Part shown: in pieces, positions 1 to 64,000 of the stretch
How positions within the stretch are numbered: position 1 is the stretch's first letter
Layout: each line of letters opens with the position of its first letter
Origin: Armatimonadetes bacterium DC
Lineage (GTDB): Bacteria > Armatimonadota > Fimbriimonadia > Fimbriimonadales > GBS-DC
Assembly: GCA_001442985.1 (NCBI GenBank)
Contig: LDYB01000016.1
Coordinates: forward strand, 248,001-312,000
Direction: 5' to 3'
Length of the DNA: 64,000 bases
The notes under the pieces: model-generated
What the model saw: only the letters and a program-made list of their open reading frames with translations
The model's database searches: none
What the model was told of the DNA's origin: nothing
Program-made: the position numbers and the translations under genes

Positions 1-996
1 GACCCGACCGACTTCAGCGGGCTGCCCGTGTTGCACGACGGACGCATGCGCTTCGCCCCACCCGACTGGCTGCAGGTGTTCGAGCAGACGGGACGGGGCA
101 TCCTGTTTTTAGACGAGTTGACCACCGCCCCACCCACCGTACAGGCGGCGCTGTTGCGGCTGGTGCTGGAGCGCAAGGTGGGGGCGCATAGCCTGCCGCC
201 TGAGGTGCGCATCGCCGCCGCGGCGAACCCCCCAGAGATTGCCGCCGTCGGCTGGGAACTCAGCCCGCCGCTCGCCAACCGCTTCGTGCATATTCAGTGG
301 AACCTCGACGGCGAGCGCTACCGCCAGTCGCTGGAGAGCGGCTTCGCCGAGGCGACCCTGCCTGAAACCGACCCCGAACGCCACCGCGCACGAAGCGTCT
401 TCTGGCGCAACCTCGTGGCAGGCTTCCTCAAGCACAACCCCGCGCTGGCGCACACCGAACCCGCCGAAGACGAATACGCCTTCGCCTCGCCGCGCAGCTG
501 GGACTTCGCGATTGCGCTGATGGCGACCTGCGAGCTGCACGGCTATGCGCCCACGCCCGGTCAGCCCGCCCCGCGCGATGCGCAGCCGTTCATCAACCTT
601 GTCAAGGGTGCGGTGGGTTCGGGGGCGGCGACGAGTTTTCTGGATTATCTGCGCACGCTCCGAATCCCCGACCCCGAAGCGGTGCTGGATGGTAAGGCGC
701 AGGTAGACGCCAGCCTGCGCGAGGACGAGTTGTTTGTGTTGTTCAACACGATGAAGAGCCTGCTGACGGGGATGGAGGGGAGCGACCCGCGCTTGAGTGC
801 GCGTACCCAGCGCTTCCTGCAGGGCGCGCAGGTGGTCGCCAACGCTCGCAAGGGCGACAGTATCTACACCTGTTTTCGCGAGCTAATCAAGAGCGGCTGG
901 CTTCAGCAACGCGCGGCAGCAGACCAAAAAATCGCCCCCATCCTGCGCGAACTGAGCCGCTACTTTGAAGAACTGACGCAGATACTGGAGGCGTGA
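1..996 (+). CDS. MoxR-family AAA+ ATPase (5' partial)
   Basis: The reading frame is open from the first base, so the N-terminus with Walker A lies outside the window; 331 residues are visible. Visible residues 33-40 (GILFLDEL, D38/E39) are a Walker B motif, followed by a sensor-like AAANPPE stretch and SPPLANRF with the presumed arginine finger. This pattern is typical of MoxR-like AAA+ ATPases, which remodel VWA-domain partners. The C-terminal ~180 residues are helical and not recognisable. The stop codon lies 5 nt before the ATG of the HEAT gene, and the operon continues to a VWA/metallopeptidase gene at 3195, the usual MoxR partner. The last codons (YFEELTQILEA) reappear fused to another gene at 2332-2368. 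Family is confident; the substrate is unknown. Confidence 0.85.
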   Translation, partial: DPTDFSGLPVLHDGRMRFAPPDWLQVFEQTGRGILFLDELTTAPPTVQAALLRLVLERKVGAHSLPPEVRIAAAANPPEIAAVGWELSPPLANRFVHIQWNLDGERYRQSLESGFAEATLPETDPERHRARSVFWRNLVAGFLKHNPALAHTEPAEDEYAFASPRSWDFAIALMATCELHGYAPTPGQPAPRDAQPFINLVKGAVGSGAATSFLDYLRTLRIPDPEAVLDGKAQVDASLREDELFVLFNTMKSLLTGMEGSDPRLSARTQRFLQGAQVVANARKGDSIYTCFRELIKSGWLQQRAAADQKIAPILRELSRYFEELTQILEA

Positions 997-1001
997 TACC
1001 G

Positions 1002-2111
1002 ATGGAATGGCAAGGCGTGGAGATTGAGCTGCAGGTTCCCTGTGCGGAGGGCAAGAAGCATCCCGTGCGCCTGCGGATTACAGGCTGGGGCGAGTATGAG
1101 GTGATTCACAACCCCTGTGTGGAGTTGCTGGGCGAAGCGCTGGCGCGGACGGCGCCCTGCACCTACTACCTGCAAAAGCGTGAGTGGTGGAAGCGGGATG
1201 ATGACCTGCGTCGGCGTGTGGTAGAGGCGCTGGCACAGGCGGGTTCGTCCGCCGTGCCCGCACTCATTCAGGCACTGGGGGATGATAGTGAGAGTGTTCG
1301 TCAAGCGGCGTGCGAAGCGTTGGCGAAGATAGGGGATGCGCGAGCCGTGCCTGCTTTGAGCGTGTGGGCAGCGGTTGGAGACAAGGCAGCCCGGGAAGCG
1401 TTGCAGTCTCTCGGTCAGTCGCCGTTGCCGTTGGAAAAGGCGGTGCGTGCCGTGCTGGCGTCGGGCGACTGGGGTGTGGTGCAGCGGGCGTTAGGGCACG
1501 ATGTAGTGCGCGAGGTGGTAGTGAAGCAGATGGGAGCGCAGGCTGTGCCGTATCTCATTCAGGCACTGAGGGATGAGCATAGTGGTATTCGTGAGGCGGC
1601 GTGTCGGGCGTTGGGGCAGGTAGGTGACGCGCGAGCTGTGCCCGCGCTCGTTCAGGCGTTGGAAGATGGGAATGTGAATATTCGCTACGAGGCGTGTTGG
1701 GTGTTAGGTCAGATAGGGGATGCGCAGGCTGGGCCAGCGCTTGTCGATGCACTGGGGGATATGGAGAAGAGTGTTCGTGCGGCGGCGTGTGTGGCGTTGG
1801 GGAAGATTGGTGACCCGCAAGCCGTGGACCCGCTCATCCAAAAGTTGAGGGATCCAGATTCGCTTGTTCGCCGTGAGGCGTGTGTGGCACTGGGTCGGAT
1901 TGGCGATAAGCGAGCCGTAAATCCGCTCATCCAAAAGCTGGGGGATGCAGATTGGGATGTTCGTCGGGCGGCGTGTGAGGCGTTGGGGCAGATAGGCGAT
2001 GCGCAGGCTGTGCCCGCGCTGGAAAAGGTTGCTGCTCAAGACAGTGATGGCGGGGTACGCGGAGCCGCCCGCCAGGCAATCCGAGAGATTCAGGAGAAGA
2101 ACCGACAATGA
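1002..2111 (+). CDS. HEAT-repeat (PBS lyase type) protein, copy 1
   Basis: A 369-residue protein. Residues 1-65 form a non-repeat N-terminal domain shared with the second copy at 2371; from about residue 66 there are about seven HEAT-like repeats of ~31 residues on the pattern AVPALIQALGD-xxxx-VRxAACxALGxIGD. The scaffold is strongly conserved, while the four or five residues before VR differ in every repeat (DSES, EHSG, GNVN, MEKS, PDSL, ADWD). Such solenoids are protein-binding platforms; no catalytic site is seen. ATG 1002 is chosen because CTGGAGGCG precedes it at Shine-Dalgarno distance and it aligns with the ATG of copy 2; a GTG at 993 is possible. Its stop overlaps the next ATG (ATGA). 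Placed between MoxR and VWA genes, it is probably an adaptor for that machine (inference). Confidence 0.85.
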   Translation: MEWQGVEIELQVPCAEGKKHPVRLRITGWGEYEVIHNPCVELLGEALARTAPCTYYLQKREWWKRDDDLRRRVVEALAQAGSSAVPALIQALGDDSESVRQAACEALAKIGDARAVPALSVWAAVGDKAAREALQSLGQSPLPLEKAVRAVLASGDWGVVQRALGHDVVREVVVKQMGAQAVPYLIQALRDEHSGIREAACRALGQVGDARAVPALVQALEDGNVNIRYEACWVLGQIGDAQAGPALVDALGDMEKSVRAAACVALGKIGDPQAVDPLIQKLRDPDSLVRREACVALGRIGDKRAVNPLIQKLGDADWDVRRAACEALGQIGDAQAVPALEKVAAQDSDGGVRGAARQAIREIQEKNRQ

Positions 2112-2368
2112 GCCACCTGCCGATAGAGGAGTGGGTGCGTGCGGCGCGGGTGTACGCGGCGGAGCAGGCGGCGTGGTTTGCGCCTGCGCTCTATGCCGCG
2201 CCATTCCGCCTGAGCGAGCAGCTGCCTGCCCCCGCCGCTATCGACAGGCACGGGCGCGTCTACTTCAACCCGCACTGGGTCGCCCGAATCTATGAGCAGG
2301 TGGGGCAGGACCGGCAGGCGCAGTGCCAGCACTTTGAAGAGCTGACGCGCATACTGGAGGCGCGATAG
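2108..2368 (+). pseudogene. Chimeric fragment: VWA/metallopeptidase N-terminus fused to MoxR C-terminus
   Basis: This 86-codon frame starts with 67 residues essentially identical to the N-terminus of the protein at 3195, then switches after GQ to a short linker and HFEELTRILEA, which matches the last residues of the MoxR protein ending at 996. It is exactly what a tandem duplication with end points in moxR and the VWA gene would leave at the junction. It lacks the HExxH site and VWA domain of the parent. It keeps an ATGA overlap with the HEAT gene upstream and lies 2 nt before the next ATG, so it may still be translated and couple translation through the operon. A function is unlikely but not excluded. 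Confidence 0.85.
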
Positions 2369-2370
2369 CG

Positions 2371-3198
2371 ATGGAATGGCAAGGCGTGGAGATTGAGCTG
2401 CAAGTACCCTGTGCGAAGGGCAAGAAGCACCCCGTGCGCCTGCGCTTCACAGGCTGGGGCGAGTATGAGGTGATTTACAACCCCTGCGTGGAACTGTTGG
2501 GCGAGGCGCTGGCGCGGATGGCTCCGTGCAGCCATTACCTGCAGGAGCGCAAGTGGTGGACTGGAGATAGCAGCCTGAGAAAGCGTGTGGTGGATGCGCT
2601 TTCGCAGGCAGGTTCGCCCGCTGTGCCCGCGCTCATTCAGGCGTTGGGGGATAATTGGGAAGGTGTTCGTTCGGCGGCGTGTGGGGCGTTGGGGGCAATC
2701 GGCGACCCGCACGCCGTGCCCGCGCTGAGTGTATGGGCGGCGGCAGGCGAGCAGGCGGCTCAAGATGCGCTCCAGTCCCTCGGTCAGCCGCCGATGGAGC
2801 TGCAGGAGGCAATCACGCACTTGCTGCACGCAGGCGACTGGTGCGTGGTGCAGCGGGCGTTGTGGCATAATGCAGTGTGTGAGGCGGTGGCGCAGGTGGG
2901 CGCGCCTGCCGTGCCCGCGCTCATTCAGGCGTTGGGGGATAATTGGGCAGTTGTTCGTTCGGCGGCGTGTGCGGCGTTGGGGGTAATCGGCGACCTGCAC
3001 GCCGTGCCCGCGCTCATTCAGGCATTGGGGGATGATTGGGGCAGTGTTCGTTCGGCGGCGTGTGCGGCGTTGGGGGTAATCGGCGACCCGCACGCCGTGC
3101 CCGCGCTGGAAAAGGTTGCTGCTCAAGACAGTGATGGCGGGGTACGCGGAGCCGCCCGCCAGGCAATCCGAGAGATTCAGGAGAAGAACCGACAATGA
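2371..3198 (+). CDS. HEAT-repeat (PBS lyase type) protein, copy 2
   Basis: A 275-residue paralogue of the protein at 1002, with the same N-terminal domain (starts MEWQGVEIEL) and the same C-terminal 30 residues, but about three fewer HEAT units; the length difference of 94 residues is close to three 31-residue repeats. The repeats near residues 185-250 are almost identical in DNA with a 93-bp period (for example 2954 versus 3047), so the array expands or contracts by slippage or unequal recombination. Variable residues before VR are NWEG, NWAV and DWGS. The start has TGGAGGCG upstream, and the stop overlaps the VWA gene by ATGA. Presumed binding scaffold of the MoxR-VWA module; partner unknown. 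Confidence 0.85.
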   Translation: MEWQGVEIELQVPCAKGKKHPVRLRFTGWGEYEVIYNPCVELLGEALARMAPCSHYLQERKWWTGDSSLRKRVVDALSQAGSPAVPALIQALGDNWEGVRSAACGALGAIGDPHAVPALSVWAAAGEQAAQDALQSLGQPPMELQEAITHLLHAGDWCVVQRALWHNAVCEAVAQVGAPAVPALIQALGDNWAVVRSAACAALGVIGDLHAVPALIQALGDDWGSVRSAACAALGVIGDPHAVPALEKVAAQDSDGGVRGAARQAIREIQEKNRQ

Positions 3199-4658
3199 GC
3201 CACCTGCCGATAGAGGAGTGGGTGCGTGCGGCGCGGGTGTACGCGGCGGAGCAGGCGGCGTGGTTTGCGCCCGCGCTCTATGCCGCGCCATTCCGCCTGA
3301 GCGAGCAGCTGCCTGCCCCCGCCGCTATCGACAGGCACGGGCGCGTCTACTTCAACCCGCACTGGGTCGCCCGAATCTATGAGCAGGTGGGGCAGAATCG
3401 GCAACGGCTGGTGCAACAGCTGGGGTTCCTCTGGTATCACGAGGTGATGCACTGGCTGCGCCAGCACGAGGCGCGCGCGGCGGACATCCGCGCCGTGCCT
3501 GAGGTGTGGAACCTTGCCTGCGATATGGAGATTAACGACTACCTGCCCGATGGACTGGCGTATCCCGAGTTTGGCGGGGCGTTTCGGGCGGTGTTTCCGC
3601 GCGATTACGGGCTGGAGGAGGGGCATACGGCGGAGTGGTACTATCGGCGGTTGCTGGAGCAGCAGGAACAACAGAGACAACAGCGGGGCGAAAGCGACGC
3701 AGGTGAGCAGGAGCAAGAGCAGCAGGCAGGGGGTGGAAGTGCAGGCGAGCAAGAGAAACAGGAGCAAGCAGGCGGGGGCAGCTCTGGCGAGCAAGAGAAA
3801 GATGAGCAGCAGGCAGGTGGAGTCGGCGCAGGCGAACAGGATATGGAGTGCGGAAGCTCCGCTTCCGCAGTCCAAAGGGGGGGCTGGGACGAGGGCAGCG
3901 GGGTTCACGGGCAGCCGCGCCCGTGGGAGTTGCCCGCCGAGAGCGAAGAAGCGCCCGCCCTCTCCGAGTTTGACCGCCAGGCGCTCCGCGAAACCGTCGC
4001 GCACAACATCATAGAACACCAGAAAAATCGGGGAACGCTGCCTGCAGGGCTGGTGCGCTGGGCAGAAGAAGTCCTCAAGCCCAAAGTCAACTGGCGCGAG
4101 CAGCTCAAGCGGGTGGTGCGCGGCGCGATTAGCGAAGGGTTTGGGCAGCGGCTGGACTACAGCCTGCGCCGCCCGAACCGACGCCTGAGTGTCTATCACC
4201 CGCTGTACCTGCCCTCGCTGCAGGGCGAGTACCGCCCGCGCGTGGCGTGCGTGGTGGATACTTCGGGGTCTATCAGCGACCGCGAGTTGACGCAGGCGCT
4301 GGCGGAGGTGCGGGCGGTGCTGGAGCAGTTGCGGGTGCCCATCACGATTATCCCGTGCGACGCCGTGCCGTATGAGGCGATACAGGTGATGCGCGGCTCC
4401 GATTGGCTGAAGGTACGCGAAGGGTTGCGCGGAGGCGGGGGTACGGATATGGTCGCGGGGTTGCAGGCGGCGCTGGAGTTGACGCCGAAGCCCGACGCGG
4501 TGATTGTGCTGACGGATGGGTACACACCGTTTCCGACGGAGCGTCCGAAGGATACGGTGGTGATATGGGCGCTGTGGCAGTATGGGGACGCCGAGCCGCC
4601 GCTTCCGCCGATGCCCCCGTGGCAAAAGCGCGATGTGGTGGTGATTCCAATTCAGTAG
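3195..4658 (+). CDS. Putative metallopeptidase with C-terminal VWA-like domain (DUF2201/COG3864 type)
   Basis: A 487-residue protein with two domains. The N-terminal part carries HEVMH at residues 82-86, a zinc-metallopeptidase HExxH motif followed by a further conserved acidic/His segment. The C-terminal part has a VWA MIDAS, DTSGS at 355-359, and a later GGGGTD. Residues ~155-235 are a Gln/Glu/Gly/Ser-rich linker with internal repeats, and a palindromic DNA element is embedded in it at 3845-3873. This matches the metallopeptidase-VWA family that works with MoxR ATPases, and the ATPase is in the same operon. The ATG overlaps the HEAT stop codon (ATGA). Substrate and pathway are unknown; proposed roles in protein maturation are inference. 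Confidence 0.85.
   Translation: MSHLPIEEWVRAARVYAAEQAAWFAPALYAAPFRLSEQLPAPAAIDRHGRVYFNPHWVARIYEQVGQNRQRLVQQLGFLWYHEVMHWLRQHEARAADIRAVPEVWNLACDMEINDYLPDGLAYPEFGGAFRAVFPRDYGLEEGHTAEWYYRRLLEQQEQQRQQRGESDAGEQEQEQQAGGGSAGEQEKQEQAGGGSSGEQEKDEQQAGGVGAGEQDMECGSSASAVQRGGWDEGSGVHGQPRPWELPAESEEAPALSEFDRQALRETVAHNIIEHQKNRGTLPAGLVRWAEEVLKPKVNWREQLKRVVRGAISEGFGQRLDYSLRRPNRRLSVYHPLYLPSLQGEYRPRVACVVDTSGSISDRELTQALAEVRAVLEQLRVPITIIPCDAVPYEAIQVMRGSDWLKVREGLRGGGGTDMVAGLQAALELTPKPDAVIVLTDGYTPFPTERPKDTVVIWALWQYGDAEPPLPPMPPWQKRDVVVIPIQ
3845..3873. repeat. Palindromic element inside the VWA gene linker
   Basis: GGAGTGCGGAAGC followed by TCC and GCTTCCGCAGTCC forms a 13-bp stem with one mismatch. The same core (AGTGCGGAAGC ... 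GCTTCCGCACT) occurs between convergent genes at 57814-57840. Here it is translated in frame as Ala/Ser-rich linker sequence. Confidence 0.7.
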
Positions 4659-4705
4659 CCCGTGCATCCCTGCGCTTGATTGGGCAGGATGCCCACGCTA
4701 CGAAG

Positions 4706-4751
4706 AGCCAGCGCAGGCTGGCTTTGTTTGTTAGGAACGGCTTTAGCCGTC
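4706..4751. repeat. REP-like twin-hairpin repeat, copy 1
   Basis: AGCCAGC-n4-GCTGGCT forms a first hairpin, then TTTGTTTGTTAGGA, then ACGGCT-TT-AGCCGT forms a second. Two nearly identical copies occur at 4792 and 10363. Copy 1 differs from the others by a few bases. Confidence 0.8.
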
Positions 4752-4787
4752 TTGCCCCTATCCAGCGAACCTGCTCCGCGCCGCCTG

Positions 4788-4849
4788 AAATAGCCAGCGG
4801 AGGCTGGCTTTGTTTATTAGGAACGGCTTTAGCCGTCGCTCTTTCGGGG
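4788..4849. repeat. REP-like twin-hairpin repeat, copy 2
   Basis: Same two-hairpin design as 4706-4751, extended by GCTCTTTCGGGG. It is identical over ~60 bp to the copy at 10363-10423, which lies 5.6 kb away. Confidence 0.85.
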
Positions 4850-4943
4850 GCATCGTGGGTTCCAGAAGGTATCTTTGCAACAGAGCAGGTTCACCCGTCC
4901 TGCTCAAAGGCGATTTTTTTTCGGACACCCTCAGGGCGTGAGG

Positions 4944-4949
4944 TATCCT
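4944..4949 (+). promoter_or_regulatory. -10 element of the ABC exporter gene
   Basis: GG-TATCCT ends 9 nt before ATG 4959 with no Shine-Dalgarno sequence between, consistent with a leaderless transcript. Confidence 0.45.
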
Positions 4950-4958
4950 ATAGCCTGC

Positions 4959-6689
4959 ATGGAGCGCATCGAACGGCGTTTCTGGCGCTATGTGCTACAG
5001 CAGTGGAAGCCGCTGGTGGTGGCGTTGCTCTGCTCCGCAGGCGTAACGGCAATCACAGGGCTGACCGCCTACCTGCTGGAGCAGGTCATCCGTTCGATGG
5101 ACATGCGCGACTCGGCGATGCTCAATCGCGTGTCGCTGACCGTGATTGGGGTCTTCGCGCTGAAATGGTTTTTCTCCTACGGGCAGGTCTATTATCTGGC
5201 ACTGGCGGGTCAGCGCATGATGGCGCGCCTGCGAGAAGATATCTTCGCCCACCTGCAACGCCTGCCGTTGAGCTTTTTTCAATCGCGCCAGATTGGCTCC
5301 ATCCAGTCCATTTTGACCAACGATGTGCCACTGGTGCAGAACGCGGTGCTGCTGGTGCGGGATGTGCTGGACGCGCCTCTGCGGATTGTGGCGTTCACGG
5401 CATACATTTTCTATCTGAACTGGCGATTGGCGTTGCTGGCGTTGCTGTTTTTGCCCCTGATTGCCACCCTGATTCGGCGGATGGGGCGTCAGATTCACCG
5501 AATCACGCATCAGACTCAGGGCGCGCTGGCGGAAATTAGCGCGCTGGTGCAGGAGACGCTCGCGGGCGTGCGCGTGATTAAGGCGTTCGCTACCGAAGAC
5601 CGCCAGATTGAGCGCTTCGTGCGTCAGAATCGGCAGGTGTTGAGCCACTCGCTGCGAGGCGAGCGTCGGCGGGCGCGCCTGCGCCCCACAGTGGAGTTCA
5701 TCGGTGCGGTCAGTATCGCGCTGGTACTCTGGTTCGGCGGGCAGCAGGTGGCGGCGGGGCATATGACCACGGGGCAACTGCTGAGTTTTCTGTTTCTGCT
5801 CCATCAGATTGCGCAGGCGGCGTCGGGCGTGGGCGCGATTCAGTTCACACGGAAGCAGGTGCGCGCCGCCGCAGAGCGCATCTTCCGCGAGGTGCTGGAT
5901 GTGGAACCCGAAGTTTACGATCCCCCCAACGCCATCACGCTTCCCCCTGTGCAGGGCGCTATCCAGTACGAAAATGTGTGGTTTTGCTACCCCAGCAGCG
6001 AACAGCACGCGCTGAAGGGGGTTTCGTTTGAGATTCAGCCGGGCGAGGTGGTGGCGCTGGTGGGGCATTCGGGCGCAGGCAAAAGCACGCTGGTGGACTT
6101 ACTGCTCCGCTTCTACAGCCCCACTCAGGGGCGCATCCTGATTGACAATCATGACATTCAGCAGGTGCGCCTGGAGAGCCTGCGCTCGCAGATTGGCGTG
6201 GTGCCCCAGCAGACGGTGCTGTTTGTGGGCACGGTCGCCGAGAATATCGCCTACAGCCAGCCGAACGCCCCGATGGAGGCGATTGAGCAGGCGGCGCGAC
6301 AGGCGCACGCGCATGAGTTCATTGAGCAACTGCCCAACGGATATCACACGCTGATTGGCGATAAGGGCGTGCGCCTGTCGGGCGGCGAGAGCCAGCGAAT
6401 CGCGATTGCCCGCGCCCTGCTTCGCAACCCCCGAATCCTGATTCTCGACGAAGCGACCGCCTCGTTAGACCCGATTTCCGAGCAGATGATTCGGCGCGTG
6501 ATTGAAGAAGGGCGCGGCGTGCGCACCACGCTCATTATCGCCCACCGATGGAGTACCGTGCAAATTGCCGACCGCATTCTGGTGCTCCATCAGGGGCGAC
6601 TGGTGGAGCAGGGCACGCACGCCGAACTGATGCAGAAGGGAGGCTACTACGCCCAGCTCTATCGCGCCGCACAACTGGAGGTTCTCTAA
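4959..6689 (+). CDS. ABC transporter, fused permease-ATPase (MsbA-type exporter)
   Basis: A 576-residue half-transporter that works as a homodimer or heterodimer in the inner membrane. The N-terminal ~320 residues form a six-helix type I exporter domain (for example the WKPLVVALLCSAG and LALLALLFLPLIA segments). The ATPase domain has Walker A GHSGAGKS at 369-376, signature LSGGE at 473-477, Walker B ILILDEA and the switch histidine in IIAHR. ATG 4959 (MERIERRFW) is preferred over in-frame upstream codons because the family N-terminus starts here and a -10 box lies 9 nt upstream. Exporters of this type move lipid A precursors, lipids, drugs or peptides; the substrate cannot be told from sequence. 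It stands alone upstream of icd. Confidence 0.9.
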   Translation: MERIERRFWRYVLQQWKPLVVALLCSAGVTAITGLTAYLLEQVIRSMDMRDSAMLNRVSLTVIGVFALKWFFSYGQVYYLALAGQRMMARLREDIFAHLQRLPLSFFQSRQIGSIQSILTNDVPLVQNAVLLVRDVLDAPLRIVAFTAYIFYLNWRLALLALLFLPLIATLIRRMGRQIHRITHQTQGALAEISALVQETLAGVRVIKAFATEDRQIERFVRQNRQVLSHSLRGERRRARLRPTVEFIGAVSIALVLWFGGQQVAAGHMTTGQLLSFLFLLHQIAQAASGVGAIQFTRKQVRAAAERIFREVLDVEPEVYDPPNAITLPPVQGAIQYENVWFCYPSSEQHALKGVSFEIQPGEVVALVGHSGAGKSTLVDLLLRFYSPTQGRILIDNHDIQQVRLESLRSQIGVVPQQTVLFVGTVAENIAYSQPNAPMEAIEQAARQAHAHEFIEQLPNGYHTLIGDKGVRLSGGESQRIAIARALLRNPRILILDEATASLDPISEQMIRRVIEEGRGVRTTLIIAHRWSTVQIADRILVLHQGRLVEQGTHAELMQKGGYYAQLYRAAQLEVL

Positions 6690-6707
6690 CGCAAGGGAGG
6701 CAACCCC

Positions 6708-8096
6708 ATGAGCTACAGGGTAACGCTGATTCGTGGAGACGGAATCGGACCTGAAATCACCGAGTCGGTGGTGGAGGTGTTCGCGGCAGGCGACATCCCC
6801 ATCGAGTGGGAGGAGGCGCACGCCGGGCTGGCGTGTCTGGAAAAGTTCGGCACACCCCTGCCCGAAGCGACCCTCGAATCGATTCGGCGCAATCGCGTCG
6901 CGCTCAAAGGACCGACCACCACCCCCATCGGCACAGGACACCGCAGTATCAATGTCGCCATTCGCAAGGCGTTTGACCTGTTCGCGAATGTGCGCCCTGC
7001 CCGCTCGCTGCCCGGCGTGCCCACACGCTATAACGATGTAGACCTGATTCTGGTGCGCGAGAATATTGAAGATACCTACGCGGGCGTGGAACACTGGCAA
7101 ACGCCCGATATTGCCCAGTCGCTTCGGTTGATTAGCCGACCGGGTTCGTTAGCGGTGATTCAGTACGCTTTTGAGCTGGCACGGCGGCTGGGACGGCGCA
7201 AGGTAACCTGCGTGCATAAAGCCAACATCCACAAAGCGACCGACGGGCTGTTTCTGGCGTGCTTCCGCGAAGTCGCCCAGCAGTACCCTGAACTGGAAAC
7301 CGACGATATTCTCATCGATAACGCATGCATGCAGCTGGTGGTGCGCCCCGAACGCTTCGATGTGATGATTCTGCCCAACCTGTTCGGCGATATTGTGAGC
7401 GACCTGTGCGCGGGGCTGGTGGGCGGGCTGGGCGTGGCGCCGGGGGGTAATATCGGCAACGGGTACGCGGTGTTCGAGGCGGTTCACGGCTCCGCGCCCG
7501 ATATTGCAGGCAAAGGGATTGCGAACCCCACCGCAATTCTGCTCTCCGCTGTGCAGATGTTGCATCACATGGGCTTGCACCACGACGCGGAGCGTGTGGA
7601 AACAGCTTTACGCTACACACTGGTGTCGGGCATCAAGACGCGCGATTTAGGGGGCAACGCCTCCACCCGCGAGTTCACGAAAGCGATTATCAGCAACCTG
7701 CCGCCGCGTGCGCCCGACGCCGCGCAGGGGGCTACGGAACCGCCCTACCAGGTGGCAATGCCCACGCCGCGCTCGCCCGAATCGGAAGGCTGGCAAACGG
7801 TGGGGGTAGACCTGTTCTTCCACAGCCCTGAACCGCCCCGCAACCTGCCCGCGCAGGTGGGCGCGCTCCGACTGCGTGCCATCTCCAACCGCGGCGTGCC
7901 GATAGACCCCCACGCCCCGCCTGAACGCTACCTGCTCAACTGGTATCGCGCGCGCTACCTCGCCGAGGCGCCCCTCAGCGAAGGCGACCTGCAGGCGTTT
8001 CTGCAAGCCATCACGCCCCACCTGCAGTGGACGACCATTCAACGACTCTATCAAAAAGAGGGGCAGCCGCTTTACAGCGAGCTGCAGGCGGAGTGA
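6708..8096 (+). CDS. icd: Isocitrate dehydrogenase, Thermus type with C-terminal extension
   Basis: TCA-cycle enzyme that oxidises and decarboxylates isocitrate to 2-oxoglutarate. Residues 1-335 hold the isocitrate/isopropylmalate dehydrogenase core: RGDGIGPEI near the N-terminus, the VRENIEDTYAGVEH loop, the lysine of HKANIHK, DNACMQ, and the NGYAVFEAVHGSAPDIAGK nucleotide-site region. About 125 further residues (GVDLFF ... RAISNRG ...) match the extra C-terminal domain of the Thermus thermophilus enzyme rather than E. coli Icd. Total 462 residues. A clear Shine-Dalgarno (AAGGGAGG) precedes ATG 6708. NADP preference is assumed from the Thermus relative, not read from sequence. The next gene starts 5 nt after its stop. 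Confidence 0.88.
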   Translation: MSYRVTLIRGDGIGPEITESVVEVFAAGDIPIEWEEAHAGLACLEKFGTPLPEATLESIRRNRVALKGPTTTPIGTGHRSINVAIRKAFDLFANVRPARSLPGVPTRYNDVDLILVRENIEDTYAGVEHWQTPDIAQSLRLISRPGSLAVIQYAFELARRLGRRKVTCVHKANIHKATDGLFLACFREVAQQYPELETDDILIDNACMQLVVRPERFDVMILPNLFGDIVSDLCAGLVGGLGVAPGGNIGNGYAVFEAVHGSAPDIAGKGIANPTAILLSAVQMLHHMGLHHDAERVETALRYTLVSGIKTRDLGGNASTREFTKAIISNLPPRAPDAAQGATEPPYQVAMPTPRSPESEGWQTVGVDLFFHSPEPPRNLPAQVGALRLRAISNRGVPIDPHAPPERYLLNWYRARYLAEAPLSEGDLQAFLQAITPHLQWTTIQRLYQKEGQPLYSELQAE

Positions 8097-8101
8097 AAGC
8101 G

Positions 8102-9229
8102 ATGGCAGCCTTTCAGAGCGCGTTCCTCTTCCCGCCGAACCGCTGGCATAACCATGCACCCAGTATCGTGGAGTGCCCGAACGGCGACCTGCTGGCGTGC
8201 TGGTTTTCGGGTTCGGGCGAGCGCGAGGCGGACGATGTGCAGATTCTGGGCGCCCGCAAACGCGCCCACCACTCAAAATGGAGCCAGCCGTTCCTGATGG
8301 CAGACACGCCCAACTACCCTGACTGCAACCCCTGCCTGTTCATAGACCCGCGCCAGCGGCTGTGGCTGGTGTGGATTACGATTCTGAACCATCGCTGGGA
8401 GGGGAGCCTGCTGAAGTATCGGCGCACGCGCGCCTATCAGCGGCAGCTGGCTCCTCGCTGGCAGGAAGGCGAGGTGTTCCACATCTCGCCCGACGCGCAG
8501 TTCGTAGCGAAAGTGGAGGCTTATGTGCAGCGGCAACGGGAGCGAGTCGCGCAGGTTCCCCCTGAACACCGCCCGCGTTTTGAAGCTTATCTGGAGCGCA
8601 TTTTGCAGTATGCGCACGATGAGCTGTCGCGCCGTCTGGGCTGGATGACACGCCAGCCCCCGCTGATTCTCGGCAATCGCCTCTGGCTGCCCCTCTATTC
8701 CGATGGCTTTGACTGTTCTTTGATTGCCATCAGCGACGATGGGGGCGACACATGGCGGCTGAGCGAGCCGATTCTGGCTCCCGGCGCGATTCAGCCCACC
8801 CTGCTCAAACGCAAGGACGGCACGCTCGTCGCCTATATGCGCGATAACGGTCCCCCGCCCAATCGCATCTGGACGGCGGTCTCGCACGACGAAGGCTTCA
8901 CATGGAGCGAGCCTGTGAAGACCACGATTCCGAACCCCGGCAGCAGCGTCGCGGCGCTCGCCCTGCGCACAGGCGAGTGGGTTCTGGTCTGCAACGACAC
9001 GGAACAGGGACGCCACCAGCTCGCTGTTCTGGTCTCCACCGACGAGGGTCGGAGCTGGCGCACTGCCCGCTCTCTGGAGCAGGACTCTTCGGGCACGGGG
9101 CGCTTTGCCTATCCGACCCTGATTCAGGCGCGGGATGGGACAATTCATGTCGTCTACAGCCACGCGACGGAGCGCGGCTCCACCATCAAGTGGGCGCAGT
9201 TCACGCGCGAGTGGCTTCTGGAGGGTTGA
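8102..9229 (+). CDS. Sialidase/BNR-repeat family protein
   Basis: A 375-residue protein with the six-bladed propeller hallmarks of the sialidase superfamily. Asp-box motifs of the form S-x-D-x-G-x-T/S-W are seen in SDDGGDTW, SHDEGFTW and STDEGRSW. The N-terminus (RWHNHAPSIVECPNGDLLACWFSG) is typical of the BNR_2/exo-alpha-sialidase-like group often found in gene sets for glycan breakdown. No signal peptide is evident, so it is probably cytoplasmic. ATG 8102 is chosen just after the icd stop; upstream in-frame codons would overlap icd by 70 bp. True sialidase activity is uncertain because many relatives act on other sugars or have no known substrate. Confidence 0.8.
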   Translation: MAAFQSAFLFPPNRWHNHAPSIVECPNGDLLACWFSGSGEREADDVQILGARKRAHHSKWSQPFLMADTPNYPDCNPCLFIDPRQRLWLVWITILNHRWEGSLLKYRRTRAYQRQLAPRWQEGEVFHISPDAQFVAKVEAYVQRQRERVAQVPPEHRPRFEAYLERILQYAHDELSRRLGWMTRQPPLILGNRLWLPLYSDGFDCSLIAISDDGGDTWRLSEPILAPGAIQPTLLKRKDGTLVAYMRDNGPPPNRIWTAVSHDEGFTWSEPVKTTIPNPGSSVAALALRTGEWVLVCNDTEQGRHQLAVLVSTDEGRSWRTARSLEQDSSGTGRFAYPTLIQARDGTIHVVYSHATERGSTIKWAQFTREWLLEG

Positions 9230-9232
9230 GCG

Positions 9233-9955
9233 ATGGGGTTCTGGCTTGAGGGACGCCCGCTGATGATTGCTCATCGGGGCTTGAGCGCGCACGCCCCTGA
9301 AAACACGCTTGTGGCGTTCCGCATGGCGCTGGAGCGCGGTGCCGATGGGATTGAGTTAGACCTGCAACCCTCCGCCGATGGGGTTCCGATGGTGATTCAC
9401 GACGCCACGCTGGAGCGCACGACCGACGGCAGAGGCGCCGTGCGTGAGCGTACCGCCCGCGAAATCCAGCAATATGACGCTGGCGGCTGGTTCCACCCCG
9501 ACTTCGCAGGGGAGCGCGTGCCCACGCTCTACGAAGTGTTTGAGGCGTTCGGCACTCGGCTCCGCTACAATCTGGAGCTCAAAGTGCTGGGAGTGGACGA
9601 CCAGCGGATTGTGGCGCCTGTGATTGAGGCAATCCGCGCCTTCGGACTGAGCGAGCAGGTGCTGATTTCCTCGTTTTTCCTGCCTGCGCTCAACTGGGTC
9701 AAGGCAATCGCGCCCGAAATTCCCTGCGCCCTGATTATTCCCCAGCCGAAACCCAATCAGCAGGCGCTCTCGTGGTGGACTTTCCCCCTGCCATTTGAGG
9801 CGTTCCATCCGCACGATTCGGTGGTGAAGGCGGAGCATGTGGCGCATGTGCGCCAGCAGGGCAAGCGCGTGGGCGTGTGGACGGTCAACGACCCCGCCCG
9901 CAAAGCCGAGCTCACCGCTTGGGGCGTGGATGTGATTCTGACGGATAGGGTGTAG
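9233..9955 (+). CDS. Glycerophosphodiester phosphodiesterase
   Basis: A 240-residue TIM-barrel enzyme that hydrolyses glycerophosphodiesters to sn-glycerol 3-phosphate and an alcohol. Motifs are those of the GDPD family: IAHRGLSAHAPENT (catalytic His, substrate Glu) near residue 13, ELDLQ with metal-binding acidic residues, VIHDATLERTTDGRG (second catalytic His), the ELK strand and a C-terminal WTVND. Length equals bacterial UgpQ. There is no signal peptide. It starts 3 nt after the sialidase-like gene, so the two are probably co-transcribed. Confident family assignment; the physiological lipid headgroup is unknown. Confidence 0.9.
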   Translation: MGFWLEGRPLMIAHRGLSAHAPENTLVAFRMALERGADGIELDLQPSADGVPMVIHDATLERTTDGRGAVRERTAREIQQYDAGGWFHPDFAGERVPTLYEVFEAFGTRLRYNLELKVLGVDDQRIVAPVIEAIRAFGLSEQVLISSFFLPALNWVKAIAPEIPCALIIPQPKPNQQALSWWTFPLPFEAFHPHDSVVKAEHVAHVRQQGKRVGVWTVNDPARKAELTAWGVDVILTDRV

Positions 9956-10086
9956 GGGACAAATTTTGTGGCATGAAGGGTCGCCCTGCACTGGTAAAGC
10001 CCCGCGACCTCCGTCGGCTATAGTAGCACGCGCATCCTGCGCGTGGCCAGGGGCAAGATGCCCCTGCTACAGGGAGCTTAAGGGGG

Positions 10087-10451
10087 CTTAAGGGGGTAGG
10101 TTTTTTGAGAGGGACGCCGTCTTATGCGCTCCCGAAGCATGTTGGGGAACGCCCCCGCCTTGACGGCTGAAGCTGCTCTGTTGCAAAGATCAGGAGATTC
10201 AAGGAACAGGACGCGGGAACCGCGTCCCTACTCGTATGCGTAGGGGCGCGGTCGCCGCGCCCCACGCGGCACAACTCGCTGGGTCAGCAAGCGTAACAAG
10301 CATCCTTGCAACAGAGCAGCTGAAGCCGTTCCTATAAGACGAAGCCGACCTGCGTCGGCTAAAATAGCCAGCGGAGGCTGGCTTTGTTTATTAGGAACGG
10401 CTTTAGCCGTCGCTCTTTCGGGGAGGCATGAAAAAAACCTACCCCTTTAAG
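10087..10451. mobile_element. MITE-like element with ~20-bp terminal inverted repeats
   Basis: The left end CTTAAGGGGGTAGGTTTTTT (10087-10106) is repeated in inverse orientation at 10431-10451 with one mismatch. The 365-bp interior has no open frame of note and is made of nested hairpins, an inverted pair of the TTGCAACAGAGCAG motif, and a twin-hairpin repeat. No transposase is present and no clear target-site duplication is seen, so a non-autonomous element is an inference. The TTAAGGGGG motif is itself repeated just outside the left end. Confidence 0.5.
10363..10423. repeat. REP-like twin-hairpin repeat, copy 3
   Basis: Identical over ~60 bp to 4788-4849: GCCAGC/GCTGGC stem, TTTGTTTATTAGGA spacer, ACGGCT/AGCCGT stem, then GCTCTTTCGGGG. 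It lies inside the MITE-like element. Confidence 0.85.
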
Positions 10452-10553
10452 ACCTCACGGAGGGGGTTCTGGCACTCCCAACGGCATCATTGCGGATTTA
10501 CGAAGTTTGACCCGCAGATTGGTATCACTTCGGGCAGGAATCTTATACCCTGC

Positions 10554-10574
10554 ATGGAATCAGAAGGGCTATGA
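10554..10574 (+). other. Six-codon leader frame overlapping the amidohydrolase start
   Basis: ATG 10554 follows a TTATAC/TATACC box (10543-10549) by about 5 nt and encodes MESEGL, ending TGA at 10572-10574. That stop overlaps the amidohydrolase ATG at 10571 (ATGA). It contains AGAAGGG, which could act as a weak Shine-Dalgarno for the main gene. It may provide leaderless entry and translational coupling. Confidence 0.4.
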
Positions 10575-12160
10575 TCCGCATAGAAGGCGCCCCGATTTAC
10601 ACCTTCTGGGACGAATGCCCGATTGCCGAGGCGATGGTAGTGCAGGATGGGCGTATTGTGGCGGTGGGTTCCCGTGCGGACCTGAGCGCCCGCTACCCCG
10701 AAGCCCGAAAATGGGTTGCCGATGGGGGCGCGATCACCCCTGCCTTCAACGATTGCCATATGCACATCCTGCCGCTGGGGATAGACCTCGGCAAGGCGGA
10801 CCTGCGCGGCTGCACCTCCATACAGGAGATTCAGCAACGCCTGCGCGCCTGGATGGACGCCAACCCCAACGCGGAGTGGGTTCTGGGACGCGCCTACGAC
10901 CAGAACCTGCTGCCCGGCGGACGCCACATGACCCGCCACGATTTAGACGCCATCTGCCCCGACCGCCCCGTTTATATCAATCATGTGAGCAAGCACGGGG
11001 CGCTGGTGAACACGCGCGCCCTGCAGATTGCAGGCATCACACGCGAGACGCCCGACCCTCCTGACGGCGTGATTGTACGCGACGAGTCGGGCGAGCCGAC
11101 CGGTGTGTTGCTGGAGAGCGCTGCCAGCCTCGTGTCCAAGCACATGCCGAAGCCCTCGCGTGCCGAGCTGGTGCAGGCGGTGCATCGTGCGGCGCAGGAC
11201 CTGGCGCGACGCGGCATTCTGTGCGCTTCCGATGCCAGCACAGGCTGGCACGACCTGGAGGCGGAAGTTGCCGCCTATGCGCAAGCATTAGAAGAGGGTG
11301 CGCCTGTGCGCATGACGCTGATGCCCCTGTATAATGCGGCGAAGCGGGCAGGCTGGTTAGACCACAGTGAGCAGGCAGGCGAAGCCACCGGCTTCAGCCC
11401 CCAGCCGCCCTCGCCCCACCCGAACCTGCGCTGGGGTGCCGTGAAGCTGTTTGCCGATGGCGCGTTCACCACGCGCACTGCCGCCCTGCGCCAGCCTTAC
11501 GCCGACACGCCCACCACCGGCGTGCTGATGTACGAACCCGAAGAACTTATCGAGTGCATTCTGACCGTGCATCGCGCAGGGTGGCAGTGCGCCGTGCATG
11601 CGATTGGCGACCGCGCGATTGAACTCGTGCTGGAAGGCTACCGTCGCGCCCTTGAAGAGACCCCACGCCCGCACCACCGCCATCGAATCGAACACGCGAT
11701 GCTGATGGCGGACGACCTGATGGACACGATGCAGGCGCTGGGCGTGGTGGTCGTGCCGCAGCCTGAGTTTCTGTGGTGGCTCACCCGCGCCTACCTCGCG
11801 GGGCTGGGCGAGCGCGCCTGCGCGCTGATGCCGTTCCGCAGCTGGGTGCAACGGGGCGTGCCCGTCGGGTTCAGCTCCGACCAGCCGGTGGTGCCAGGCG
11901 ACCCGATTCTGGGCTGGCGCGCTGCCGTCACCCGCACCAGCTGCGACGGTACTTGCCTTATGCCCGAAGAGGGCTTGGACCCCCTGACCGCTCTGCGGCT
12001 GTTCACCATCGGCGCGGCGTATGCCACTTTCGACAACGAAGTGGGGACGCTCGCGCCCGGCATGCAGGCACGCTTTATGGTGCTGTCGCACCCGCCAGAG
12101 CAGATCGCCGACGCCGACATGCAGGTGATTACCACCAGCGCCGACCTGCCCGAAGCATGA
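10571..12160 (+). CDS. Amidohydrolase (YtcJ-like, amidohydrolase family 3)
   Basis: A 529-residue metal-dependent hydrolase. The N-terminal beta domain ends in [17 protein letters not shown], whose HxH binds metal; later there are [17 protein letters not shown] and RIEHAMLM with further histidines, and a C-terminal [10 protein letters not shown] with the expected catalytic aspartate. This order matches YtcJ-type amidohydrolases, which hydrolyse amide or ester bonds of diverse small molecules; the real substrate is unknown. No signal peptide. The start follows a mini leader frame (10554-10574). The aroQ ATG lies 10 nt after its stop with a Shine-Dalgarno (GAGGAGAT), so the genes likely share a transcript. 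Confidence 0.88.
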
Positions 12161-12170
12161 GGAGATAGGG

Positions 12171-12620
12171 ATGTATCAGATACTTCTGCTGAACGGACCG
12201 AATCTGAATCTACTGGGCGTGCGCGAGCCACACCTGTACGGCACGCTCACACTGGAGGCGCTGGTGGAACAGCTCACGCAGGAGGCGCAAAGCCTGGGGA
12301 TGACGCTCCGGCATGTGCAGTCCAATCACGAGGGCGCGCTGATTGACGCGATTCACGAGGCGCGCGCGTGGGCGCACGGGATTATTCTGAACGCAGGCGC
12401 CTACACGCACACCAGTATCGCGCTCCACGACGCCCTGCGAGCAGTGGGGCTGCCCGCGATTGAGGTGCATCTGACCAACATCTACGCCCGCGAGCCGTTC
12501 CGCCACACCTCTATGATTGCGCCCGCGTGCATTGGGGTCATCAGCGGTTTCGGCGCGGACAGCTATCGGCTGGCGTTGCACGCGCTCAAGGCTTATTTAG
12601 ACCGTCAGTCGGGGCGCTGA
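12171..12620 (+). CDS. aroQ: 3-dehydroquinate dehydratase, type II
   Basis: A 149-residue enzyme of the shikimate pathway that converts 3-dehydroquinate to 3-dehydroshikimate. Family motifs are complete: [20 protein letters not shown] (catalytic Arg/Tyr region), [24 protein letters not shown]-type ([17 protein letters not shown]), [17 protein letters not shown] and a C-terminal GVISGFG. Length is the normal ~150. A good Shine-Dalgarno (GAGGAGATAGGG) precedes the ATG. The 3' end overlaps the convergent DUF4350 gene by 16 bp. Confidence 0.96.
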
Positions 12621-13798
12621 GAGTGTTGCGCTTCGGCAATCCGTCGCAGAATACGGATGGCTTCGCCTTCGGTGAGGGTGGGGTTCTGCAGGGCGCGGTG
12701 GGCTTCGGTAAGCGCCTCGCGCAGGGGTGTTTCGGGCGGCAGGCTCTGAATCAGCTGGAGCAGGGTCGCGCCGCTGGGCAGCCCCAGCTGGCGGCACAGG
12801 CCTCGACGGATGTCTTCCAGAATCGTGGCGAACGCGGGTTGAACTGCCTGCGCCGAAGCGTACAGGTTCGCCAGCGCGTCCACATATTCGCCCAGCGGGG
12901 GGTGGCGCGGGCGCTCCGGCAACGGCAAGCCGAACCGACGCCCCAGCGAGAGCATCACAATTGCGGTCAGCACCACCAGATGTGCGAACGCCACACGCAA
13001 TGCAGGCGGCGCATAGCCCCAGAAGCCACGCGGGGCGGATTCCTCGTCCAGAATAATATCGCCCAGCCCCGCATCGTCAAAATAAATCACGCCCCCTTTG
13101 GGCAACACCTGTTTCACAAACGCCAGAAAGAACGCCGCGTTATCTGCCTCGCGCAACCGCCCGTTTGTGAGCCAGAGCCAGTCGGCGCACTCCAGCACAT
13201 AGCCGTTGCCATAACGCATCAGCGCGACCGTCGCCCCTCCTGCGTCGCCCAGCAACGGCACCCACGGATAGTCCGGGTTCGGCTGCAGACGCCCAAAGTC
13301 CCCCATCCGAACCGAGCGGATGCCCGCCATCCAGTCGGGGTTCCAGAGGGGTGTGGCGTTCATAAAGCGCCTTTCTGGCGTGGCGAAGGGCGGGCGTCCC
13401 CTGTCCGTGCGGAAAGCCTCCGGCAGGCGGCTATCGTTCGCCATCAGCACCAGCACACCCCCCTCCTGAACCCAGCCGTCCAGATATTCGGCATCCTCCT
13501 CGGTCCAGAACTGCGTCAGGGAGAACCCCTCCAGCGAGGCGGGCAAGGGGAAAATAATCAGCATGTCGGCGTCGTCGGGTAGATGCACGAAAGTGCGCTT
13601 CAGCGAGCGCACGGTATAGCCGTTGCGCTCCAGCAGGCGCGCCAGCCCTTTTGCACCGTACTGGTGCTGTCCATAACTGTAAGGTAGGGGCGTAAAGCGC
13701 CGGTCATACGCCTCGCCCGCCAGCCGAAACATATAGGTTACCAGCGCGGCGAACAGCAGCACCAGCCCAATCAGCCGCCAGCGTTCCCCCTTACGCAT
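12605..13798 (-). CDS. DUF4350-domain membrane protein
   Basis: A 397-residue protein with an N-terminal membrane segment (residues ~9-26) and a second one near residue 285 ([22 protein letters not shown]). Between them is a domain resembling the DUF4350 / GATase-like fold, with [16 protein letters not shown] and [13 protein letters not shown]. Such proteins usually travel with DUF4129 proteins, DUF58 and MoxR ATPases. Here only the DUF4129 protein and another membrane protein precede it. It overlaps the upstream gene by 8 bp. Function unknown; the context suggests an envelope-associated complex. Confidence 0.7.
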
Positions 13799-14771
13799 TG
13801 GCTTGCCCCCTCACCTTCTGCTGAAGGGTCTGAAAAACGGTCTCAAGGGCGTGGTAATCGGCTTCGGTTGCGGGGATGTTGCCGTACCAGATTCGGTCAA
13901 ACGCGATTGTGGGCGCGAGCATCAGGCGGTAGGCTTCGGTAAGGAGCGCGATATTTTCAGGGGTGGGCGGCTTGCGCAAACGCTCCAGATGTTCCCAGTT
14001 CGTCAGCGCGGGATCATAAGCGAGCAGTCGGTTCTCATGGAGCAGGCGCAACACGCCCAGATAGAGCGCGCGCACCGCCTGCGCATACTCTCCCGATTGC
14101 GCCTTGAGCTGCGCCAGCCGATGCCATTCGTCGGCGCTCAACACGCGGGCGTCGTCGGGAATCTCCGAGCCAGCAAGGGTTATTTTCGGTGTAGCGCGGC
14201 GCACTTCGAATCGGCTCATCAAATAGGAAGCGAATAACGCCAGCGCCAGAATCAGCAACGCAATCACCAGCCACTGGAACACAGGACCCAGATTCGCCCC
14301 GCGCACGCCCCCAACCCGCCCGAAAAGCCGATTGAGCGCCTCTATCAAGCGGACAAACCCCTCGCGGATGGCGTCCACCACACGCTCCCAGAGGGTTTTT
14401 TCAATAACCTTCATATCAGGTTCGGCGAAGATGCGCTCCAGCTGTTGTTTGACCGCCTCGCTGGAGGGGGGTGCCGTGTGGGCGCGCGCCCACTTGAGAT
14501 AGACCCCCACCGCCTGCTGCGCTCGCGCAAGGTCGTCGTTGCCCAGCGTCTCGCGTGCCCTGCGCAGTTGCTCTCGAAGCGGCTGAAACGCCTCTTTGGG
14601 CAGGCGGCTCAGAATCTGGTCGGTGCGTTGTAGCGTTTGCTCCCGCGCGGCGCCCTGTTGCGTGTAAGCCCTGGTCAGCAACGCCTGCGCCTCCTGTAAC
14701 GCCGAAACCGTGTCGCCCCACGCCCCGCACGCCCACAGCCACAGGCACACCCACACCAGCGCCGCTCTCAT
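13791..14771 (-). CDS. DUF4129-domain membrane protein
   Basis: A 326-residue protein with an N-terminal signal-like helix (ALVWVCLWLWACGAWG), a periplasmic helical segment, a transmembrane helix near residues 165-185 (WLVIALLILALALFASYLM), and a cytoplasmic C-terminal DUF4129 domain (YAQAVRALYLGVLRLLHENRLLAYDPALTNWE). It overlaps both neighbours by a few bases, showing an operon of three genes. DUF4129 proteins are found with transglutaminase, DUF58 and MoxR genes in envelope-related clusters, but the biochemical role is unknown. Confidence 0.75.
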   Translation of the reverse strand: MRAALVWVCLWLWACGAWGDTVSALQEAQALLTRAYTQQGAAREQTLQRTDQILSRLPKEAFQPLREQLRRARETLGNDDLARAQQAVGVYLKWARAHTAPPSSEAVKQQLERIFAEPDMKVIEKTLWERVVDAIREGFVRLIEALNRLFGRVGGVRGANLGPVFQWLVIALLILALALFASYLMSRFEVRRATPKITLAGSEIPDDARVLSADEWHRLAQLKAQSGEYAQAVRALYLGVLRLLHENRLLAYDPALTNWEHLERLRKPPTPENIALLTEAYRLMLAPTIAFDRIWYGNIPATEADYHALETVFQTLQQKVRGQANA

Positions 14772-15817
14772 CCCTTCCCACTCCGTGCCAGTACCTGCGC
14801 AATATCCAGCCCCTCCGCCCGATAGCGCAGGTCAAAATAGAAAAAGAAACTGATCAGGTACATCGCAGGGTACACCAGCGCGAACACAACATAGCTCACC
14901 ATATCCACCAGATTTCCGAAGGTGTTCGCCCAGCGCATGTAAAGCGCTTGCAAATCCACACCGTAGGCATAAAGCAGCCCTGCTACAGTCAACACGACCA
15001 GCCCCAGAAACATGTACGCCGACAAATACACCACCCCCTGAAACGCCCAGAACAGCAGGCAGCTGACAAATGCATGCCGAAAATTTTTGCCGACCAGGGT
15101 GAACGCTCGCGAAAACGCGGTCAGCGCGTCGGTTTCAGGTTCAAACAGAATAATTTGTGGCAGGATAATCACCCAGACCGTGGCAAGCGCCGTCAGCAGC
15201 AGCAACACAATCGTCCCCAGCAGGTAAAACAGCATCAGCATAATCAGGGAGGCTGTGCCGCCAAGCCCCAGCGAGCCAATCGCCATTGCGCCCGCGACCG
15301 CCCCGATTCCTGCCATCACGCCAATCACTACATAGATTAGCCCAAGCACCACGAACGCCAGCAACTGATTGGCAATCAGTTGCCCCAGTCGTGGGCGCAC
15401 GGCGTCCCACACTTCGCGCAGTGAGTTCACAGGCTCCCCCTGCAGAAAGCGATACGCCGCCCACGAGGTCGCCATCGCCTGCAACGGGGGTGCAATCATC
15501 AGATAGGGAAGCAAAAAGCACCAGGAGCCGCACTCCAGAAATGCAGCCACAGGCGAGGAGGCTGGCGAGCGCCATTCAGCAACTGCTATCGGCACGAGAA
15601 ATAGCACCGTAACGAGGGTCGGGATCAAATAAATCAAAAAACTGAGCTTCGCCAGCAGGGGGAAATGCTCCCGATAGAGCGCCACGCCGTCGTCGATCAT
15701 CTCATAGGGCGTCATGGGGCGTGTGAGCCACTCGAACTCGGAGCGTTGCAACCCGCCTTCTCCCATCGCGGCGGTGCGCCAGTCGCCATATACCGAACGC
15801 CCTTCTCGCGGTTCCAT
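14768..15817 (-). CDS. Multi-pass membrane protein (GPDPase membrane-domain-like)
   Basis: A 349-residue protein with about six hydrophobic segments (for example LSFLIYLIPTLVTVLFLVPI and LLALLTALATVWVIILPQI). The stretch RPMTPYEMIDDGVALYREHF before the first helix resembles the start of glycerophosphoryl diester phosphodiesterase membrane-domain proteins, which have no catalytic residues. It is the first gene of the operon with DUF4129 and DUF4350 proteins (4-bp overlap downstream). The start at 15817 has AAGAAGGTC upstream; a later ATG would drop the hydrophilic leader. Function unknown. Confidence 0.65.
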   Translation of the reverse strand: MEPREGRSVYGDWRTAAMGEGGLQRSEFEWLTRPMTPYEMIDDGVALYREHFPLLAKLSFLIYLIPTLVTVLFLVPIAVAEWRSPASSPVAAFLECGSWCFLLPYLMIAPPLQAMATSWAAYRFLQGEPVNSLREVWDAVRPRLGQLIANQLLAFVVLGLIYVVIGVMAGIGAVAGAMAIGSLGLGGTASLIMLMLFYLLGTIVLLLLTALATVWVIILPQIILFEPETDALTAFSRAFTLVGKNFRHAFVSCLLFWAFQGVVYLSAYMFLGLVVLTVAGLLYAYGVDLQALYMRWANTFGNLVDMVSYVVFALVYPAMYLISFFFYFDLRYRAEGLDIAQVLARSGKG

Positions 15818-15930
15818 GAGACCTTCTTAGATTATTCGCCTGAAAGGTACGGTTTCCTGCAGGGCGTGCGGGAGGTAGGGTACACTTCGAGAGAACTTCC
15901 AGTCGCTTCAAGCGTCTTAAGGGGTAAGCT

Positions 15931-17148
15931 ATGAGCCTCATCGAGAGTTTTTTGACGGCGCTGGACAGCCTGCGTGCGAATAAGATGCGCACGGGGTTGA
16001 CGATGCTGGGCGTGATTATCGGCGTCGCGGCGGTGATAGCCATGATCGGGATTGCGCAGGGCGCCCGCCAGGCGACGCTGGAGCAGATTCAGCGACTCGG
16101 CGCGAATGTGCTCACGGTACGCCCTGGTCAGGCACGCCGCGGGGGCGCGTTTCTTGGGTTCGGTAGTATGCAGAGCCTCAAAGTCAGCGACGGCGAAGCC
16201 ATCCTCAAAAGCTGCGGCGAATATGTTGTGCGCGTCTCTCCTGAAGTGTGGACCACTCAGCAGGTGAAATATCTCAACCGCAATATGCGCACCAGCATTT
16301 CGGGAGTCACGCCCGAGCTGGAGCAGATTCGCAACCTTGTGGTGGAAGAGGGGCGCTTCTTCACGGAGCAGGAGGTCAAAACCTTAGCCCGTGTCGCCGT
16401 GATTGGGCATACGGTGTGGCAGGAGCTGTTTCAGGGCGGCGCGTGCGTGGGCAAAACCATCCGCATCGGCGGGCAAGCCTATGAGGTCATCGGACGGCTC
16501 GCCTACAAAGGCGACACAGGGTTCCGCAGTCTGGACGACCGAATCTATATTCCTCTCACGACCTGCATGCGCCGACTGGCGCGTCAGAACCATCTGGACG
16601 CCCTGAATGTGCAGGCACGGCGCTCTGACCAGATGTTCGACGCCCAGACCTGTATCGAGGAGACCCTGATGCGCACGCACAACATCCCGCCGTGGGGCGA
16701 CCCCGATTTCCGCGTGTTCAATCAGGGCGAGTTCGTGGAGACAGTCGAGCAGACGGCGCAGGTGTTCACGCTACTGCTGGCAGGGGTGGCGCTCGTCTCG
16801 CTGATTGTGGGCGGAATCGGGATTATGAACATCATGCTGGTGTCGGTTACGGAGCGCACACGCGAGATTGGCTTGCGCAAAGCGATTGGCGCCACACGCT
16901 TCAACATCCTGATGCAGTTTCTGATTGAGTCGGTGGTGGTGAGCGTGCTGGGCGGCTTGATTGGGATTGTGCTGGGCTACTACGCCGCGTATACGCTCGC
17001 TTCGCAGGCGAACTGGAAAGTGCTGATTCCGATTGAAGGCGTACTGCTGGCGTTCGGGTTCGCGGCGTTTATCGGGGTCTTTTTCGGGCTGTACCCTGCG
17101 TGGCGTGCGTCTCAACTGCAGCCGATTGAGGCGCTCCGATATGAGTGA
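15931..17148 (+). CDS. ABC transporter permease, MacB/FtsX type
   Basis: A 405-residue permease with the MacB layout: transmembrane helix 1 near residues 18-40 (MLGVIIGVAAVIAMIGIAQGA), a ~230-residue extracytoplasmic MacB_PCD domain, then three C-terminal FtsX helices (LLLAGVALVSLIVGGIGIMNIMLVSV with TERTREIGLRKAIGA coupling loop). Such permeases pair with a LolD/MacB ATPase to act as mechanotransmission pumps for lipoproteins, peptides or antibiotics. No ATPase gene is adjacent, so the partner must be elsewhere. AAGGGGTAAG supports ATG 15931; a GG-TACACT -10 lies at 15881. Confidence 0.88.
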   Translation: MSLIESFLTALDSLRANKMRTGLTMLGVIIGVAAVIAMIGIAQGARQATLEQIQRLGANVLTVRPGQARRGGAFLGFGSMQSLKVSDGEAILKSCGEYVVRVSPEVWTTQQVKYLNRNMRTSISGVTPELEQIRNLVVEEGRFFTEQEVKTLARVAVIGHTVWQELFQGGACVGKTIRIGGQAYEVIGRLAYKGDTGFRSLDDRIYIPLTTCMRRLARQNHLDALNVQARRSDQMFDAQTCIEETLMRTHNIPPWGDPDFRVFNQGEFVETVEQTAQVFTLLLAGVALVSLIVGGIGIMNIMLVSVTERTREIGLRKAIGATRFNILMQFLIESVVVSVLGGLIGIVLGYYAAYTLASQANWKVLIPIEGVLLAFGFAAFIGVFFGLYPAWRASQLQPIEALRYE

Positions 17149-17154
17149 GGCGGG

Positions 17155-17160
17155 TATAAT
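17155..17160 (+). promoter_or_regulatory. -10 element, near-leaderless start of the gene at 17172
   Basis: GG-TATAAT ends 11 nt before ATG 17172. There is almost no room for a 5' leader with a ribosome-binding site. Confidence 0.6.
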
Positions 17161-17171
17161 CTCCCGCAGGT

Positions 17172-19082
17172 ATGAACTCGGTCGTTGAAACGGACTGTCG
17201 CGCGTCGGTCGAGTCGGTCCTGGCGCAGCTCCCTGCAGGCGTGCCCATGCTGGCGCTGGGGCAGACCGTTTTCTGGGACGAGCCGATGAAGGCGAGCCTG
17301 CTGCCGTGTCTGCAACACAGTTCGCCGCCGCGCCCGTTTCTGTTTGGGGTTCACGACACTGACTATTTCGGTCGCGCCCACACCCGTGCCATCCCGCCCG
17401 ACGCCTATGTCGCCGATGGCTTCGCGATGTTGCCCCATAACGACGGCTCCACCCGTGCGCTGTGGGCTTCCGCGGGGGAGATTTCCCAGCTCTTTGGGTG
17501 CGAGGTGTTTCCCACGCGTGAGCAGTTTCGCCGTTTCGGCGGCTCGCTGGAACGCCTCGCTCGCAACACGCCGAACGGGCGTCAGGCGCTGATTGACCAG
17601 CTCACCGAAGCATGGGGCTGGCGCGGACTGGTGACCACAGACCCCCATCCGCGCCCGATTGCGGAGATGCCCCTCGCGAAGGTGTTGCCCGCACTGGACG
17701 CCCTGCTCCAATGGGGCTTTGAGGGCACGCTGGAGTGCCTCGCCAACCCCGAACAGCGCGCTTACGCACAGTCGCAGGCGGAGCGGATTCGGCAGGCGGT
17801 TCATCAGCGTGCCCAGGCGATGCCCAACGGTAATCTCGCTGACCTGTACCGCTACCTCTACCCCGATTTTTTGCGGGCACTGATAGGCGACATCCCCGAA
17901 TTTGTGGGCTTCACCCGCACTTCGGAACTGCTTCAGTTCAACACACAAACGGCGCACCTGCCGCGCTTTCGGCTGGTAGACCTCTTTGTGAACCCTGCCA
18001 CGCGCACGCTCTGTGAGAATGCTTATAACGCTTGCCTCGCTGGCTCCGAAATTTACACGCTGGACCAGTTTGGCGAGGGCGCGCTGCCGTTTGATTTGCT
18101 AATCCCGAATGAGGGGCGCGGCACGCTCTTGCTTACAGAACGCTACCTTACCGTGCTGACCCCTGAGCCGAAGGTGGTGCGCCTGCAGGAGCCGGTAGAG
18201 TCGGTGGCTCAGCTGGCGGCGGTCGTGGAGCAACACTTTGGCACGGAATGCGTGCTGGTGGGCAAAGCGATTACGCTCATCAGCATGCTGGCGCACGAGT
18301 TTATCTTTGTATTTAGCGAGCGGGGATCGCCCTACATTGCGCGCACGGTGGCGATGAACCGCCAGATACAGCAAGCGGGCGTGGCGCTGAATCTCCACCC
18401 GATTGTGCGCGTGCGCTACCCGACATGGGACTCGCTGGCGTCGACGGAGTGCGTCGCGTTTCGCCTGCCAGAGCATCTGGCGCGGGCGTTCGGGCAGTCG
18501 GAGCTCTGCTCGCATGAGTTTGCCCGACGCTGGCGCACCGTCGTGGAGCAACAGCGCAGCTTACTGGACGCGCTGGCTCGCCAGAAACGCCCCCGCGATT
18601 TAATGCGCTTCCTTGCCGAACACGAAGACCCCGCATGGGCGCAACAGCTGGAGCGGTATGAGGCGATTCAAACCCAGCTGCGGGCGATTGGACAGCACGC
18701 CGAAACCCTGCGCCAGCAGGCACATGCCCTTTACGAAACCCGACGCCAGCTCAGACGCGCCTACTGCGAAAACCCCCGTGAACAAAAGCACCTCGCCCAC
18801 ACCCTGCACGAGATCAAAGTGAAGATTCGGGAGCTTAACCGCCAGCGCGTGCATGTGGGGCGCACCGCTGATGCTCAGGCGCTGCGCCAACAGGCACGCG
18901 AGCTGGAAACGCAGGCGGAATATGCCCGCATTCGGATGATACGCAACGCCCTGCTCACCGCCGAAGGGCTGACCTACACCAACGCCCGACCTGCCAGCTG
19001 GTGGTTCCGCCTGCTGACGCCCCAGTGGTTCCACGCCTGCGCCCAGAACATCCAGATCACCTTTGAGACGCTGGGGGGTTAA
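17172..19082 (+). CDS. Protein of unknown function with C-terminal coiled coil
   Basis: A 636-residue protein I do not recognise. No signal peptide or membrane helix is visible. The N-terminal half has well-formed alternating strands and helices with conserved-looking segments (MLALGQTVFWDEP, FLFGVHDTDYFGR, WASAGEISQLFG). Residues ~315-440 hold another alpha/beta region (GRGTLLLTERYLTVL, VLVGKAITLISMLAHEFIFVF). Residues ~470-600 are highly charged and helical (LRQQAHALYETRRQLRR, ELNRQRV), likely a coiled coil, followed by a Trp-rich tail. The gene stands alone with its own strong -10 box. It could be a lineage-specific cytoplasmic enzyme or a structural ATP-independent factor; I make no functional claim. 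Confidence 0.8.
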   Translation: MNSVVETDCRASVESVLAQLPAGVPMLALGQTVFWDEPMKASLLPCLQHSSPPRPFLFGVHDTDYFGRAHTRAIPPDAYVADGFAMLPHNDGSTRALWASAGEISQLFGCEVFPTREQFRRFGGSLERLARNTPNGRQALIDQLTEAWGWRGLVTTDPHPRPIAEMPLAKVLPALDALLQWGFEGTLECLANPEQRAYAQSQAERIRQAVHQRAQAMPNGNLADLYRYLYPDFLRALIGDIPEFVGFTRTSELLQFNTQTAHLPRFRLVDLFVNPATRTLCENAYNACLAGSEIYTLDQFGEGALPFDLLIPNEGRGTLLLTERYLTVLTPEPKVVRLQEPVESVAQLAAVVEQHFGTECVLVGKAITLISMLAHEFIFVFSERGSPYIARTVAMNRQIQQAGVALNLHPIVRVRYPTWDSLASTECVAFRLPEHLARAFGQSELCSHEFARRWRTVVEQQRSLLDALARQKRPRDLMRFLAEHEDPAWAQQLERYEAIQTQLRAIGQHAETLRQQAHALYETRRQLRRAYCENPREQKHLAHTLHEIKVKIRELNRQRVHVGRTADAQALRQQARELETQAEYARIRMIRNALLTAEGLTYTNARPASWWFRLLTPQWFHACAQNIQITFETLGG

Positions 19083-19126
19083 AAATCATAGAGCTTTTCG
19101 GCGAGCCAGCGAAGAGCAAGTAGCGC

Positions 19127-20449
19127 CTACCGCTTGCGCAAAATTAGAATATATTCCGTGGGGTACGCCACATAATCGGCTTCCGAAACGCGGGCGAATT
19201 TACCCGTTTTGCTATCGCGGGTTCGGGGCAAAATCTTGGAGGGAATCTCGCGCAAAATCACGCGCTCCAGCGCGAAACCCAGCCCGCTCAGCTGCTCCGC
19301 AAACACCTGCGCGTTCTGAATCTCCACCCCACTGATATGGGTGTTGCCAATCACAATCGCCACAGCGCCGCCTTGTTTCAACACACGCCGCATCTCGGTA
19401 AAACACTGATACATCTCGGCAAAATAGAGCGCGCATTCACTCGCTTTGCGCGGGTTGCGTTCCCCCAGCTGCTGGATAATCCGCTCTGCAAGGGGTGAAC
19501 CCATCGGCTGTGGGCACGATTCGATGCCGTTGGAGCGCCCGATAAACCCTTTCCGGAAACTTCTCAAATCAGTTGTGGCTCCAAACCAGAGGACACTGAG
19601 CTGGTGCAGGTCAGCATATTCGTAGCTCGTGACATACGGGGGTGAGGTAACGACAAGGCTTACTGTATTCTCTTCCGCCGGGAGCGTGCGTGCGTCAGCG
19701 CAGGAAGGCAGGGCTGGCACTTCCAGGGCGTGATTTGCCGTTAGAATCTCCCAGAATTCCCGGTTGCCACGCTCCATGCGCTTCACATGCGTGGCGAAAA
19801 CGCGCCGTGCGTCAGGAATGCGCCGGCTCAATTTGCGCGTCGGCTTGACACTCCGATCGTGCCAGTAGGACAGCGGCTTGAGGCAGTGGGAAAGCGCACA
19901 CCGAAAGAAAACCTTCAAATCGTCCGCAGGAAGCCCTTCAATCGCTTCGTGAATGGCTCGGAGCGCTCTCAGGCTCTGTGGCGGGAACCAGTAACGCAAG
20001 CGCTCGTGGAACTCCTCAATCGCGTCCTGCGGTTGACTGCCGAAAAGGTCTGGCTGCGAACCTGGCACGGCGGTCAACACCTGAAGAATCGCCCGTTTTA
20101 GCCGTTCTGGCTCGATGGCATTCACCTTTGCCTGAGCCACCCAGTAAGCCACAGGGTTGATGTCCACCCCGATGCTGGGACGGCGGAGCCGTTTGGCTTC
20201 CACAAGCGCGGTTCCTGAACCCATAAACGGATCCAGTACCCATTCCCCCTCACAGGAGAGTTCCTGAATCAGGCGCGCCGCCAGCTGCGGAATAAATTTG
20301 GCTGGATAGCGATGATAGCCGTGCGTCGCATAGTTCGTTTCCCGCTGGGTGAGGTGCAAAAATGCCCAGCTGGGGTCAGGTTGGAGGCTCTGGAACAGCT
20401 CTGCCCCTTCTTGTGATGCATGAGATTTCACTGAAATTACCGTTTCCAT
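19127..20449 (-). CDS. Type II DNA methyltransferase (amino-methyltransferase)
   Basis: A 440-residue methyltransferase. SAM-binding motif I is DPFMGSGT at residues 73-80, with IGVDINPVA following; catalytic motif IV is TSPPY at 268-272. The ~185 residues between would be the target recognition region, giving an order I-TRD-IV. The T/SPPY type motif suits N4-cytosine or N6-adenine methylation. The gene begins 4 nt after the stop of a restriction endonuclease-like gene on the same strand, so it presumably protects the host at that enzyme's site. Start ATG at 20449. Confident as methyltransferase; the modified base is inference. Confidence 0.88.
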   Translation of the reverse strand: METVISVKSHASQEGAELFQSLQPDPSWAFLHLTQRETNYATHGYHRYPAKFIPQLAARLIQELSCEGEWVLDPFMGSGTALVEAKRLRRPSIGVDINPVAYWVAQAKVNAIEPERLKRAILQVLTAVPGSQPDLFGSQPQDAIEEFHERLRYWFPPQSLRALRAIHEAIEGLPADDLKVFFRCALSHCLKPLSYWHDRSVKPTRKLSRRIPDARRVFATHVKRMERGNREFWEILTANHALEVPALPSCADARTLPAEENTVSLVVTSPPYVTSYEYADLHQLSVLWFGATTDLRSFRKGFIGRSNGIESCPQPMGSPLAERIIQQLGERNPRKASECALYFAEMYQCFTEMRRVLKQGGAVAIVIGNTHISGVEIQNAQVFAEQLSGLGFALERVILREIPSKILPRTRDSKTGKFARVSEADYVAYPTEYILILRKR

Positions 20450-20453
20450 GCCT

Positions 20454-21143
20454 TTAATCCGCCTCCAGCCACTTTTTGAGGTCTATTAGCAGGTGGTCTA
20501 TAGGTCGCAAGATATGAGCGAAATGCTGGATTCGCCCTTCCTCGACGAACAGGTATACCCTGTCGTAGAGGGCAATACCCATTTTGGCACTCTTGGATGC
20601 TTTCCCTATATCACCGTCCTGAATGACCTCTGCGAAATCGCCATCTTGATCCAAAGTGATAAAACCGAAGCGAATCCCTCGACTTCGCAGGCGTTCTGCC
20701 CAGAAAAGGTCCTGCTGGAACCGCTCGCGTAGCGATGTTTTACAGCTGTAGACAGCAACCACTCGGTGCGGACTGCCATCCCGTAGCGCTAATGCCACGA
20801 AGTCTACCTGAGACTCAGCCAGATAGGGTTCCCTAATTTCGCCACGCACCCAGAGATGCTCGCTGAGAATCCGTTTTACAACGGGGTTTTTGACTATTTC
20901 CTTCCACTGCTTTATCTCTAAGGGGGGCGGAGGCGTTTCTCTCTGAATAAGGTGACGAAATATCTCGTGGACTATTTTTTCAAACGCTTTTCCACTGACG
21001 CTTTTCCATGCCTGCCCTGCATCGCCTCCAGTGTATTGCTGGAGAAATTCCCTCTCCACTTCTTTCCATGCTTGTACCGCGCTATCGGTGGTTTTTCTCT
21101 TATCGCGAAATTTCTCAACCACCCAACCTGTGTCCACTTTCAC
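20454..21143 (-). CDS. Type II restriction endonuclease, BsaWI-like (CCGG family)
   Basis: A 229-residue protein. The centre reads QVDFVAL (D114), then VYSCKTSLRERF with K135, E140 and later E150. This fits the rearranged PD-(D/E)xK active site of CCGG-family enzymes, where the catalytic acid is displaced downstream (D...SxK...E). The KTSLRERFQQDLFW stretch is what I associate with BsaWI-like enzymes, which cut W^CCGGW; specificity here is unproven. GTG 21143 is preceded by a GGGGAG Shine-Dalgarno and a GG-TACAAT -10 at ~21165. It forms an operon with the methyltransferase (4-nt gap), nuclease first, an order in which expression control matters. Confidence 0.7.
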   Translation of the reverse strand: MKVDTGWVVEKFRDKRKTTDSAVQAWKEVEREFLQQYTGGDAGQAWKSVSGKAFEKIVHEIFRHLIQRETPPPPLEIKQWKEIVKNPVVKRILSEHLWVRGEIREPYLAESQVDFVALALRDGSPHRVVAVYSCKTSLRERFQQDLFWAERLRSRGIRFGFITLDQDGDFAEVIQDGDIGKASKSAKMGIALYDRVYLFVEEGRIQHFAHILRPIDHLLIDLKKWLEAD

Positions 21144-21179
21144 AGCGATCTCCCCGAATATATTGTACCCGTGCGTTGT

Positions 21180-22319
21180 TCACTCCTCCCCCACCTCGCT
21201 CAACATCCGCGCCCCCGCCTCAATAAACATCTCGCGCTCTATGTCGGCAGGGAGGGGGTACTCTTTTGCGAACAGGCGCCACTCGTCGGCGAGCGTCAGG
21301 CGCATCTCGGTGGCTTCGGAGGGCGAGTCGCTCCCCTGCGACGACACACCCCATGCCCGCGGCAGGCGCATATCCAGATGATAGTGGAGCGCCTGCGCCC
21401 GCAACTCGCGTATCAGCGCGCCGTCAATCCCGCTGCGCTGTTCGGGCAGGATGTTGAAAATCCGCTGGCGCACAATCGCCCCTCGCAGATCCACTTTTTC
21501 TGCACGCTCCTGAATCGCCTGATTAATCTCCACCTGCGTGAGGTCGCGCGCGTCTATCGGTAGCAGGTCGTAGACTTTGCGCGTGCGCACTTCCACAAAC
21601 TCTGCATGGCGCGAGTCGGTATCGTACAGAATGAACCCTTTCGGCTTGCCCGCCTCTTCCCAGAGGTTGGGGCTGGTGAACTCGGTCGCGCCCGCATAAT
21701 AGGCGTTGGGGGCGACCTGCGTGAACATGTGATAGTCGCCCAGCGCGATATAGTCCCACTCCTCCCGGAGGACTCGGGAGCGAGAGATGGGGTTTTCCAG
21801 CGCAAACTGGGTTACGCCCTCCAGAATGCCGTGGAGCAGCAGCAGGTTCACCCGCGCGTTGGGGTCGGGCGCCAGCAGGCGGCGCTCAATCTCTTGAACT
21901 CCTCGTGAGGGGATGCAGGTGATGCTCACACCCAGCTGGTTCAGGCTAATCACCTCTATGTCAGCATAGACCACCGACACGCCGGGCAGGTGGCTGAACA
22001 GCGCGAGGATACAGACGCTCTCCGCCGAGCGTGGGGTTTCGTGATTGCCCGCAATGATTATCAGGGGCGCGCCCCGACGCCGCTCCTGAAACTGGCGCAG
22101 AACCTGATAGGCGTTCAGCAGGCTGGTGTTGGAAGGGCGCACCGTGTGGAACAGGTCGCCCGTAATCACCACGAGGTCGGGTTCCGCACGGAGCGCCTTT
22201 CTGAGCGCGTCGCGGAACGACTCCATCACATCCGCTTCGCGCTGGTTCTGCCCGAACTGGTTGACCTTGCTGTAGGCGCGATAGCCCAGATGAATATCAC
22301 TCAGGTGTGCGATTCGCAT
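21180..22319 (-). CDS. sbcD: DNA repair exonuclease, SbcD/Mre11 family
   Basis: A 379-residue metallophosphoesterase. Motifs are in order: SDIHLG (residues 7-12), VITGDLFH (~52-59), IIAGNHET (~91-98), LLLHG and GDYHMF; these bind two Mn ions. A C-terminal ~100-residue region matches the capping domain of SbcD. The family processes DNA ends and hairpins with the SbcC/Rad50 ATPase, but no sbcC is found beside it in this window. It overlaps the dioxygenase gene upstream by 23 bp, so the two are co-transcribed. Good family assignment; partnership with SbcC is assumed. Confidence 0.85.
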   Translation of the reverse strand: MRIAHLSDIHLGYRAYSKVNQFGQNQREADVMESFRDALRKALRAEPDLVVITGDLFHTVRPSNTSLLNAYQVLRQFQERRRGAPLIIIAGNHETPRSAESVCILALFSHLPGVSVVYADIEVISLNQLGVSITCIPSRGVQEIERRLLAPDPNARVNLLLLHGILEGVTQFALENPISRSRVLREEWDYIALGDYHMFTQVAPNAYYAGATEFTSPNLWEEAGKPKGFILYDTDSRHAEFVEVRTRKVYDLLPIDARDLTQVEINQAIQERAEKVDLRGAIVRQRIFNILPEQRSGIDGALIRELRAQALHYHLDMRLPRAWGVSSQGSDSPSEATEMRLTLADEWRLFAKEYPLPADIEREMFIEAGARMLSEVGEE

Positions 22320-23136
22320 GGCTCAACTGGCTCAGATAACGGGAACGCGAGCTGGTGTCGGGGTCGGCGTCGGCGGTGGGGTCAATCCCGCGAAGCATCA
22401 AACCCTGCCCGCGCGATAAGTGTACCGCCTGCGTGGGAAAATCGGTGGGGTCGCGCATCTGCACCAGCAGGGTGGTGCGCGCCTCCTGCGTGCGGTTCAC
22501 CCCTGAACCGTGAATCGTCAGGTAGTTGAAGACCACCACATCGCCTGCTTCCACAGGAATGGGGACGGCAGCCTCCAGAGGGTACTGCTCCAGCGGCAAG
22601 TGCCAGCCACCTTCTGGGATGTGGGGAAGCGGTCCCAGCTTGTGGCTTCCGGGAATCACACAGAGGCAGCCCCGTTCCACAGGCGTATCTTCGAAGAAGA
22701 AAATCGCGGCGAGCATCGTGTGCTTTGCGTGCGGAAAATAGGGATAATCCTGATGGAGCGGGAACGGCGCGCCCTGCTCTGGCGGCTTGATAAAGAGCTT
22801 GGTGTGGTGCAGCTGGATGTTGGGTCCAATCAGGCAGGCGATTCGGTCGGTGAGGCGCGGGTCGCAGAGAAGCCGCGTAAACGCCGCGCTGTGATATTGC
22901 ACATTGTGGCAATGCAGTAGTTTCGGGGGCAGGTCGGTCAGCGCGCGGCTGCTGCCCCATGCGGCGTTCAGCGCGTCCTCGCCTCCGCGTGCCTGCGCCA
23001 GCCGCCGAATCAGCGCATGCGCCTCCTCACGGTATGCTGTTGCTTCCTCGCGGCTCAGCACCCCTGGAAGGTGCAGGTAGCCATTCTCCTCATAGAAGGC
23101 GACCTGCTCTGGGCTAAGAGAGTAAGTAGCTTCCAT
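22297..23136 (-). CDS. Phytanoyl-CoA dioxygenase (PhyH) family protein
   Basis: A 279-residue Fe(II)/2-oxoglutarate dioxygenase. The metal triad is visible as HQD (in PLHQDYPYFP) and the distal His of TIHGSGVNRT, whose nearby arginine would bind 2-oxoglutarate. The N-terminus EQVAFYEENGYLHLPGVLSREE is typical of the family. These enzymes hydroxylate small molecules or natural products; the substrate is unknown. ATG 23136 is preferred over a TTG at 23178 because the family begins here; a TAACCT box ends 8 nt upstream, fitting a leaderless start. Its 3' end overlaps sbcD. Confidence 0.85.
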   Translation of the reverse strand: MEATYSLSPEQVAFYEENGYLHLPGVLSREEATAYREEAHALIRRLAQARGGEDALNAAWGSSRALTDLPPKLLHCHNVQYHSAAFTRLLCDPRLTDRIACLIGPNIQLHHTKLFIKPPEQGAPFPLHQDYPYFPHAKHTMLAAIFFFEDTPVERGCLCVIPGSHKLGPLPHIPEGGWHLPLEQYPLEAAVPIPVEAGDVVVFNYLTIHGSGVNRTQEARTTLLVQMRDPTDFPTQAVHLSRGQGLMLRGIDPTADADPDTSSRSRYLSQLSHANRTPE

Positions 23137-23233
23137 CGTCAGAGAGGTTATTCGGCGGTAGGTTCCGATTTCCTGCAAATGGGCGAGCAGGAAACCCGCT
23201 CTTGCCGTCTAAAGAGGGGATGGAGGGATTGCG

Positions 23234-24502
23234 ATGAGGATTAGCATCTGGCTTCTGGCAGCGCTTCTCTGGAGCAGCGCCTGCGCGGATCTGGAAAAGT
23301 ATGTGCGGGCAGAGTCGCCATTTGAATGGAGCAAGAGCGTTACAGGAAAAATAAGCAACAGCGAGTTTGTGGAGTTAACGCTGGTTTCTCAGAAGTGGCG
23401 CGAGTTCACATGGCGCCACCGGCTCCGAATCGTCAAGCCAGTGGAACTCAAAAACCGCGAGACGGCGATTCTTTACATCACGGGCAGTGGCGACGGACGG
23501 AGCGAACTGCAGCTGATTGCGCGCGCTGCGGAGCGTGTCGGCGCGATTGCCGCGGTGCTTCACGATGTGCCGAACCAGCCCCTGATTCGCCCCGACCTCG
23601 TGGAAGACAATCTGATCGCCCACACCTATGTGCAGTTCTGGGAGACAGGCGACCCCACATGGCCCCTGTTGTTCCCGATGGTGAAGTCGGCGGTGCGGGC
23701 GATGGATGCCATTCAGGCATTCTGCAAGCAGGAGTGGCAGATAGAGATAAAAGACTTTGTTATCACCGGCGCGTCCAAGCGTGGCTGGACGACATGGCTC
23801 ACCGCCGCAGTAGACTCGCGCGTGCGAGCGATTGCCCCGATGGTGTTCGATAACCTCAACTTCTTCAGGCAGATGCCCCACCAGCTGGAGTTGTGGGGAC
23901 GCTATAGCGAGCAGATTTCGGAATATTACGAGCGCGGGCTGATGGAGAAAATGCTCACCGAGCGCGGGCGCCAGCTGGTGGGCTGGGTAGACCCCTATAG
24001 CTACCGCGAGCGCTATACGATGCCCATTCTCATCATCAACGGCGCGAACGACCCCTACTGGGCAACCGACGCCGCGCGTTTTTATTTTGACGACCTGCCC
24101 TCCAAAAACAAGTACGCGCTCTATGTGCCGAATGGCGGGCACGGGCTGGGCGATTACGAGCGCGTGGTGAACTCCCTCTGTGCGTTTTATCTGATGGCGA
24201 CAGGCAAAATCCCGTTCCCGGGGCGGATTGAGGCAAAGACGCGCAAGCAGGGCGACTCAGTGGCTGTAGAAATCACTGCGGAGCGCGCTCCTGAAAAGGT
24301 GCAGGTGTGGGTAGCGCGCGCCGATAATCTGGACTTCCGCCCCGTGCGCTGGGAACCCATCGAGGCGCATGCTCACAGCAGCCACTGGCACGCTACCGTG
24401 CCCATGAACGGCAAAAATATCGCCGTGTTCGCTGAACTAACCTATCGTGCGGAGGGCTTTACCTACACCATTACGACAATCCCTGAAATCGTTCGCCGCT
24501 GA
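23234..24502 (+). CDS. PhoPQ-regulated-protein family alpha/beta hydrolase, secreted
   Basis: A 422-residue protein with a signal peptide (ISIWLLAALLWSSACA). The body matches the PhoPQ-activated pathogenicity-related family: TAILYITGSGDG, the nucleophile elbow GASKRGW, IAPMVFDNLN, and a late INGANDPYW and NGGHGLGD supplying the Asp and His of the hydrolase triad. The C-terminal ~90 residues look like a small beta domain. GGATGGAGGGATT gives a good Shine-Dalgarno before ATG 23234. The enzymatic substrate is unknown. It ends 6 bp from the convergent gene. Confidence 0.85.
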   Translation: MRISIWLLAALLWSSACADLEKYVRAESPFEWSKSVTGKISNSEFVELTLVSQKWREFTWRHRLRIVKPVELKNRETAILYITGSGDGRSELQLIARAAERVGAIAAVLHDVPNQPLIRPDLVEDNLIAHTYVQFWETGDPTWPLLFPMVKSAVRAMDAIQAFCKQEWQIEIKDFVITGASKRGWTTWLTAAVDSRVRAIAPMVFDNLNFFRQMPHQLELWGRYSEQISEYYERGLMEKMLTERGRQLVGWVDPYSYRERYTMPILIINGANDPYWATDAARFYFDDLPSKNKYALYVPNGGHGLGDYERVVNSLCAFYLMATGKIPFPGRIEAKTRKQGDSVAVEITAERAPEKVQVWVARADNLDFRPVRWEPIEAHAHSSHWHATVPMNGKNIAVFAELTYRAEGFTYTITTIPEIVRR

Positions 24503-24508
24503 AGCGGG

Positions 24509-24997
24509 TTAGCGACGCCAGGGATGTTTCCACCGAGTAGGGAGCGGCGGGTAGGCTGCCCACGGGGCACATGAGGCAACGGGCGGAGCCGTGTAAGCGG
24601 CGCCAGGGGCGGGTTCCGAACTCTGCCCGGAGGCGGGGGTTACAGGCGGAGGCAACGCCGCACCAATTGCGGCGGGCGCCTGAGCCGTCCGGGCGGGCGC
24701 GTTCCCGCTTAGGTACTGGTCAATCTCGCGATTCGCTTGCTGATAGAGTTCAGCCAGCTCGCGCCACTGCCCCACCGCTTGATTCGCGACTTGCTGCTGG
24801 CTGGGATTGCCCATCCGCAAACCGGGGAACTGATTCGCAAATGGGTTTGACATGCTATGCTGCGCCGCTGTGGTAGCAGGGGTCGTATGGGCTGGCGCAG
24901 GTGTGCGCTCTGGACGATACCCCATCAGGTGGAGCGCCAGCGCTCCTATCGTCAATCCCGCCACAAATGCACTGATTGGCACCCAGCGATCGGTCAT
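24509..24997 (-). CDS. Small membrane-anchored Pro/Ala-rich protein
   Basis: A 162-residue protein with one N-terminal transmembrane helix (VPISAFVAGLTIGALALHLMG) and a low-complexity Pro/Ala/Thr/Gln tail, probably extracytoplasmic, ending in a basic stretch. ATG 24997 is chosen because GAGGGTAAG lies 5 nt upstream and a CATAAT box precedes it; a TTG at 25045 would only add a hydrophilic leader. Not recognised; no function proposed. Confidence 0.6.
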   Translation of the reverse strand: MTDRWVPISAFVAGLTIGALALHLMGYRPERTPAPAHTTPATTAAQHSMSNPFANQFPGLRMGNPSQQQVANQAVGQWRELAELYQQANREIDQYLSGNAPARTAQAPAAIGAALPPPVTPASGQSSEPAPGAAYTAPPVASCAPWAAYPPLPTRWKHPWRR

Positions 24998-25079
24998 CGG
25001 CTTACCCTCATCTATATTATGCCCTGTTCGCGGGCGTTTCTTCAATTCTTTCGACGCCCTGAAGTGGGCAATGTGGCGC

Positions 25080-26738
25080 TCAATGGCGCTTGCGCAAGAT
25101 GGAAATCAGCAGCCACACGCCCAGCAGTGTGGAGGCGACGAAACCTGCAATCGTGAGCGTTAGCCCGTAAGGAATATCGCGTGTAGCAGGTAGCAACAGC
25201 GCCAGCCCCACAATAAACGCCGCGGTCAAAATGCTCAACGAGAGGCGTGTTACCATCGCGTCCAGCCGATCCAGCGTTTCGGGATTCGCGCCAATCTGGG
25301 CTTCCACAGGCACTTTGCCGCGCTCCACGCTCTGAAGCCACTGCATCAACATCATCGGCATCTCGCGGAGCAGGTAGTGCCATGTATCTAACTGCTCCAC
25401 CACATCGTGCCACGACAGCCCCGGACGCCACGCCACTTTGCTCAGCTGGCGCACAAAGGGACGCGAGACCTCAAACAGGTCATAATCGGGGTCCAGCCGT
25501 CGCCCGATGCCCTCCAGCATTGCCAGCGTCTTACCGACCAGCCACAGGTTGCCCGGCAGGCGGATATGATACTGGCGCATTAGTTCGGTGAGGTCCGCCC
25601 AGAATTCGGCAAAGCTGCTCTCTTTGAGCGTGCGTCCCCGATACTTGTTGATGATTCGCTCTGTCGCGCGAATGAGGCGCGGACGGTCTACATGGGCGCT
25701 CAACGCGCCCATGCGAGCGAACACATTCAGGATGGCGTGGCTATCCTGACGAATAATCGCGATATAGAGGCGTGTGAGATTCAGGCGGTCGTCCTGATTC
25801 AGCACGCCGACCATGCCGAAATCCAGCACGCCGATGCGCCCGTCGGGTTCTATCAGGTAGTTGCCGGGGTGGGGGTCCGCGTGAAAGAAGCCATCTTCCA
25901 GCACCTCTTTGATAATGAGGCGCGAGGCGTTGCGTGCAATCTGGCGCGTGTCGTGTCCCGCTGCGCGGAGCGCCTCCACTTCGTCCACCTTAATCCCGCG
26001 CAGGCGTTCCATCACCAGCAGGCGCGGCGTGGTGTATTCCCAGTAGATTTTCGGGATATGCACCGCTGGCTCATCGGCAAAATTACGACGGAACTGCTCG
26101 GCGTTGCGCCCCTCACGCAGGTAGTCCAGCTCATTCAGCAGCGTGAACGCGATATCCTCGGCGATTGTTTCGGGGTCGTAGAGTTCGCCCATCTGAGTGC
26201 GTTGAGCGAGGTGGGCTAAGTCGTGTAAAATCTCCAGATCGGTCTCCACAATCTCGCGGATGCCGGGGCGTTGAATTTTGAGCGCGACCTCAGTGCCGTC
26301 AGGGAGCATCGCCGCATGCACCTGCGAGAGCGAGGCGGAACCTATCGGTTGGGGGTCTATGCTGGCGAACACTTCTTCCGGGGGGCGTCCCAGTTCCTCC
26401 TGAAGCACCTCCCGGATAAGAGGCCACTCTACAGGCAGCACGCTGTCCTGGAGTTTACGCAGTTCCTCGATAAAGGGTTCTGGGAGCAGGTCGGAGCGCG
26501 TGCTGAGAATCTGTCCCAGCTTGACGAAGGTGGGTCCCAGCTCTTCCAGCGCTTCGCGCAAATGGTGCGCTGGCGATTCGAGCGGTTCCTCGGGCGGGCG
26601 CAGCTCGCTTTTGGGGAGAGCGAGTCGCCGGTGGACGCTCAGGTACTCCAGCGCGCCGCCGAATCCGTGCCGCGCCAGCGTGGCAACGACCTGTCGGTAG
26701 CGCTGGAGACTGCGCACGCGCCGTGCTAACGGGCGCAT
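25080..26738 (-). CDS. ubiB: ABC1/UbiB-family atypical protein kinase
   Basis: A 552-residue ABC1/AarF/UbiB protein. The family signature KxGQ is present as FVKLGQILSTR, followed by the Ala-rich loop SASLSQVHAA, the lysine of EVALKIQRPG, and FFHADPHPGN with GVLDFGMVG supplying the catalytic and Mg-binding residues. Two C-terminal hydrophobic helices (LSILTAAFIVGLALLLP and GLTLTIAGFVASTLLGVWLLISIL) anchor it in the membrane. Bacterial UbiB proteins support isoprenoid quinone synthesis, through ATPase activity rather than protein kinase activity. It follows the phasin-like gene by 3 bp, an arrangement also known in other bacteria. Confidence 0.92.
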   Translation of the reverse strand: MRPLARRVRSLQRYRQVVATLARHGFGGALEYLSVHRRLALPKSELRPPEEPLESPAHHLREALEELGPTFVKLGQILSTRSDLLPEPFIEELRKLQDSVLPVEWPLIREVLQEELGRPPEEVFASIDPQPIGSASLSQVHAAMLPDGTEVALKIQRPGIREIVETDLEILHDLAHLAQRTQMGELYDPETIAEDIAFTLLNELDYLREGRNAEQFRRNFADEPAVHIPKIYWEYTTPRLLVMERLRGIKVDEVEALRAAGHDTRQIARNASRLIIKEVLEDGFFHADPHPGNYLIEPDGRIGVLDFGMVGVLNQDDRLNLTRLYIAIIRQDSHAILNVFARMGALSAHVDRPRLIRATERIINKYRGRTLKESSFAEFWADLTELMRQYHIRLPGNLWLVGKTLAMLEGIGRRLDPDYDLFEVSRPFVRQLSKVAWRPGLSWHDVVEQLDTWHYLLREMPMMLMQWLQSVERGKVPVEAQIGANPETLDRLDAMVTRLSLSILTAAFIVGLALLLPATRDIPYGLTLTIAGFVASTLLGVWLLISILRKRH

Positions 26739-26741
26739 CGC

Positions 26742-27056
26742 TTAACCTTGAGACGACTCCAGTTTCTGCAGGATGGCGTCCAGTTTCTTTTCAATCTGAT
26801 GGATTTCGGTGCGTGTGGGAATTTGCAGTTCCTTCAAGACCTCCTGCAGTTCCTCACGGATCAGTTTGCGCAGGGCGTTGCGTTCCTTTTCGCCGCGCTT
26901 CACGAGGCGCTCAATCATCTCTTCCGCCTCTTCGCGCTGGGCTTGCCCTTTTTTGACCATCTCATCCACGAGATTCTGCGCCGTTTCACGGGTCAGCGAA
27001 ACTGCCCCCAGTCCTAAAAGAAAACCCTGTTCCAGCATTTCACGCAAAGTTGCCAT
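26742..27056 (-). CDS. Phasin-like small coiled-coil protein
   Basis: A 104-residue helical, charged protein: LREMLEQGFLLGLGAVSLTRETAQNLVDEMVKKGQ followed by EEAEEMIERLVKRG and a C-terminal coiled coil. This resembles the phasin / polyhydroxyalkanoate granule-associated family, in which the first helix lies on a hydrophobic surface. It heads an operon with the UbiB-like gene (3-bp gap). A strong Shine-Dalgarno (GAGGAGGGAGA) precedes ATG 27056, and a TATACT box lies at 27078-27083. No PHA synthase is present nearby, so a link to UbiB or membranes is as likely as granules. Confidence 0.7.
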   Translation of the reverse strand: MATLREMLEQGFLLGLGAVSLTRETAQNLVDEMVKKGQAQREEAEEMIERLVKRGEKERNALRKLIREELQEVLKELQIPTRTEIHQIEKKLDAILQKLESSQG

Positions 27057-27109
27057 TCTAGTCTCCCTCCTCTAGAAAGTATACCTGAGAGTGGGGTATA
27101 CTGTTGGGG

Positions 27110-27126
27110 AACCTGCGTCGCAGGTT
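27110..27126. promoter_or_regulatory. 17-bp perfect inverted repeat, candidate operator of the metal operon
   Basis: AACCTGCG-T-CGCAGGTT lies just after a TATACT box (27097-27102) and just before a TATAAG box (27132-27137), upstream of the metal-resistance genes. An operator for a metal-responsive regulator is plausible; no regulator gene is in the window. Confidence 0.5.
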
Positions 27127-27172
27127 GCGCGTATAAGAGGGTAGACCTATGCACGGCTTCGGGAGCAATAAC

Positions 27173-27547
27173 ATGGGCAGGTTGTCCCTCGGCATGGCGT
27201 TCGCCGTGCTGATGGTTGCCCTTTTGAGCGGGTATAGTGCGCCCTGCCCGTGCAACGCCTTCCCCTCGAAGGCGTCCGACTCCCATGCTTGTTGCAAGCC
27301 AATCCCTTCCCAAACCGAATCCAACCCATGCTCTCACTCCTGTCGGCTCTGTCAGGCACAGCCGTTGCCGAAGGCGTTCCTGCCTGCATCAGTGGAGCTG
27401 CCCGTTGTCGGCTGGGTTGTCGCAAGCCTCGTTCCGCCTGCGGTTTTGCCAGACCTCTCCGCTGGCGAGGCAATCATTCCGTATTTTGATCTCCATAGTC
27501 ACAGTCCGCCCCTCCTTTGCCCCTCTGCACGCGCTCCTCCTGTCTGA
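27173..27547 (+). CDS. Cys-rich secreted small protein heading the metal operon
   Basis: A ~124-residue protein with a hydrophobic signal-like start (LSLGMAFAVLMVALLSG) followed by CPC, HACC and CSHSCRLC clusters that could bind soft metals, then a second hydrophobic stretch and a Pro/His-rich tail. It is the first frame after the operator-like palindrome. ATG 27173 has GGGAG 7 nt upstream; ATG 27149, 11 nt after TATAAG, is the alternative. It resembles the small proteins that lead copper-efflux operons, but I cannot assign a family. Confidence 0.55.
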   Translation: MGRLSLGMAFAVLMVALLSGYSAPCPCNAFPSKASDSHACCKPIPSQTESNPCSHSCRLCQAQPLPKAFLPASVELPVVGWVVASLVPPAVLPDLSAGEAIIPYFDLHSHSPPLLCPSARAPPV

Positions 27548-27666
27548 AAGCGTGTCGGTTCACGCGCAGGGTGAGCTGTGAGCTCACGCCGCGCCTTTCT
27601 ACACACACGCTTTCGCTAACGCACGGTCGTCCGTGCGCCCATCAGAATGCATAGGAGGAGAAAACC

Positions 27667-28182
27667 ATGCGACTTATCAGCTTGTTGACAGCACTGATTG
27701 TGAGTGCGAGCATTGCGCAAGCGCCCGAATACACGCTGGCGATTGAGGTCAAAGGACTTCACTGCCAGGGATGTGTGGAGCCTGTAGAGTCAGGCTTGAA
27801 ACAGGTGTCGGGCGTTAAGTCGGCGAAGTTGAACTTCAAAACGGGTATCGCGACAGTCCAGTTCGTTGAGGAAAGCGCCACGGTCTCTGAGCTGGTGAAC
27901 CATGTGGCTCAGATTCCGCATGCGATGGGCAAGTCGATGAAATACACCGGGGCGCTGCTGCTTCAAATAGAAGGCGATCTGGGCAAGGTGCAGAAGGCGC
28001 TTCAATCGCTGAGCGGGGTGCAGAAGGTGGAGAAGCGCGAGAAGACGGTTCTGCGCCTGACCTTTAAGCCCGACGCGAAGGTGCGCTATGCCCAGATTGC
28101 GGACGCAGTGAAGCGCGCTGGGGGCAAAATCGCTCCTTGGAAGTCCGCTCACAACGACTCTCACGCGGAGCATCACCACTGA
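27667..28182 (+). CDS. Secreted protein with two HMA-like domains and His-rich tail
   Basis: A 171-residue protein with a signal peptide (LISLLTALIVSASIAQA). Domain 1 (residues ~20-90) has the metal-binding GLHCQGC (CxxC) of heavy-metal-associated domains. Domain 2 (~95-155) has the same fold pattern but no CxxC. The tail HNDSHAEHHH would add metal ligands. It precedes the CopB-type ATPase, which lacks an HMA domain of its own. A periplasmic copper chaperone or sensor is a reasonable inference. The Shine-Dalgarno AGGAGGAG supports the ATG. The 120 bp upstream contain a GCACGG/CCGTGC hairpin. Confidence 0.75.
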   Translation: MRLISLLTALIVSASIAQAPEYTLAIEVKGLHCQGCVEPVESGLKQVSGVKSAKLNFKTGIATVQFVEESATVSELVNHVAQIPHAMGKSMKYTGALLLQIEGDLGKVQKALQSLSGVQKVEKREKTVLRLTFKPDAKVRYAQIADAVKRAGGKIAPWKSAHNDSHAEHHH

Positions 28183-28235
28183 GAGGCTGAGCTGGGGGCG
28201 TGGCAACACGCCCCCCCCACTAACAGGAGGGATTT

Positions 28236-30326
28236 ATGTTACACTACCACCCGGCGCATCATGGCGCCCCTTCGCCTCGGTCCGCCCCAGCGCACGATCA
28301 CCACGCGGGGCATACAGTCGTGATGTTCCGCAATCGTTTCATCGTCTGCTCCGCGCTGACGATTCCGATTCTCGTCTGGAGCGAGAGCCTTCAGCAGTGG
28401 TTGGGTTTTGAGGCGCCGCGTTTTCCGGGCAGCGATGCTCTGGTGCCCGTGTTGAGTGCGGTGGTCTTTCTCTACGGTGGAACGCCCTTCTTGCAGGGCG
28501 CGGTGCGCGAATGGCGTGCCCGGAAGCCGGGCATGATGACACTGATCGCGCTGGCAATCAGTGTGGCGTTCGGGTACAGCCTTGCCACCACGCTGGGGCT
28601 GCAGGGCATGCCCTTCTACTGGGAGATGGCGACCCTGATCGATGTGATGTTGCTGGGGCACTGGCTGGAGATGGCGGCGGTTGGCAGGGCGTCTCAGGCA
28701 CTGGAGCATCTGGTCGCGCTATTGCCCCCGCAGGCGCATGTGGTGCGCGGGGAGCAAGTGGTGGATGTACCGCTGGAGGCGGTGCAGGTGGGCGACCGTG
28801 TTCTGGTGCGCACGGGCGAGCAAGTGCCCATAGACGGTGTGGTGCTGGAGGGGGCTTCCAGCGTGAATGAGGCGTTTCTGACGGGTGAATCGCGCCCTGT
28901 GCCCAAACAGCCCGGCGACGAGGTTGTGGCTGGCTCCATCAATCTGGAGGGGCGGCTGATTGTGGAGGCGCGGCGCGTGGGCACCGCCACTACACTGCAT
29001 CAGCTGATGCGACTGGTAGAAGAAGCGCAGCACACACGCAGTCGCTTCCAGGTGCTGGGCGATCGGCTCGCTTTCTGGCTCACCGTGATCGCGCTGCTGA
29101 TGGCAGCAGGAGCAGGCATCGCGTGGCACCTCAGCGGCGCCGATTGGCAGTTCACGCTCGCACGCGCCGTTACCGTACTGGTCATCGCCTGCCCGCACGC
29201 GCTGGGGCTGGCAATTCCGCTCATTCTGGTCCAGGCGACGGGGCGCGCCGCCCGAAACGGCATCCTGATCCGCAATCGTGAAGCCATTGAGCGTGCCCGC
29301 ACCATTCAGGTGGTCGCGTTCGATAAAACAGGTACGCTCACGGAAGGGCGGTTCGCTGTTACGGGCATCTGGGTTGCAGGAATGGAAGAAACGACCGCCC
29401 TGCAAATCGCGGCGACGCTGGAGCAGAACACGAGCCATCCGCTGGCGCAGGCTCTGCTCGAGGCAGCCCAGGAGCGAGGTATCTTGCCCAGCAGGCTGGA
29501 CGAGTTCCAAACCGCGCCCGGCAAGGGCGTGGAAGGGCGTATTGACGGTACGCTTTACCGACTGGGACGCCCCGAATGGCTCGCGGAATTTGGCATTGAA
29601 CAAACGCCAGCCCTTCAGACAGCTCTGGCACATGCCGAACAGCACGGCGAAACAACTATTGTGCTGTTCAACACGCACGGAGCGCAGGCAGCGTTCACGC
29701 TCGCGGACCGCGTTCGCCCGGGTGCAAAAGAGGTCGTTGCGGCGCTCCATGCGATGGACATTCAGGTCGTGATGATTACAGGCGACGCCGAAGCGGTGGC
29801 ACGCACTGTCGCCGAACAACTCCAGATTGATACTTACTACGCACGCGTGCTGCCCGATCAGAAGGCCGACATCGTGCGCCAGCTTCGAGAGCAGGGGCAA
29901 CGGGTTGCCTTTGTGGGCGACGGCATCAACGATGCACCTGCCCTGCTCGCCGCCGATATCGGCTTCGCCATCGGCGCGGGCACAAATGTTGCTATCGAAT
30001 CCGCGGATGTGGTGCTGGTCGAGAACGACCCACGCGATGTGGTCTTCTTCCTGCGACTGGCACGACTGGGCTACACTAAAATGGTGCAGAACCTGTTCTG
30101 GGCAACGGGCTACAACCTGATTGCCCTGCCGCTGGCGGCGGGTGTAGCGGCGCGCTGGGGGCTACTGCTCTCCCCTGCAGTGGGCGCACTGCTGATGAGC
30201 CTGTCGACGGTGATTGTCGCGATAAACGCGCTCCTGCTCCGCCGCGCAAGGCTCGATAACGGCGAAGCCATCCCACACCAGCATACCCACTCTACAACTC
30301 ACACTACAGGAGGGAAACAACCATGA
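28236..30326 (+). CDS. copB: Heavy-metal P-type ATPase, CopB (P1B-3) type
   Basis: A 696-residue copper or silver exporting ATPase. The N-terminus is His-rich ([15 protein letters not shown]) in place of HMA domains. The transmembrane metal motif is CPH at ~319-321, diagnostic of the P1B-3 CopB group, instead of CPC. Phosphorylation motif DKTGT is at ~363, the actuator motif is TGES, and [12 protein letters not shown] provides the hinge. It pumps metal from the cytoplasm to the periplasm. Strong Shine-Dalgarno (ACAGGAGGG). Its stop overlaps the adaptor gene ATG (ATGA), so the operon continues. Cu(II)/Ag(I) preference is from family knowledge. Confidence 0.92.
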
Positions 30327-32043
30327 AAAAATGGTTCCCCATTCTCAGCAGCCTTATTTTGCTGGCAGGACTCACATTGGGCACATGGTGGGTGGTGCAG
30401 ACCCAGCGCCCCCCAGGTGCAATGACCCCGCTGGAAGCGCAGGGGATGGACATGACGGTCATGAAACCCCCGCGCGGCGCGTTCCCTGTAAGCACGGAAG
30501 AGGTGCAACCGCGCCCGTTCCTGCCCTCCGTCGCCTATCCCGCCACTTTCCGCGCCTACAACGAGGAGGTTCTCCGTGCCCGTATCACAGGGAGGCTGAT
30601 GGAGACCCGCGTCTATCCGGGCGACCGTGTGCAGTCGGGGCAGCTGCTGGCACTGATTGAACCAGAGGAGTATCAGGCGCTGGCGCAGGGCGCGGCAGGC
30701 GGGCTGCAGATGGCACTGGCAGAGCAGAGGGAAGCGCTCTCGATGGTGCAGGAAGCCGACGCGGCGCTTCAGGCAGCGAAAGCGCGCCTCCAGCAAACCC
30801 AGGCGGAGCTGGACGAAGCCCAGCAGATGCTCCGCGTCGCCGAAGCCGAGTTGCGAACGGCTCAGGCGCACTGGAACAGACGGAAACTGAGATTCGGGCA
30901 GCACGTGCAGAAGTGGAGTTCTGGCAGGCGGAATCGGAACGCCAGAACGCCCTGCTGCAGAAAGGCTTCGTGTCGAAACGCGACGCTCAGGCTGCGGAGA
31001 CACGCCTCAAGCAAGCGCGTGAAAGCCTGCAGGCAGCGCAAGCCGCTTATCGTTCGCAACAGTCGCGAGTTGAGCAGTTGCAGGCAAATCGCGAGGCGAT
31101 GCGCGCCCGTATCCAACGCGCCCAATCCGCTCTCGAAGCGGCTGAGCGGGAGGTGCAATCTGCCACCGCGCGCCAGCAAGCGGCTCAGGCACGGCTCCAG
31201 CGCGCGCAAGCGCAAATCCAAGCCGAGCAGGGCAAAACACGCGCCGCCCAGCTGCAGGTCACCTACACCCGCATCGTGGCGCTCAACCCGGGAGTGATTA
31301 CGGAGCGACTTACCGAGCCGGGCACCCTGGTTCAACCCGGCACGCCCATCTTCCGCCTGCAGAACACCACCCGGATTCGGGTTCAGGCAAAGGTCGCCGA
31401 GCAGGACGCCACTCGAATCCGTGTTGGATACCCCGTCTGGATACGGCGCTACGCCGAGCCGAATCGTGTCTATGCAGCGCGCGTGAGCGCCATTTTCCGC
31501 GAAGCCGATCCGAACACCCGCACGATGATTGTGGAAGCCATCCTGCCCAACTCCGACGGGCGCCTCAGCGTGGGCGAATATGCCGAAATGCGGATCGGAC
31601 TGCGCGGCGATTCCCGTTCTGCACTCACCGTGCTCCAGCGCGCTCTTCAGTACGACGAACATCAGCGCCCCTATGTGTGGGTGGTGGAAAAAGTGCATCG
31701 CCATACCCATCAGCCTACCACCTACTACTGCACGATGCACCCGCAGATAGAGCAAAACGAACCCGGAATCTGCCCCATTTGCAAGATGGAGCTGGTTCCC
31801 AAAGAACAACCTGCTGACTATATCGCACGCCGACGCTATGTGAAGGTGGGACTTTCCGACGGCGAGCGTACCGAGATTCTGGAGGGTCTCAAAGCGGGCG
31901 ATCAGGTGATTACCTTCGGCTTTGCAAACCTTGTGGAGGGCGACCCTGTGTTTCCCACTGAGTGGACTACACGAGGACCCCGCCAGATTACCCCACCCCA
32001 GTTTCAGCCATCCACCCCTTCCCACGGAGGGCACGGGCATTGA
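30323..32043 (+). pseudogene. CusB-like RND periplasmic adaptor, split by a frameshift
   Basis: Two overlapping frames together make one adaptor of ~573 residues. The first frame (from ATG 30323) has a membrane anchor, a lipoyl-type half motif (RITGRLMETRVYPGDRVQSGQLLALIEPEE) and the first coiled-coil helix, and is lost after AEAELRTAQA. The second frame picks up near 30868 with LEQTETEIRAARAEVEFW and continues through the return helix, beta-barrel, and a metal-binding YYCTMHPQIEQ ... CPICKMELVP insert, ending in a His/Gly tail. One missing base near 30866-30868 restores the gene. It may be a real mutation or a sequencing or assembly error; no slippery heptamer suggests programmed shifting. 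The adaptor links the RND pump to an outer-membrane channel. Confidence 0.8.
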
Positions 32044-32069
32044 GGAGGCACAGCCATTCTCTGAAGAGT

Positions 32070-32459
32070 CTATTCCGCGCCGAGCTGGTTCAGAAACCGC
32101 TGTACACTCACAACCTGAATGCCGAACTCCGCCATTTTCTGGAGCAGCTCGGGGTCGCGTTTGAGATCGTCGTCGCGCGTAACAAGGTACTCCGCGCCAC
32201 CCTTGATGGCGGTCTCCAGAAACATGTTATCGTGCGGGTCGCGGCAGAGGTTTATCAGTTCTTGCACAAGGTCTGGATGATAAGACATTCTTCGCATCAA
32301 TCGTGGGCGCATCAGAACCTGCCAGAGTTCGTCCAGAAGCGGTTGGCTCACCATCACGAGGAACTGCACTTTCCGAAAGGCTTCCATAACCAGAGCGGGC
32401 GCGCCGTGAGGGTTCAGTACCGCCGATACCCAGACATTCGTCTCGATCACGGCGCGCAT
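32070..32459 (-). CDS. PIN-domain toxin (VapC-like) of a toxin-antitoxin pair
   Basis: A 129-residue PIN-domain ribonuclease of the group with C-terminal LVTRDDDL. The N-terminal motif is VIETNVWVSAVL, where the usual first catalytic Asp is Glu; the acidic residue of LLDELWQVL and the Asp/Asn stretch of CRDPHDNMFLE follow. Such toxins cleave RNA and are blocked by the partner antitoxin. The start overlaps the antitoxin gene by 13 bp. It lies on the strand opposite to the metal-efflux operon, between adaptor and pump genes. Confidence 0.8.
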   Translation of the reverse strand: MRAVIETNVWVSAVLNPHGAPALVMEAFRKVQFLVMVSQPLLDELWQVLMRPRLMRRMSYHPDLVQELINLCRDPHDNMFLETAIKGGAEYLVTRDDDLKRDPELLQKMAEFGIQVVSVQRFLNQLGAE

Positions 32460-32707
32460 CGCTGGCGATATTCTTCGTACGCCGCAGTAATCTCGGCTTC
32501 GATGTCTTCGGGAGGCTGGTACTGGGAAGCTCGACGGAACGCCTGGAGCAGCTGCTCCATGCGCTTCTGCCAGTCTTCCTCGGTAAGCTGCAGCCAGCGG
32601 CTAACAATCTCGCGAGCCAGTGCTTCAGGGCTGACCTGCCGACACTCTGCAAGGTACCGCAGGCGCTGCCAGTCGGTTTCGCTCAAATCAATTTTCAAGG
32701 TTGCCAT
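32447..32707 (-). CDS. Antitoxin of the PIN-domain toxin
   Basis: An 86-residue protein with a ribbon-helix-helix-like N-terminus (ATLKIDLSETDWQRLRYLAECRQVSPEALAREIVSRWLQL) and a charged helical tail that would wrap the toxin. It is first in the pair with a 13-bp overlap, the usual order. The -10 box TATAAT (32721-32716, minus strand) ends 8 nt before the ATG, so the mRNA is probably leaderless. RHH antitoxins repress their own promoter. Confidence 0.75.
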   Translation of the reverse strand: MATLKIDLSETDWQRLRYLAECRQVSPEALAREIVSRWLQLTEEDWQKRMEQLLQAFRRASQYQPPEDIEAEITAAYEEYRQRCAP

Positions 32708-32715
32708 CCCACCTC

Positions 32716-32721
32716 ATTATA
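32716..32721 (-). promoter_or_regulatory. -10 element of the antitoxin gene (leaderless)
   Basis: Minus-strand GG-TATAAT 8 nt from ATG 32707. On the plus strand the same bases read TTATACC, so the divergent RND gene may use the same site as its own -10. Confidence 0.6.
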
Positions 32722-32737
32722 CCACAGGAGGACTGTC

Positions 32738-35700
32738 ATGAGTCAGCGCGGGTTCAATCTGATCGAGTGGAGTGTGAAGTATCCGTCGGCGGTGCTGGCG
32801 TTTTATACCGCCGTGATTGTGTTGGCAATCTGGGCGGTGGTCGCCTATCTGCCGCGTCGCATGATGCCCTATATCGAAAGCCCCCAGATCGGCATCGTGA
32901 CGCGCGTGCCCGGCTTAAGCGCCGAAGATATGGAGACCTACTATACCAAGCCCATCGAGCAGCGTATGACCGCGATTGCAGGCGTGCGCTACATCCGCAG
33001 CACAACTCAGGACGGCTACAGCATCGTGGTGCTGGAGTTCCCCTACGGCACGGATATGCAGAAAAAGCTCACCGAGGTTCAGGCGCTCATGACCATCACG
33101 CAGGACGACCTGCCGATGCAAGGCGCCAACGCCCAGCCCTCGTGGGTGCTGCAAATTGACCCGCTGAACCTGCCTGTGCTGACCCTTGCCGTAACGGGCG
33201 ACTCGCGCTGGACTCTCGCCCGCATGCGCGAGGTGCTGGAAAACGAGATTGCTGACCGCATCAAGCGCACCAGCGGCGACATCTACACGGTTTCGGTGTT
33301 CGGCGGCTACCGGCGCCAGATTCAGGTGATTGTGGACCGCAACAAGCTCACTGCCTACGGTCTCTCGATTCTGGATGTGCAGCGCGCCGTCGATGCGTTC
33401 AACCTCGCCGCGCCCGCAGGACGGCTCACGGCAGATGCCCATGAAGAGATTGTACGCCTCGATACGCTCGCCCGCAGCGCACAGGAGGTCGCGAACTACC
33501 CTCTGAAAGCCGTCGGCGACCGGGTGGTGTATCTCCGCGATGTCGCCCGCGTAATAGACACCTATGACGAGAAGCGCAGTGGCTATTTCCATCAGTGGCA
33601 ACAGGGCGGTAAGTGGCAGGTTGATGAAGCCATCGCGGTGAATGTGCTGCAGAATCCGTGGGCAAGCTCGCCGCGCGTGATCGAAGCGGTGATGAAAGAG
33701 CTCGAAGCCATCGAGCGCGACTACCCCGGCTTGAAGTTTCGCGTCGCCTACAATAACGCCGAGTTTGTGGAGGTGCTGCTGCGCAACCTGTGGGAAGAGT
33801 TGTTTCTGGCGGTGATTCTGGCGGGGCTGGTGGTGTGGCTCTTTCTGGGCGAGTGGCGCATGACGCTGATTGCGCTCACCGCTATCCCGACCTCGATGGC
33901 GATGGCGATTCTCGCGCTCGTGCCGATGAAGATGAGCCTCAACTCCAGCACGCTGATCGGGCTCCTATTCGGCATCGGGCGGCTGGTGGACGATGCCATT
34001 ATTGACCTGCATGCGGTGCGCCGCCATATGCGCATGGGCAAAGACCCCATGCAGGCGACGGTGGATGGCATCACGGAAGTGCGCCGCTCGGTGGCTGCCA
34101 GCACCCTGATGATTGTGATTGCGCTCACTCCCTTGCTGTTTGCGGGGGGCATCGTGGAGCAGATGTTTGTCGGATTGGTGTGGCCGCTGATTTTCGGGCT
34201 GCTGGCGTCGTTTCTGGTCTCGATGACGCTCACGGCGACGCTGGCGTCGCGCTTTCTGCATGGCATCTCCGAGCAACCAACGCGCATCGAGCGGTGGCTC
34301 ATTCAGCCGTTCCAGCACGGGCTGGACAGGCTGGAGAGCGGCTACGCGCGTCTCATTCGCTGGCTCCTGCGCCATCGGTTCGCGAACATGATGCGCATTC
34401 TCGCAACGCTGGTGGTCGGGTTCGGGTTCTACTACTTCATCGGCAGTGAGATGATGCCGCTGGGCGATATCGGACAAGCCTACTTGCGACTGGAGATGCA
34501 GCCGGGCACTTCGTATGCCGCGACGGAGCGCGCCGTGCGCCAGCTTCAACAAATCATTGAGAAATACCCTGAAATCCGTCGCGTGTCGTGGGAGGTGGGC
34601 GCGGAGGGCGGTCCGGGCTACTACGAGGGCGCGTACTTCACAGGCTACGCCTCCATGCGTGAAAACACCGCGACCGCCATGATAACGCTCACCTCCAAAG
34701 ATGAGCGCAGGCGCGACATCTGGCAGATTATCGACGCGATTCAGGCGGAGGCGACCGCCACCATCCCTGGTATCCGCCTGCTCCAGATTAAGGAGATGGG
34801 TGTGGATGTGATGGCGACCGCCGCCGCACCTATCCAGATACTCATCTACGGACCCGATTTTGAGCTGACCAGCCGTCTGGCAGAAGAGAGTCTGCGGATT
34901 GCAAAGGCACAGGTTCCCGACCTGTTCCAGCCCGGCACCTCGTGGACGATGAACCGTCCCCTGTGGCGGCTGCGCATTGATCTGACCAAAGCGGCGCAGA
35001 TGGGTTTCACGCCCGAAGAGATCGCCCGTCAGGCGCTCTACGCGCTAAAAGGGGGCTATACCCAGCAATTCTATCGCTTCCCGGAGCATGCGGACCGACG
35101 CCAGACGACCATCCTCATCCGCTACGAAGAGTCGCAGCGCCTGCATCCTGCTGACCTCGAGCAATTGATGCTGGTGAACGCGCGCGGGGAGAGCGTGCCG
35201 TTGAAAGCGGTGGCGCGGGTGGAGTATACCCTCGCGCCGACGCTGATCGAGCGCGACGGGCTGCGCCGCGTGGTCAGCCTGATGGGCTACTACCGCAAAG
35301 GCGACTATCAGCCGCCACGCCTCGATACGAATGGCGACGGGCAGGCGGACACCATCCTGTTTGAGCTGCCCCATCCACCGCGCCCCTCGATGGATGTGGC
35401 GATGGATGTGATGATGAAAGCGATGGCGCAGGTCAACTGGCCCCCGCGCGAGTACGGCATGGAAGTGCGCGGCGATATGACCCAGATGATGGACTCGTTC
35501 CGTCGGATGATGGTGGGTTTTCTGGTGGCGCTGCTGTTGATGTATCTGGTGCTGGTGGCGCAGTTTGGAGGCTTTCTGCAGCCGTTGCAGATGATTTTCA
35601 GCCTGCCGCTGGAGCTGTCGGGCGTGTTCATCTTTCTGTGGCTGATGAAGCAGGCGTTCAGTACGGTGTCGTTGCTGGGCATCATTGTGCTGACGGGGAT

Positions 35701-36025
35701 GGATATCACCGCCGCGATTCTGATGATTGACCTGATTCTGGTGCTGCGGGCGCAGGGCGTGCCGCGCGATGAGGCGGTGGTGCAGGGCTGTGTGGATCGC
35801 TTACGCCCGATTTTGATGACCGTGATGGTCACCATTGCCGCGCTGGCGCCCGTTGCTTTCTTCCCGAAGATGGGCACCGACGCCTACCAGCCGCTGGCGA
35901 CCGCAGTGATTGGCGGGCTGCTGATGGGCACGGTTCTGACTCTGATTGACATCCCGATTATGCACACGCTGGTGGACGACCTGTTGCGCTGGTTGCGACG
36001 CGACTCTAAGGAACCGACCGTGTAA
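32738..36025 (+). CDS. RND efflux pump, inner-membrane permease (metal-efflux context)
   Basis: A 1095-residue RND transporter, in the normal size range. N-terminal helix 1 (SAVLAFYTAVIVLAIWAVVAYLP) is followed by the porter domain, then helices 2-6 with the proton-relay DD in GIGRLVDDAIIDLHAV, a second porter domain and helices 7-12. It drives proton-coupled efflux across the envelope with an adaptor and an outer-membrane channel. The nearby CusB-like gene and copB suggest metal ions, but the DD motif and the second-half sequence (GIIVLTGMDITAAI) are not classic CusA, so the substrate stays open. CAGGAGGA precedes the ATG. No TolC-like gene is in the window. Confidence 0.88.
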   Translation: MSQRGFNLIEWSVKYPSAVLAFYTAVIVLAIWAVVAYLPRRMMPYIESPQIGIVTRVPGLSAEDMETYYTKPIEQRMTAIAGVRYIRSTTQDGYSIVVLEFPYGTDMQKKLTEVQALMTITQDDLPMQGANAQPSWVLQIDPLNLPVLTLAVTGDSRWTLARMREVLENEIADRIKRTSGDIYTVSVFGGYRRQIQVIVDRNKLTAYGLSILDVQRAVDAFNLAAPAGRLTADAHEEIVRLDTLARSAQEVANYPLKAVGDRVVYLRDVARVIDTYDEKRSGYFHQWQQGGKWQVDEAIAVNVLQNPWASSPRVIEAVMKELEAIERDYPGLKFRVAYNNAEFVEVLLRNLWEELFLAVILAGLVVWLFLGEWRMTLIALTAIPTSMAMAILALVPMKMSLNSSTLIGLLFGIGRLVDDAIIDLHAVRRHMRMGKDPMQATVDGITEVRRSVAASTLMIVIALTPLLFAGGIVEQMFVGLVWPLIFGLLASFLVSMTLTATLASRFLHGISEQPTRIERWLIQPFQHGLDRLESGYARLIRWLLRHRFANMMRILATLVVGFGFYYFIGSEMMPLGDIGQAYLRLEMQPGTSYAATERAVRQLQQIIEKYPEIRRVSWEVGAEGGPGYYEGAYFTGYASMRENTATAMITLTSKDERRRDIWQIIDAIQAEATATIPGIRLLQIKEMGVDVMATAAAPIQILIYGPDFELTSRLAEESLRIAKAQVPDLFQPGTSWTMNRPLWRLRIDLTKAAQMGFTPEEIARQALYALKGGYTQQFYRFPEHADRRQTTILIRYEESQRLHPADLEQLMLVNARGESVPLKAVARVEYTLAPTLIERDGLRRVVSLMGYYRKGDYQPPRLDTNGDGQADTILFELPHPPRPSMDVAMDVMMKAMAQVNWPPREYGMEVRGDMTQMMDSFRRMMVGFLVALLLMYLVLVAQFGGFLQPLQMIFSLPLELSGVFIFLWLMKQAFSTVSLLGIIVLTGMDITAAILMIDLILVLRAQGVPRDEAVVQGCVDRLRPILMTVMVTIAALAPVAFFPKMGTDAYQPLATAVIGGLLMGTVLTLIDIPIMHTLVDDLLRWLRRDSKEPTV

Positions 36026-36115
36026 GCCAGACTTTTGACCGCCTTAGCAAAGACCTACAGGAAATCGAGCGAGCCTGTCGTATTCCCTCGGAGGTTCAAC
36101 AAGGGAGGTCAAACG

Positions 36116-37426
36116 ATGCGAATCGGCTGTTTGATAGGTGTTGTCAGTCTGCTGAGTGTGTCGTTGGCACAGCCCGACTACCCGGGCGCGCGATGGGTTC
36201 CTGCATATTCGGGCAATTACACCGCCTCGAATCGTCCCAGTACCTACCCGATTCGGTATGTGATTGTGCATGTAACTCAGGGGAGCTACAGCGGCACCAT
36301 CTCATGGTTCCAGAATCCCAGTGCCCGTGTGAGCGCCCATTATGTGCTTCGCTCCTCAGATGGGGAGATTACCCAGATGGTTCGCCATAAAGACATCGCC
36401 TGGCACGCGGGCAACTGGACCTACAACACCCAGTCTATCGGATTGGAACATGAGGGCTGGGTCAACGATCCACGCTGGTTCACCACCGCGATGTACCGCT
36501 CCTCTGCGAACCTGACACGCTACATCTGCGATCAATATGGGATTCCTAAAACACGCAGCTATATCATCGGGCATAATGAAGTTCCGGGCGCGACTCATAC
36601 CGACCCCGGTCCCTATTGGGATTGGAACTACTATATGAGCCTTGTGGCGGGTCCCAACGCCAGCTATGCAGGTGCCACTTTTCCCAGCACCATTCGCCCG
36701 GGTGAGCAGCTGGTGGCAGTGGTGCGCTTCAACAATACAGGTGGGGTCACCTGGAGCCCCAGCGGAACCAACCCGGTACGGCTGGGCACGGCGAACCCAC
36801 GCGACCGTAGTAGCCCCTTCTACACCGCCGGCAACTGGATTTCTGCCAACCGCCCCACCGCTGTGGACGCAACGACTGCCCCCGGCAGCACGGGGAGCTT
36901 CTCGTTCGTTCTGACGGGACCCCGAAGCTACGGAACCTACACCGAAAGCTATCAGCTGGTGCAAGAAGGTATCACCTGGTTTGGTCCTGTAGTGAGCTTC
37001 ACCCTTCAGGTGGTGCCATGGGACATCGTCATAGACAACACCAGTTCTCAGTTCTCCGTTTCGGGCAGCTGGACTCTTGCCACGATGGCTACCGACAAGT
37101 ACGGAGCAAACTATTACTGGACCAGCACCAATCCCTCGTCCACTGCATACGCGCGGTGGTTTCTAAACGCGCCCATCGACGGAGCGTATGATGTGTACGC
37201 ATGGTGGAGTCAGGGCACGAATCGCAGCACACAGGCACGATACGAGATTGCGCATGCGTCGGGCACAACCGCTGTCGTGGTGAATCAGCAAACGAACGGG
37301 GGGCGCTGGGTCTACCTTGGGCGGTTCCAATTCCCCAAGGGTGGTGGCAATGTGTACCTGCGCGCGACTGCGCCTTCCGGGTATGTGGTGATTGCCGACG
37401 CAGTTCGTATCGTCGGACCCTATTGA
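36116..37426 (+). CDS. Secreted N-acetylmuramoyl-L-alanine amidase with Ig-like and golvesin-like domains
   Basis: A 436-residue exported protein. Signal peptide: IGCLIGVVSLLSVSLAQ. Amidase_2 domain (~residues 40-170) shows zinc and catalytic residues in YVIVHVTQG, WHAGNW, SIGLEHEGW and HTDPGPYWDW. Next comes a ~110-residue Ig-like domain resembling NBR1-type modules (GEQLVAVVRFNNTGGVTWSPSGTNPVRLGT), then a golvesin C-terminal-like beta domain (~300-436; DIVIDNTSSQFSVSGSW, YDVYAWWSQGTNRSTQARYEI). It would cleave the peptide from muramic acid in cell walls, its own or those of prey. GGGAGG supports ATG 36116. Confidence 0.88.
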   Translation: MRIGCLIGVVSLLSVSLAQPDYPGARWVPAYSGNYTASNRPSTYPIRYVIVHVTQGSYSGTISWFQNPSARVSAHYVLRSSDGEITQMVRHKDIAWHAGNWTYNTQSIGLEHEGWVNDPRWFTTAMYRSSANLTRYICDQYGIPKTRSYIIGHNEVPGATHTDPGPYWDWNYYMSLVAGPNASYAGATFPSTIRPGEQLVAVVRFNNTGGVTWSPSGTNPVRLGTANPRDRSSPFYTAGNWISANRPTAVDATTAPGSTGSFSFVLTGPRSYGTYTESYQLVQEGITWFGPVVSFTLQVVPWDIVIDNTSSQFSVSGSWTLATMATDKYGANYYWTSTNPSSTAYARWFLNAPIDGAYDVYAWWSQGTNRSTQARYEIAHASGTTAVVVNQQTNGGRWVYLGRFQFPKGGGNVYLRATAPSGYVVIADAVRIVGPY

Positions 37427-37437
37427 CGCTTGAAGGG

Positions 37438-37462
37438 GCTGGAGCCTCAACACTCCAGCCTC
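37438..37462. terminator. Hairpin between the amidase and the STN-domain gene
   Basis: GGCTGGAG and CTCCAGCC form an 8-bp GC-rich stem over a ~9-nt loop 12 nt after the amidase stop. There is no T-run, so it may attenuate or protect mRNA rather than terminate. Confidence 0.45.
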
Positions 37463-37476
37463 CTCTCAGAGAGACC

Positions 37477-39291
37477 ATGCGTGTTCTCTTCGCCACTATC
37501 ATAGGCCTGGTATGGGTCTTGACAGGCAGGGCGCAGTCGGTAAACCTGCAGACCGTTCCGGAGCTGGGGAAACCGATAACCGTACGCTCTGCACGCCTTA
37601 CGCTGGCAGATTTGGTGCGTCGGGTCGCTCAGGAAACCGATGTTCGGCTGGGCGTAGCCAAAGAGATAGAGCAGGAGAAGCTGACGCTTTTCGTCTCGGA
37701 AAAACCCGCCTGGCAGATACTTCACCTTGCGGCGCGTGTGCTGGAGCTGGAATGGCACAGGGAGCCAGAGAAAGGCGGATATTATCTGATTCGCCCCACC
37801 ACGACATCGCCGAATGCCCGGCGCAACAGAGAACTTCAGGAGTCTCGCAAGCGCATGGAGCAAGCCCTGCGTGAGTGGCAGCAGCAGGCAAGCACCGACT
37901 TTGTTGCCCTGCGAACCCAGCTGGACAAGATTGAGGCACAACGCGCTCAGATTGAAGGAAGCCGCCCCCCAGGCTGGCAGGATGCGCTCACCGCTCTGGC
38001 ACAGCAGCGTGCGAATCTCGTCCCTTGCGCCGAGTCGCTGCCCGCCTACCTCGTCGGATGGCTCACGGCGCGTTTCGGGCGCGAGCAGTGGAATCGCTTC
38101 TGGCAAGGATTACCTCTGCTCGCGACTTACCCCCAGCGCGGCAGCGCACTGGAACTGCCCCAGCAGGTCCTTACATGGTTCGCCGCTCAACAATCCCCAA
38201 AAATCCAGGAAGTCCCCATCCAGTCGGTGGGTTTCCTTTTTTACCTCAAGCAAGGCACACTCTATGCTTTTTTGATAGCGCTCACTCCGCAGGAACATTT
38301 TGTCCACCCCGCCCAGTTTCAACTGGATACCCCCCAGGCACCCACAACCTCTGGCAAGGTGGTTGGGGAGATTCCGCACCTGCCAATTGCGCGCAAGCCG
38401 AACGAGACCCCGCCCCCATGCCCCTACTATGGGGGTGTCTGTACCCTTGCGGAATCTCTGGAGTGGCTCACCGGGCACTGCGAAATCCCGGTGATTGCCG
38501 AGTCGTTTCGCTTGCCGATGCGTCAACCGCCCATCGTCGCCGCAAACAGTCTGGCAGAGTGGGCACAGCATCTTGTCCAGACGGAACCTGTGGAGGTTCG
38601 CTACGAAGAGGGCTTCCTGTGCGTGCGCTATCTGGACGCATGGCGCTGGCGACTCAGCGAAATACCGGAGCGGCTGCTGGAACCTTTTGAACAACGCGCG
38701 CTTCAGCAAGGTGGACTGAGCCTCGATGACTATGCCGAGCTGGCAAACCAGCTCACCCCTTCTCAGCAGGCACGCATAGAACAAGGAGGACTAATAGCGC
38801 TTCGATTTGACCCTACCCCTCTGCAACAGGGTATTCCTGTTCTGCGATTCTGGGCGAACCTTATGCCCTCCCAGAAACAAGCTGCTCGGGAACGACAGCC
38901 CCTGGCGTATGAACAGCTCACGGCTACTCAGCAACGCCTGTTCTGGGACGCTCTTGAATGGGGGCTGACGAAACCCCAGATGATGACCCCAGGGCTTCTG
39001 GACGAGCTGGACGCCTTATATACGCCAGAAGCCACGACGGAACTGGCATTCTTTCTCGACGACTGGAAACAGAACACCTACCGCGTCAGCAACGGCGAGA
39101 TAACGATTGTTTTCGAAGACGAACAGAGCTACCGCGAGAGCCTCTCCGAGCTGCCCTCCGGCGCGCGTCCCTACTCGGTTAGTCAGGAAGTGCGCCACGA
39201 ATATATGTTCCATTTCGGGTTCGACAGCCAGCGTGCCCTCATCTGCCCCCTTGTGATAACGCAAGCCTCCCAGGCGAAGAGCGAGAAATGA
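37477..39291 (+). CDS. Secreted protein with N-terminal STN/secretin-like domain
   Basis: A 604-residue protein with signal peptide (LFATIIGLVWVLTGRAQ). Residues ~20-110 (ITVRSARLTLADLVRRVAQETDVRLGVAKEIEQEKLTLFVSEKPAWQILHLAARVLELEW) match the secretin/TonB short N-terminal fold, and a second similar module may occur at ~330-390 (ESLEWLTGHCEIPVIAES). The rest is a Gln/Glu/Leu-rich region without known motifs. No secretin barrel is present. Probably periplasmic or cell-surface; function unknown. The start is chosen by the signal peptide; a weak GAGAG precedes it. Confidence 0.7.
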   Translation: MRVLFATIIGLVWVLTGRAQSVNLQTVPELGKPITVRSARLTLADLVRRVAQETDVRLGVAKEIEQEKLTLFVSEKPAWQILHLAARVLELEWHREPEKGGYYLIRPTTTSPNARRNRELQESRKRMEQALREWQQQASTDFVALRTQLDKIEAQRAQIEGSRPPGWQDALTALAQQRANLVPCAESLPAYLVGWLTARFGREQWNRFWQGLPLLATYPQRGSALELPQQVLTWFAAQQSPKIQEVPIQSVGFLFYLKQGTLYAFLIALTPQEHFVHPAQFQLDTPQAPTTSGKVVGEIPHLPIARKPNETPPPCPYYGGVCTLAESLEWLTGHCEIPVIAESFRLPMRQPPIVAANSLAEWAQHLVQTEPVEVRYEEGFLCVRYLDAWRWRLSEIPERLLEPFEQRALQQGGLSLDDYAELANQLTPSQQARIEQGGLIALRFDPTPLQQGIPVLRFWANLMPSQKQAARERQPLAYEQLTATQQRLFWDALEWGLTKPQMMTPGLLDELDALYTPEATTELAFFLDDWKQNTYRVSNGEITIVFEDEQSYRESLSELPSGARPYSVSQEVRHEYMFHFGFDSQRALICPLVITQASQAKSEK

Positions 39292-39353
39292 GCTTTGTGC
39301 GCCCAGAGCGGGAGGGGGAACTTTCACACAAGGATATCAGTATATAACAATCA

Positions 39354-39611
39354 GTGGAGGTGCTCACCATCGCCACGAAAAAGCTTCGCAAGCGGCGTGG
39401 ACGCGATAAGGTTGCCTGTGCCTTCGGGCACTATCTGGGACACCGCTCCCACTGCAAGGCAGGCAAAAACGCTTCGCAGCGCTATTACCGCGTTCGGCAG
39501 GAACAGTATCTCAAGCGCCTCAAGCGACTGGAACGCGAGCTTACAGGTAAGGAATTCTCCTCGGCACCGTCTGAAGCAGGTATAATCCCTCCTGATGGGT
39601 ACCGCAATTGA
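39354..39611 (+). CDS. Small basic Cys/His protein (uncertain)
   Basis: An 85-codon frame encoding an Arg/Lys-rich peptide with CAFGHYLGHRSHC, a cluster that could bind zinc, and a helical basic C-terminus (YLKRLKRLERELTG). GTG 39354 or 39360 follows a TATAAC box (39343-39348). Oddly, GGAGGTG is perfectly placed for an ATC codon at 39369. It ends 17 bp inside the methyltransferase gene. Composition suggests nucleic-acid binding, but it may not be a real gene. Confidence 0.4.
   Translation: MEVLTIATKKLRKRRGRDKVACAFGHYLGHRSHCKAGKNASQRYYRVRQEQYLKRLKRLERELTGKEFSSAPSEAGIIPPDGYRN
39581..39586 (+). promoter_or_regulatory. -10 element of the orphan methyltransferase (leaderless)
   Basis: GG-TATAAT ends 8 nt before ATG 39595, so the transcript should start at or within 2 nt of the start codon. 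Confidence 0.65.
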
Positions 39612-40413
39612 ACCCAACCGCATCTATCTGATGGACTGTCGCGAGGGCATGCGCCTGATGCCCGACGAGTGGGTGGACCTGATTGTAACGGACCCACCCT
39701 TCGCGATTGATTTCCGTGCCCGACGCGCCAACTACAACCGCACCCCAGAGCGCGTGCTGGAAGGCTACAACGAAATCCCCGCCGAAGAGTACTATGAGTT
39801 CACCCTCTCATGGATGCGCGAGTCGTACCGGGTGTTGAAGCGTTCGGGCAGTATGTATGTGTTTTCGGGCTGGAACAACCTGCGCGACATTTTGAACGCG
39901 CTCGATGCGGTCGGCTTCGAGGTGGTGAATCACATCATCTGGAAGTATCAGTTCGGCGTCTACACGAAGCGGCGCTTTGTAACCTCGCACTATCACTGCC
40001 TGTATGTGTGCAAAGACGACGCGCTTCGCCGCTTTTACCCCGACGCCCGGTTTCCCGCGAGCGCCCGCGACGCCGCCGGACGCAGCCAGCGCTATGCCGA
40101 TATGGAAGATGTGTGGATTATCCCCCGCGAATACTGGAATGGGGATGTCAAAACGCCCACCAAGCTGCCCGCCGCGCTGGTGGAAAAGATTCTGCAATAC
40201 TCCTCTGTGGAGGGCGACCTCGTGTTAGACCCGTTTCTGGGTTCGGGACAGGTGGCTGTGGTGGCAAAGCAGATGGGACGGCGCTACCTGGGCTTTGAGA
40301 TTGTGCCCGAATATTACCAGTTCGCGCTACGTCGGCTGGAGGAGGGGGTGTATCGAATCAAGGCAGGTGAGGGTATCCTTCTAATGCACGGTGAGGCAGG
40401 TGAACCAGCATGA
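39595..40413 (+). CDS. Orphan DNA N6-adenine (or N4-cytosine) methyltransferase, beta class
   Basis: A 272-residue enzyme with catalytic motif IV DPPF at residues 33-36 and SAM motif LDPFLGSGQ at 211-219. The order IV-TRD-I is that of beta-class enzymes. DPPF/Y motifs are typical of adenine-N6 methylation. No conventional restriction enzyme is nearby, but the next gene (Uma2 nuclease fold) starts inside its stop codon (ATGA at 40410). Start chosen by the -10 box and the N-terminal IEPNRIYLMDCREGMRLMPD motif. Role could be epigenetic control or part of an atypical restriction pair. Confidence 0.85.
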   Translation: MGTAIEPNRIYLMDCREGMRLMPDEWVDLIVTDPPFAIDFRARRANYNRTPERVLEGYNEIPAEEYYEFTLSWMRESYRVLKRSGSMYVFSGWNNLRDILNALDAVGFEVVNHIIWKYQFGVYTKRRFVTSHYHCLYVCKDDALRRFYPDARFPASARDAAGRSQRYADMEDVWIIPREYWNGDVKTPTKLPAALVEKILQYSSVEGDLVLDPFLGSGQVAVVAKQMGRRYLGFEIVPEYYQFALRRLEEGVYRIKAGEGILLMHGEAGEPA

Positions 40414-41192
40414 TAGAGAAAACCCGCCATCAGGCAACGGACGCAATGCTCGCCGAGTGGGAACTGCCACCCACCAATCTCCCTGAGGAGGACGACACGC
40501 CGATGGAGACAGGATGGCACCGCATGCAAATGGATTTACTTATCGAGTCGCTCCTGTACTACTGGCGCGAACGGAACGACTTCTTCGTGGGGGGCAACAT
40601 GTTTCTCTACTACAGCACGGAACAAGCCCAGAGCGTGATAGAGAAACGCCCCATCTACAGAGGACCCGATTTCTTTGTGGTGAAAGGCGTCGAGGGAGGT
40701 CTCTCACGCGACAAGTGGGTGGTGTGGGAGGAAGGGGGGCGCTATCCCGACTTGATTATCGAGTTCCTGTCGCCCACCACCGCCGAGCGCGATAAGACCG
40801 AGAAGAAGCAGCTCTACGAGCAGGTGTTCGGCACGGAGGAGTATTTCTGGTACGACCCGCTCACACGCGAGCTGGCAGGCTTCGAGCTGGTGCGCGGGCG
40901 CTACGAGCCGAAGCAGCCGAACGAAAAAGGCTGGCTCTGGAGCGAGGTGCTGGACGCATGGCTGGGCATCTGGGAAGGGGAATATCAGCGCCGTCAGATG
41001 GCGTGGCTTCGGATGTATGACAAGGAGGGAAACCTCGTACCGACCCCTGCCGAGGCAGCCCAGCAGGAGGCGGAGCGGGCACGCTTGCGAGCCGAAGTTG
41101 AACACCAGCGTGCCGAACGCGCCGAAGCCGAACTCCAGCGGCTCAGGGCGCTCCTGCAGCAGCAGGGAATCAGCCCCGACAAGGCGCAATAA
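40410..41192 (+). CDS. Uma2-family (DUF820) putative endonuclease
   Basis: A 260-residue member of the Uma2 family with a restriction-endonuclease-like fold: RPIYRGPDFFVV, then YPDLIIEFLSPTT with the acidic residues, DKTEKKQLYEQVFGTEEYFWYDP with the lysine, and a Leu/Arg/Glu coiled-coil tail (AERARLRAEVEHQRAERAEAELQRL). Uma2 genes are abundant in cyanobacteria and some other phyla with no settled function. Here it is translationally coupled (4-bp overlap) to a DNA methyltransferase. Nuclease activity is an inference from fold. Confidence 0.8.
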   Translation: MIEKTRHQATDAMLAEWELPPTNLPEEDDTPMETGWHRMQMDLLIESLLYYWRERNDFFVGGNMFLYYSTEQAQSVIEKRPIYRGPDFFVVKGVEGGLSRDKWVVWEEGGRYPDLIIEFLSPTTAERDKTEKKQLYEQVFGTEEYFWYDPLTRELAGFELVRGRYEPKQPNEKGWLWSEVLDAWLGIWEGEYQRRQMAWLRMYDKEGNLVPTPAEAAQQEAERARLRAEVEHQRAERAEAELQRLRALLQQQGISPDKAQ

Positions 41193-41210
41193 ACCAGAGC
41201 GCCCGCACCC

Positions 41211-42488
41211 TCAATAATGCACCGGGAACCGTGCCGTGAGCTCCCGCAGCTCGTGGCGCACGCGCTCCAGCACCGCCTCGTCCTGATAGTGGCGCAAAGC
41301 GGTCGCAATCAGGCGGGCAATTTCGCGCATCTCGGGTTCGCGCATCCCGCGTGTAGTTACGGCTGGCGTGCCCACCCGAATGCCGCTGGTCACGAACGGC
41401 TTCTGCGTGTCGTAGGGAATCATGTTTTTGTTGGTGGTGATGTTGACCGAATCCAGCACCTGTTGCGCCAGCTTGCCTGTTAGACCCCATTCGGTGAGAT
41501 CAATCAGCATCAGGTGGCTGTCGGTGCCGCCTGCGACCAGTCGGAATCCCTCTTTCTGAAGCGCCTCTGCCAGCGCGCGGGCGTTCGCCTTCACCTGCTG
41601 CTGATAGACTTTGAACTCAGGCTGGAGCGCCTCGTGGAAGCAGACCGCTTTGCCCGCTATCTGGTGCATCAGCGGACCGCCCTGCAAGCCCGGAAACACG
41701 GTCTTATCAATCAGGCTCGCATACTCTGCTTTGCAGAGAATCATCCCGCCGCGCGGACCGCGCAGGGTTTTGTGCGTGGTGGTGGTCACGAAATCGGCGT
41801 AAGGCACGGGCGAGGGGTACTCCCCCGCGGCAATCAGCCCTGCGGGGTGGGCAATATCTGCCATGAGGTAGGCGCCCACCTCGTCGGCAATCGCGCGCAT
41901 CGCCGCCCAGTCTATCTCGCGCGGGTAGACGGTTGCACCCCCCACAATCAGCTTTGGGCGATGCTGGCGTGCCAGATCGCGCAGCTGGTCATAGTCAATC
42001 GTCTCGGTATCGCGTCGCACGCCGTAATGCACCACATTGTAGAGTATCCCCGAAAAGTTCACTGGACTGCCGTGCGTCAGATGTCCCCCTTGCGCGAGGT
42101 CCAGCGCCATCATGGTGTCGCCGGGCTTGAGGACGGCAAAGTAGACCGCCATGTTGGCGTTCGCGCCCGAGTGGGGTTGCACATTTGCATGTTCCGCGCC
42201 GAAGAGGCGCTTCGCCCGTTCAATTGCGAGGTTCTCCACCGCATCGTAATACTCACACCCGCCATAGTAGCGCTTGCCGGGGTAGCCCTCTGCATACTTG
42301 TCGGTCATCACCGAGCCGACCGCCTCGCGCACGGCGCGACTGGTGATGTTCTCGGAAGCAATTAGCTCCAGATTCTGCTCCTGTCGGGCAACCTCATGCT
42401 GAATCAGGGCATACACTTCGGGGTCTACCTCCGCAAGCGGGGCAGTTCGCTGGCGACGCACATAGGCTGTGTAATCGATCACGCTCAT
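41211..42488 (-). CDS. glyA: Serine hydroxymethyltransferase
   Basis: A 425-residue PLP enzyme that interconverts serine and glycine and feeds one-carbon units to tetrahydrofolate. Motifs: [37 protein letters not shown], the [12 protein letters not shown] and [14 protein letters not shown] region with the PLP-binding lysine, and [14 protein letters not shown]. Length is normal. ATG 42488 is chosen over an upstream in-frame start because CAGGAGTGG and a GG-TACAAT -10 (42515-42510) lie just upstream. It converges on the Uma2 gene with an 18-bp gap. Confidence 0.96.
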
Positions 42489-42566
42489 GGCTCCACTCCT
42501 GCAGGCATGATTGTACCTTCTGCAGGGCGCAAATTCACGCGAGCAGGACAAAACCGCAAGAGAGCG

Positions 42567-42572
42567 TATCTA
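42567..42572 (+). promoter_or_regulatory. -10 element of the 12-repeat protein gene (leaderless)
   Basis: TATCTA ends 8 nt before ATG 42581; no Shine-Dalgarno intervenes. Confidence 0.4.
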
Positions 42573-42580
42573 AATTCCCT

Positions 42581-44650
42581 ATGCAAGGGCGCGTTGTGTG
42601 GGCACTTTTCAGTTTGTTTTTGTTTTATGGGTATGGTCAAGCGCCAGCGGATACCGACACGCTTTTTCAGGAGGTTCTGAAGCAGGCGAACCTTGCGCCT
42701 GATGAAGTCCGTTTTGACCGCGAGCTGTTCAGTTACTACTTTCGCACTTCAGGCACGACCGTGCTGTTTGAGCTGGCTATTCGGGAGCCGTTACGCCTGC
42801 CGTACTATGCGGAGCGGGTTCGGGGCGGTGTGGTGGGGAGCGTGGCGCGTCCGCATCTGGCAGTGGAGCAGGCTGCCAGCTGGCTCGGCATCAGTGTGCG
42901 ACGCACCCTGATTGGCGACCCGCTTGCCAGTTTGCGGGAGCAAAGTGCCCACCCTGATGCGCTCACAAACGCCCTGATGCGCCTCTTTCAGGCAGCGGGC
43001 GCCCCCCTCACTCCCAGCACGCAAGCCCAGATTCAGAACCTTCAGGAATCGTTAGACCCTCTTCTGCGCCAGCAGGTCGCCTTTCTGGTTCTGGTGAGCG
43101 TGCAGGCGCGTCAGTGGCGCGACAGAGCATTTCAGGAGTTTACGCCCGAAGAGCGCGATGCCCTTTTCCTGTGGCTCAACCTGCCCCACACCCGACAGGA
43201 CGCCGACTGGAGCGCCAATACGCCCGATGCGTTTGCCCTGCCCCTCAAAGCCGTTCAGAAAGCAGACTTCGCCGCGCTGTTTGCAGGGGGACACGATTGC
43301 GCTCTCGCCGTTCAACAGGCGATGGAAGCGCTCCAGAAAGCCGATGACGCCACCCGACTCCAGTGGCGTAAGCCGTTTGAATATAACCTGGACACCCCCT
43401 GGGGGCGCATCCGAATCTGTGGCGGCGGCAACGATACGCACCCGCGCCAGCCCTATTTGCTTCTGATAGACACAGGCGGCAACGACACCTATCTCGGCGC
43501 GGGCGCGAACCTCTCGCTGGAGAATGGGGTCTCGTTTCTGATAGACCTCGCAGGCGACGACATTTACATAGACACACAGGCAATGCGCACAACACCTCTC
43601 CCCGAAGTTGCCGACCGTGCCCAGCGTCAGGGCATGGCGTTCGGCGGCGCGGTAATGGGCTATGCGCTCCATGTTGACTTTGAAGGGGACGACCTGTATC
43701 GCACCGCATGCGCTGGACTGGGCGCGGCACGCTTCGGAGTGGGCATGCTGATAGACCTACAGGGCAACGACCTCTATGACGGCTACGCTTTCACGCAGGG
43801 CGCAGGCTTGGGCGGGATTGGCGTGCTGATAGACCGCGAAGGGCGCGACCAGTATACCTGCTTCACGCAGGGGCAGGGGTTTGGCTCGCTGAAAGGCGCG
43901 GGGCTACTGATGGATATCACAGGCAACGACACTTATGTTGCCCACGAAAAGCCCGTGGATTTCCCCTCCGCACAGACCGCTGAGCGCAATGTCAGCCTCG
44001 CACAGGGGTGCGGCTACGGACGGCGTGCGGACTATCTGGATGGGCGCTCCTACGCAGGGGGCGTGGGGATTCTGATGGATATTCAGGGTAACGATGTATA
44101 CCGCTGTAGCGTATTCGGGCAGGGTTCAGGCTACTGGGGTGGTTTCGGCATGCTGATTGACCTTCAGGGCGACGATTCGCGCGAAGGGGTCTGGTATGTG
44201 CAGGGCGCCTCCGCCCACTTCGCGATTGGCTATCTGGAAGACCGTATGGGCAACGACCGCTATCTCGCCTCGCTCAATATGGCGATGGGCGCAGGACACG
44301 ATTTCGGCGTGGGCTACTTGCTGGATACAGAAGGCAACGATGAGTATAATGCGCCCAGCCTCGCGCTGGGCGGGGGCAACGCGAACGGAATCGGGGTTTT
44401 CGTGGACCTCGCGGGCGATGACCTCTATCAGATTCGAAGTAACTCGGCGAATCTGGGGCGTGTGAACGCGATGGGCAGAGGCACGCTCCGGGAGCGCGCC
44501 TTCGCGCTGGGACTGTTTTTAGATAACGGCGGAACCGACTCCTATCCCCCCAATCTGGAGTTCGCGGGCAACGGGCGTATATGGCTGTTCTGGGCGCAGC
44601 AGAATCCGCGCCCTGCCGAGAGCCAGCTGGGCGTCGGCATGGATCGCTAA
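42581..44650 (+). CDS. Secreted protein with twelve G-x-G-x-L-x-D-x-x-G-N-D-x-Y repeats
   Basis: A 689-residue protein with a signal peptide ([17 protein letters not shown]). Residues ~25-275 are a helical domain. From ~290 to the end there are about twelve units of 25-45 residues, each with a core like [55 protein letters not shown], spaced by Gly-rich QGxGxGGxG stretches. The regular Asp/Asn/Gly spacing suggests a beta-solenoid with calcium in the turns, although it differs from RTX nonapeptides. The gene appears monocistronic; its 3' end overlaps the convergent gene by 4 bp. I know no function. Confidence 0.8.
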
Positions 44651-47148
44651 CCTTTGCCCAGTACCTGCTCAATCAGCTCAGTGAACTGCGTGAGCAGGCG
44701 CTGGGCGTCGGCTTCTGTCGCCGACTCCACAAACAGGTGAATCAGCGGCTCGGAAGCATCGGGCAACACCAGCGCCCACGAGTGGTCCGTGTAAACCTTC
44801 AGCCCGTCCACTGTCTCCGTGCGCCCCTCCACCTTCTGCGCCACCATACGCATCACGCGCCCCTTGAGCTCCCAAGGGCACTCTATGGTGTGGTGGAGCA
44901 TGGTGAATTCGGGAATCTGGTCGACAATCCCGGCAAGCCCTGTCTCAAGCCGCTGGGTGGTCTCCAGCAGTTTCATGAAGGCGAACATGGCGTCAAAACC
45001 GGGCTGGAGCTGGGGGAAGATGAACCCGCCCTGCACATCGCCTGCGAAGCAGAGCGTTTCGGACTGCTCCACCGCCACGCCCATCAGCGAGCGCACATCG
45101 GCGCGCGTGCGAATCACCTGCACCCCAAACGGCGCGGTAATCGCTTCTATCACCGAAGGCGCGTTCACAGGCACGGCAATCGCACGGTTCGGGTTCGCCC
45201 GCGCCATCAAGTAGGCAAAAACTGCCAACAACCGACTGCCGCTAATCACACGCCCGCGCTCGTCCACCACAGTTAGGCGCTCGCCCTCGTTCTCAAATAG
45301 CACGCCACACTCCGCGTTCAGGCTCTGCACCACCTGACTCAGGTTCTGTGCGAAGGCATCATGTTCGGCGGGCGTGCGCGGCGAGCGCTGCGCGTCGGGA
45401 TAGGCGTTCAGCGCAATCACATCGTAGCCAAACGAGCCAATCATCGAAGGCAGAATCGCCGAGACGCGGCTGAAGGCGTAATCTGCCACAATACGGAGCG
45501 GTCGCCGCCGCTCGGGCAGGGAAACCAGCCGCAAAAACGAGTCCTGATACTGCTCCACCGCGCGCGAAGCGAACTGGATTGTGCCCACCTCTTCGGCGTC
45601 GCACCGCGCGAAATCTTCCCGATAGAAGAGGTTCTCAATCTTGCGTTCGCCCGACTTGGAGAGGTAGACCCCGCGCCGGTCAAAAAACTCTATCAGGGTC
45701 AGTCGGCTATTGTGGGGGGCAATCCGCACATTCACGCCGCCCGCCGCGCCGATGGAGCGCAGGTAGTGGCGCGTGATGGGCACGGGCATCGCCCGCAAAT
45801 CCGCCACATCCACCCCTGCCGAGAGCAACCCCGCCATAAAGGCGTGTTTGATCATTCGCGACACCTTGAAAGTATCGCGCGAAAGCACCACCGTGGAGCC
45901 ACGCGGCAGGGTGGAGCCATACGCCGCGCCCAGCTTGGTGGCTAAATCGGGCGTCATCTCGATGTTAGAAAGCCCTGCCACCCCCAGGTCGCGAAACAGC
46001 GCGCCCCGCCAGCGCGTGCCCCAGATGAGACTCATCGTTACGGTAGAGCCTGCTTCAATATACTTGTCGGGCCAGAGCTTCACGCGCGTGCGAATCACGC
46101 TGTCGCTTTCAATATGGCATCGGTCGGCAATCACCGCCTCTTCCTGAACCTGCACATTGTCTTTGATGGTAACCCCGGTGCCCACAATCGCGCTCTGCAC
46201 ATGGCTGGCACGCCCGATGTAGGTGCTGTCCCACACGATACTGCGCACCACCATCGCGTCGGCTTCCACGATGCAGTTGTCGCCCAGCACCGTGTAGGGT
46301 CCCACCACCGCGCCCTTTTTGATCCGGCAGTTGCGTCCCAGACACACGGGCGGCACAATCGTGGCGTTGGGGTCTACCGTGGTGCCCGCGCCCTGCCACA
46401 CGCCAGGGATGACCTCGTTGCCCGGAATGGGAAGCTGCACCTTCCCGTTGAGCATGTCGATATGCGCTTCCCGATACTGCTGAAGGGAGCCAATATCGCT
46501 CCAGTATTCGCTCATCACATAGCCGTACAGCGGCTTGCCCTCGCGCAACAGCATCGGGAACAGGTCCTGACTGAAGTCGTAGGGTTTGCCCGACTCCATA
46601 TACTCAAAAATCTCTGGCTCCAGAATGTAGATGCCCGTGTTTACCGTATCGGAGAAGACCTCGCTCCACGAGGGCTTTTCGAGGAAGCGGGTGATGCGCC
46701 CGTCCTCGCGCGTGATAACCACGCCGAACTCCAGCGGATTGGGCACGCGCGCCAGCACGAGGGTCGCCAGCGCACCGTTCTTGCGGTGAAACTCAATGGC
46801 AGGCTGCAGATTAATGTCGGTCAGCGCGTCCCCACTGATAATCAGGAAAGTGCCCTCTTTGAGGTACTCTTCCGCTTGCTTCACGCTTCCTGCGGTGCCC
46901 AGCGGGGTATCCTCCACCGAGTAGACCAGCCCGATTCCCAGATCAGAGCCATCGCCAAAGTAGCCCTCTATCGCGTCGGCAAGATAGTAGACCGTCGCCA
47001 CGACCTGCGTGATGCCCTGCGCCTTGAGCAAAAGCAGAATATGCTCCATAATCGGGCGGTTCACTACAGGCACCAGCGGCTTGGGATGATTTGCGGTTAT
47101 CGGACGCAAACGGGACCCTTCGCCCCCTGCCATGACCACTGCTTTCAT
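44647..47148 (-). CDS. Sugar nucleotidyltransferase - left-handed beta-helix - phosphomannomutase-like fusion
   Basis: An 833-residue protein in three parts. Residues 1-235: nucleotidyltransferase with [18 protein letters not shown] and GDALTD, of the mannose-1-phosphate guanylyltransferase/glucose-1-phosphate type. Residues ~250-370: hexapeptide repeats. Residues ~380-833: a phosphohexomutase domain. In the mutase the usual TASHNP phosphoserine loop reads [11 protein letters not shown] (471-481), without the serine in place, and the DGDGDR-type metal loop reads ENEGER. It would make an activated sugar such as GDP-mannose for envelope polysaccharides; the mutase half may be inactive or regulatory. 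ATG 47148 is fixed by the family start and GAGGGCGAG. Confidence 0.85.
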
Positions 47149-47245
47149 CACTGGCTCGCCCTCAGAGAGTTTTATACGCCTTGAAACAGGGGTTTCCTGC
47201 AAGCTTGTCTTTTCGCTTCGGGAATGTCTTGCAAGCCCCGTGTGG

Positions 47246-47251
47246 TACAAT
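47246..47251 (+). promoter_or_regulatory. -10 element of the small gene at 47260 (leaderless)
   Basis: GG-TACAAT ends 8 nt before GTG 47260, and no Shine-Dalgarno lies between. Confidence 0.55.
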
Positions 47252-47259
47252 AACTCTGG

Positions 47260-47523
47260 GTGAAATCTGTGCCGAAGCTGGAACTCTCTGACGACCAAGT
47301 GATTGAACTGGTGCGCCAGCTCTCTTCCGAGAAGCAGGACGAGCTCCTGCGCTACTTGCTCCGGAGCCGCTGGCCACGCTGGATGGAGCTCTCGCAGTAC
47401 GGTCAGGAGCGCATACGCCAAATTGCTTCAGAGCGAGGCTTGAACTGGGATGCTCTGAGTGAAAACGAACGCGAAGCCCTTATCGACGACCTCGTACATG
47501 AGGTTCGCCAGTGCGACCCATAG
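47260..47523 (+). CDS. Small antitoxin-like hypothetical protein
   Basis: An 87-residue helical, charged protein ([30 protein letters not shown] ... [22 protein letters not shown]). The C-terminal phrase is like that of antitoxin-type small proteins from cyanobacteria and relatives that precede PIN toxins, but no toxin follows here. GTG start 8 nt after a TACAAT box. It is divergent from the sugar nucleotide gene. Real gene likely; role uncertain. Confidence 0.6.
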
Positions 47524-47603
47524 CTGCCGAGTTCGAGCAGATTCTTTGCTCTCGCGACGAAAACGCACCTTGAGGTATACTTCCATCGGGAGGTTTTCTC
47601 ACT

Positions 47604-48053
47604 ATGTGGCTACCGTTCAAAAAGATTCTGGCGCCGACCGACTTCAGCGAGCCGTCCTACCTCGCTCTGGACATGGCCATCGAGCTGGCAGACCACTTTG
47701 ACGCGGAACTACACCTGCTCCATGTGGTGCCCCCGCTTCATGTGGTGCCCGTGCCCGTGAATGTGGAGATTCCCCTCTACGAGATGGAGCTGAAAGAGGC
47801 GGCGGAGCGCTCGATGCAGGAAGTGATGGAGCAGCGCATCCCGAAGCACCTGACTACCTTCGCCACAGTGGTGTGGGGCGATCCCGCCGACGAGATTATC
47901 GCCTACCAAAAGGAGAAGGGGATAGACCTGATTGTGATTGCCACCCACGGGCGCAGCGGCTGGAAGCGCTTCGTGTTCGGCTCCGTTACCGAGAAGGTGG
48001 TGCGCTATCCCACCTGCCCTGTGCTGACCATCAACGCGCCTGAGGAGTCGTAA
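47604..48053 (+). CDS. Universal stress protein, UspA family
   Basis: A 149-residue UspA-type protein. The N-terminus FKKILAPTDFSEPSYLALDMAIELA and the ATP-binding motif THGRSGWKRFVFGSVTEKV (G-2x-G-9x-G/S type) place it in the ATP-binding group. Such proteins dimerise and bind ATP or AMP under stress. A TATACT box (47575-47580) and GGGAGG precede the ATG. It ends 5 bp from the convergent gene. Confidence 0.92.
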   Translation: MWLPFKKILAPTDFSEPSYLALDMAIELADHFDAELHLLHVVPPLHVVPVPVNVEIPLYEMELKEAAERSMQEVMEQRIPKHLTTFATVVWGDPADEIIAYQKEKGIDLIVIATHGRSGWKRFVFGSVTEKVVRYPTCPVLTINAPEES

Positions 48054-48058
48054 ATGTT

Positions 48059-48496
48059 TTACTGTCCACTCAGCAGTCGCTGGGCGCCCAGCGCGCCCAG
48101 CACCAGCATTGCCAGAATCAGCCCCATCACCAGCCAGCCCACCAGCGGCGAGAGCTTGCGCTCCGCACGCCGCTCCAGCGAGACCGGCTCCTGCCGCGTG
48201 CGCCGATCCCGACCAAACAGAAACACGAAGTAGTAGCGCACAAACAGAATCGGGATGACCCCGCGGATGTCCACAAGGTGGCGTCGATGATACTGGCGCA
48301 ACGCCCGCTTCAGCGACTCGTACTGCTCCGGCGTGAACGACTCCACCAGCTCCCGGGGCAGGCTCTGGAGCAGGTGCGCAATATACACATCCTGCGGATG
48401 CTCCAGAGGCGCCTCCTCACTCTCAAACGCCTCCTGAAACACCCACAAAGGCGGGCGCTCCTCTTCGGGTTCGGGCAAGGGCGCAGGCTGTGCCAT
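48059..48496 (-). CDS. Small membrane protein of unknown function
   Basis: A 145-residue protein. The N-terminal ~75 residues are acidic and soluble (EPEEERPPLWVFQEAFESEE), the middle is basic with an aromatic segment (GVIPILFVRYYFVFLFG), and one C-terminal transmembrane helix follows (LVGWLVMGLILAMLVLGALGA). ATG 48496 is 7 nt after a GATAAT box (48509-48504), so probably leaderless. It is divergent from accB. I do not recognise it. Confidence 0.65.
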   Translation of the reverse strand: MAQPAPLPEPEEERPPLWVFQEAFESEEAPLEHPQDVYIAHLLQSLPRELVESFTPEQYESLKRALRQYHRRHLVDIRGVIPILFVRYYFVFLFGRDRRTRQEPVSLERRAERKLSPLVGWLVMGLILAMLVLGALGAQRLLSGQ

Positions 48497-48503
48497 ACCC
48501 TCT

Positions 48504-48509
48504 ATTATC
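48504..48509 (-). promoter_or_regulatory. -10 element of the gene at 48496 (leaderless)
   Basis: Minus-strand GATAAT, 7 nt from the start codon. Confidence 0.45.
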
Positions 48510-48555
48510 GGCAGAAAGTGAGCGCGTTTCACCGCGAGAACACGGTTTTTTGAGG

Positions 48556-48561
48556 TATAAT
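48556..48561 (+). promoter_or_regulatory. -10 element of accB (leaderless)
   Basis: GG-TATAAT ends 7 nt before ATG 48569. Confidence 0.65.
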
Positions 48562-48568
48562 CGGCGTG

Positions 48569-49003
48569 ATGAAGATTCCCATTGAACTGGTGGAGCAGGC
48601 AGTGCGACTGATGGAACGCTACCAGCTGCAGGAGCTGAGCCTTGAGCTGGACGACTTCAGCCTGCATCTGGAGCGCGCGGAGCCGAGCGCAGAGCTGCCC
48701 GCGGTCGCCGTCGCCACCCCCAAGCCCACCACCCCCGAAATCGAGCCAGACACCACGCCCTTCTATCCCGTAGAAGCGCCCATGACAGGCATGTTCTATC
48801 GCGGTCCCTCGCCGAACGAACCCCCCTATGTGGAAGAGGGCGATGTGGTGCATGAGGGGCAAACCATCGGGCTGATTGAGGCGATGAAGGTCTTCAACGA
48901 GGTGCCCTCGCCCGTTTCGGGAACCGTGCGGCGCATTCTGGCACAGAACGCCACCCTCGTGCAACAGGGAGATGTGCTGATGCTAATTGAGCTGCCCGAA
49001 TAG
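48569..49003 (+). CDS. accB: Biotin carboxyl carrier protein of acetyl-CoA carboxylase
   Basis: A 144-residue carrier. The C-terminal biotinyl domain has EAMKVFNE, whose lysine is biotinylated, framed by VEAPMTGMFYRGPSPNEPPYVEEGDVV and the thumb-like insert of AccB. The N-terminus is a helical docking region followed by a Pro/Thr-rich linker. It shuttles carboxybiotin between biotin carboxylase and carboxyltransferase in fatty-acid synthesis. accC is not adjacent, which is unusual since accB and accC often form one operon. ATG 48569 is 7 nt after TATAAT. Confidence 0.93.
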   Translation: MKIPIELVEQAVRLMERYQLQELSLELDDFSLHLERAEPSAELPAVAVATPKPTTPEIEPDTTPFYPVEAPMTGMFYRGPSPNEPPYVEEGDVVHEGQTIGLIEAMKVFNEVPSPVSGTVRRILAQNATLVQQGDVLMLIELPE

Positions 49004-49014
49004 GCGCCATCAGG

Positions 49015-49020
49015 TATAAT
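49015..49020 (+). promoter_or_regulatory. -10 element of the homoserine dehydrogenase gene
   Basis: GG-TATAAT ends 15 nt before ATG 49036; the expected transcript has a leader of only about 8 nt. Confidence 0.6.
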
Positions 49021-49035
49021 CTTTGCCCGCAACCG

Positions 49036-50313
49036 ATGGGAAAGAAGAATCTCCGTATCAGCCTCTTAGGCGCAGGCACCGTCGGCAGCGGTGTCTGGAG
49101 CCTCCTTCAGGAGAACGCTGACCTGCTTTATGCTCAAACAGGGTGTCGGTTTGAGGTCCGCCATGTGCTGGTGCGCTCTCTGGACAAGCCCCGCAAAGCG
49201 CCGATTCCGACCGAACTGCTGACCACCGACGCCCAGCGTGCCGTGTTAGACCCCGAAGTGGATGTGGTGATTGAGCTGCTGGGTGGGCTGGAGCCTGCAC
49301 GCACGCTGATAGAGCAGGCGCTTCAGGCGGGCAAGCATGTGATTACCGCCAACAAGATGGTGATGGCGCTCGCGGGCGACAGGCTGATCACGCTGGCATC
49401 GGCACAGAAGGTACGGCTGCTCTATGAAGCCAGTGTGGCAGGAAGCCTGCCGATTCTGACCAGCCTGCAGGGTGCGCTGGCGGGCAACCGCATCACGCGC
49501 GTGGTGGGCATCGTGAACAGCACCACCAACTTCATCCTGCGTACGATGGAGGAAGGGCTGGAACAGGGCACACCCGCCGAAGATTCTTACCGAATCGCCT
49601 TACAAAAAGCGCAAGAGCTGGGGTACGCCGAAGCCGACCCCACCAGCGATGTGGAAGGCTACGACGCGCAATACAAAATGGCAATTCTGGCGCGGCTGGC
49701 GTTTTTGCAGTATGTGCCCGTGGAGGCGGTCTATCGGGAGGGGATTACTCACCTCAGCGGGCGCGATATGGTGTGGGCGAAGCGGCTGGGGTACGGGATT
49801 AAACTGCTCGGCACCGCGGAGCGCCTGCCCGATGGGCGCCTGAATGTGCGGGTGCATCCTACCCTGATTCCCTTGGAGAACCCTCTGTGTGTGATTCGGG
49901 GCGCGTTCAGCGGTGTGTGGCTGCAGGGCAACGGCTTTCAGGATATGCTGATGCACGGGATGGCGGCAGGGGCGCGCCCCACCGCCAGCGCCGTTGTAGG
50001 CGACTTGATAGAAGTGGCGCGTCATCCGAAACCGCTTCCCATCCCCGACCCCTCGCTTCAGCCGGGCGAGACCGCGCCGATTGAGTCGCTCACCTTCCGC
50101 TACTTCGTGCGGGCGCAGGGCACGGAACCTGCCCTGGAATCGGTGCGCCGCGCGCTCGGTGAGTGGGGCATCTTGCGCCTTGAGGAAGACCCCGAAGCAG
50201 GAGAGTTTGTCGCCTTTACGGCTCCGCTCCAGGAAGGCTATTTTCAGGAGCAGATGGCGAAGCTGCGCGCCCAGAGTGGGGGGGCGATTCAGGTTATCCG
50301 TGTGCTGGAATAA
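49036..50313 (+). CDS. hom: Homoserine dehydrogenase
   Basis: A 425-residue monofunctional enzyme that reduces aspartate semialdehyde to homoserine, leading to threonine and methionine. Nucleotide-binding GAGTVGSGV is at the N-terminus; ITANKMVMA and YEASVAGSLPI are followed by GIVNSTTNFIL and YAEADPTSDVEGYDAQYKMAILA with the catalytic lysine/aspartate region. The C-terminal ~75 residues (RYFVRAQGTEPALESVRRALGEWGI) form an ACT-like domain, suggesting feedback control by threonine. It ends 2 bp from the convergent kinase gene. Confidence 0.94.
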   Translation: MGKKNLRISLLGAGTVGSGVWSLLQENADLLYAQTGCRFEVRHVLVRSLDKPRKAPIPTELLTTDAQRAVLDPEVDVVIELLGGLEPARTLIEQALQAGKHVITANKMVMALAGDRLITLASAQKVRLLYEASVAGSLPILTSLQGALAGNRITRVVGIVNSTTNFILRTMEEGLEQGTPAEDSYRIALQKAQELGYAEADPTSDVEGYDAQYKMAILARLAFLQYVPVEAVYREGITHLSGRDMVWAKRLGYGIKLLGTAERLPDGRLNVRVHPTLIPLENPLCVIRGAFSGVWLQGNGFQDMLMHGMAAGARPTASAVVGDLIEVARHPKPLPIPDPSLQPGETAPIESLTFRYFVRAQGTEPALESVRRALGEWGILRLEEDPEAGEFVAFTAPLQEGYFQEQMAKLRAQSGGAIQVIRVLE

Positions 50314-50315
50314 TC

Positions 50316-52985
50316 TCAAGCGACCGCTCCCCGACTCGCCTCAAGGCGCGGCTTGCCCCATTGAACAAGCTTCTCATAGAGCAGTTCGGGCTTCAGGGGC
50401 TTGCTGAGGTAGTCGTCCATGCCAACGGCGAGGCATTTGTCACGGTCTTCCGACATGGCGTTCGCCGTGAGCGCAATAATGGGGATGTGCAGCCGCCCGC
50501 CTGTGCGTTGCTCGTAGTCACGAATGCGGCGCGTGGCTTCAAAGCCGTCCATTTCGGGCATCTGGCAGTCCATCAGAATCAGGTGGAACGGCTCGCGCGA
50601 GAGCCACTCCAGCACCTCGCGCCCGTTTTCGGCAATTTCACAGATGACGCCCCACTTCTCCAGCACGCGCCGCACCACCTTCTGGTTCACCAGGTTGTCT
50701 TCCGCGACCAGCACGCGCAAGCCCGCAATCCCGGTGGGTTCGGCAGGCGGCTGGGCGGTTTGCTCCAGCAGCACGCTGGGCGGCGTCGCGCTTCGGGGCA
50801 GGCGCAGCTCAAACCAGAACAGGCTCCCCACGCCTTCCTGCGACTCGACGCCAATCTGCCCGCCCATCAGCTCCACCAGTTTTTTGCAAATGGCTAACCC
50901 CAACCCCGTGCCTCCGTAGCGGCGCGTGGCGCTCCCATCCGCCTGACGGAACGGCTCAAAGATGCTCTGGAGCTTCTCCGAGGGGATTCCAATCCCCGTA
51001 TCCTGTACCTCAAAGCGCAGATAGAGCGACTCGGCGTCGGAGCCGAGCAGTTTCACCCGCGCCACCACCTCGCCCTGATGGGTGAACTTGATGGCGTTGC
51101 CAATCAGATTGAGCAGAATCTGACGCAGGCGCAGCGGGTCCGCTTTCACATAGAGCGGCTGGTCGGCATGCGTCTCCATACGCAGAATAATGCCCTTGAG
51201 CCGTGCCTGCGGTAGCGCCATCTGAACCGCCTCTTTCACCAGAGCGGTCAGGTCGGTGGGGGTTTTGTCCAGTCGCACCTGTCCTGATTCGTACTGTGCA
51301 AGGCTGAGAATGTCGTTCAGCAGCGCCATCAGATGCTCGGCGCTTTGCTGGGCGGTCTCTATCAGCTCGCGCTGTTCCGAGTTGAGCGGTGTATCGGCAA
51401 GCAGGCGGAGCATACCCAGCACGCCGTTCATGGGGGTACGAATCTCGTGGCTCATGTTCGCCAGAAATTCGGAGCGCATCTGCGCCAGCCGTTCCGCCTG
51501 CTCTTTGGCGTGGCGCATCATCTGGAGCGAGCGCTCCGCCATCATCGCGCCCCCAATCAGTTCGCCCAGCCGACGCATGAACTCGCGCGTCAGCTCGTCC
51601 TGAAGAGGCGGTTGAGCACCCTCAGTGAATAGGAACAGAAGCCCCGTGTCAGAACCCAGCCACCGCAGCGGCACCACCCACACATAGCGCGGCGCCTCTC
51701 TGCGAATCACCATCGGGGCGGGGAGTGCAGGATTGCTCAGCCACTCTTCCACAGGCAGCACGCGCCAGCGAGAGAGAAACGCCTCCGAATGCTCGCCCCA
51801 ACTGCAGCAGAGATGCAGTTCATTCCGCTCCAGATGCCAGATCAGGTACTCGGACGCCAGCCGCAACTCGCTTTGCCGGGAAATCCGTCTCAGCAGGGCG
51901 TTAATTCGCTCAGGAAGTGGGGCAGGCGATTGGAGATCCAGCGCGGCTTCCGCGAGCAGGGCGTCGTAATCGGCACGCCGCTTCTCCTGCTGTTCCTTGA
52001 GAACCTGCGCCGTGATGTCGCTCTGAATGGAAAGATACCCCAGCAGATTGCCCTCCTTATCATGGATGGGGGAGATCACCACCTCTGCCCAGTAGTGCGT
52101 ATCGGGATGGAAAGGAACGGGCGTCGTTTCGGTATGCTCCAGGACTCCATTCTTGCGGTTGATCAGCCGCCCGCGAAACACTTCCCCGCGCGCGATGGTG
52201 GCAAACAGCTCCCGATAAAACTCCTTGCTCTGGAAGCCACTTTTCAAGATGCTGGGGCGATTGCCGATTGCCTCCTCAGGCGTATAACCCGTGATTCGTG
52301 TGAAAGCGGGGTTTACATAGCGGATGAGAAACTTTGTGTCGGTGATCAACACGGCGTTGGGCGAGGTCTCCAGGGCGCGAACAAGGATTGCAATCTGCTC
52401 CTGCGCCTGCTTCTGTTCGGTGATGTCGCGCCCCACCGACTGCAACTCCACAAGATTGCCTTCTGCGTCAAAAAGCGCACGGTCGGTCCATTCCATCCAG
52501 CGCACCGACCCATCGGGCGCTATCACCCGATGCGTGTAGGTGTGGAAGGGCTTCTCCGGCGTGAGCTGGCTCACGACCTGATGAATTACTTCACGCTCCT
52601 CTTCAGGCAGGTAAACCAGAAAGTTGACCCCGACCAGTTCCTCGCGGCTCTTGCCGAAATAGCGGGCGTAGGCGCCATTCACAAAAGTCAGCGTGCCATC
52701 GGGTTTCCAGCGACAGATAAGTTCGGTCTGGTCTTCCACCACCGACTCGTAGAGCCGAGCGAGGTGTTCCAGTTTGCTCTGCGATGCCCGATTCACATAG
52801 CGCACCAGCAGCGCCAGGTAGGTTCCTACAGCGATGGCTACGCCCCCTGCGAACAGCATGCTGGCGAGGTTCAGTTGCATTCCCAGCAGGCAGCGCATCA
52901 CCGGCAGCAGTACCACAAACATCGCCAGCACGGGGCGCGTGGTTTTGCAGAGATCCCAGAACCTCCGTACATATGAGCGAGACAT
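50316..52985 (-). CDS. Hybrid sensor histidine kinase with PAS domains and receiver
   Basis: An 889-residue membrane kinase. Two short hydrophobic segments ([12 protein letters not shown] and [24 protein letters not shown]) precede a PAS domain ([28 protein letters not shown]), a second PAS/PAC ([30 protein letters not shown]), a GAF-like part, HisKA with phosphoacceptor His in [15 protein letters not shown], HATPase ([39 protein letters not shown]), and a receiver with [10 protein letters not shown]. There is no output domain; the phosphate must pass to an Hpt protein, possibly that of the upstream kinase. ATG 52985 has GGGAG 7 nt upstream; ATG 53015 is an alternative. Confidence 0.9.
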
Positions 52986-53019
52986 CCCGGCTCTCCCAGA
53001 ACAGTTCCGCATCATGCCC

Positions 53020-56000
53020 CTAAGCCGCCTGTTGATGCAGGAACTCTTCAAGGTATCCTTGCAGGGCATGCCAGCTCTTGTGGAGCGCCTGCAATGCCTC
53101 ATGGGCGCCGCTCAGGTCGCCCGCCTTGCCCATCTGTTCCAGTTTGTAGGCGTCTTCTGCCAGCGGGTCTGCGCCGATAGAGCGCGCGCTGCCCTTGAGG
53201 GTGTGCGCCACGCGCCCGAAGGTCGCGGCATCGCCCAATGCCAGCGCCGACTCCAGCTGGCTCAGCAGGGTGGGCATCTGAGCGATGAACTCCTGAAACA
53301 GCTCCACCTGAAACTCCACATCACCACCCGTGATTTCCTCCAGATGTTCCCAGTTAATCAGCTGCATCATCCTCACCTCTTTTTGAGATTTTTCCACATC
53401 CGCCTGGTGTTTCTTCGCTTTGAGCCACTTGAGGAGCGTTGTTTTCAGCTCGCCAGGTTTGAGCGGTTTGCTGAGGTAGTCGTCCATGCCGACAGCGAGG
53501 CACTTCTCGCGGTCGCCGCTGAGAGCATGCGCGGTCAGCGCCACAATCGGAACGCGCTCTCTGCCCGTTTGCGCCTCATGCTGGCGAATATGGCGAGTCG
53601 CCTCATAGCCGTCCATTTCGGGCATCTGGCAGTCCATCAGGATAAGGTCGTAAGTTTGAGCGGCGACCCTCTCCACCGCCTCGCGTCCGTTCACCGCCAC
53701 TTCTACCTGCACACCCAGTTTTTCCAGCAGGCGTATGGCGACCTTGCGGTTGACCTCGTTATCCTCCACCAGCAGGATTCGCGCGCCCGCCAGCGCCCCA
53801 GCATCCTCTTGCTGATTTTCCTGCGAAGAGCCTCCTGAATCGGGGGCGGCTTCCTTCAGGATTACAGGTAGGGGTAAGTCCACGAAGAAGGTACTCCCCT
53901 CGCCCACTTTGCTCTGGACGCCAATTCGCCCGCCCATCATCCCGGCTAATCGCTTACAGATGGCTAAGCCCAGCCCTGTGCCGCCGTACTTGCGCGTGGT
54001 GGAGCTATCCGCCTGAGTAAACGCCTCAAAGAGGTGCGCCTGTTTCTCTTCGGGGATGCCAATACCAGTGTCGCGTACAGCGAGTCTTACCCCCTCGGCA
54101 AAAATGCGGCTGGGCTCCACACACACCACCACCTCGCCCTGATGAGTAAACTTAATCGCGTTGCTGACGAAGTTCGCCAGAATCTGGCGCAGGCGCACAG
54201 GGTCGCCCATCACGGCTCTGGGAGCGTCCGTACCCCACTCAGATCGGAGGGTGAGTCCCTTCTCGCTGGCGCGCCCGTAAAACAGCGCCAGGGTTCCCGT
54301 AACCAGCTCTTCGAGGGAAACGGGGATTTGCTCCAGCTCCATCTTGCCCGCCTCAATTTTGGAGAAGTCCAGAATATCGTTCAGGAGTGCCAGCAGGTAG
54401 TCCGCGCTCTCGCGAAGCGTCTTGAGGTAGTCGCGCTGTTCGGGCGTGAGCGGCGTGTCCCAGAGCAGTTCCACCATCCCGAGGATTCCGTTCATCGGCG
54501 TGCGAATCTCGTGGCTCATATTGGCGAGGAATTCCGACTTGGCTTTGCTGGCAGCTTCCGCCTGTATTGCCAGCTCCTGTGCGTGTAAAAGCGCCTCCTC
54601 AAGGCGGTAGTTCGTTTCGTTCAGCAGGCGCTCCGCATGTTTTTGCTCGGTGATGTCCCTCACCAGCACCACCACTTTATCGTCGCCGTAGGGCACATGG
54701 CGTGCTTCAAAATATTGCGTGCCCTGAGGCATCTCCAGCGAATACTCTATTGTCTGGGGAGTACCCAGCTCCAGAGTGAGTTGAATAGCGTTCAGGCTCA
54801 GCCTGGCGACAGTTGGGGGCAGCACCTCGTCCACACGACGCCCAAGGAAATGTTCAGGAGGCGCCGTGAGCATTTCCACACTGGGCGCATGGTAGCTGAG
54901 GAACCGCCCTTCGCGATCCATCACGAACATCAGATCAGGCAGGGCATTCAGCAGCGACTGTGTGTAAGTGAGATTCTCTTCCAGTGCGCGCTGGGTTTTC
55001 CAGTAAGTGAGTAGCATCGCCACGATTCGCGCCGATTCCTCTATCATCTCCAGTTCCAGCGGGCTGGGTGAGCGAGGCGTCCGCGAATAGACGGCGAAAG
55101 TGCCCAGCACCTCGCCTTCCTTGCCGATAATCGGTTCTGACCAGCAGGCTCGCAGCCCGGACCGAAGGGCGATCTCCCGATACTCACTCCAGAGCGGGTC
55201 GGTGAGAATATCCACCGTGACCACCCGTTGCCCGCGATAGACTGCTGTGCCGCATGAGCCGACGCAGGGTCCAATGGCTACCCCATTCACAAGGCGGCAG
55301 TATTCTTCGGGCAGGCTCGGAGCCGCAAGATGATAAAGGAACCCCTCCCGATGCTCCAGAATAGAGCAGAAACTACGAGGAAACAGCTGCTCAAAGCTCC
55401 GGCATAACTCTTCAAGCACTTCGCGGATGTCTTTTGCGGCGAGCGTCCCTTCGGCGGCGCGCCCCTGAATCTCAAGGAGCTTTTGCCGAATCTGGTGTCT
55501 GCGTTGATTTCTCTGGCGCAGGTAAGTCATAATGCCCACCAGTCCACCGATGCAGAGCGAAGCGCCTGCTGCCAGGTCAAAGCCCTTCAAAAGCGCCTGA
55601 TCTGCCCTCCTGAGATATGCCAGATACCTGTCCGCCAGAATATCCACACCCAGTGCGCCGATGACTTCGCCATGCTTATTGTGCAGAGGCACATAGGCGC
55701 AAATAAAAGAACCCCAGTAATCCGTAACAATCGGGGTGATGATGGGACTTCCCGTTCGCAGGGGATGTAGCATCCGCTGAATGTCTTCCTCGTCGGAGGA
55801 TTCGTAAACATCCCCAATATAGGATTTGTCTTCCACGCCGTCGTTATCGTGATCACCGGGAGGCGTCGGGTCGAGAATGAAAACGACCTTCCCGTTCTTC
55901 TCTATGTAAGTATAGACATAGCGAATTTCGGGGTGTATTTTCTGAAATCGCGCCAGAGGGTCAATCAGCCTGTTGTAGAGGGGCGTGTTCTCATCGCCGG

Positions 56001-56208
56001 GCTTTAGTTTCAGCTGGGCTTCGGCGTCCACCAGTAGCGAGGCAGAAAGTGCCAGATTAAGCAGGTTTTGGCGAAATTCTTTATCCAGACTTTGTTCATG
56101 CTGGCGACGAAGTACCTGGAGACTCAGGTAGGCAGTCCCCATCAGCACCACTGACACCACGGATCCAGCCCCTATTGCCCAGAGCCAGTCGCTCAGCTTG
56201 CTTTTCAT
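53020..56208 (-). CDS. Hybrid sensor histidine kinase with Cache-like, GAF, PAS, receiver and Hpt domains
   Basis: A 1062-residue kinase. Transmembrane helices lie at ~9-31 and ~208-232 around an extracytoplasmic sensor resembling Cache domains, which includes a Ca-binding-like [13 protein letters not shown]. Inside follow GAF (~250-410), PAS (~430-540), HisKA (His in [15 protein letters not shown]), HATPase ([32 protein letters not shown]), a receiver ([10 protein letters not shown]) and a C-terminal Hpt with [12 protein letters not shown]. It has a full phosphorelay within one chain. The second kinase gene follows within 35 bp. Its 5' end faces the DnaA-box cluster. The signal and final regulator are unknown. 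Confidence 0.92.
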
Positions 56209-56279
56209 CGCCTTGTGTTTTTCAGGTTATTCCATAAGAGCCTTTGTCTTTCATACGCAGGCTGGCTCCGCGCTTCGAG

Positions 56280-56579
56280 TTATCCACAGGCAATTAACCG
56301 GAGTCCCAATATACATGTTGAGTCCCTGTTAAATTAAGGGGCTGTGGACATGTGGATAACTCGGCTTTTTCGAACGGCGGGTAGGTATAATTTGGGTCGG
56401 GCTGAGGGGCGATTTTGAGTTCAAAATTGCGGTTTTCGGAGCTGACTCATGAGTTATTTAGCCTCGTGAAACAAATTGTGGATAACCTGTGGATAGCCTG
56501 TGGATAACTGTGGATAACTCGGGGGCGAATTGTGGATAACTGGGGGTTATCCACAGGGTTATCCACAGAGTTATCCACA
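56280..56579. other. Probable replication origin (oriC): cluster of nine perfect DnaA boxes
   Basis: The consensus DnaA box TTATCCACA occurs forward at 56280, 56547, 56559 and 56571, and reversed (TGTGGATAA) at 56351, 56477, 56499, 56509 and 56531. One more copy with a single mismatch is at 56488. The last eight sites pack into ~100 bp, with reversed boxes on the left and forward boxes on the right. AT-richer DNA lies at 56290-56340 and 56411-56475, suitable for unwinding, and a GG-TATAAT box is at 56386-56391. The region has no gene from 56209 to 56608, and flanking transcription is divergent. dnaA is not in the window. Confidence 0.8.
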
Positions 56580-56591
56580 GGGGGTGTGGGG

Positions 56592-56597
56592 TATAAT
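56592..56597 (+). promoter_or_regulatory. -10 element of the tRNA gene
   Basis: GG-TATAAT ends 11 nt before the 5' end of the tRNA, right after the last DnaA box. Confidence 0.6.
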
Positions 56598-56608
56598 TGG
56601 GGGTGCGG

Positions 56609-56683
56609 GGGCCCGTAGCTCAACGGCAGAGCGGGCGGCTCATAACCGCTTGGTTGCAGGTTCGAATCCTGCCGGGCCCACCA
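56609..56683 (+). tRNA. tRNA-Met (anticodon CAU)
   Basis: 75 nt with CCA encoded. Acceptor stem GGGCCCG/CGGGCCC; D-arm GCTC-AACGGCA-GAGC; anticodon stem GGCGG/CCGCT with loop CTCATAA (anticodon CAT); T-arm GCAGG-TTCGAAT-CCTGC. The first pair is G-C and the anticodon stem lacks the three G-C pairs of initiators, so it is elongator tRNA-Met or the lysidine-modified tRNA-Ile; sequence alone does not decide. Confidence 0.93.
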
Positions 56684-56719
56684 CTTTAATGCGTCCCTCT
56701 CTTTGCCGATAATTCTCCT

Positions 56720-57808
56720 GTGCTGTGCTGGCTATGGATTGGAAGCAGTGTTCTGGCGGCGGCGCTGGGGCTGCGGCTGGTGAGTTCCCTCTCTGCTGGC
56801 GAGCGTTCTTTCGGGCGCGCTTTGCGTGCGATTAAGCGGCTTTTTCTGGTCTCGGTGGGCGTGAAAGCCACGGCAGCATTTGGTGTGTTCTCGCTGGGAG
56901 GGGCTTACTCTGAGCCTGTGTGGGCAGGCTTGATTCTTGTGGCGATGGGGTTGCTTCTGGGGGAGTTTGGACTGATTTTCTGGCGCCTTTATCCGCTGGA
57001 GCGTCGACACCGGGGGGTTGAGATAGGGATTTGGGATTATGTGGCGATGCGTCTGGGATTGATTTTCGAGCACCTGGCGCCTCTTGTGGCAGGAGGGTTA
57101 ATGATTCTCTCCATAACTTACACACTTCGTGGTGGGTACAGGGAGTATGGGAGTTTGGGCATCCTGCTGGCGGGGTTGATGGGGACGGGGGGTGTGGGGA
57201 TGGGGGTTCTGTTCTTTCGTCGCCGATTGATTCTGCCCGTGCGCCCTTTGACCCTGCCGGAGAGCCTGATGGGTGAGGTTCGACGCATGGGGCGGGAGCT
57301 GGGGATTACGGTTCGGGATGTGGTGGTTCTGGACGGTCGGCGGGTGCGGATGGCGAACGCTTTCGCGCTTTCAGGGGGACGAATCGCGATTACCGATTAT
57401 CTGCTGGCGCATCTGGAGCCGAGAGAGGTGCTGGCGGTGCTGGCGCATGAGGTGGCGCATCTGGCTCAGCGGCGGCGACTGGTGCGCCTGTGGGCGTATC
57501 TGCTGGGCGCGGCGGTGGGGTTGACGGTGGGGCTTGCGCCACTCTGGGAACGGTTTCCGAACTGGGTGGGGATTTTGCTGATGGGGCTGCTGGGGTTCGG
57601 GATGAGCCTGCCGCTGGTTCTGATGCGTGCCCGCAACGAGCGCGAGGCGGATACCTACGCGGTCAGCGAGTATGGGGCGGAAGCGCTTCGCTCAGCACTT
57701 ATCAAGATGGCACGGCTCAATCATCGGGAAGCACAGGAGCAGACCGACCGACTTCACCCCAGCCTTCAGGAGCGGCTTCGGCTGATAGAACGGTTTGAGG
57801 GGCGATAG
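56720..57808 (+). CDS. M48-family membrane metallopeptidase (HtpX-like)
   Basis: A 362-residue protein with several N-terminal hydrophobic helices (SSVLAAALGLRLV, TAAFGVFSLGG, PVWAGLILVAMGLLLGEFGLIFW, HLAPLVAGGLMILSI) and a zinc site HEVAH near residue 240 (LAVLAHEVAHLAQ), followed by the downstream glutamate in RARNEREADTYAVSEYG. M48 enzymes of this layout degrade misfolded membrane proteins. Start GTG 56720, soon after the tRNA; no strong Shine-Dalgarno. A palindrome after the stop may end transcription. Confidence 0.85.
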   Translation: MLCWLWIGSSVLAAALGLRLVSSLSAGERSFGRALRAIKRLFLVSVGVKATAAFGVFSLGGAYSEPVWAGLILVAMGLLLGEFGLIFWRLYPLERRHRGVEIGIWDYVAMRLGLIFEHLAPLVAGGLMILSITYTLRGGYREYGSLGILLAGLMGTGGVGMGVLFFRRRLILPVRPLTLPESLMGEVRRMGRELGITVRDVVVLDGRRVRMANAFALSGGRIAITDYLLAHLEPREVLAVLAHEVAHLAQRRRLVRLWAYLLGAAVGLTVGLAPLWERFPNWVGILLMGLLGFGMSLPLVLMRARNEREADTYAVSEYGAEALRSALIKMARLNHREAQEQTDRLHPSLQERLRLIERFEGR

Positions 57809-57813
57809 TTTTG

Positions 57814-57840
57814 AAGTGCGGAAGCGACGCTTCCGCACTC
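57814..57840. terminator. Palindrome between convergent genes, likely bidirectional terminator
   Basis: AGTGCGGAAGCG and CGCTTCCGCACT form a 12-bp stem with almost no loop, 6 nt after the M48 stop and 12 nt before the end of the opposite gene. It shares its core with the element at 3845-3873, so it is also a dispersed repeat. Confidence 0.6.
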
Positions 57841-57851
57841 CATTTACTGTT

Positions 57852-58442
57852 TCAGGCGCACGATTGCGGAGTAAGGTCGGTGAGCGCGTCCCAGAGCGCC
57901 TGGCACATCTGTTCGCAGGCTTGCAGGGCGCGCGCCTGATCGGCTCCACTGAGGGCGCTCAGCCGTGTGAGCAGCTTCTCCGCCTCATGGTGGTTGACCG
58001 CATGCACCTCAAAGTAGGGGCGAACACCGTCAGGCAGGCGGTAGTGGGTCATCAGCCCTTCCAGTTTGGATTGGGCAGTGGCAGGCTGCTGCACTTCAAA
58101 GGCGTAGAGCGCGCCCAGCGCCGTAACGGGATCAGCGAAGAGCTGACGCGCTGTCTGCACAAGGCGCTTGACGGCGGGGCGTTGCGCCTCGCCAATCTGG
58201 GTTTCCAGCGCGTGGGCGAACGCTTCCCACAGTTCAATATGCTCTTCCTCTTCGTGGGCGGTTTCGGCATCGTTCTGAACCTGCCAGCCTGCGGGCAGCT
58301 CGCGGATAAACGCGCCGTACTCACGGGCATACTCACGGAGCGCGTCCACAGGAAGCGTCCCTGCGCTCCATGCCTGATAGAAGGGGTGATTCAGCAGATT
58401 CCACTGCGACACAATTGCGTCCAGCTGCGCTTTGAGTGCCAT
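57852..58442 (-). CDS. Heme-oxygenase-like diiron protein, CADD/TenA-like (possible p-aminobenzoate synthase)
   Basis: A 196-residue all-helical protein. The N-terminus LDAIVSQWNLLNHPFYQAWSAGTLPVDALREYAREYGAFI closely follows the pattern of Chlamydia CADD, including the Tyr in HPFYxxW. Later metal-ligand candidates are EEEEHIELW, YAFEVQQP and FEVHAVNHHEAE. CADD-type proteins make p-aminobenzoate for folate from an internal tyrosine in some bacteria lacking pabABC; TenA/PqqC-like functions are the alternative. A strong AAGGAGGT precedes ATG 58442, with a TATACT box further up. It is followed by dnaB on the same strand (~47 bp gap before its 3' end is reversed, so it lies downstream). Confidence 0.75.
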   Translation of the reverse strand: MALKAQLDAIVSQWNLLNHPFYQAWSAGTLPVDALREYAREYGAFIRELPAGWQVQNDAETAHEEEEHIELWEAFAHALETQIGEAQRPAVKRLVQTARQLFADPVTALGALYAFEVQQPATAQSKLEGLMTHYRLPDGVRPYFEVHAVNHHEAEKLLTRLSALSGADQARALQACEQMCQALWDALTDLTPQSCA

Positions 58443-58489
58443 CGTGTTGACCTCCTTGTAAGACTGGGGGTGTAGTATACCCCAGCGGG

Positions 58490-59884
58490 CTACGGGTGGG
58501 CGTACTGTCGGTCGATGGTGATGAACCGCGAGTATTCGGTCTGGAACATCAGCTCGGCGTGTCCGATGGGACCGTTGCGGTTTTTGGCGACGATAACTTC
58601 GGCGATTTGCTGGGGTGGGGGCGGCGCGGGGCGCGAGTCGCCGTCGCCTGCCTGTTTATAGTAATCTTCGCGGTGGATGAACATCACGACATCCGCTTCG
58701 GCTTCGATGGAGCCGCTGTCGCGCAGGTCGGAAAGAATGGGGCGCTTGTTCTCGCGCCGCTCCACCGAGCGCGAGAGCTGCGACAGCACCATCACGGGTA
58801 CCCGGAACTCGCGGGCGATCTGTTTGAGGGCGCGGGCGATTTCGCCGATCTCCTGATTGCGGTTCTCTACCCGCCGATTCGAGGAGCGCATCAGCTGCAG
58901 GTAGTCAATCAGCACCAGCCCCAGATTGGTCGATTCGCCCATGCGGTTTTTGATTTCGGACACGAGGCGCCGCAGTTTCGCCCGCATCTCCATCGGCGAG
59001 AGGCTGGTGGTGTCGTCAATATAGATCGGGGCGCTGTAGAGGCGTTCCGCAGCGAAGTGAAGTCGGTCCCACTCTTCGTCGGTGAGCCGCGCGTGCCGAA
59101 TCCGTTGCATGCTCACCATCGCGTGGGAGCAGAGCATGCGCTGTATCAATTGCTCGGTGGACATCTCGAGGCTAAAAATCGCGACGGGCAAGCCCTCGCG
59201 GAGTGCGATATTCTCGGCAATATTCAGCGCGAGCGAGGTTTTGCCCATGCTGGGGCGCGCCGCCAGCACAATCAGCTCCGAAGGCTGTAGCCCCGAAGTG
59301 AGCCGATCCAGGTCGGGATAGTGGGTGGGGATTCCCAGCACCGAGCGCCCCGCCTGCTGCACCTGCTCGAAGTGCTGGAGCATCTCCAGAATCAGCATCT
59401 CGACGGGTTTGAAACTTTTTCGGTCGCGTTCGTGCGCCACCTGGAAGATGGCTTGCTCGGCGCGGTCCACAATATCTTTCACTTCAAGGTCGGGTTCGTC
59501 CACAAGGCGGATGATGCTGTAGGCGGCTTCAATAAGGCGTCGCAGGACAGCTTTTTCGCGTACAATTTGGGCGTAGTGTTCTGCGTTAGCGGGCGTGGGC
59601 ACGCTCTCGACAATATTTGCCAGTGTCTGGATGCCCCCCACCTCGTCCAGCTGATTGCGGTGTGCCAGCTCTTCGCGCACGGTGAGCAGGTCTACAGCAA
59701 TACGCCGCTCGTTGAGCGAGTAGATGACCTCGCAGATAATCTGGTGCGCGGGGTGATAGAAGTCTTCAGGTTTAAGGATTTCGGAGACTTTTTCGAGGGC
59801 TTCCTGGCTGAGCATCATTGCGCCCAGCGTACTCATCTCCGCTTCGGTGCTGTGGGGTAGCACACGGGTTGCGCGTTCGGACAT
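58490..59884 (-). CDS. dnaB: Replicative DNA helicase
   Basis: A 464-residue hexameric helicase that unwinds DNA at the fork. The N-terminal domain ([43 protein letters not shown]) and the RecA-like C-terminal domain with Walker [30 protein letters not shown] and [31 protein letters not shown]-type (here IEAEADV) motifs are complete. No intein. ATG 59884 has GAGGCGGTGAG upstream and a GG-TATAAT -10 at 59920-59915; longer upstream frames would overlap yifB. Its location 2-3 kb from the DnaA-box cluster fits an origin region. Confidence 0.95.
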   Translation of the reverse strand: [464 protein letters not shown]

Positions 59885-59924
59885 GGACAACTCACCGCCT
59901 CTAATACGAGAGGAATTATACCCC

Positions 59925-61463
59925 CTAACCCGCGCCCCAGAAGCGACGGTCGATGCTCCGGTATTGCACCGCTTCGGCGATGTGGGGCAGGAGGATGCTG
60001 GTTTCGCCCTCGAGGTCGGCAATCGTGCGCGCAATCTTCACGATTCGGTCGAAAGCGCGGGCGCTCAAGCCCAGCCGTTGCACGGCGGTGCGCAGGTAGG
60101 CGCGTGCCTCTTCACTGATGGGGCAGAACTCGCGCACCATTTTGCTGGTCATCTGGGCGTTGCACACCAGTCCGTAGGGCTGGAGCCGTTCCAGCTGGCG
60201 CAGGCGTGCTTTGACCACACGCTCTCGAATCTTCGCCGATGGCTCGCCGAACTCCAGATTCAGCAACTCTTCCTGACGCAGGCGGGGGACTTCCAGATGG
60301 ATATCGATACGATCCAGCAGGGGTCCTGAGATGCGCTGAAGGTATTTGCGGATGGCGGTCTGGCTGCAGTTGCAGGTCTGCTGGGGGTCGCCGTGAAAGC
60401 CGCAAGGGCACGGGTTCATCGCGGCGACGAGCATGCACCGTGCGGGAAACTCCACCGCTGCCTGCACGCGCGAAACAGAGACCACGCCGTCTTCCAGAGG
60501 CTGGCGCATCGCTTCCAGCACATCGCGCTTGAATTCGGGCAGTTCGTCCAGAAACAGCACGCCGTTATGCGCCAGTGAGATTTCGCCCGGTCGGGGTACG
60601 CTGCCGCCGCCCACCAGCGCCGCGTAGGAAGTGGTGTGGTGGGGCGAGCGGAAGGGGCGTGTGGTCATTAATCCCGTGCGTGGGGGGAGCATTCCTGCGG
60701 CGCTGTAGATACGGGTTGTTTGCAACGCCTCCTCTAAGGTCATCGGGGGCAGGATGGTGGGCAGTCGGCGGGCGAGCATCGTTTTGCCAGAGCCGGGTGG
60801 TCCAATCAGTAGCACATTATGTCCGCCAGCGGCGGCAATTTCCAGCGCGCGTTTCGCCTGTTCCTGCCCCTTGATTTCGGCGAAGTCCACCTCATAGGCG
60901 GCGGGCTGGTTCAGCAGGGCGTTCACATCCACGCGCACGGGAGGCTTGCGCTGGGGGTTGAGAAAGTATTCCACGGCGTCCAGCAGGCTCTCCACCCCGA
61001 TGACCTTGATTCCGCCCACGACGGCAGCCTCTTCGGCGTTTGCGCGGGGCACGACCATGACCCGTTTGCCCGAATCGCGGGCGTGGATTGCGATGGAAAG
61101 CACGCCATTCACAGGGCGCACGCCCCCATCCAGCGAGAGCTCCCCAATCACCAGCGTGCCCTCCAGCGATTCGGGGGGAATCTGCTCGGAGACCGCCAGA
61201 ATGCCGATTGCCATCGGCAGGTCGTAGGCGGGTCCCTCTTTGCGCACATCGGCGGGAGCGAGGTTGACGGTCAGCCGGCTGAGCGGGAAGTAAAGCCCAC
61301 TGTTGCGGATGGCTGTGCGCACGCGCTCGCGCGATTCCTGCACGGCGGTGTCGGGCAGTCCGACAATCGTCCAGCTGGGTGTACCGTTCTGGAGATCGAT
61401 TTCCACATGCACGGTGAACGCTTCAATCCCGTGCAGTGCGGCGCTATCCACCTTTGTCAGCAT
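59925..61463 (-). CDS. comM: YifB/ComM-family Mg-chelatase-like AAA+ ATPase
   Basis: A 512-residue protein with an N-terminal Lon-like substrate domain (HGIEAFTVHVEIDLQNGTPSWTIVGLPDTAVQESRERVRTAI-type start), an AAA+ core with Walker A GPPGSGKTMLARRLP, Walker B GVLFLDELPEF, an Mg-chelatase insert with a Cys set (MNPCPCGFHGDPQQTCNCS) and a C-terminal helical lid. ComM acts as a helicase in branch migration during natural transformation and recombination. Its Shine-Dalgarno lies in one arm of a strong hairpin (61465-61506). Confidence 0.92.
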   Translation of the reverse strand: MLTKVDSAALHGIEAFTVHVEIDLQNGTPSWTIVGLPDTAVQESRERVRTAIRNSGLYFPLSRLTVNLAPADVRKEGPAYDLPMAIGILAVSEQIPPESLEGTLVIGELSLDGGVRPVNGVLSIAIHARDSGKRVMVVPRANAEEAAVVGGIKVIGVESLLDAVEYFLNPQRKPPVRVDVNALLNQPAAYEVDFAEIKGQEQAKRALEIAAAGGHNVLLIGPPGSGKTMLARRLPTILPPMTLEEALQTTRIYSAAGMLPPRTGLMTTRPFRSPHHTTSYAALVGGGSVPRPGEISLAHNGVLFLDELPEFKRDVLEAMRQPLEDGVVSVSRVQAAVEFPARCMLVAAMNPCPCGFHGDPQQTCNCSQTAIRKYLQRISGPLLDRIDIHLEVPRLRQEELLNLEFGEPSAKIRERVVKARLRQLERLQPYGLVCNAQMTSKMVREFCPISEEARAYLRTAVQRLGLSARAFDRIVKIARTIADLEGETSILLPHIAEAVQYRSIDRRFWGAG

Positions 61464-61464
61464 A

Positions 61465-61506
61465 GAGCCTCCCCGTGGCTATGGTTCGATACCGCGGGGG
61501 AGGCTC
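61465..61506 (-). promoter_or_regulatory. Stem-loop enclosing the yifB/comM ribosome-binding site
   Basis: GAGCCTCCCC-G-x-GG and CC-x-C-GGGGAGGCTC pair over ~14 bp around a 13-nt loop. On the minus strand the arm nearest the gene contains GGGGAGG, ending 4 nt before ATG 61463. The structure could sequester the site, or serve as terminator of the ASCH gene that ends 7 bp upstream. Confidence 0.55.
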
Positions 61507-61512
61507 CTGCTG

Positions 61513-61872
61513 TTAGTCCTCGTCAATCGGTGAGAAGTAGATGACCGTCACCAGATCATCGGGGCTGATGGGGCGGTCGTAGATGCGCTCCAGCAGAGCA
61601 ATCACATCTTCAATGGAGCGGAATTCGGGGTTTTCGCGCTCGATATCGCGCGGGCTGAGGTCTGAGATGGGCTTGACCTCCACCCGATCCAGAATCGCCG
61701 TGAACAGTCGGCGTCGCCTGCCGAAGCGCGGACCGACGGTAATCCATACAATCTGCCCTGCCGCATACTTGCGCGATTTATCACCCAACCGGATGGTCGC
61801 GGTCTTGCGCAGGCTACGCAGCATGTCCTCGTACAGCTCCGTGTAGAAGTTCAACGCAAACATACCTGTCAT
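61513..61872 (-). CDS. ASCH-domain-like small protein
   Basis: A 119-residue protein, ALNFYTELYEDMLRSLRKTATIRLGDKSRKYAAGQIVWITVGPRFGRRRRLFTAILDRVEVKPISDLSPRDI. The conserved K/R-x-x-T-x-R-x-G pattern followed by a beta strand set is that of the ASCH fold, which binds RNA or modified nucleosides. ATG 61872 lies 9 nt after a CATAAT box; ATG 61863, which has GAGGG upstream, is the alternative. It is upstream of yifB on the same strand with a hairpin between. Confidence 0.65.
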   Translation of the reverse strand: MTGMFALNFYTELYEDMLRSLRKTATIRLGDKSRKYAAGQIVWITVGPRFGRRRRLFTAILDRVEVKPISDLSPRDIERENPEFRSIEDVIALLERIYDRPISPDDLVTVIYFSPIDED

Positions 61873-61881
61873 CCCTCTCGG

Positions 61882-61887
61882 ATTATG
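61882..61887 (-). promoter_or_regulatory. -10 element of the ASCH gene (leaderless if ATG 61872 is used)
   Basis: Minus-strand GG-CATAAT ending 9 nt before ATG 61872. Confidence 0.4.
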
Positions 61888-61963
61888 CCATATTTGGGTT
61901 AGGGAGATGCGATTCAATTCCTGCTACTCGCGAAACGCCCGAAAGGTTCCCCAGAGGCAGGCG

Positions 61964-62575
61964 TCAAGCTCCCTCTGGAGCGCTTTCGGTGGTTTCTTCA
62001 GCCGCTTCTTCCTCTTCTACGCCTTTCGGCGGGGTTACGGTGACCACGGTGGCGTCGGGGTCTTCCATCACCTGCACGCCCGGTGGTAGGGTCAAATCCC
62101 GCACATGGATCGAGTCGTGGAAGTTGACCAGCCCACTGATATCCACCGTGATGGCTTCGGGCAGGTCTTTGGGCAGGCATCGCACGGTGAGCGACTCCAG
62201 CGGGTGAACCAGCGTGCCGCCCGATTTGACCGCATCCGATTCGCCCACAAACACAATCGGCACGGTTGCTTCAATCGGCTCATCCATCGGCATCGCCCAC
62301 AGGCTCACATGGCGGATGCGCGTGGTGATGGGTTCGCGGTCTACCTCGCGCAGAAGGGTGGTGAACTTTGTGCCGTTAAGTTCCACTTCAATCAGGTGGC
62401 TCGTGCCTGCGAGGTGAAGCACATGGGTCAGTTCGCGCTCGCGGAACTGGGCAGGATGCGACTCGCCGTTGGAAGTGAACACCACGCCGGGCACCCAGCC
62501 CTGTCGGAGCAGGCGCCGTGCTTTTTTGCCCAGCAGCGTGCGCGGTTCCGCTTTAAGTGTGTAGGATTTGGTCAT
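61964..62575 (-). CDS. rplY: 50S ribosomal protein L25/general stress protein Ctc
   Basis: A 203-residue protein of the long (CTC) L25 form that binds 5S rRNA. The N-terminal L25 domain (YTLKAEPRTLLGKKARRLLRQGWVPGVVFTSN) is followed by the C-terminal TL5/CTC beta domain (VPIVFVGESDAVKSGGTLVHPLESLTVRCLPKDLPEAITVDIS) and an acidic tail (EEEEAAEETTESAPEGA), as in Thermus TL5. The strong AAGGAGGTG 9 nt before ATG 62575 decides the start. In many bacteria it lies beside pth, which is absent here. Confidence 0.93.
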   Translation of the reverse strand: MTKSYTLKAEPRTLLGKKARRLLRQGWVPGVVFTSNGESHPAQFRERELTHVLHLAGTSHLIEVELNGTKFTTLLREVDREPITTRIRHVSLWAMPMDEPIEATVPIVFVGESDAVKSGGTLVHPLESLTVRCLPKDLPEAITVDISGLVNFHDSIHVRDLTLPPGVQVMEDPDATVVTVTPPKGVEEEEAAEETTESAPEGA

Positions 62576-62615
62576 GCGTCGTACACCTCCTTGTTTATAA
62601 AGTGTACCCGACGCA

Positions 62616-64000
62616 TTAGCCTGCTTTGCGTGCCCGTTCGCGCCAGCGCGAAGAGAAGATGCGATATTTCGCGCGATATTTGGTAACGGTGCGCCGTGCA
62701 ATCGGGATTCCCATCTCTTCCAGCTTTGTGGCGATTTCGGCGTCGGTGAGCAGGACTCCGTCGCGCTCGTGTTCGTCGATGAGTTGCCGAATCAGCGCGG
62801 CGACCCGATAGGCGTTGTCAAAGAAGATATCCATCGGCACGACGGAGCGGTTGGGGAGCTGGAGCCACTTATTGCGCACGGCGCGCCCGATGGTGGAGCG
62901 GTGCAGCCCTGTCATCTCTGCCAGCTCGGCGCGGGTCATCGGCTGGAGGAAGCGCACATCGCTGGTGAAGAAGAAGGAAGTCTGCTTCTGAATCAGGGCG
63001 TGCATGATTTTTTTGAGCGTCTGCTCGCGTTGTTGCAGTGCCTGAATAAACACCTGAGCGCGTTTGAGGAAGTGGCGCAGGTGGGTGTTTTCCTCTTCAG
63101 TGGCATAAATTTCGCCCTGACGCAGTTCCATGAAGCGGTTATAATAGGTGGGGCTGAGCTTCAGGAAGTGGGGCTTGTAGCCGTGAATCTCCACATGGAA
63201 CCCGTTCTGGGAGAGGGAGACCACGACATCGGGTTCGCGCGGGGATAGCTCTGGGGGTTTCTCCTCAAATTCGGCGAAACCTGCGGCAGGATAGGGCGCC
63301 AGTTCGTTGCGAATAAAGGCGAGGACACGCTCCAGAGTGGGTTTATCGATATGGAGCCGCCGCATCAGTTTTTCATAGCGGGCGCGGGTCAGATGTTCCC
63401 AGCCTTCCGTGACGGCACACCACGCCAGCTCCAGAAGTTCAGGGTCTGAATAGTTGCGCAGCGCTTTAATCTGGAGCTGGAGGCACTCCTGAAGTGAGCG
63501 GGCGCCCACGCCCGGCGGGTCGCATTGCTGGAGCTGTTGCACCACCGCTTCCACCTCTTCCAGCGAACAGTTGAAGCGCAGGGCGACCTCTTCCACCGAA
63601 GTCGTCAGGTAGCCCCGGTGATCCAGCGAGTCCACGAGAAATTCGGCAATCGGCTTCTGGTGGGGGGCGACGGTCAGCATCAGCTGCCCCCACACATGCT
63701 CTTTGAGGCTCATCGGGGGCGCGGCGACCTCTGGCTCAAAGTCCTCTTCCGGGTCGGTGTAGGTTGTTTCCTCGCCGCTTTCTTCAGGTTCATGGTGCGC
63801 GACGGTGAAGGAGAGGGTATAGCGTTCAAAGGGGGTTCCCTCTTCGGTGGGTTCCAGCGCGGGATTCTCCTCCAGCTCCTGCTGGACGAGGCGTTCCAGT
63901 TCTTCCACATTCAGCGTAAGCATCCTGGCGAGCAGTTTCAGCCCTGCGCTGGCTTGCACTGCTGTTTTTACAGTGGGCGCGACTCTGGCTTGCGTTCGCC
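62616..64000 (-). CDS. rpoN: RNA polymerase sigma-54 factor (5' partial)
   Basis: The frame is open to the right window edge, so the first residues are missing; ~460 are visible. Region I has QASAGLKLLARML ... LVQQELEENPALEP, region II is acidic, the core-binding domain contains CDPPGVGARSLQECLQLQ, and the DNA-binding end has TRAELAEMTGLHRSTIGRAVRNKWLQLP (HTH) and the RpoN box as RRTVTKYRAKYRIFSSRWR, close to ARRTVAKYRE-type boxes. It directs transcription from -24/-12 promoters with AAA+ activators. No such activator is in this window. It ends 41 bp from the rplY start. Confidence 0.92.
   Translation of the reverse strand, partial: RTQARVAPTVKTAVQASAGLKLLARMLTLNVEELERLVQQELEENPALEPTEEGTPFERYTLSFTVAHHEPEESGEETTYTDPEEDFEPEVAAPPMSLKEHVWGQLMLTVAPHQKPIAEFLVDSLDHRGYLTTSVEEVALRFNCSLEEVEAVVQQLQQCDPPGVGARSLQECLQLQIKALRNYSDPELLELAWCAVTEGWEHLTRARYEKLMRRLHIDKPTLERVLAFIRNELAPYPAAGFAEFEEKPPELSPREPDVVVSLSQNGFHVEIHGYKPHFLKLSPTYYNRFMELRQGEIYATEEENTHLRHFLKRAQVFIQALQQREQTLKKIMHALIQKQTSFFFTSDVRFLQPMTRAELAEMTGLHRSTIGRAVRNKWLQLPNRSVVPMDIFFDNAYRVAALIRQLIDEHERDGVLLTDAEIATKLEEMGIPIARRTVTKYRAKYRIFSSRWRERARKAG

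What the first reader, a model, noticed from the sequence alone, without database searches (positions are those of the whole stretch)
2650..3110. 93-bp near-identical HEAT minisatellite with variable surface positions
In copy 2 successive repeats are almost identical in DNA (period 93 bp), yet the four residues before VR differ (NWEG, NWAV, DWGS). Copy 1 has six other versions. This looks like a naturally diversifying repeat scaffold, as in engineered alphaRep libraries built on the same fold.
Basis: partly seen in the sequence, partly recalled or inferred. Interest (0 to 1): 0.6.

Follow-up and report, generated by a model that had tools for sequence, protein, structure and literature searches.

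The report
Naturally selected alphaRep-like HEAT repeat array
A hot-spring bacterium carries a gene built from near-identical 31-residue HEAT repeats whose outward-facing helix residues have been pushed to differ by selection, on the same positions that protein engineers randomise to make binders; the process is a known one, and the gene's partners suggest that it helps a chaperone-like machine choose its targets.

Summary
The repeats are real. Copy 2 (2371-3198) has three canonical 93-bp HEAT repeats, 91-94% identical in DNA, with NWEG, NWAV and DWGS before VR. Only two are in direct tandem; the first lies beyond a 195-bp degenerate linker. Copy 1 has six older repeats. Sequence and fold match engineered alphaRep best. 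Omega on the six positions is about 2.3 against 0.3 elsewhere (0 of 100 null simulations reach the observed ratio); at helix A surface residues it is 0.4. A same-family genome has one gene with 17 such repeats in the same operon, so array length changes greatly. A near-identical contig shows one silent and no replacement change in copy 2, so nothing points to current hypervariation; no reverse transcriptase was found. The operon is MoxR ATPase - HEAT - HEAT - DUF2201/VWA. Best reading: adaptor of a MoxR/VWA machine, its binding face remodelled by repeat duplication plus positive selection. The evolutionary mode is known from other repeat proteins; the function is inferred.

The parts
1..996 (+). 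MoxR-like AAA+ ATPase, C-terminal 331 aa (the gene begins upstream of the window)
   Evidence: Whole gene matches AAA_5 above its cutoff, AAA_3 below it; 92% identical to the G004 orthologue
1002..2111 (+). HEAT copy 1, 369 aa: N-terminal domain, 1 repeat, degenerate linker, 5 repeats, C-cap
   Evidence: HEAT_2, HEAT and HEAT_PBS far above cutoffs; repeat listing
1251..1343 (+). copy 1 repeat 1 (DSES)
1542..2006 (+). copy 1 repeats 2-6 (EHSG, GNVN, MEKS, PDSL, ADWD), period 93 bp
2108..2368 (+). scar ORF: start of the VWA gene joined to the last codons of the MoxR gene; junction of the tandem duplication
   Evidence: near-identical to the start of the VWA gene, then MoxR tail letters
2371..3198 (+). 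HEAT copy 2, 275 aa
   Evidence: AlphaFold2 model pLDDT 94.1, pTM 0.87
2371..2592 (+). N-terminal domain of copy 2, three strands and short helices, no library match, conserved C14/H20/C39/C53
2620..2712 (+). copy 2 repeat 1 (NWEG)
2713..2907 (+). degenerate 65-aa helical linker, present once in each window copy and twice in the G004 gene
2908..3000 (+). copy 2 repeat 2 (NWAV)
3001..3093 (+). copy 2 repeat 3 (DWGS)
3094..3195 (+). C-cap, the same 34 aa in copy 1 and copy 2
3195..4658 (+). DUF2201 metallopeptidase-like/VWA protein, 487 aa, with HEVMH (82-86) and DTSGS (355-359)
   Evidence: DUF2201_N 6.4e-30, DUF2201 6.7e-19; motifs

Best explanation
The gene encodes a natural alphaRep-type HEAT solenoid. 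Its 93-bp units are gained and lost by recombination (shown as differences in unit number; mechanism inferred). After duplication, the exposed face of helix B diverges under positive selection while the scaffold is kept (shown statistically), and the finished array is then conserved between close strains (shown for one pair). The gene lies between a MoxR-like AAA+ ATPase gene and a DUF2201/VWA gene, so the protein most likely acts as the client- or partner-binding adaptor of a MoxR/VWA chaperone-like machine: the N-terminal domain and caps anchor it, and the helix B face binds the target (inferred, not shown). The extra window copy arose by a tandem duplication that left a VWA-MoxR scar ORF.
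For: Fold: alphaRep chains are the top sequence matches (best E 2e-70 and 2e-104 to a synthetic alphaRep-type fusion, then named alphaReps) and the top Foldseek and VIA matches; 4jw3 Z 12.2, 1.3 A over 95 residues; 6g4j Z 12.1, 0.9 A over 93. Selection: omega 2.34 at the alphaRep six against 0.32 elsewhere in 17 G004 repeats, p 8e-5; 2.27 against 0.32 in the nine window repeats, p 0.008; 0 of 100 null simulations reach the observed ratio; the same with scaffold-only or star trees. Position control: helix B 14,15 omega 2.73 and 18,22,26 omega 2.64, against helix A 7,8 omega 0.36 and residue 19 omega 0.32 in all 26 repeats. Replication: 4 of 5 other arrays of the phylum have omega above 1 with p below 0.01. 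Turnover: 6 and 3 canonical repeats in the window, 17 in the single G004 gene at the same place; the nearest relative of a repeat lies in the same gene for 21.0 of 26, 7 of 5000 label shuffles reach this. Exchange: copies 1 and 2 are 298 of 300 identical over 2011-2310, and about 63-92% per 60 bp upstream of that where they align. Operon: MoxR-HEAT-VWA in the window and G004.
Against: No target is known and no binding was tested. The near-identical contig shows no replacement change. In array L063 omega at the same positions is 1.04. Five of six copy 1 repeats are closer to a G004 repeat than to each other, so concerted evolution is seen for copy 2 and G004 only. Synonymous identity within the G004 array (0.833) equals that between G004 and copy 2 (0.834), so the G004 repeats are not especially young. 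Codon models assume one tree and no synonymous constraint; several scaffold codons are frozen on codons rare in the window's genes (GTT, TTG), which could lower the silent rate and inflate omega. The HEAT protein is not always with the VWA gene: G002 has HEAT-MoxR without a VWA match on the stretch, and the G004 paralogues L024 and L025 lie beside unrelated genes.
Confidence: 0.55

Rival explanations
1. Neutral drift of surface residues: the scaffold is kept by folding, the helix B face is simply unconstrained, and no binding is under selection.
For: The loop 12-13 fits omega 1 in G004 and in all 26 repeats; most old arrays in the phylum show replacement to silent ratios near or below 1; array L063 omega 1.04.
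Against: Omega 2.3 at the a priori set, p 8e-5, 0 of 100 simulations under omega 1 reach it; helix A surface residues 7,8 are constrained, not free. Silent-site constraint could still mimic part of this.
Confidence: 0.2
2. Arms-race sensor: the array is the recognition part of a MoxR/VWA conflict system like the VMAP ternary systems, diversified by phage or other invaders.
For: vWA-MoxR systems with HEAT or other repeats in the effector position are described as diversifying conflict systems (passages of PMC7159879); positive selection is known in non-self recognition repeats (PMC1805685 abstract and one section). HEAT-containing PADLOC models match along the repeats, which any HEAT array may do.
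Against: No VMAP, nuclease or other effector was recognised beside the operon in the genes scanned; DUF2201 has 0 occurrences in that paper; copy 2 does not vary between the two near-identical contigs.
Confidence: 0.17
3. Programmed hypermutation, such as a diversity-generating retroelement, writes the variable codons.
For: Frozen codons flank highly variable codons within a few bases.
Against: No RVT_1 match in G000 or G004, while 3 of 14 control genomes ring; the own genome's other protein matches to copy 2 are at most 45% identical, so no template copy was seen; no replacement change between near-identical contigs.
Confidence: 0.03
4. Assembly artefact: repeat collapse or chimeras made the copies.
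For: Metagenome assemblies break near this locus: the G008 MoxR and VWA contigs end within 132 and 372 bases of these genes, the latter inside a HEAT array.
Against: A separately named assembly contig (JAIMAN010000110.1) carries the same scar ORF and the same copy 2 array, and a one-contig genome has the long array.
Confidence: 0.05

Closest known systems
alphaRep artificial HEAT-like repeat proteins (PMC3754942; abstract and passages seen)
   Same: 31-residue HEAT-like unit, near-constant scaffold, variable repeat number; the variable residues of helix B map to library positions 18,19,22,26,30 (our 14,15,18,22,26); design taken from a natural subgroup common in thermophiles
   Different: Natural and selected in evolution; library position 23 (our 19) is nearly fixed as Ala; residues 12,13 and 30 also vary; cysteine is kept at scaffold residue 21
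Podospora HET/NWD WD40 repeats (PMC1805685; abstract and one results section seen)
   Same: Near-identical repeats, variable repeat number, a few interface codons with dN/dS above 1
   Different: Beta-propeller of a fungal allorecognition receptor; exchange between gene family members shown there, only partly here
General rapid 'horizontal' divergence of protein repeats followed by conservation (PMC5120217; abstract and passages seen)
   Same: High dN/dS among repeats of one protein against conservation between close species, as here
   Different: Averages over whole repeats; here the selected face is resolved to five helix B positions
MoxR-VWA systems such as RavA-ViaA (PMC3893208; abstract seen)
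   Same: MoxR ATPase with a partner protein; that the partner is a VWA protein encoded in the same operon is recalled
   Different: The VWA protein here is of the DUF2201 type with an HExxH motif, and HEAT genes lie between the two

Membership tests
HEAT / PBS-lyase HEAT repeat superfamily | Profile match over consecutive helical repeats | tested here: met
   HEAT_2 3.2e-65 and 2.2e-34, HEAT_PBS 2.9e-37 and 1.8e-16, above cutoffs
alphaRep-like natural HEAT repeats | 31-aa unit with the alphaRep scaffold sequence | tested here: met
   alphaRep chains are the best PDB sequence matches, aligned without gaps through the canonical repeats
alphaRep-like natural HEAT repeats | Same fold as solved alphaRep | tested here: met
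   Foldseek E 4.4e-07 and VIA Z up to 14.4; 4jw3 1.3 A over 95 residues
alphaRep-like natural HEAT repeats | Variable residues at library positions 18,19,22,23,26,30 | tested here: met
   Five of six vary, with omega above 1 as groups; position 23 (our 19) does not, in line with the small residues reported there
alphaRep-like natural HEAT repeats | Binding through the concave face | not testable with these tools
   No coordinates were available for surface calculation; helix positions only
MoxR-VWA chaperone-like systems | MoxR-like AAA+ gene adjacent to a VWA gene | tested here: met
   AAA_5 above cutoff, AAA_3 below; DUF2201 VWA; same operon, with HEAT genes between; order kept in G004
MoxR-VWA chaperone-like systems | ATPase-dependent maturation of a client complex | not testable with these tools
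   needs experiment
vWA-MoxR-VMAP ternary systems | A VMAP protein in the operon | tested here: inconclusive
   No VMAP named among the neighbours scanned with Pfam; VMAP-specific models were not looked for by name
Diversity-generating retroelement | Reverse transcriptase gene in the genome | tested here: not met
   PF00078: 0 of 2 genomes, 3 of 14 controls ring; G000 is estimated 95% complete
Young tandem repeat array under concerted evolution | Repeats of a gene closer to each other than to those of the orthologue | tested here: inconclusive
   True for copy 2 and G004; 5 of 6 copy 1 repeats are closest to a G004 repeat

The most novel reading that the evidence does not exclude
A bacterial MoxR/VWA machine carries a genetically adjustable recognition arm: an alphaRep-like solenoid whose length and binding face are repeatedly rebuilt by unit duplication and selection, with frozen codons around the variable ones keeping the units recombinable. 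It would be a natural binder library, comparable to fungal WD40 recognition receptors.
Probability: 0.2. Interest if true: 0.65.

Novelty: new member of a known kind. Interest (0 to 1): 0.4.

Why it matters
It shows natural selection acting on the same helix face that engineers chose for alphaRep binders, so the natural arrays of this phylum may be a source of evolved binders and of functional hints for MoxR/VWA systems. The evolutionary mode itself (fast divergence of new repeats, then conservation) is already in print (PMC5120217, PMC1805685).

Tried and rejected
Loop-only variability: residues 12-13 do not exceed omega 1 in G004 or in all 26 repeats. Retroelement mutagenesis: no reverse transcriptase. 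Special silent conservation of the repeats compared with neighbours: same-amino-acid codon identity between copy 2 and G004 is 0.83 in repeats against 0.75 in the N-terminal domain, 0.78 in MoxR and 0.79-0.85 in VWA, so not exceptional overall. Fold of the N-terminal domain: no Foldseek match at E 0.001, best VIA Z 3.2, so no fold was assigned. Strain-level survey: only one near-identical contig was found; it belongs to G008, whose other contigs carry a more divergent version of the locus, so it may be mis-binned. Omega 20.8 for L077 with the alphaRep set is an unstable fit (3.24 with the seven-position set). Papers: MoxR with DUF2201 0 papers; searches for variable HEAT arrays in bacteria listed no direct precedent that I recognised from titles and abstract starts, in an open-access library only.

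Rows left out: the 65-aa linkers, the C-caps and one 28-aa G004 repeat were in no repeat count; two diverged G004 repeats (709, 740) were left out of the 'core' counts but are in the n=17 fits. One search skipped overlapping or duplicate loci and arrays with fewer than 4 recognised repeats, so copy 2 is not in it. The seven-position set was chosen after seeing the data; the alphaRep six come from the library paper, mapped by me through the alignment after I had seen the repeats. The subset fits are 18 tests without correction.

Full report
Where it is. The window is a stretch of a 2.85-Mb genome (G000), estimated 95% complete. One near-identical contig is titled Armatimonadetes bacterium HOT.MAX.079. 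The finding lies in an operon: a MoxR-like AAA+ gene (1-996, cut by the window's edge), HEAT copy 1 (1002-2111), a scar ORF (2108-2368), HEAT copy 2 (2371-3198) and a DUF2201/VWA gene (3195-4658).

The observation. Copy 2 has three canonical 93-bp repeats, at 2620-2712, 2908-3000 and 3001-3093, 91-94% identical in DNA, with NWEG, NWAV and DWGS before VR. The last two are in tandem; the first stands before a degenerate 65-aa linker. The period-93 signal is far beyond chance: 100 of 107 matches, against at most 51 in 100 shuffles. Between repeats 2 and 3 the codon differences are at residues 8 (silent), 12, 14, 15 and 30; between repeats 1 and 2 they are at 1 (silent), 14, 15, 22, 26 and 30. Copy 1 has six older repeats, mean DNA identity 0.665.

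Fold. AlphaFold2 on an alignment of nine relatives gives pLDDT 94.1 and pTM 0.87. In repeats 2 and 3, helix A spans about residues -1 to 8 of the unit, the loop 9-13, and helix B 14-27. The closest solved sequences and folds are alphaRep proteins. The library randomises positions 18, 19, 22, 23, 26 and 30, and the paper says that two such proteins bind each other through concave faces that hold these residues. Through the gapless alignment and the VR motif, I map them to residues 14, 15, 18, 19, 22 and 26 here.

Selection. Replacement differences at these six codons, relative to the overall silent rate, are 1.60-fold in 15 core G004 repeats (bootstrap 1.25-2.14), 1.17 in copy 1 (0.91-1.52) and 4.12 in copy 2 (3.00-8.00, three repeats only). 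Of all 736,281 six-codon sets, 491, 2,205 and 431 reach the observed replacement rate in the three groups. A codon model with the set fixed beforehand gives omega 2.34 against 0.32 for 17 G004 repeats (likelihood ratio 15.6, p 8e-5) and 2.27 against 0.32 for nine window repeats (p 0.008). None of 100 simulations under omega 1 reaches 15.6; the highest is 7.55. Trees from scaffold codons only, or star trees, give omega 2.2-3.2. Split by place, all 26 repeats give 2.73 for 14,15; 2.64 for 18,22,26; 1.42 (not different from 1) for the loop 12,13; 0.36 for helix A 7,8; 0.32 for 19; 2.15 for 30,31. All 26 repeats have different combinations at 14, 15, 18, 22 and 26. Non-repeat neighbours are ordinary: pN/pS is 0.19-0.27 in the N-terminal domain.

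How general. In 291 genomes of the phylum, 30 have an array matching at E 1e-40. Of the 30 rows measured, the seven with mean repeat identity of 0.72 or more (six loci) all have a replacement to silent ratio above 1 at the variable positions (1.10-3.14); the 23 others lie between 0.75 and 1.81, fifteen of them below 1. Of five further arrays fitted, four have omega above 1 with p below 0.01 and one (L063) has 1.04. So the pattern is a property of young arrays of this kind, not special to this locus.

Turnover and exchange. The G004 genome (same family, one contig) has MoxR, one 800-aa HEAT gene with 17 canonical repeats and two linkers, and the VWA gene in the same order. G008 has a HEAT array end before its VWA gene, cut by the contig edge. 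G002 has a short HEAT gene directly before MoxR. HEAT N-terminal domains were found in 8 of 121 genomes, the VWA gene in 7 of 121 and the MoxR gene in 5 of 121, at the thresholds used. Nearest neighbours of repeats lie in the same gene for 21.0 of 26 (shuffled mean 12.3; 7 of 5000 reach it), but copy 1 departs from this. Copies 1 and 2 are almost identical over about 300 bp at their 3' ends and into the VWA start, and much less so upstream; the scar ORF joins a VWA start to a MoxR end, the mark of a tandem duplication of the HEAT segment.

Against ongoing hypervariation. The HOT.MAX.079 contig differs from the window at 13 of 2852 positions: one silent change in HEAT copy 2, two silent in VWA, six in the scar ORF (three of them replacements), four after the genes. 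The paired pattern, fast divergence among repeats and conservation between close strains, is what PMC5120217 describes as general. No reverse transcriptase was found in G000 or G004.

Function. [quoted passage not shown] A HEAT solenoid encoded between a MoxR and a VWA gene, with a selected face, is most simply their client or partner adaptor; this is inference. A conflict role like the vWA-MoxR-VMAP systems (passages of PMC7159879) is not excluded.

Verdict. It is a new member of a known kind.

Noticed in passing
window 2371-2592 and 1002-1223: A ~75-aa N-terminal domain without Pfam or NCBIfam match and without a clear PDB fold match; C14, H20, C39 and C53 are kept in 9 of 9 close relatives, less so in two distant ones: possible metal site.
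   Followed up: partly
window 2108-2368: Scar ORF of VWA start plus MoxR end; between the two near-identical contigs it holds 6 of the 13 differences, suggesting gene conversion or loss of constraint.
   Followed up: partly
window 3698-3835: 42-bp repeat coding a Gln/Glu/Gly-rich linker inside the VWA protein; longer in G004.
   Followed up: no
window 4703-4751 and 4789-4837: A 49-base direct repeat, 94% alike, after the VWA gene; the HOT.MAX.079 contig leaves the window's sequence shortly after.
   Followed up: no
window 56477-56582: Clustered TGTGGATAACC and GGGTTATCCACA repeats; they resemble DnaA boxes (recalled), perhaps a replication origin.
   Followed up: no
codons 10-24 of the repeats, window 2620-3093: Scaffold codons around the variable ones are frozen on codons rare in the window's genes (GTT 24 of 24 Val at residue 16, TTG at Leu24 in 23 of 26), while silent sites at 25-30 vary.
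   Followed up: partly

Follow-up and report, generated by a model that had tools for sequence, protein, structure and literature searches.

A conserved DnaA-box element located apart from dnaA is very probably the chromosomal replication origin of a Fimbriimonadales bacterium

The window, i.e., the whole stretch of 64,000 nucleotides of DNA that was analysed, corresponds to C16:248001-312000 of the source assembly, a draft of 2.85 Mb in 26 contigs that is 95% complete and in which contig C16 spans 369 kb. It carries a cluster of DnaA boxes at C16 304.28-304.58 kb, the parts and surroundings of which are as follows (window positions).

56280..56579, no strand: putative oriC, whole element, with nine perfect boxes and one single-mismatch box in a layout kept in ten family relatives
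56280..56288, plus strand: distal DnaA box A, perfect; a box, TTATCCACA or TTTTCCACA, is present here in 11 of 11 aligned genomes
56289..56340, no strand: AT-rich stretch between the distal boxes, the putative first-opening site as judged by composition and duplex stability
56328..56339, plus strand: DnaA-trio position, degenerate in the window (GTTAAATTAAGG); TAGTAGTAGG in most genus g5 relatives
56343..56351, minus strand: weak second box TGTGGACAT with two mismatches, adjoining distal box B (sequence and trio scan)
56351..56359, minus strand: distal DnaA box B, perfect, invariant across the 11 aligned genomes
56360..56476, no strand: conserved spacer, part of search model R1, with the near-palindrome ATTTTGAGTTCAAAAT at 56412-56427 and TTAGCC at 56458-56463
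56477..56579, no strand: core of five reversed and then three forward DnaA boxes with starts 10-22 bp apart
56609..56683, plus strand: tRNA-Met (CAT), right flank, with TATAAT at 56592
53020..56208, minus strand: hybrid histidine kinase (GAF-PAS-HisKA-HATPase-REC-Hpt), left flank, context only
56720..57808, plus strand: M48-family peptidase, right flank, context only
58490..60034, minus strand: dnaB replicative helicase, 1.9 kb from the element

The flanking genes are divergent, with the kinase on the minus strand and tRNA-Met and the M48-family peptidase on the plus strand, and dnaB lies about 2 kb away, both as described in an earlier sequence-only reading of this DNA. Minus-strand genes dominate to the right, as this reading had also remarked, and the plus strand holds only 32% of the coding length within 30 kb. 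The housekeeping genes in the flanks are dnaB, bL25 and rpoN, and the closest named relatives of the DnaB protein, at 66% and 65% identity, come from metagenome bins labelled Armatimonadetes / Fimbriimonadales. To the left, two large hybrid histidine kinases are encoded in tandem on the minus strand (50316-53102 and 53020-56208), the reading frames of which overlap slightly. A promoter that had been placed inside the element was not recovered, as a scan of the region for consensus promoters and terminators found none and only bare TATAAT hexamers are present at 56386 and 56592. The second of these ends ~12 bp ahead of the tRNA-Met gene and could be a candidate promoter for it.

Nine perfect TTATCCACA boxes start at 56280 (+), 56351 (-), 56477 (-), 56499 (-), 56509 (-), 56531 (-), 56547 (+), 56559 (+) and 56571 (+), and a single-mismatch box starts at 56488 (-). 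Eight of these ten boxes lie within the 103 bp of 56477-56579, five reversed and then three forward, confirming both the packing into ~100 bp and the order of orientations that had been read from the sequence. Across the whole draft genome only 26 perfect boxes are found, nine of them in this element, whereas 0.0018 boxes would be expected per 300 bp at the background rate (Poisson P ~5e-31); the density is thus well above chance, as had been claimed. No second cluster was detected in the 2.85-Mb draft assembly, neither by counting perfect boxes nor by a relaxed search for paired boxes. The region is also AT-richer, as stated before, with a GC content of 46% for the element and of 45% for 56289-56350 compared to 61% for the window. 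The duplex stability is low around 56300, and the 40-mer at 56217 ranks within the lowest 0.03% of the window for stability as judged by composition only. By composition and layout, the locus therefore shows what is looked for in a DnaA-dependent oriC, i.e., an intergenic box cluster above chance and an AT-rich, easily melted stretch. The core has a strong potential to form hairpins (z = -10), which is a consequence of the inverted boxes and was not counted as evidence. The element contains three GANTC sites with 1.4 expected, the conservation of which is not apparent by eye, and a search of ten genomes for canonical parS sites found none near any box cluster.

The dnaA gene is located outside the window, as had been noticed, at C7:50439-51716 on a contig without any perfect box, and the 20 kb around it contain scattered single-mismatch boxes only. 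The rsmG gene of the source genome is likewise separate from the element (contig C23), and none of the indicator genes dnaA, dnaN, recF and rsmG adjoins the element in the window. An indicator gene beside oriC is usual but not required (PMC10225481). Contig C7 also encodes a CcrM-type adenine methyltransferase ~7 kb from dnaA (G000, L031:2610-3752, minus strand), the match of which scores 515.8 bits and is under the family cut-off of 830.

Ten further family genomes have paired perfect boxes, and all ten share one layout consisting of a box, ~70 bp, a second box, a spacer of ~125-135 bp and the core, which in the family comprises ~6-9 reversed and forward boxes. Conservation in the aligned genomes extends to the spacer sequence outside the boxes, where TTTTGAACTCAAATT-like and TTAGC-like motifs are found. 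In genus g5 the spacers between distal pair and core (e.g., L210, L212) carry a perfect palindrome of 16 bp, TCGACCGCGCGGTCGA, together with a repeated TTTGTCTAC motif, and the window spacer has only degenerate forms of both. A model, R1, was built from 138 positions covering the distal box pair and the spacer, with the core left out. Of the 18 genomes of the family, 15 contain exactly one strong R1 match each, with E values from 2e-16 to 2e-33, i.e., the element is single copy and conserved in relatives as would be expected for oriC. Four of the 15 matched genomes (G007, G009, G010 and G014, all genus g5) are outside the alignment underlying R1, and in these too core boxes adjoin the match. 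No match was obtained in the drafts G003, G006 and G016, in which the element might fall into a gap.

In other families the R1 matches are weak (E 0.01-0.1), and in the family of Fimbriimonas ginsengisoli none is convincing. Matches upstream of nrdR in two related genomes, G040 and G056, were dropped as origin candidates, since the regions upstream of nrdR in the other family carry scattered box-like and NrdR-like repeats only. In the sister family f3, the DNA upstream of nrdR in several genomes includes a site resembling a DnaA box, close to NrdR-like palindromes (L317, L321-L323, L327-L330). In G019, also of f3, perfect boxes form small groups, of two to three boxes each, at C4:8941-8987 (L214) and C30:6536-6555 (L215); these are possible origin candidates in this family. 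Within the family of the source genome, G008 carries a row of four perfect forward boxes with 11-bp spacing on a 3-kb contig (C39:573-614, L207) and has the conserved element separately on C89; the row may represent contamination or another replicon.

The unwinding module is more complete in most relatives than in the window. The trio rule requires three or more NAN units no further than 16 bp from a DnaA box (PMC8287927). A run of at least three units is found beside the distal box in nine of the 11 aligned genomes, six of which have TAGTAG or longer. The remaining two, G017 and the window, contain two units only (AAT TAA in the window), so the window falls short of the strict rule for a basal unwinding system (BUS).

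The genes next to the element differ from genus to genus, and none of the window's neighbour genes is found beside it in the relatives. In G005 the neighbour is dnaA, the 3' end of which adjoins the element, and dnaN lies ~2 kb away; among the examined genera, dnaA is adjacent only here. In G002 it adjoins recF (TIGR00611, 341.6 bits), and in G001 and the g5 genomes a glycosyltransferase gene lies beside it. Moreover, the distance between rsmG (gidB) and the core is ~1.1 kb in G001, G008, G011, G015 and G017, and 1.3 kb in the complete genome G004. In a DnaA tree, which does not include G002 as no DnaA match was found there, G005 groups with the long-branched G003, and the two form the sister group of the remaining family members sampled. 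Because of this sister position, the dnaA-linked state of G005 is probably the older one, as far as the few genera compared suggest.

The gene orientation around the cluster does not show the bias expected for leading strands. The raw cumulative skew along C16 is noisy. The skew at fourfold sites corrected for gene strand has a mean of +0.077 in the right flank and is about zero in the left flank. In a scan of the whole contig with windows of +/-20 kb, the largest strand-corrected switch is located at 304-305 kb, which is the site of the cluster. Windows of +/-40 kb place it at 301 kb, and with those of +/-10 kb equally high scores are reached at a few further sites. As the switch coincides with the cluster after correction for gene strand, the objection arising from the strand distribution of the genes is resolved. 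Within 10 kb of the element, the difference between leading and lagging skew is positive in 12 of 14 family genomes with a mean of 0.135. For 75 control points, partly overlapping and taken from two genomes, the mean difference is 0.010 and none reaches the value of the window. Averaged by genus the difference is not significant (P = 0.08), because G001, G002 and G005 show a weak switch or none within 10 kb. In G004, the one complete relative, the chromosome-wide skew is nearly flat (43 stretches of 20 kb, ~29% sampled), and its single clear peak near 740 kb lies ~95 kb off the point opposite the cluster, a post hoc and weak observation.

These data suggest that 56280-56579 is very probably the chromosomal oriC of the source bacterium. 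The central proposal of the sequence-only reading, a chromosomal origin apart from dnaA, is thereby supported by the comparative anatomy, by the indicator genes that relatives have next to or near the element and by the local skew switch. Alternatively, the cluster might be a locus titrating or recharging DnaA, of the type of E. coli datA or DARS, in which case replication would start at another site. Like these loci it is a dense group of boxes distant from dnaA, and in a draft genome the origin could sit in a gap. However, the assembly shows no other candidate origin, neither a second cluster nor one at dnaA, which disfavors a datA-like sink. Furthermore, unlike datA or DARS the element has a conserved spacer and adjoins dnaA in G005; in other relatives it adjoins recF or is near rsmG, and a local skew switch is located at the cluster. 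A titration locus is thus considered improbable.

Even less probable is a DnaA-regulated promoter region serving tRNA-Met or the divergent kinase gene. The divergent flanking genes and the TATAAT ~12 bp ahead of the tRNA gene would fit such a role, but relatives keep the element without these neighbours, and what is conserved are the boxes and the spacer and not a promoter. The dense direct repeats also resemble iterons, as might be left by the origin of an integrated plasmid or prophage. The repeats are canonical DnaA boxes, however, the flanks are of housekeeping character, and 15 of 18 family genomes carry just one copy of the element, making a remnant of this kind extremely improbable.

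If the element acts as the chromosomal origin, DnaA would fill the eight-box core array and the distal box pair, which may be joined by protein contacts across the conserved spacer of ~120 bp. From distal box B, DnaA might then spread onto the trio-like, AT-rich strand at ~56290-56340, opening it and allowing DnaB to be loaded there. Within the family, the layout of the element has been retained and its neighbour genes have changed.

Compared to known systems, the element resembles E. coli oriC in that dnaA is located at a distance from the origin. In E. coli, rsmG (gidB) is located near oriC, and in family relatives the element lies near rsmG as well. It differs in its box arrangement, in the trio-type module of the relatives and in its neighbours, which vary within the family. 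The BUS-containing oriC of the B. subtilis type (PMC8287927, PMC6669920) shares with most relatives the DnaA box(es), short spacer, trios and AT-rich stretch, with a further box cluster close by; in contrast, the trio run of the window has two units, dnaA is absent and ~120 bp of conserved DNA part the core from the unwinding module. Bipartite origins, as in B. subtilis, H. pylori and Clostridioides difficile (PMC7561715), similarly have two box groups, one of them by the proposed opening site. In the window these groups are parted by ~117 bp of non-coding DNA and not by dnaA, which sets it apart from the bipartite class, and a single compact origin is the better description of the element.

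The separation of oriC from dnaA is already known (PMC10225481), with E. coli as an example (PMC8287927). For F. ginsengisoli, which provided the first complete genome of its class, scattered DnaA boxes, a jagged GC skew and a large distance between dnaA, dnaN, recF and gyrB were described (PMC4072686), and it follows that there was no clear origin for the class Fimbriimonadia. A literature search for a replication origin in Armatimonadota returned no paper on the subject, the relevant source for oriC of Armatimonadetes being PMC4072686. New are therefore the location of an origin in a class without a clear published one and the conserved element among changing neighbours. The R1 result does not extend to the origin of F. 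ginsengisoli; what it provides is a sequence-defined, testable origin for a single family of the order, and a model that detects the element in drafts. Moreover, the family offers a natural series for how an origin parts from dnaA and yet keeps its components. The origin of ~300 bp might be a portable unit, parted from dnaA and set among recF, rsmG or tRNA-Met-dnaB with its internal layout kept, in a lineage whose skew is weak and whose genes are strongly rearranged, a tentative view the chances of which are put slightly below even.
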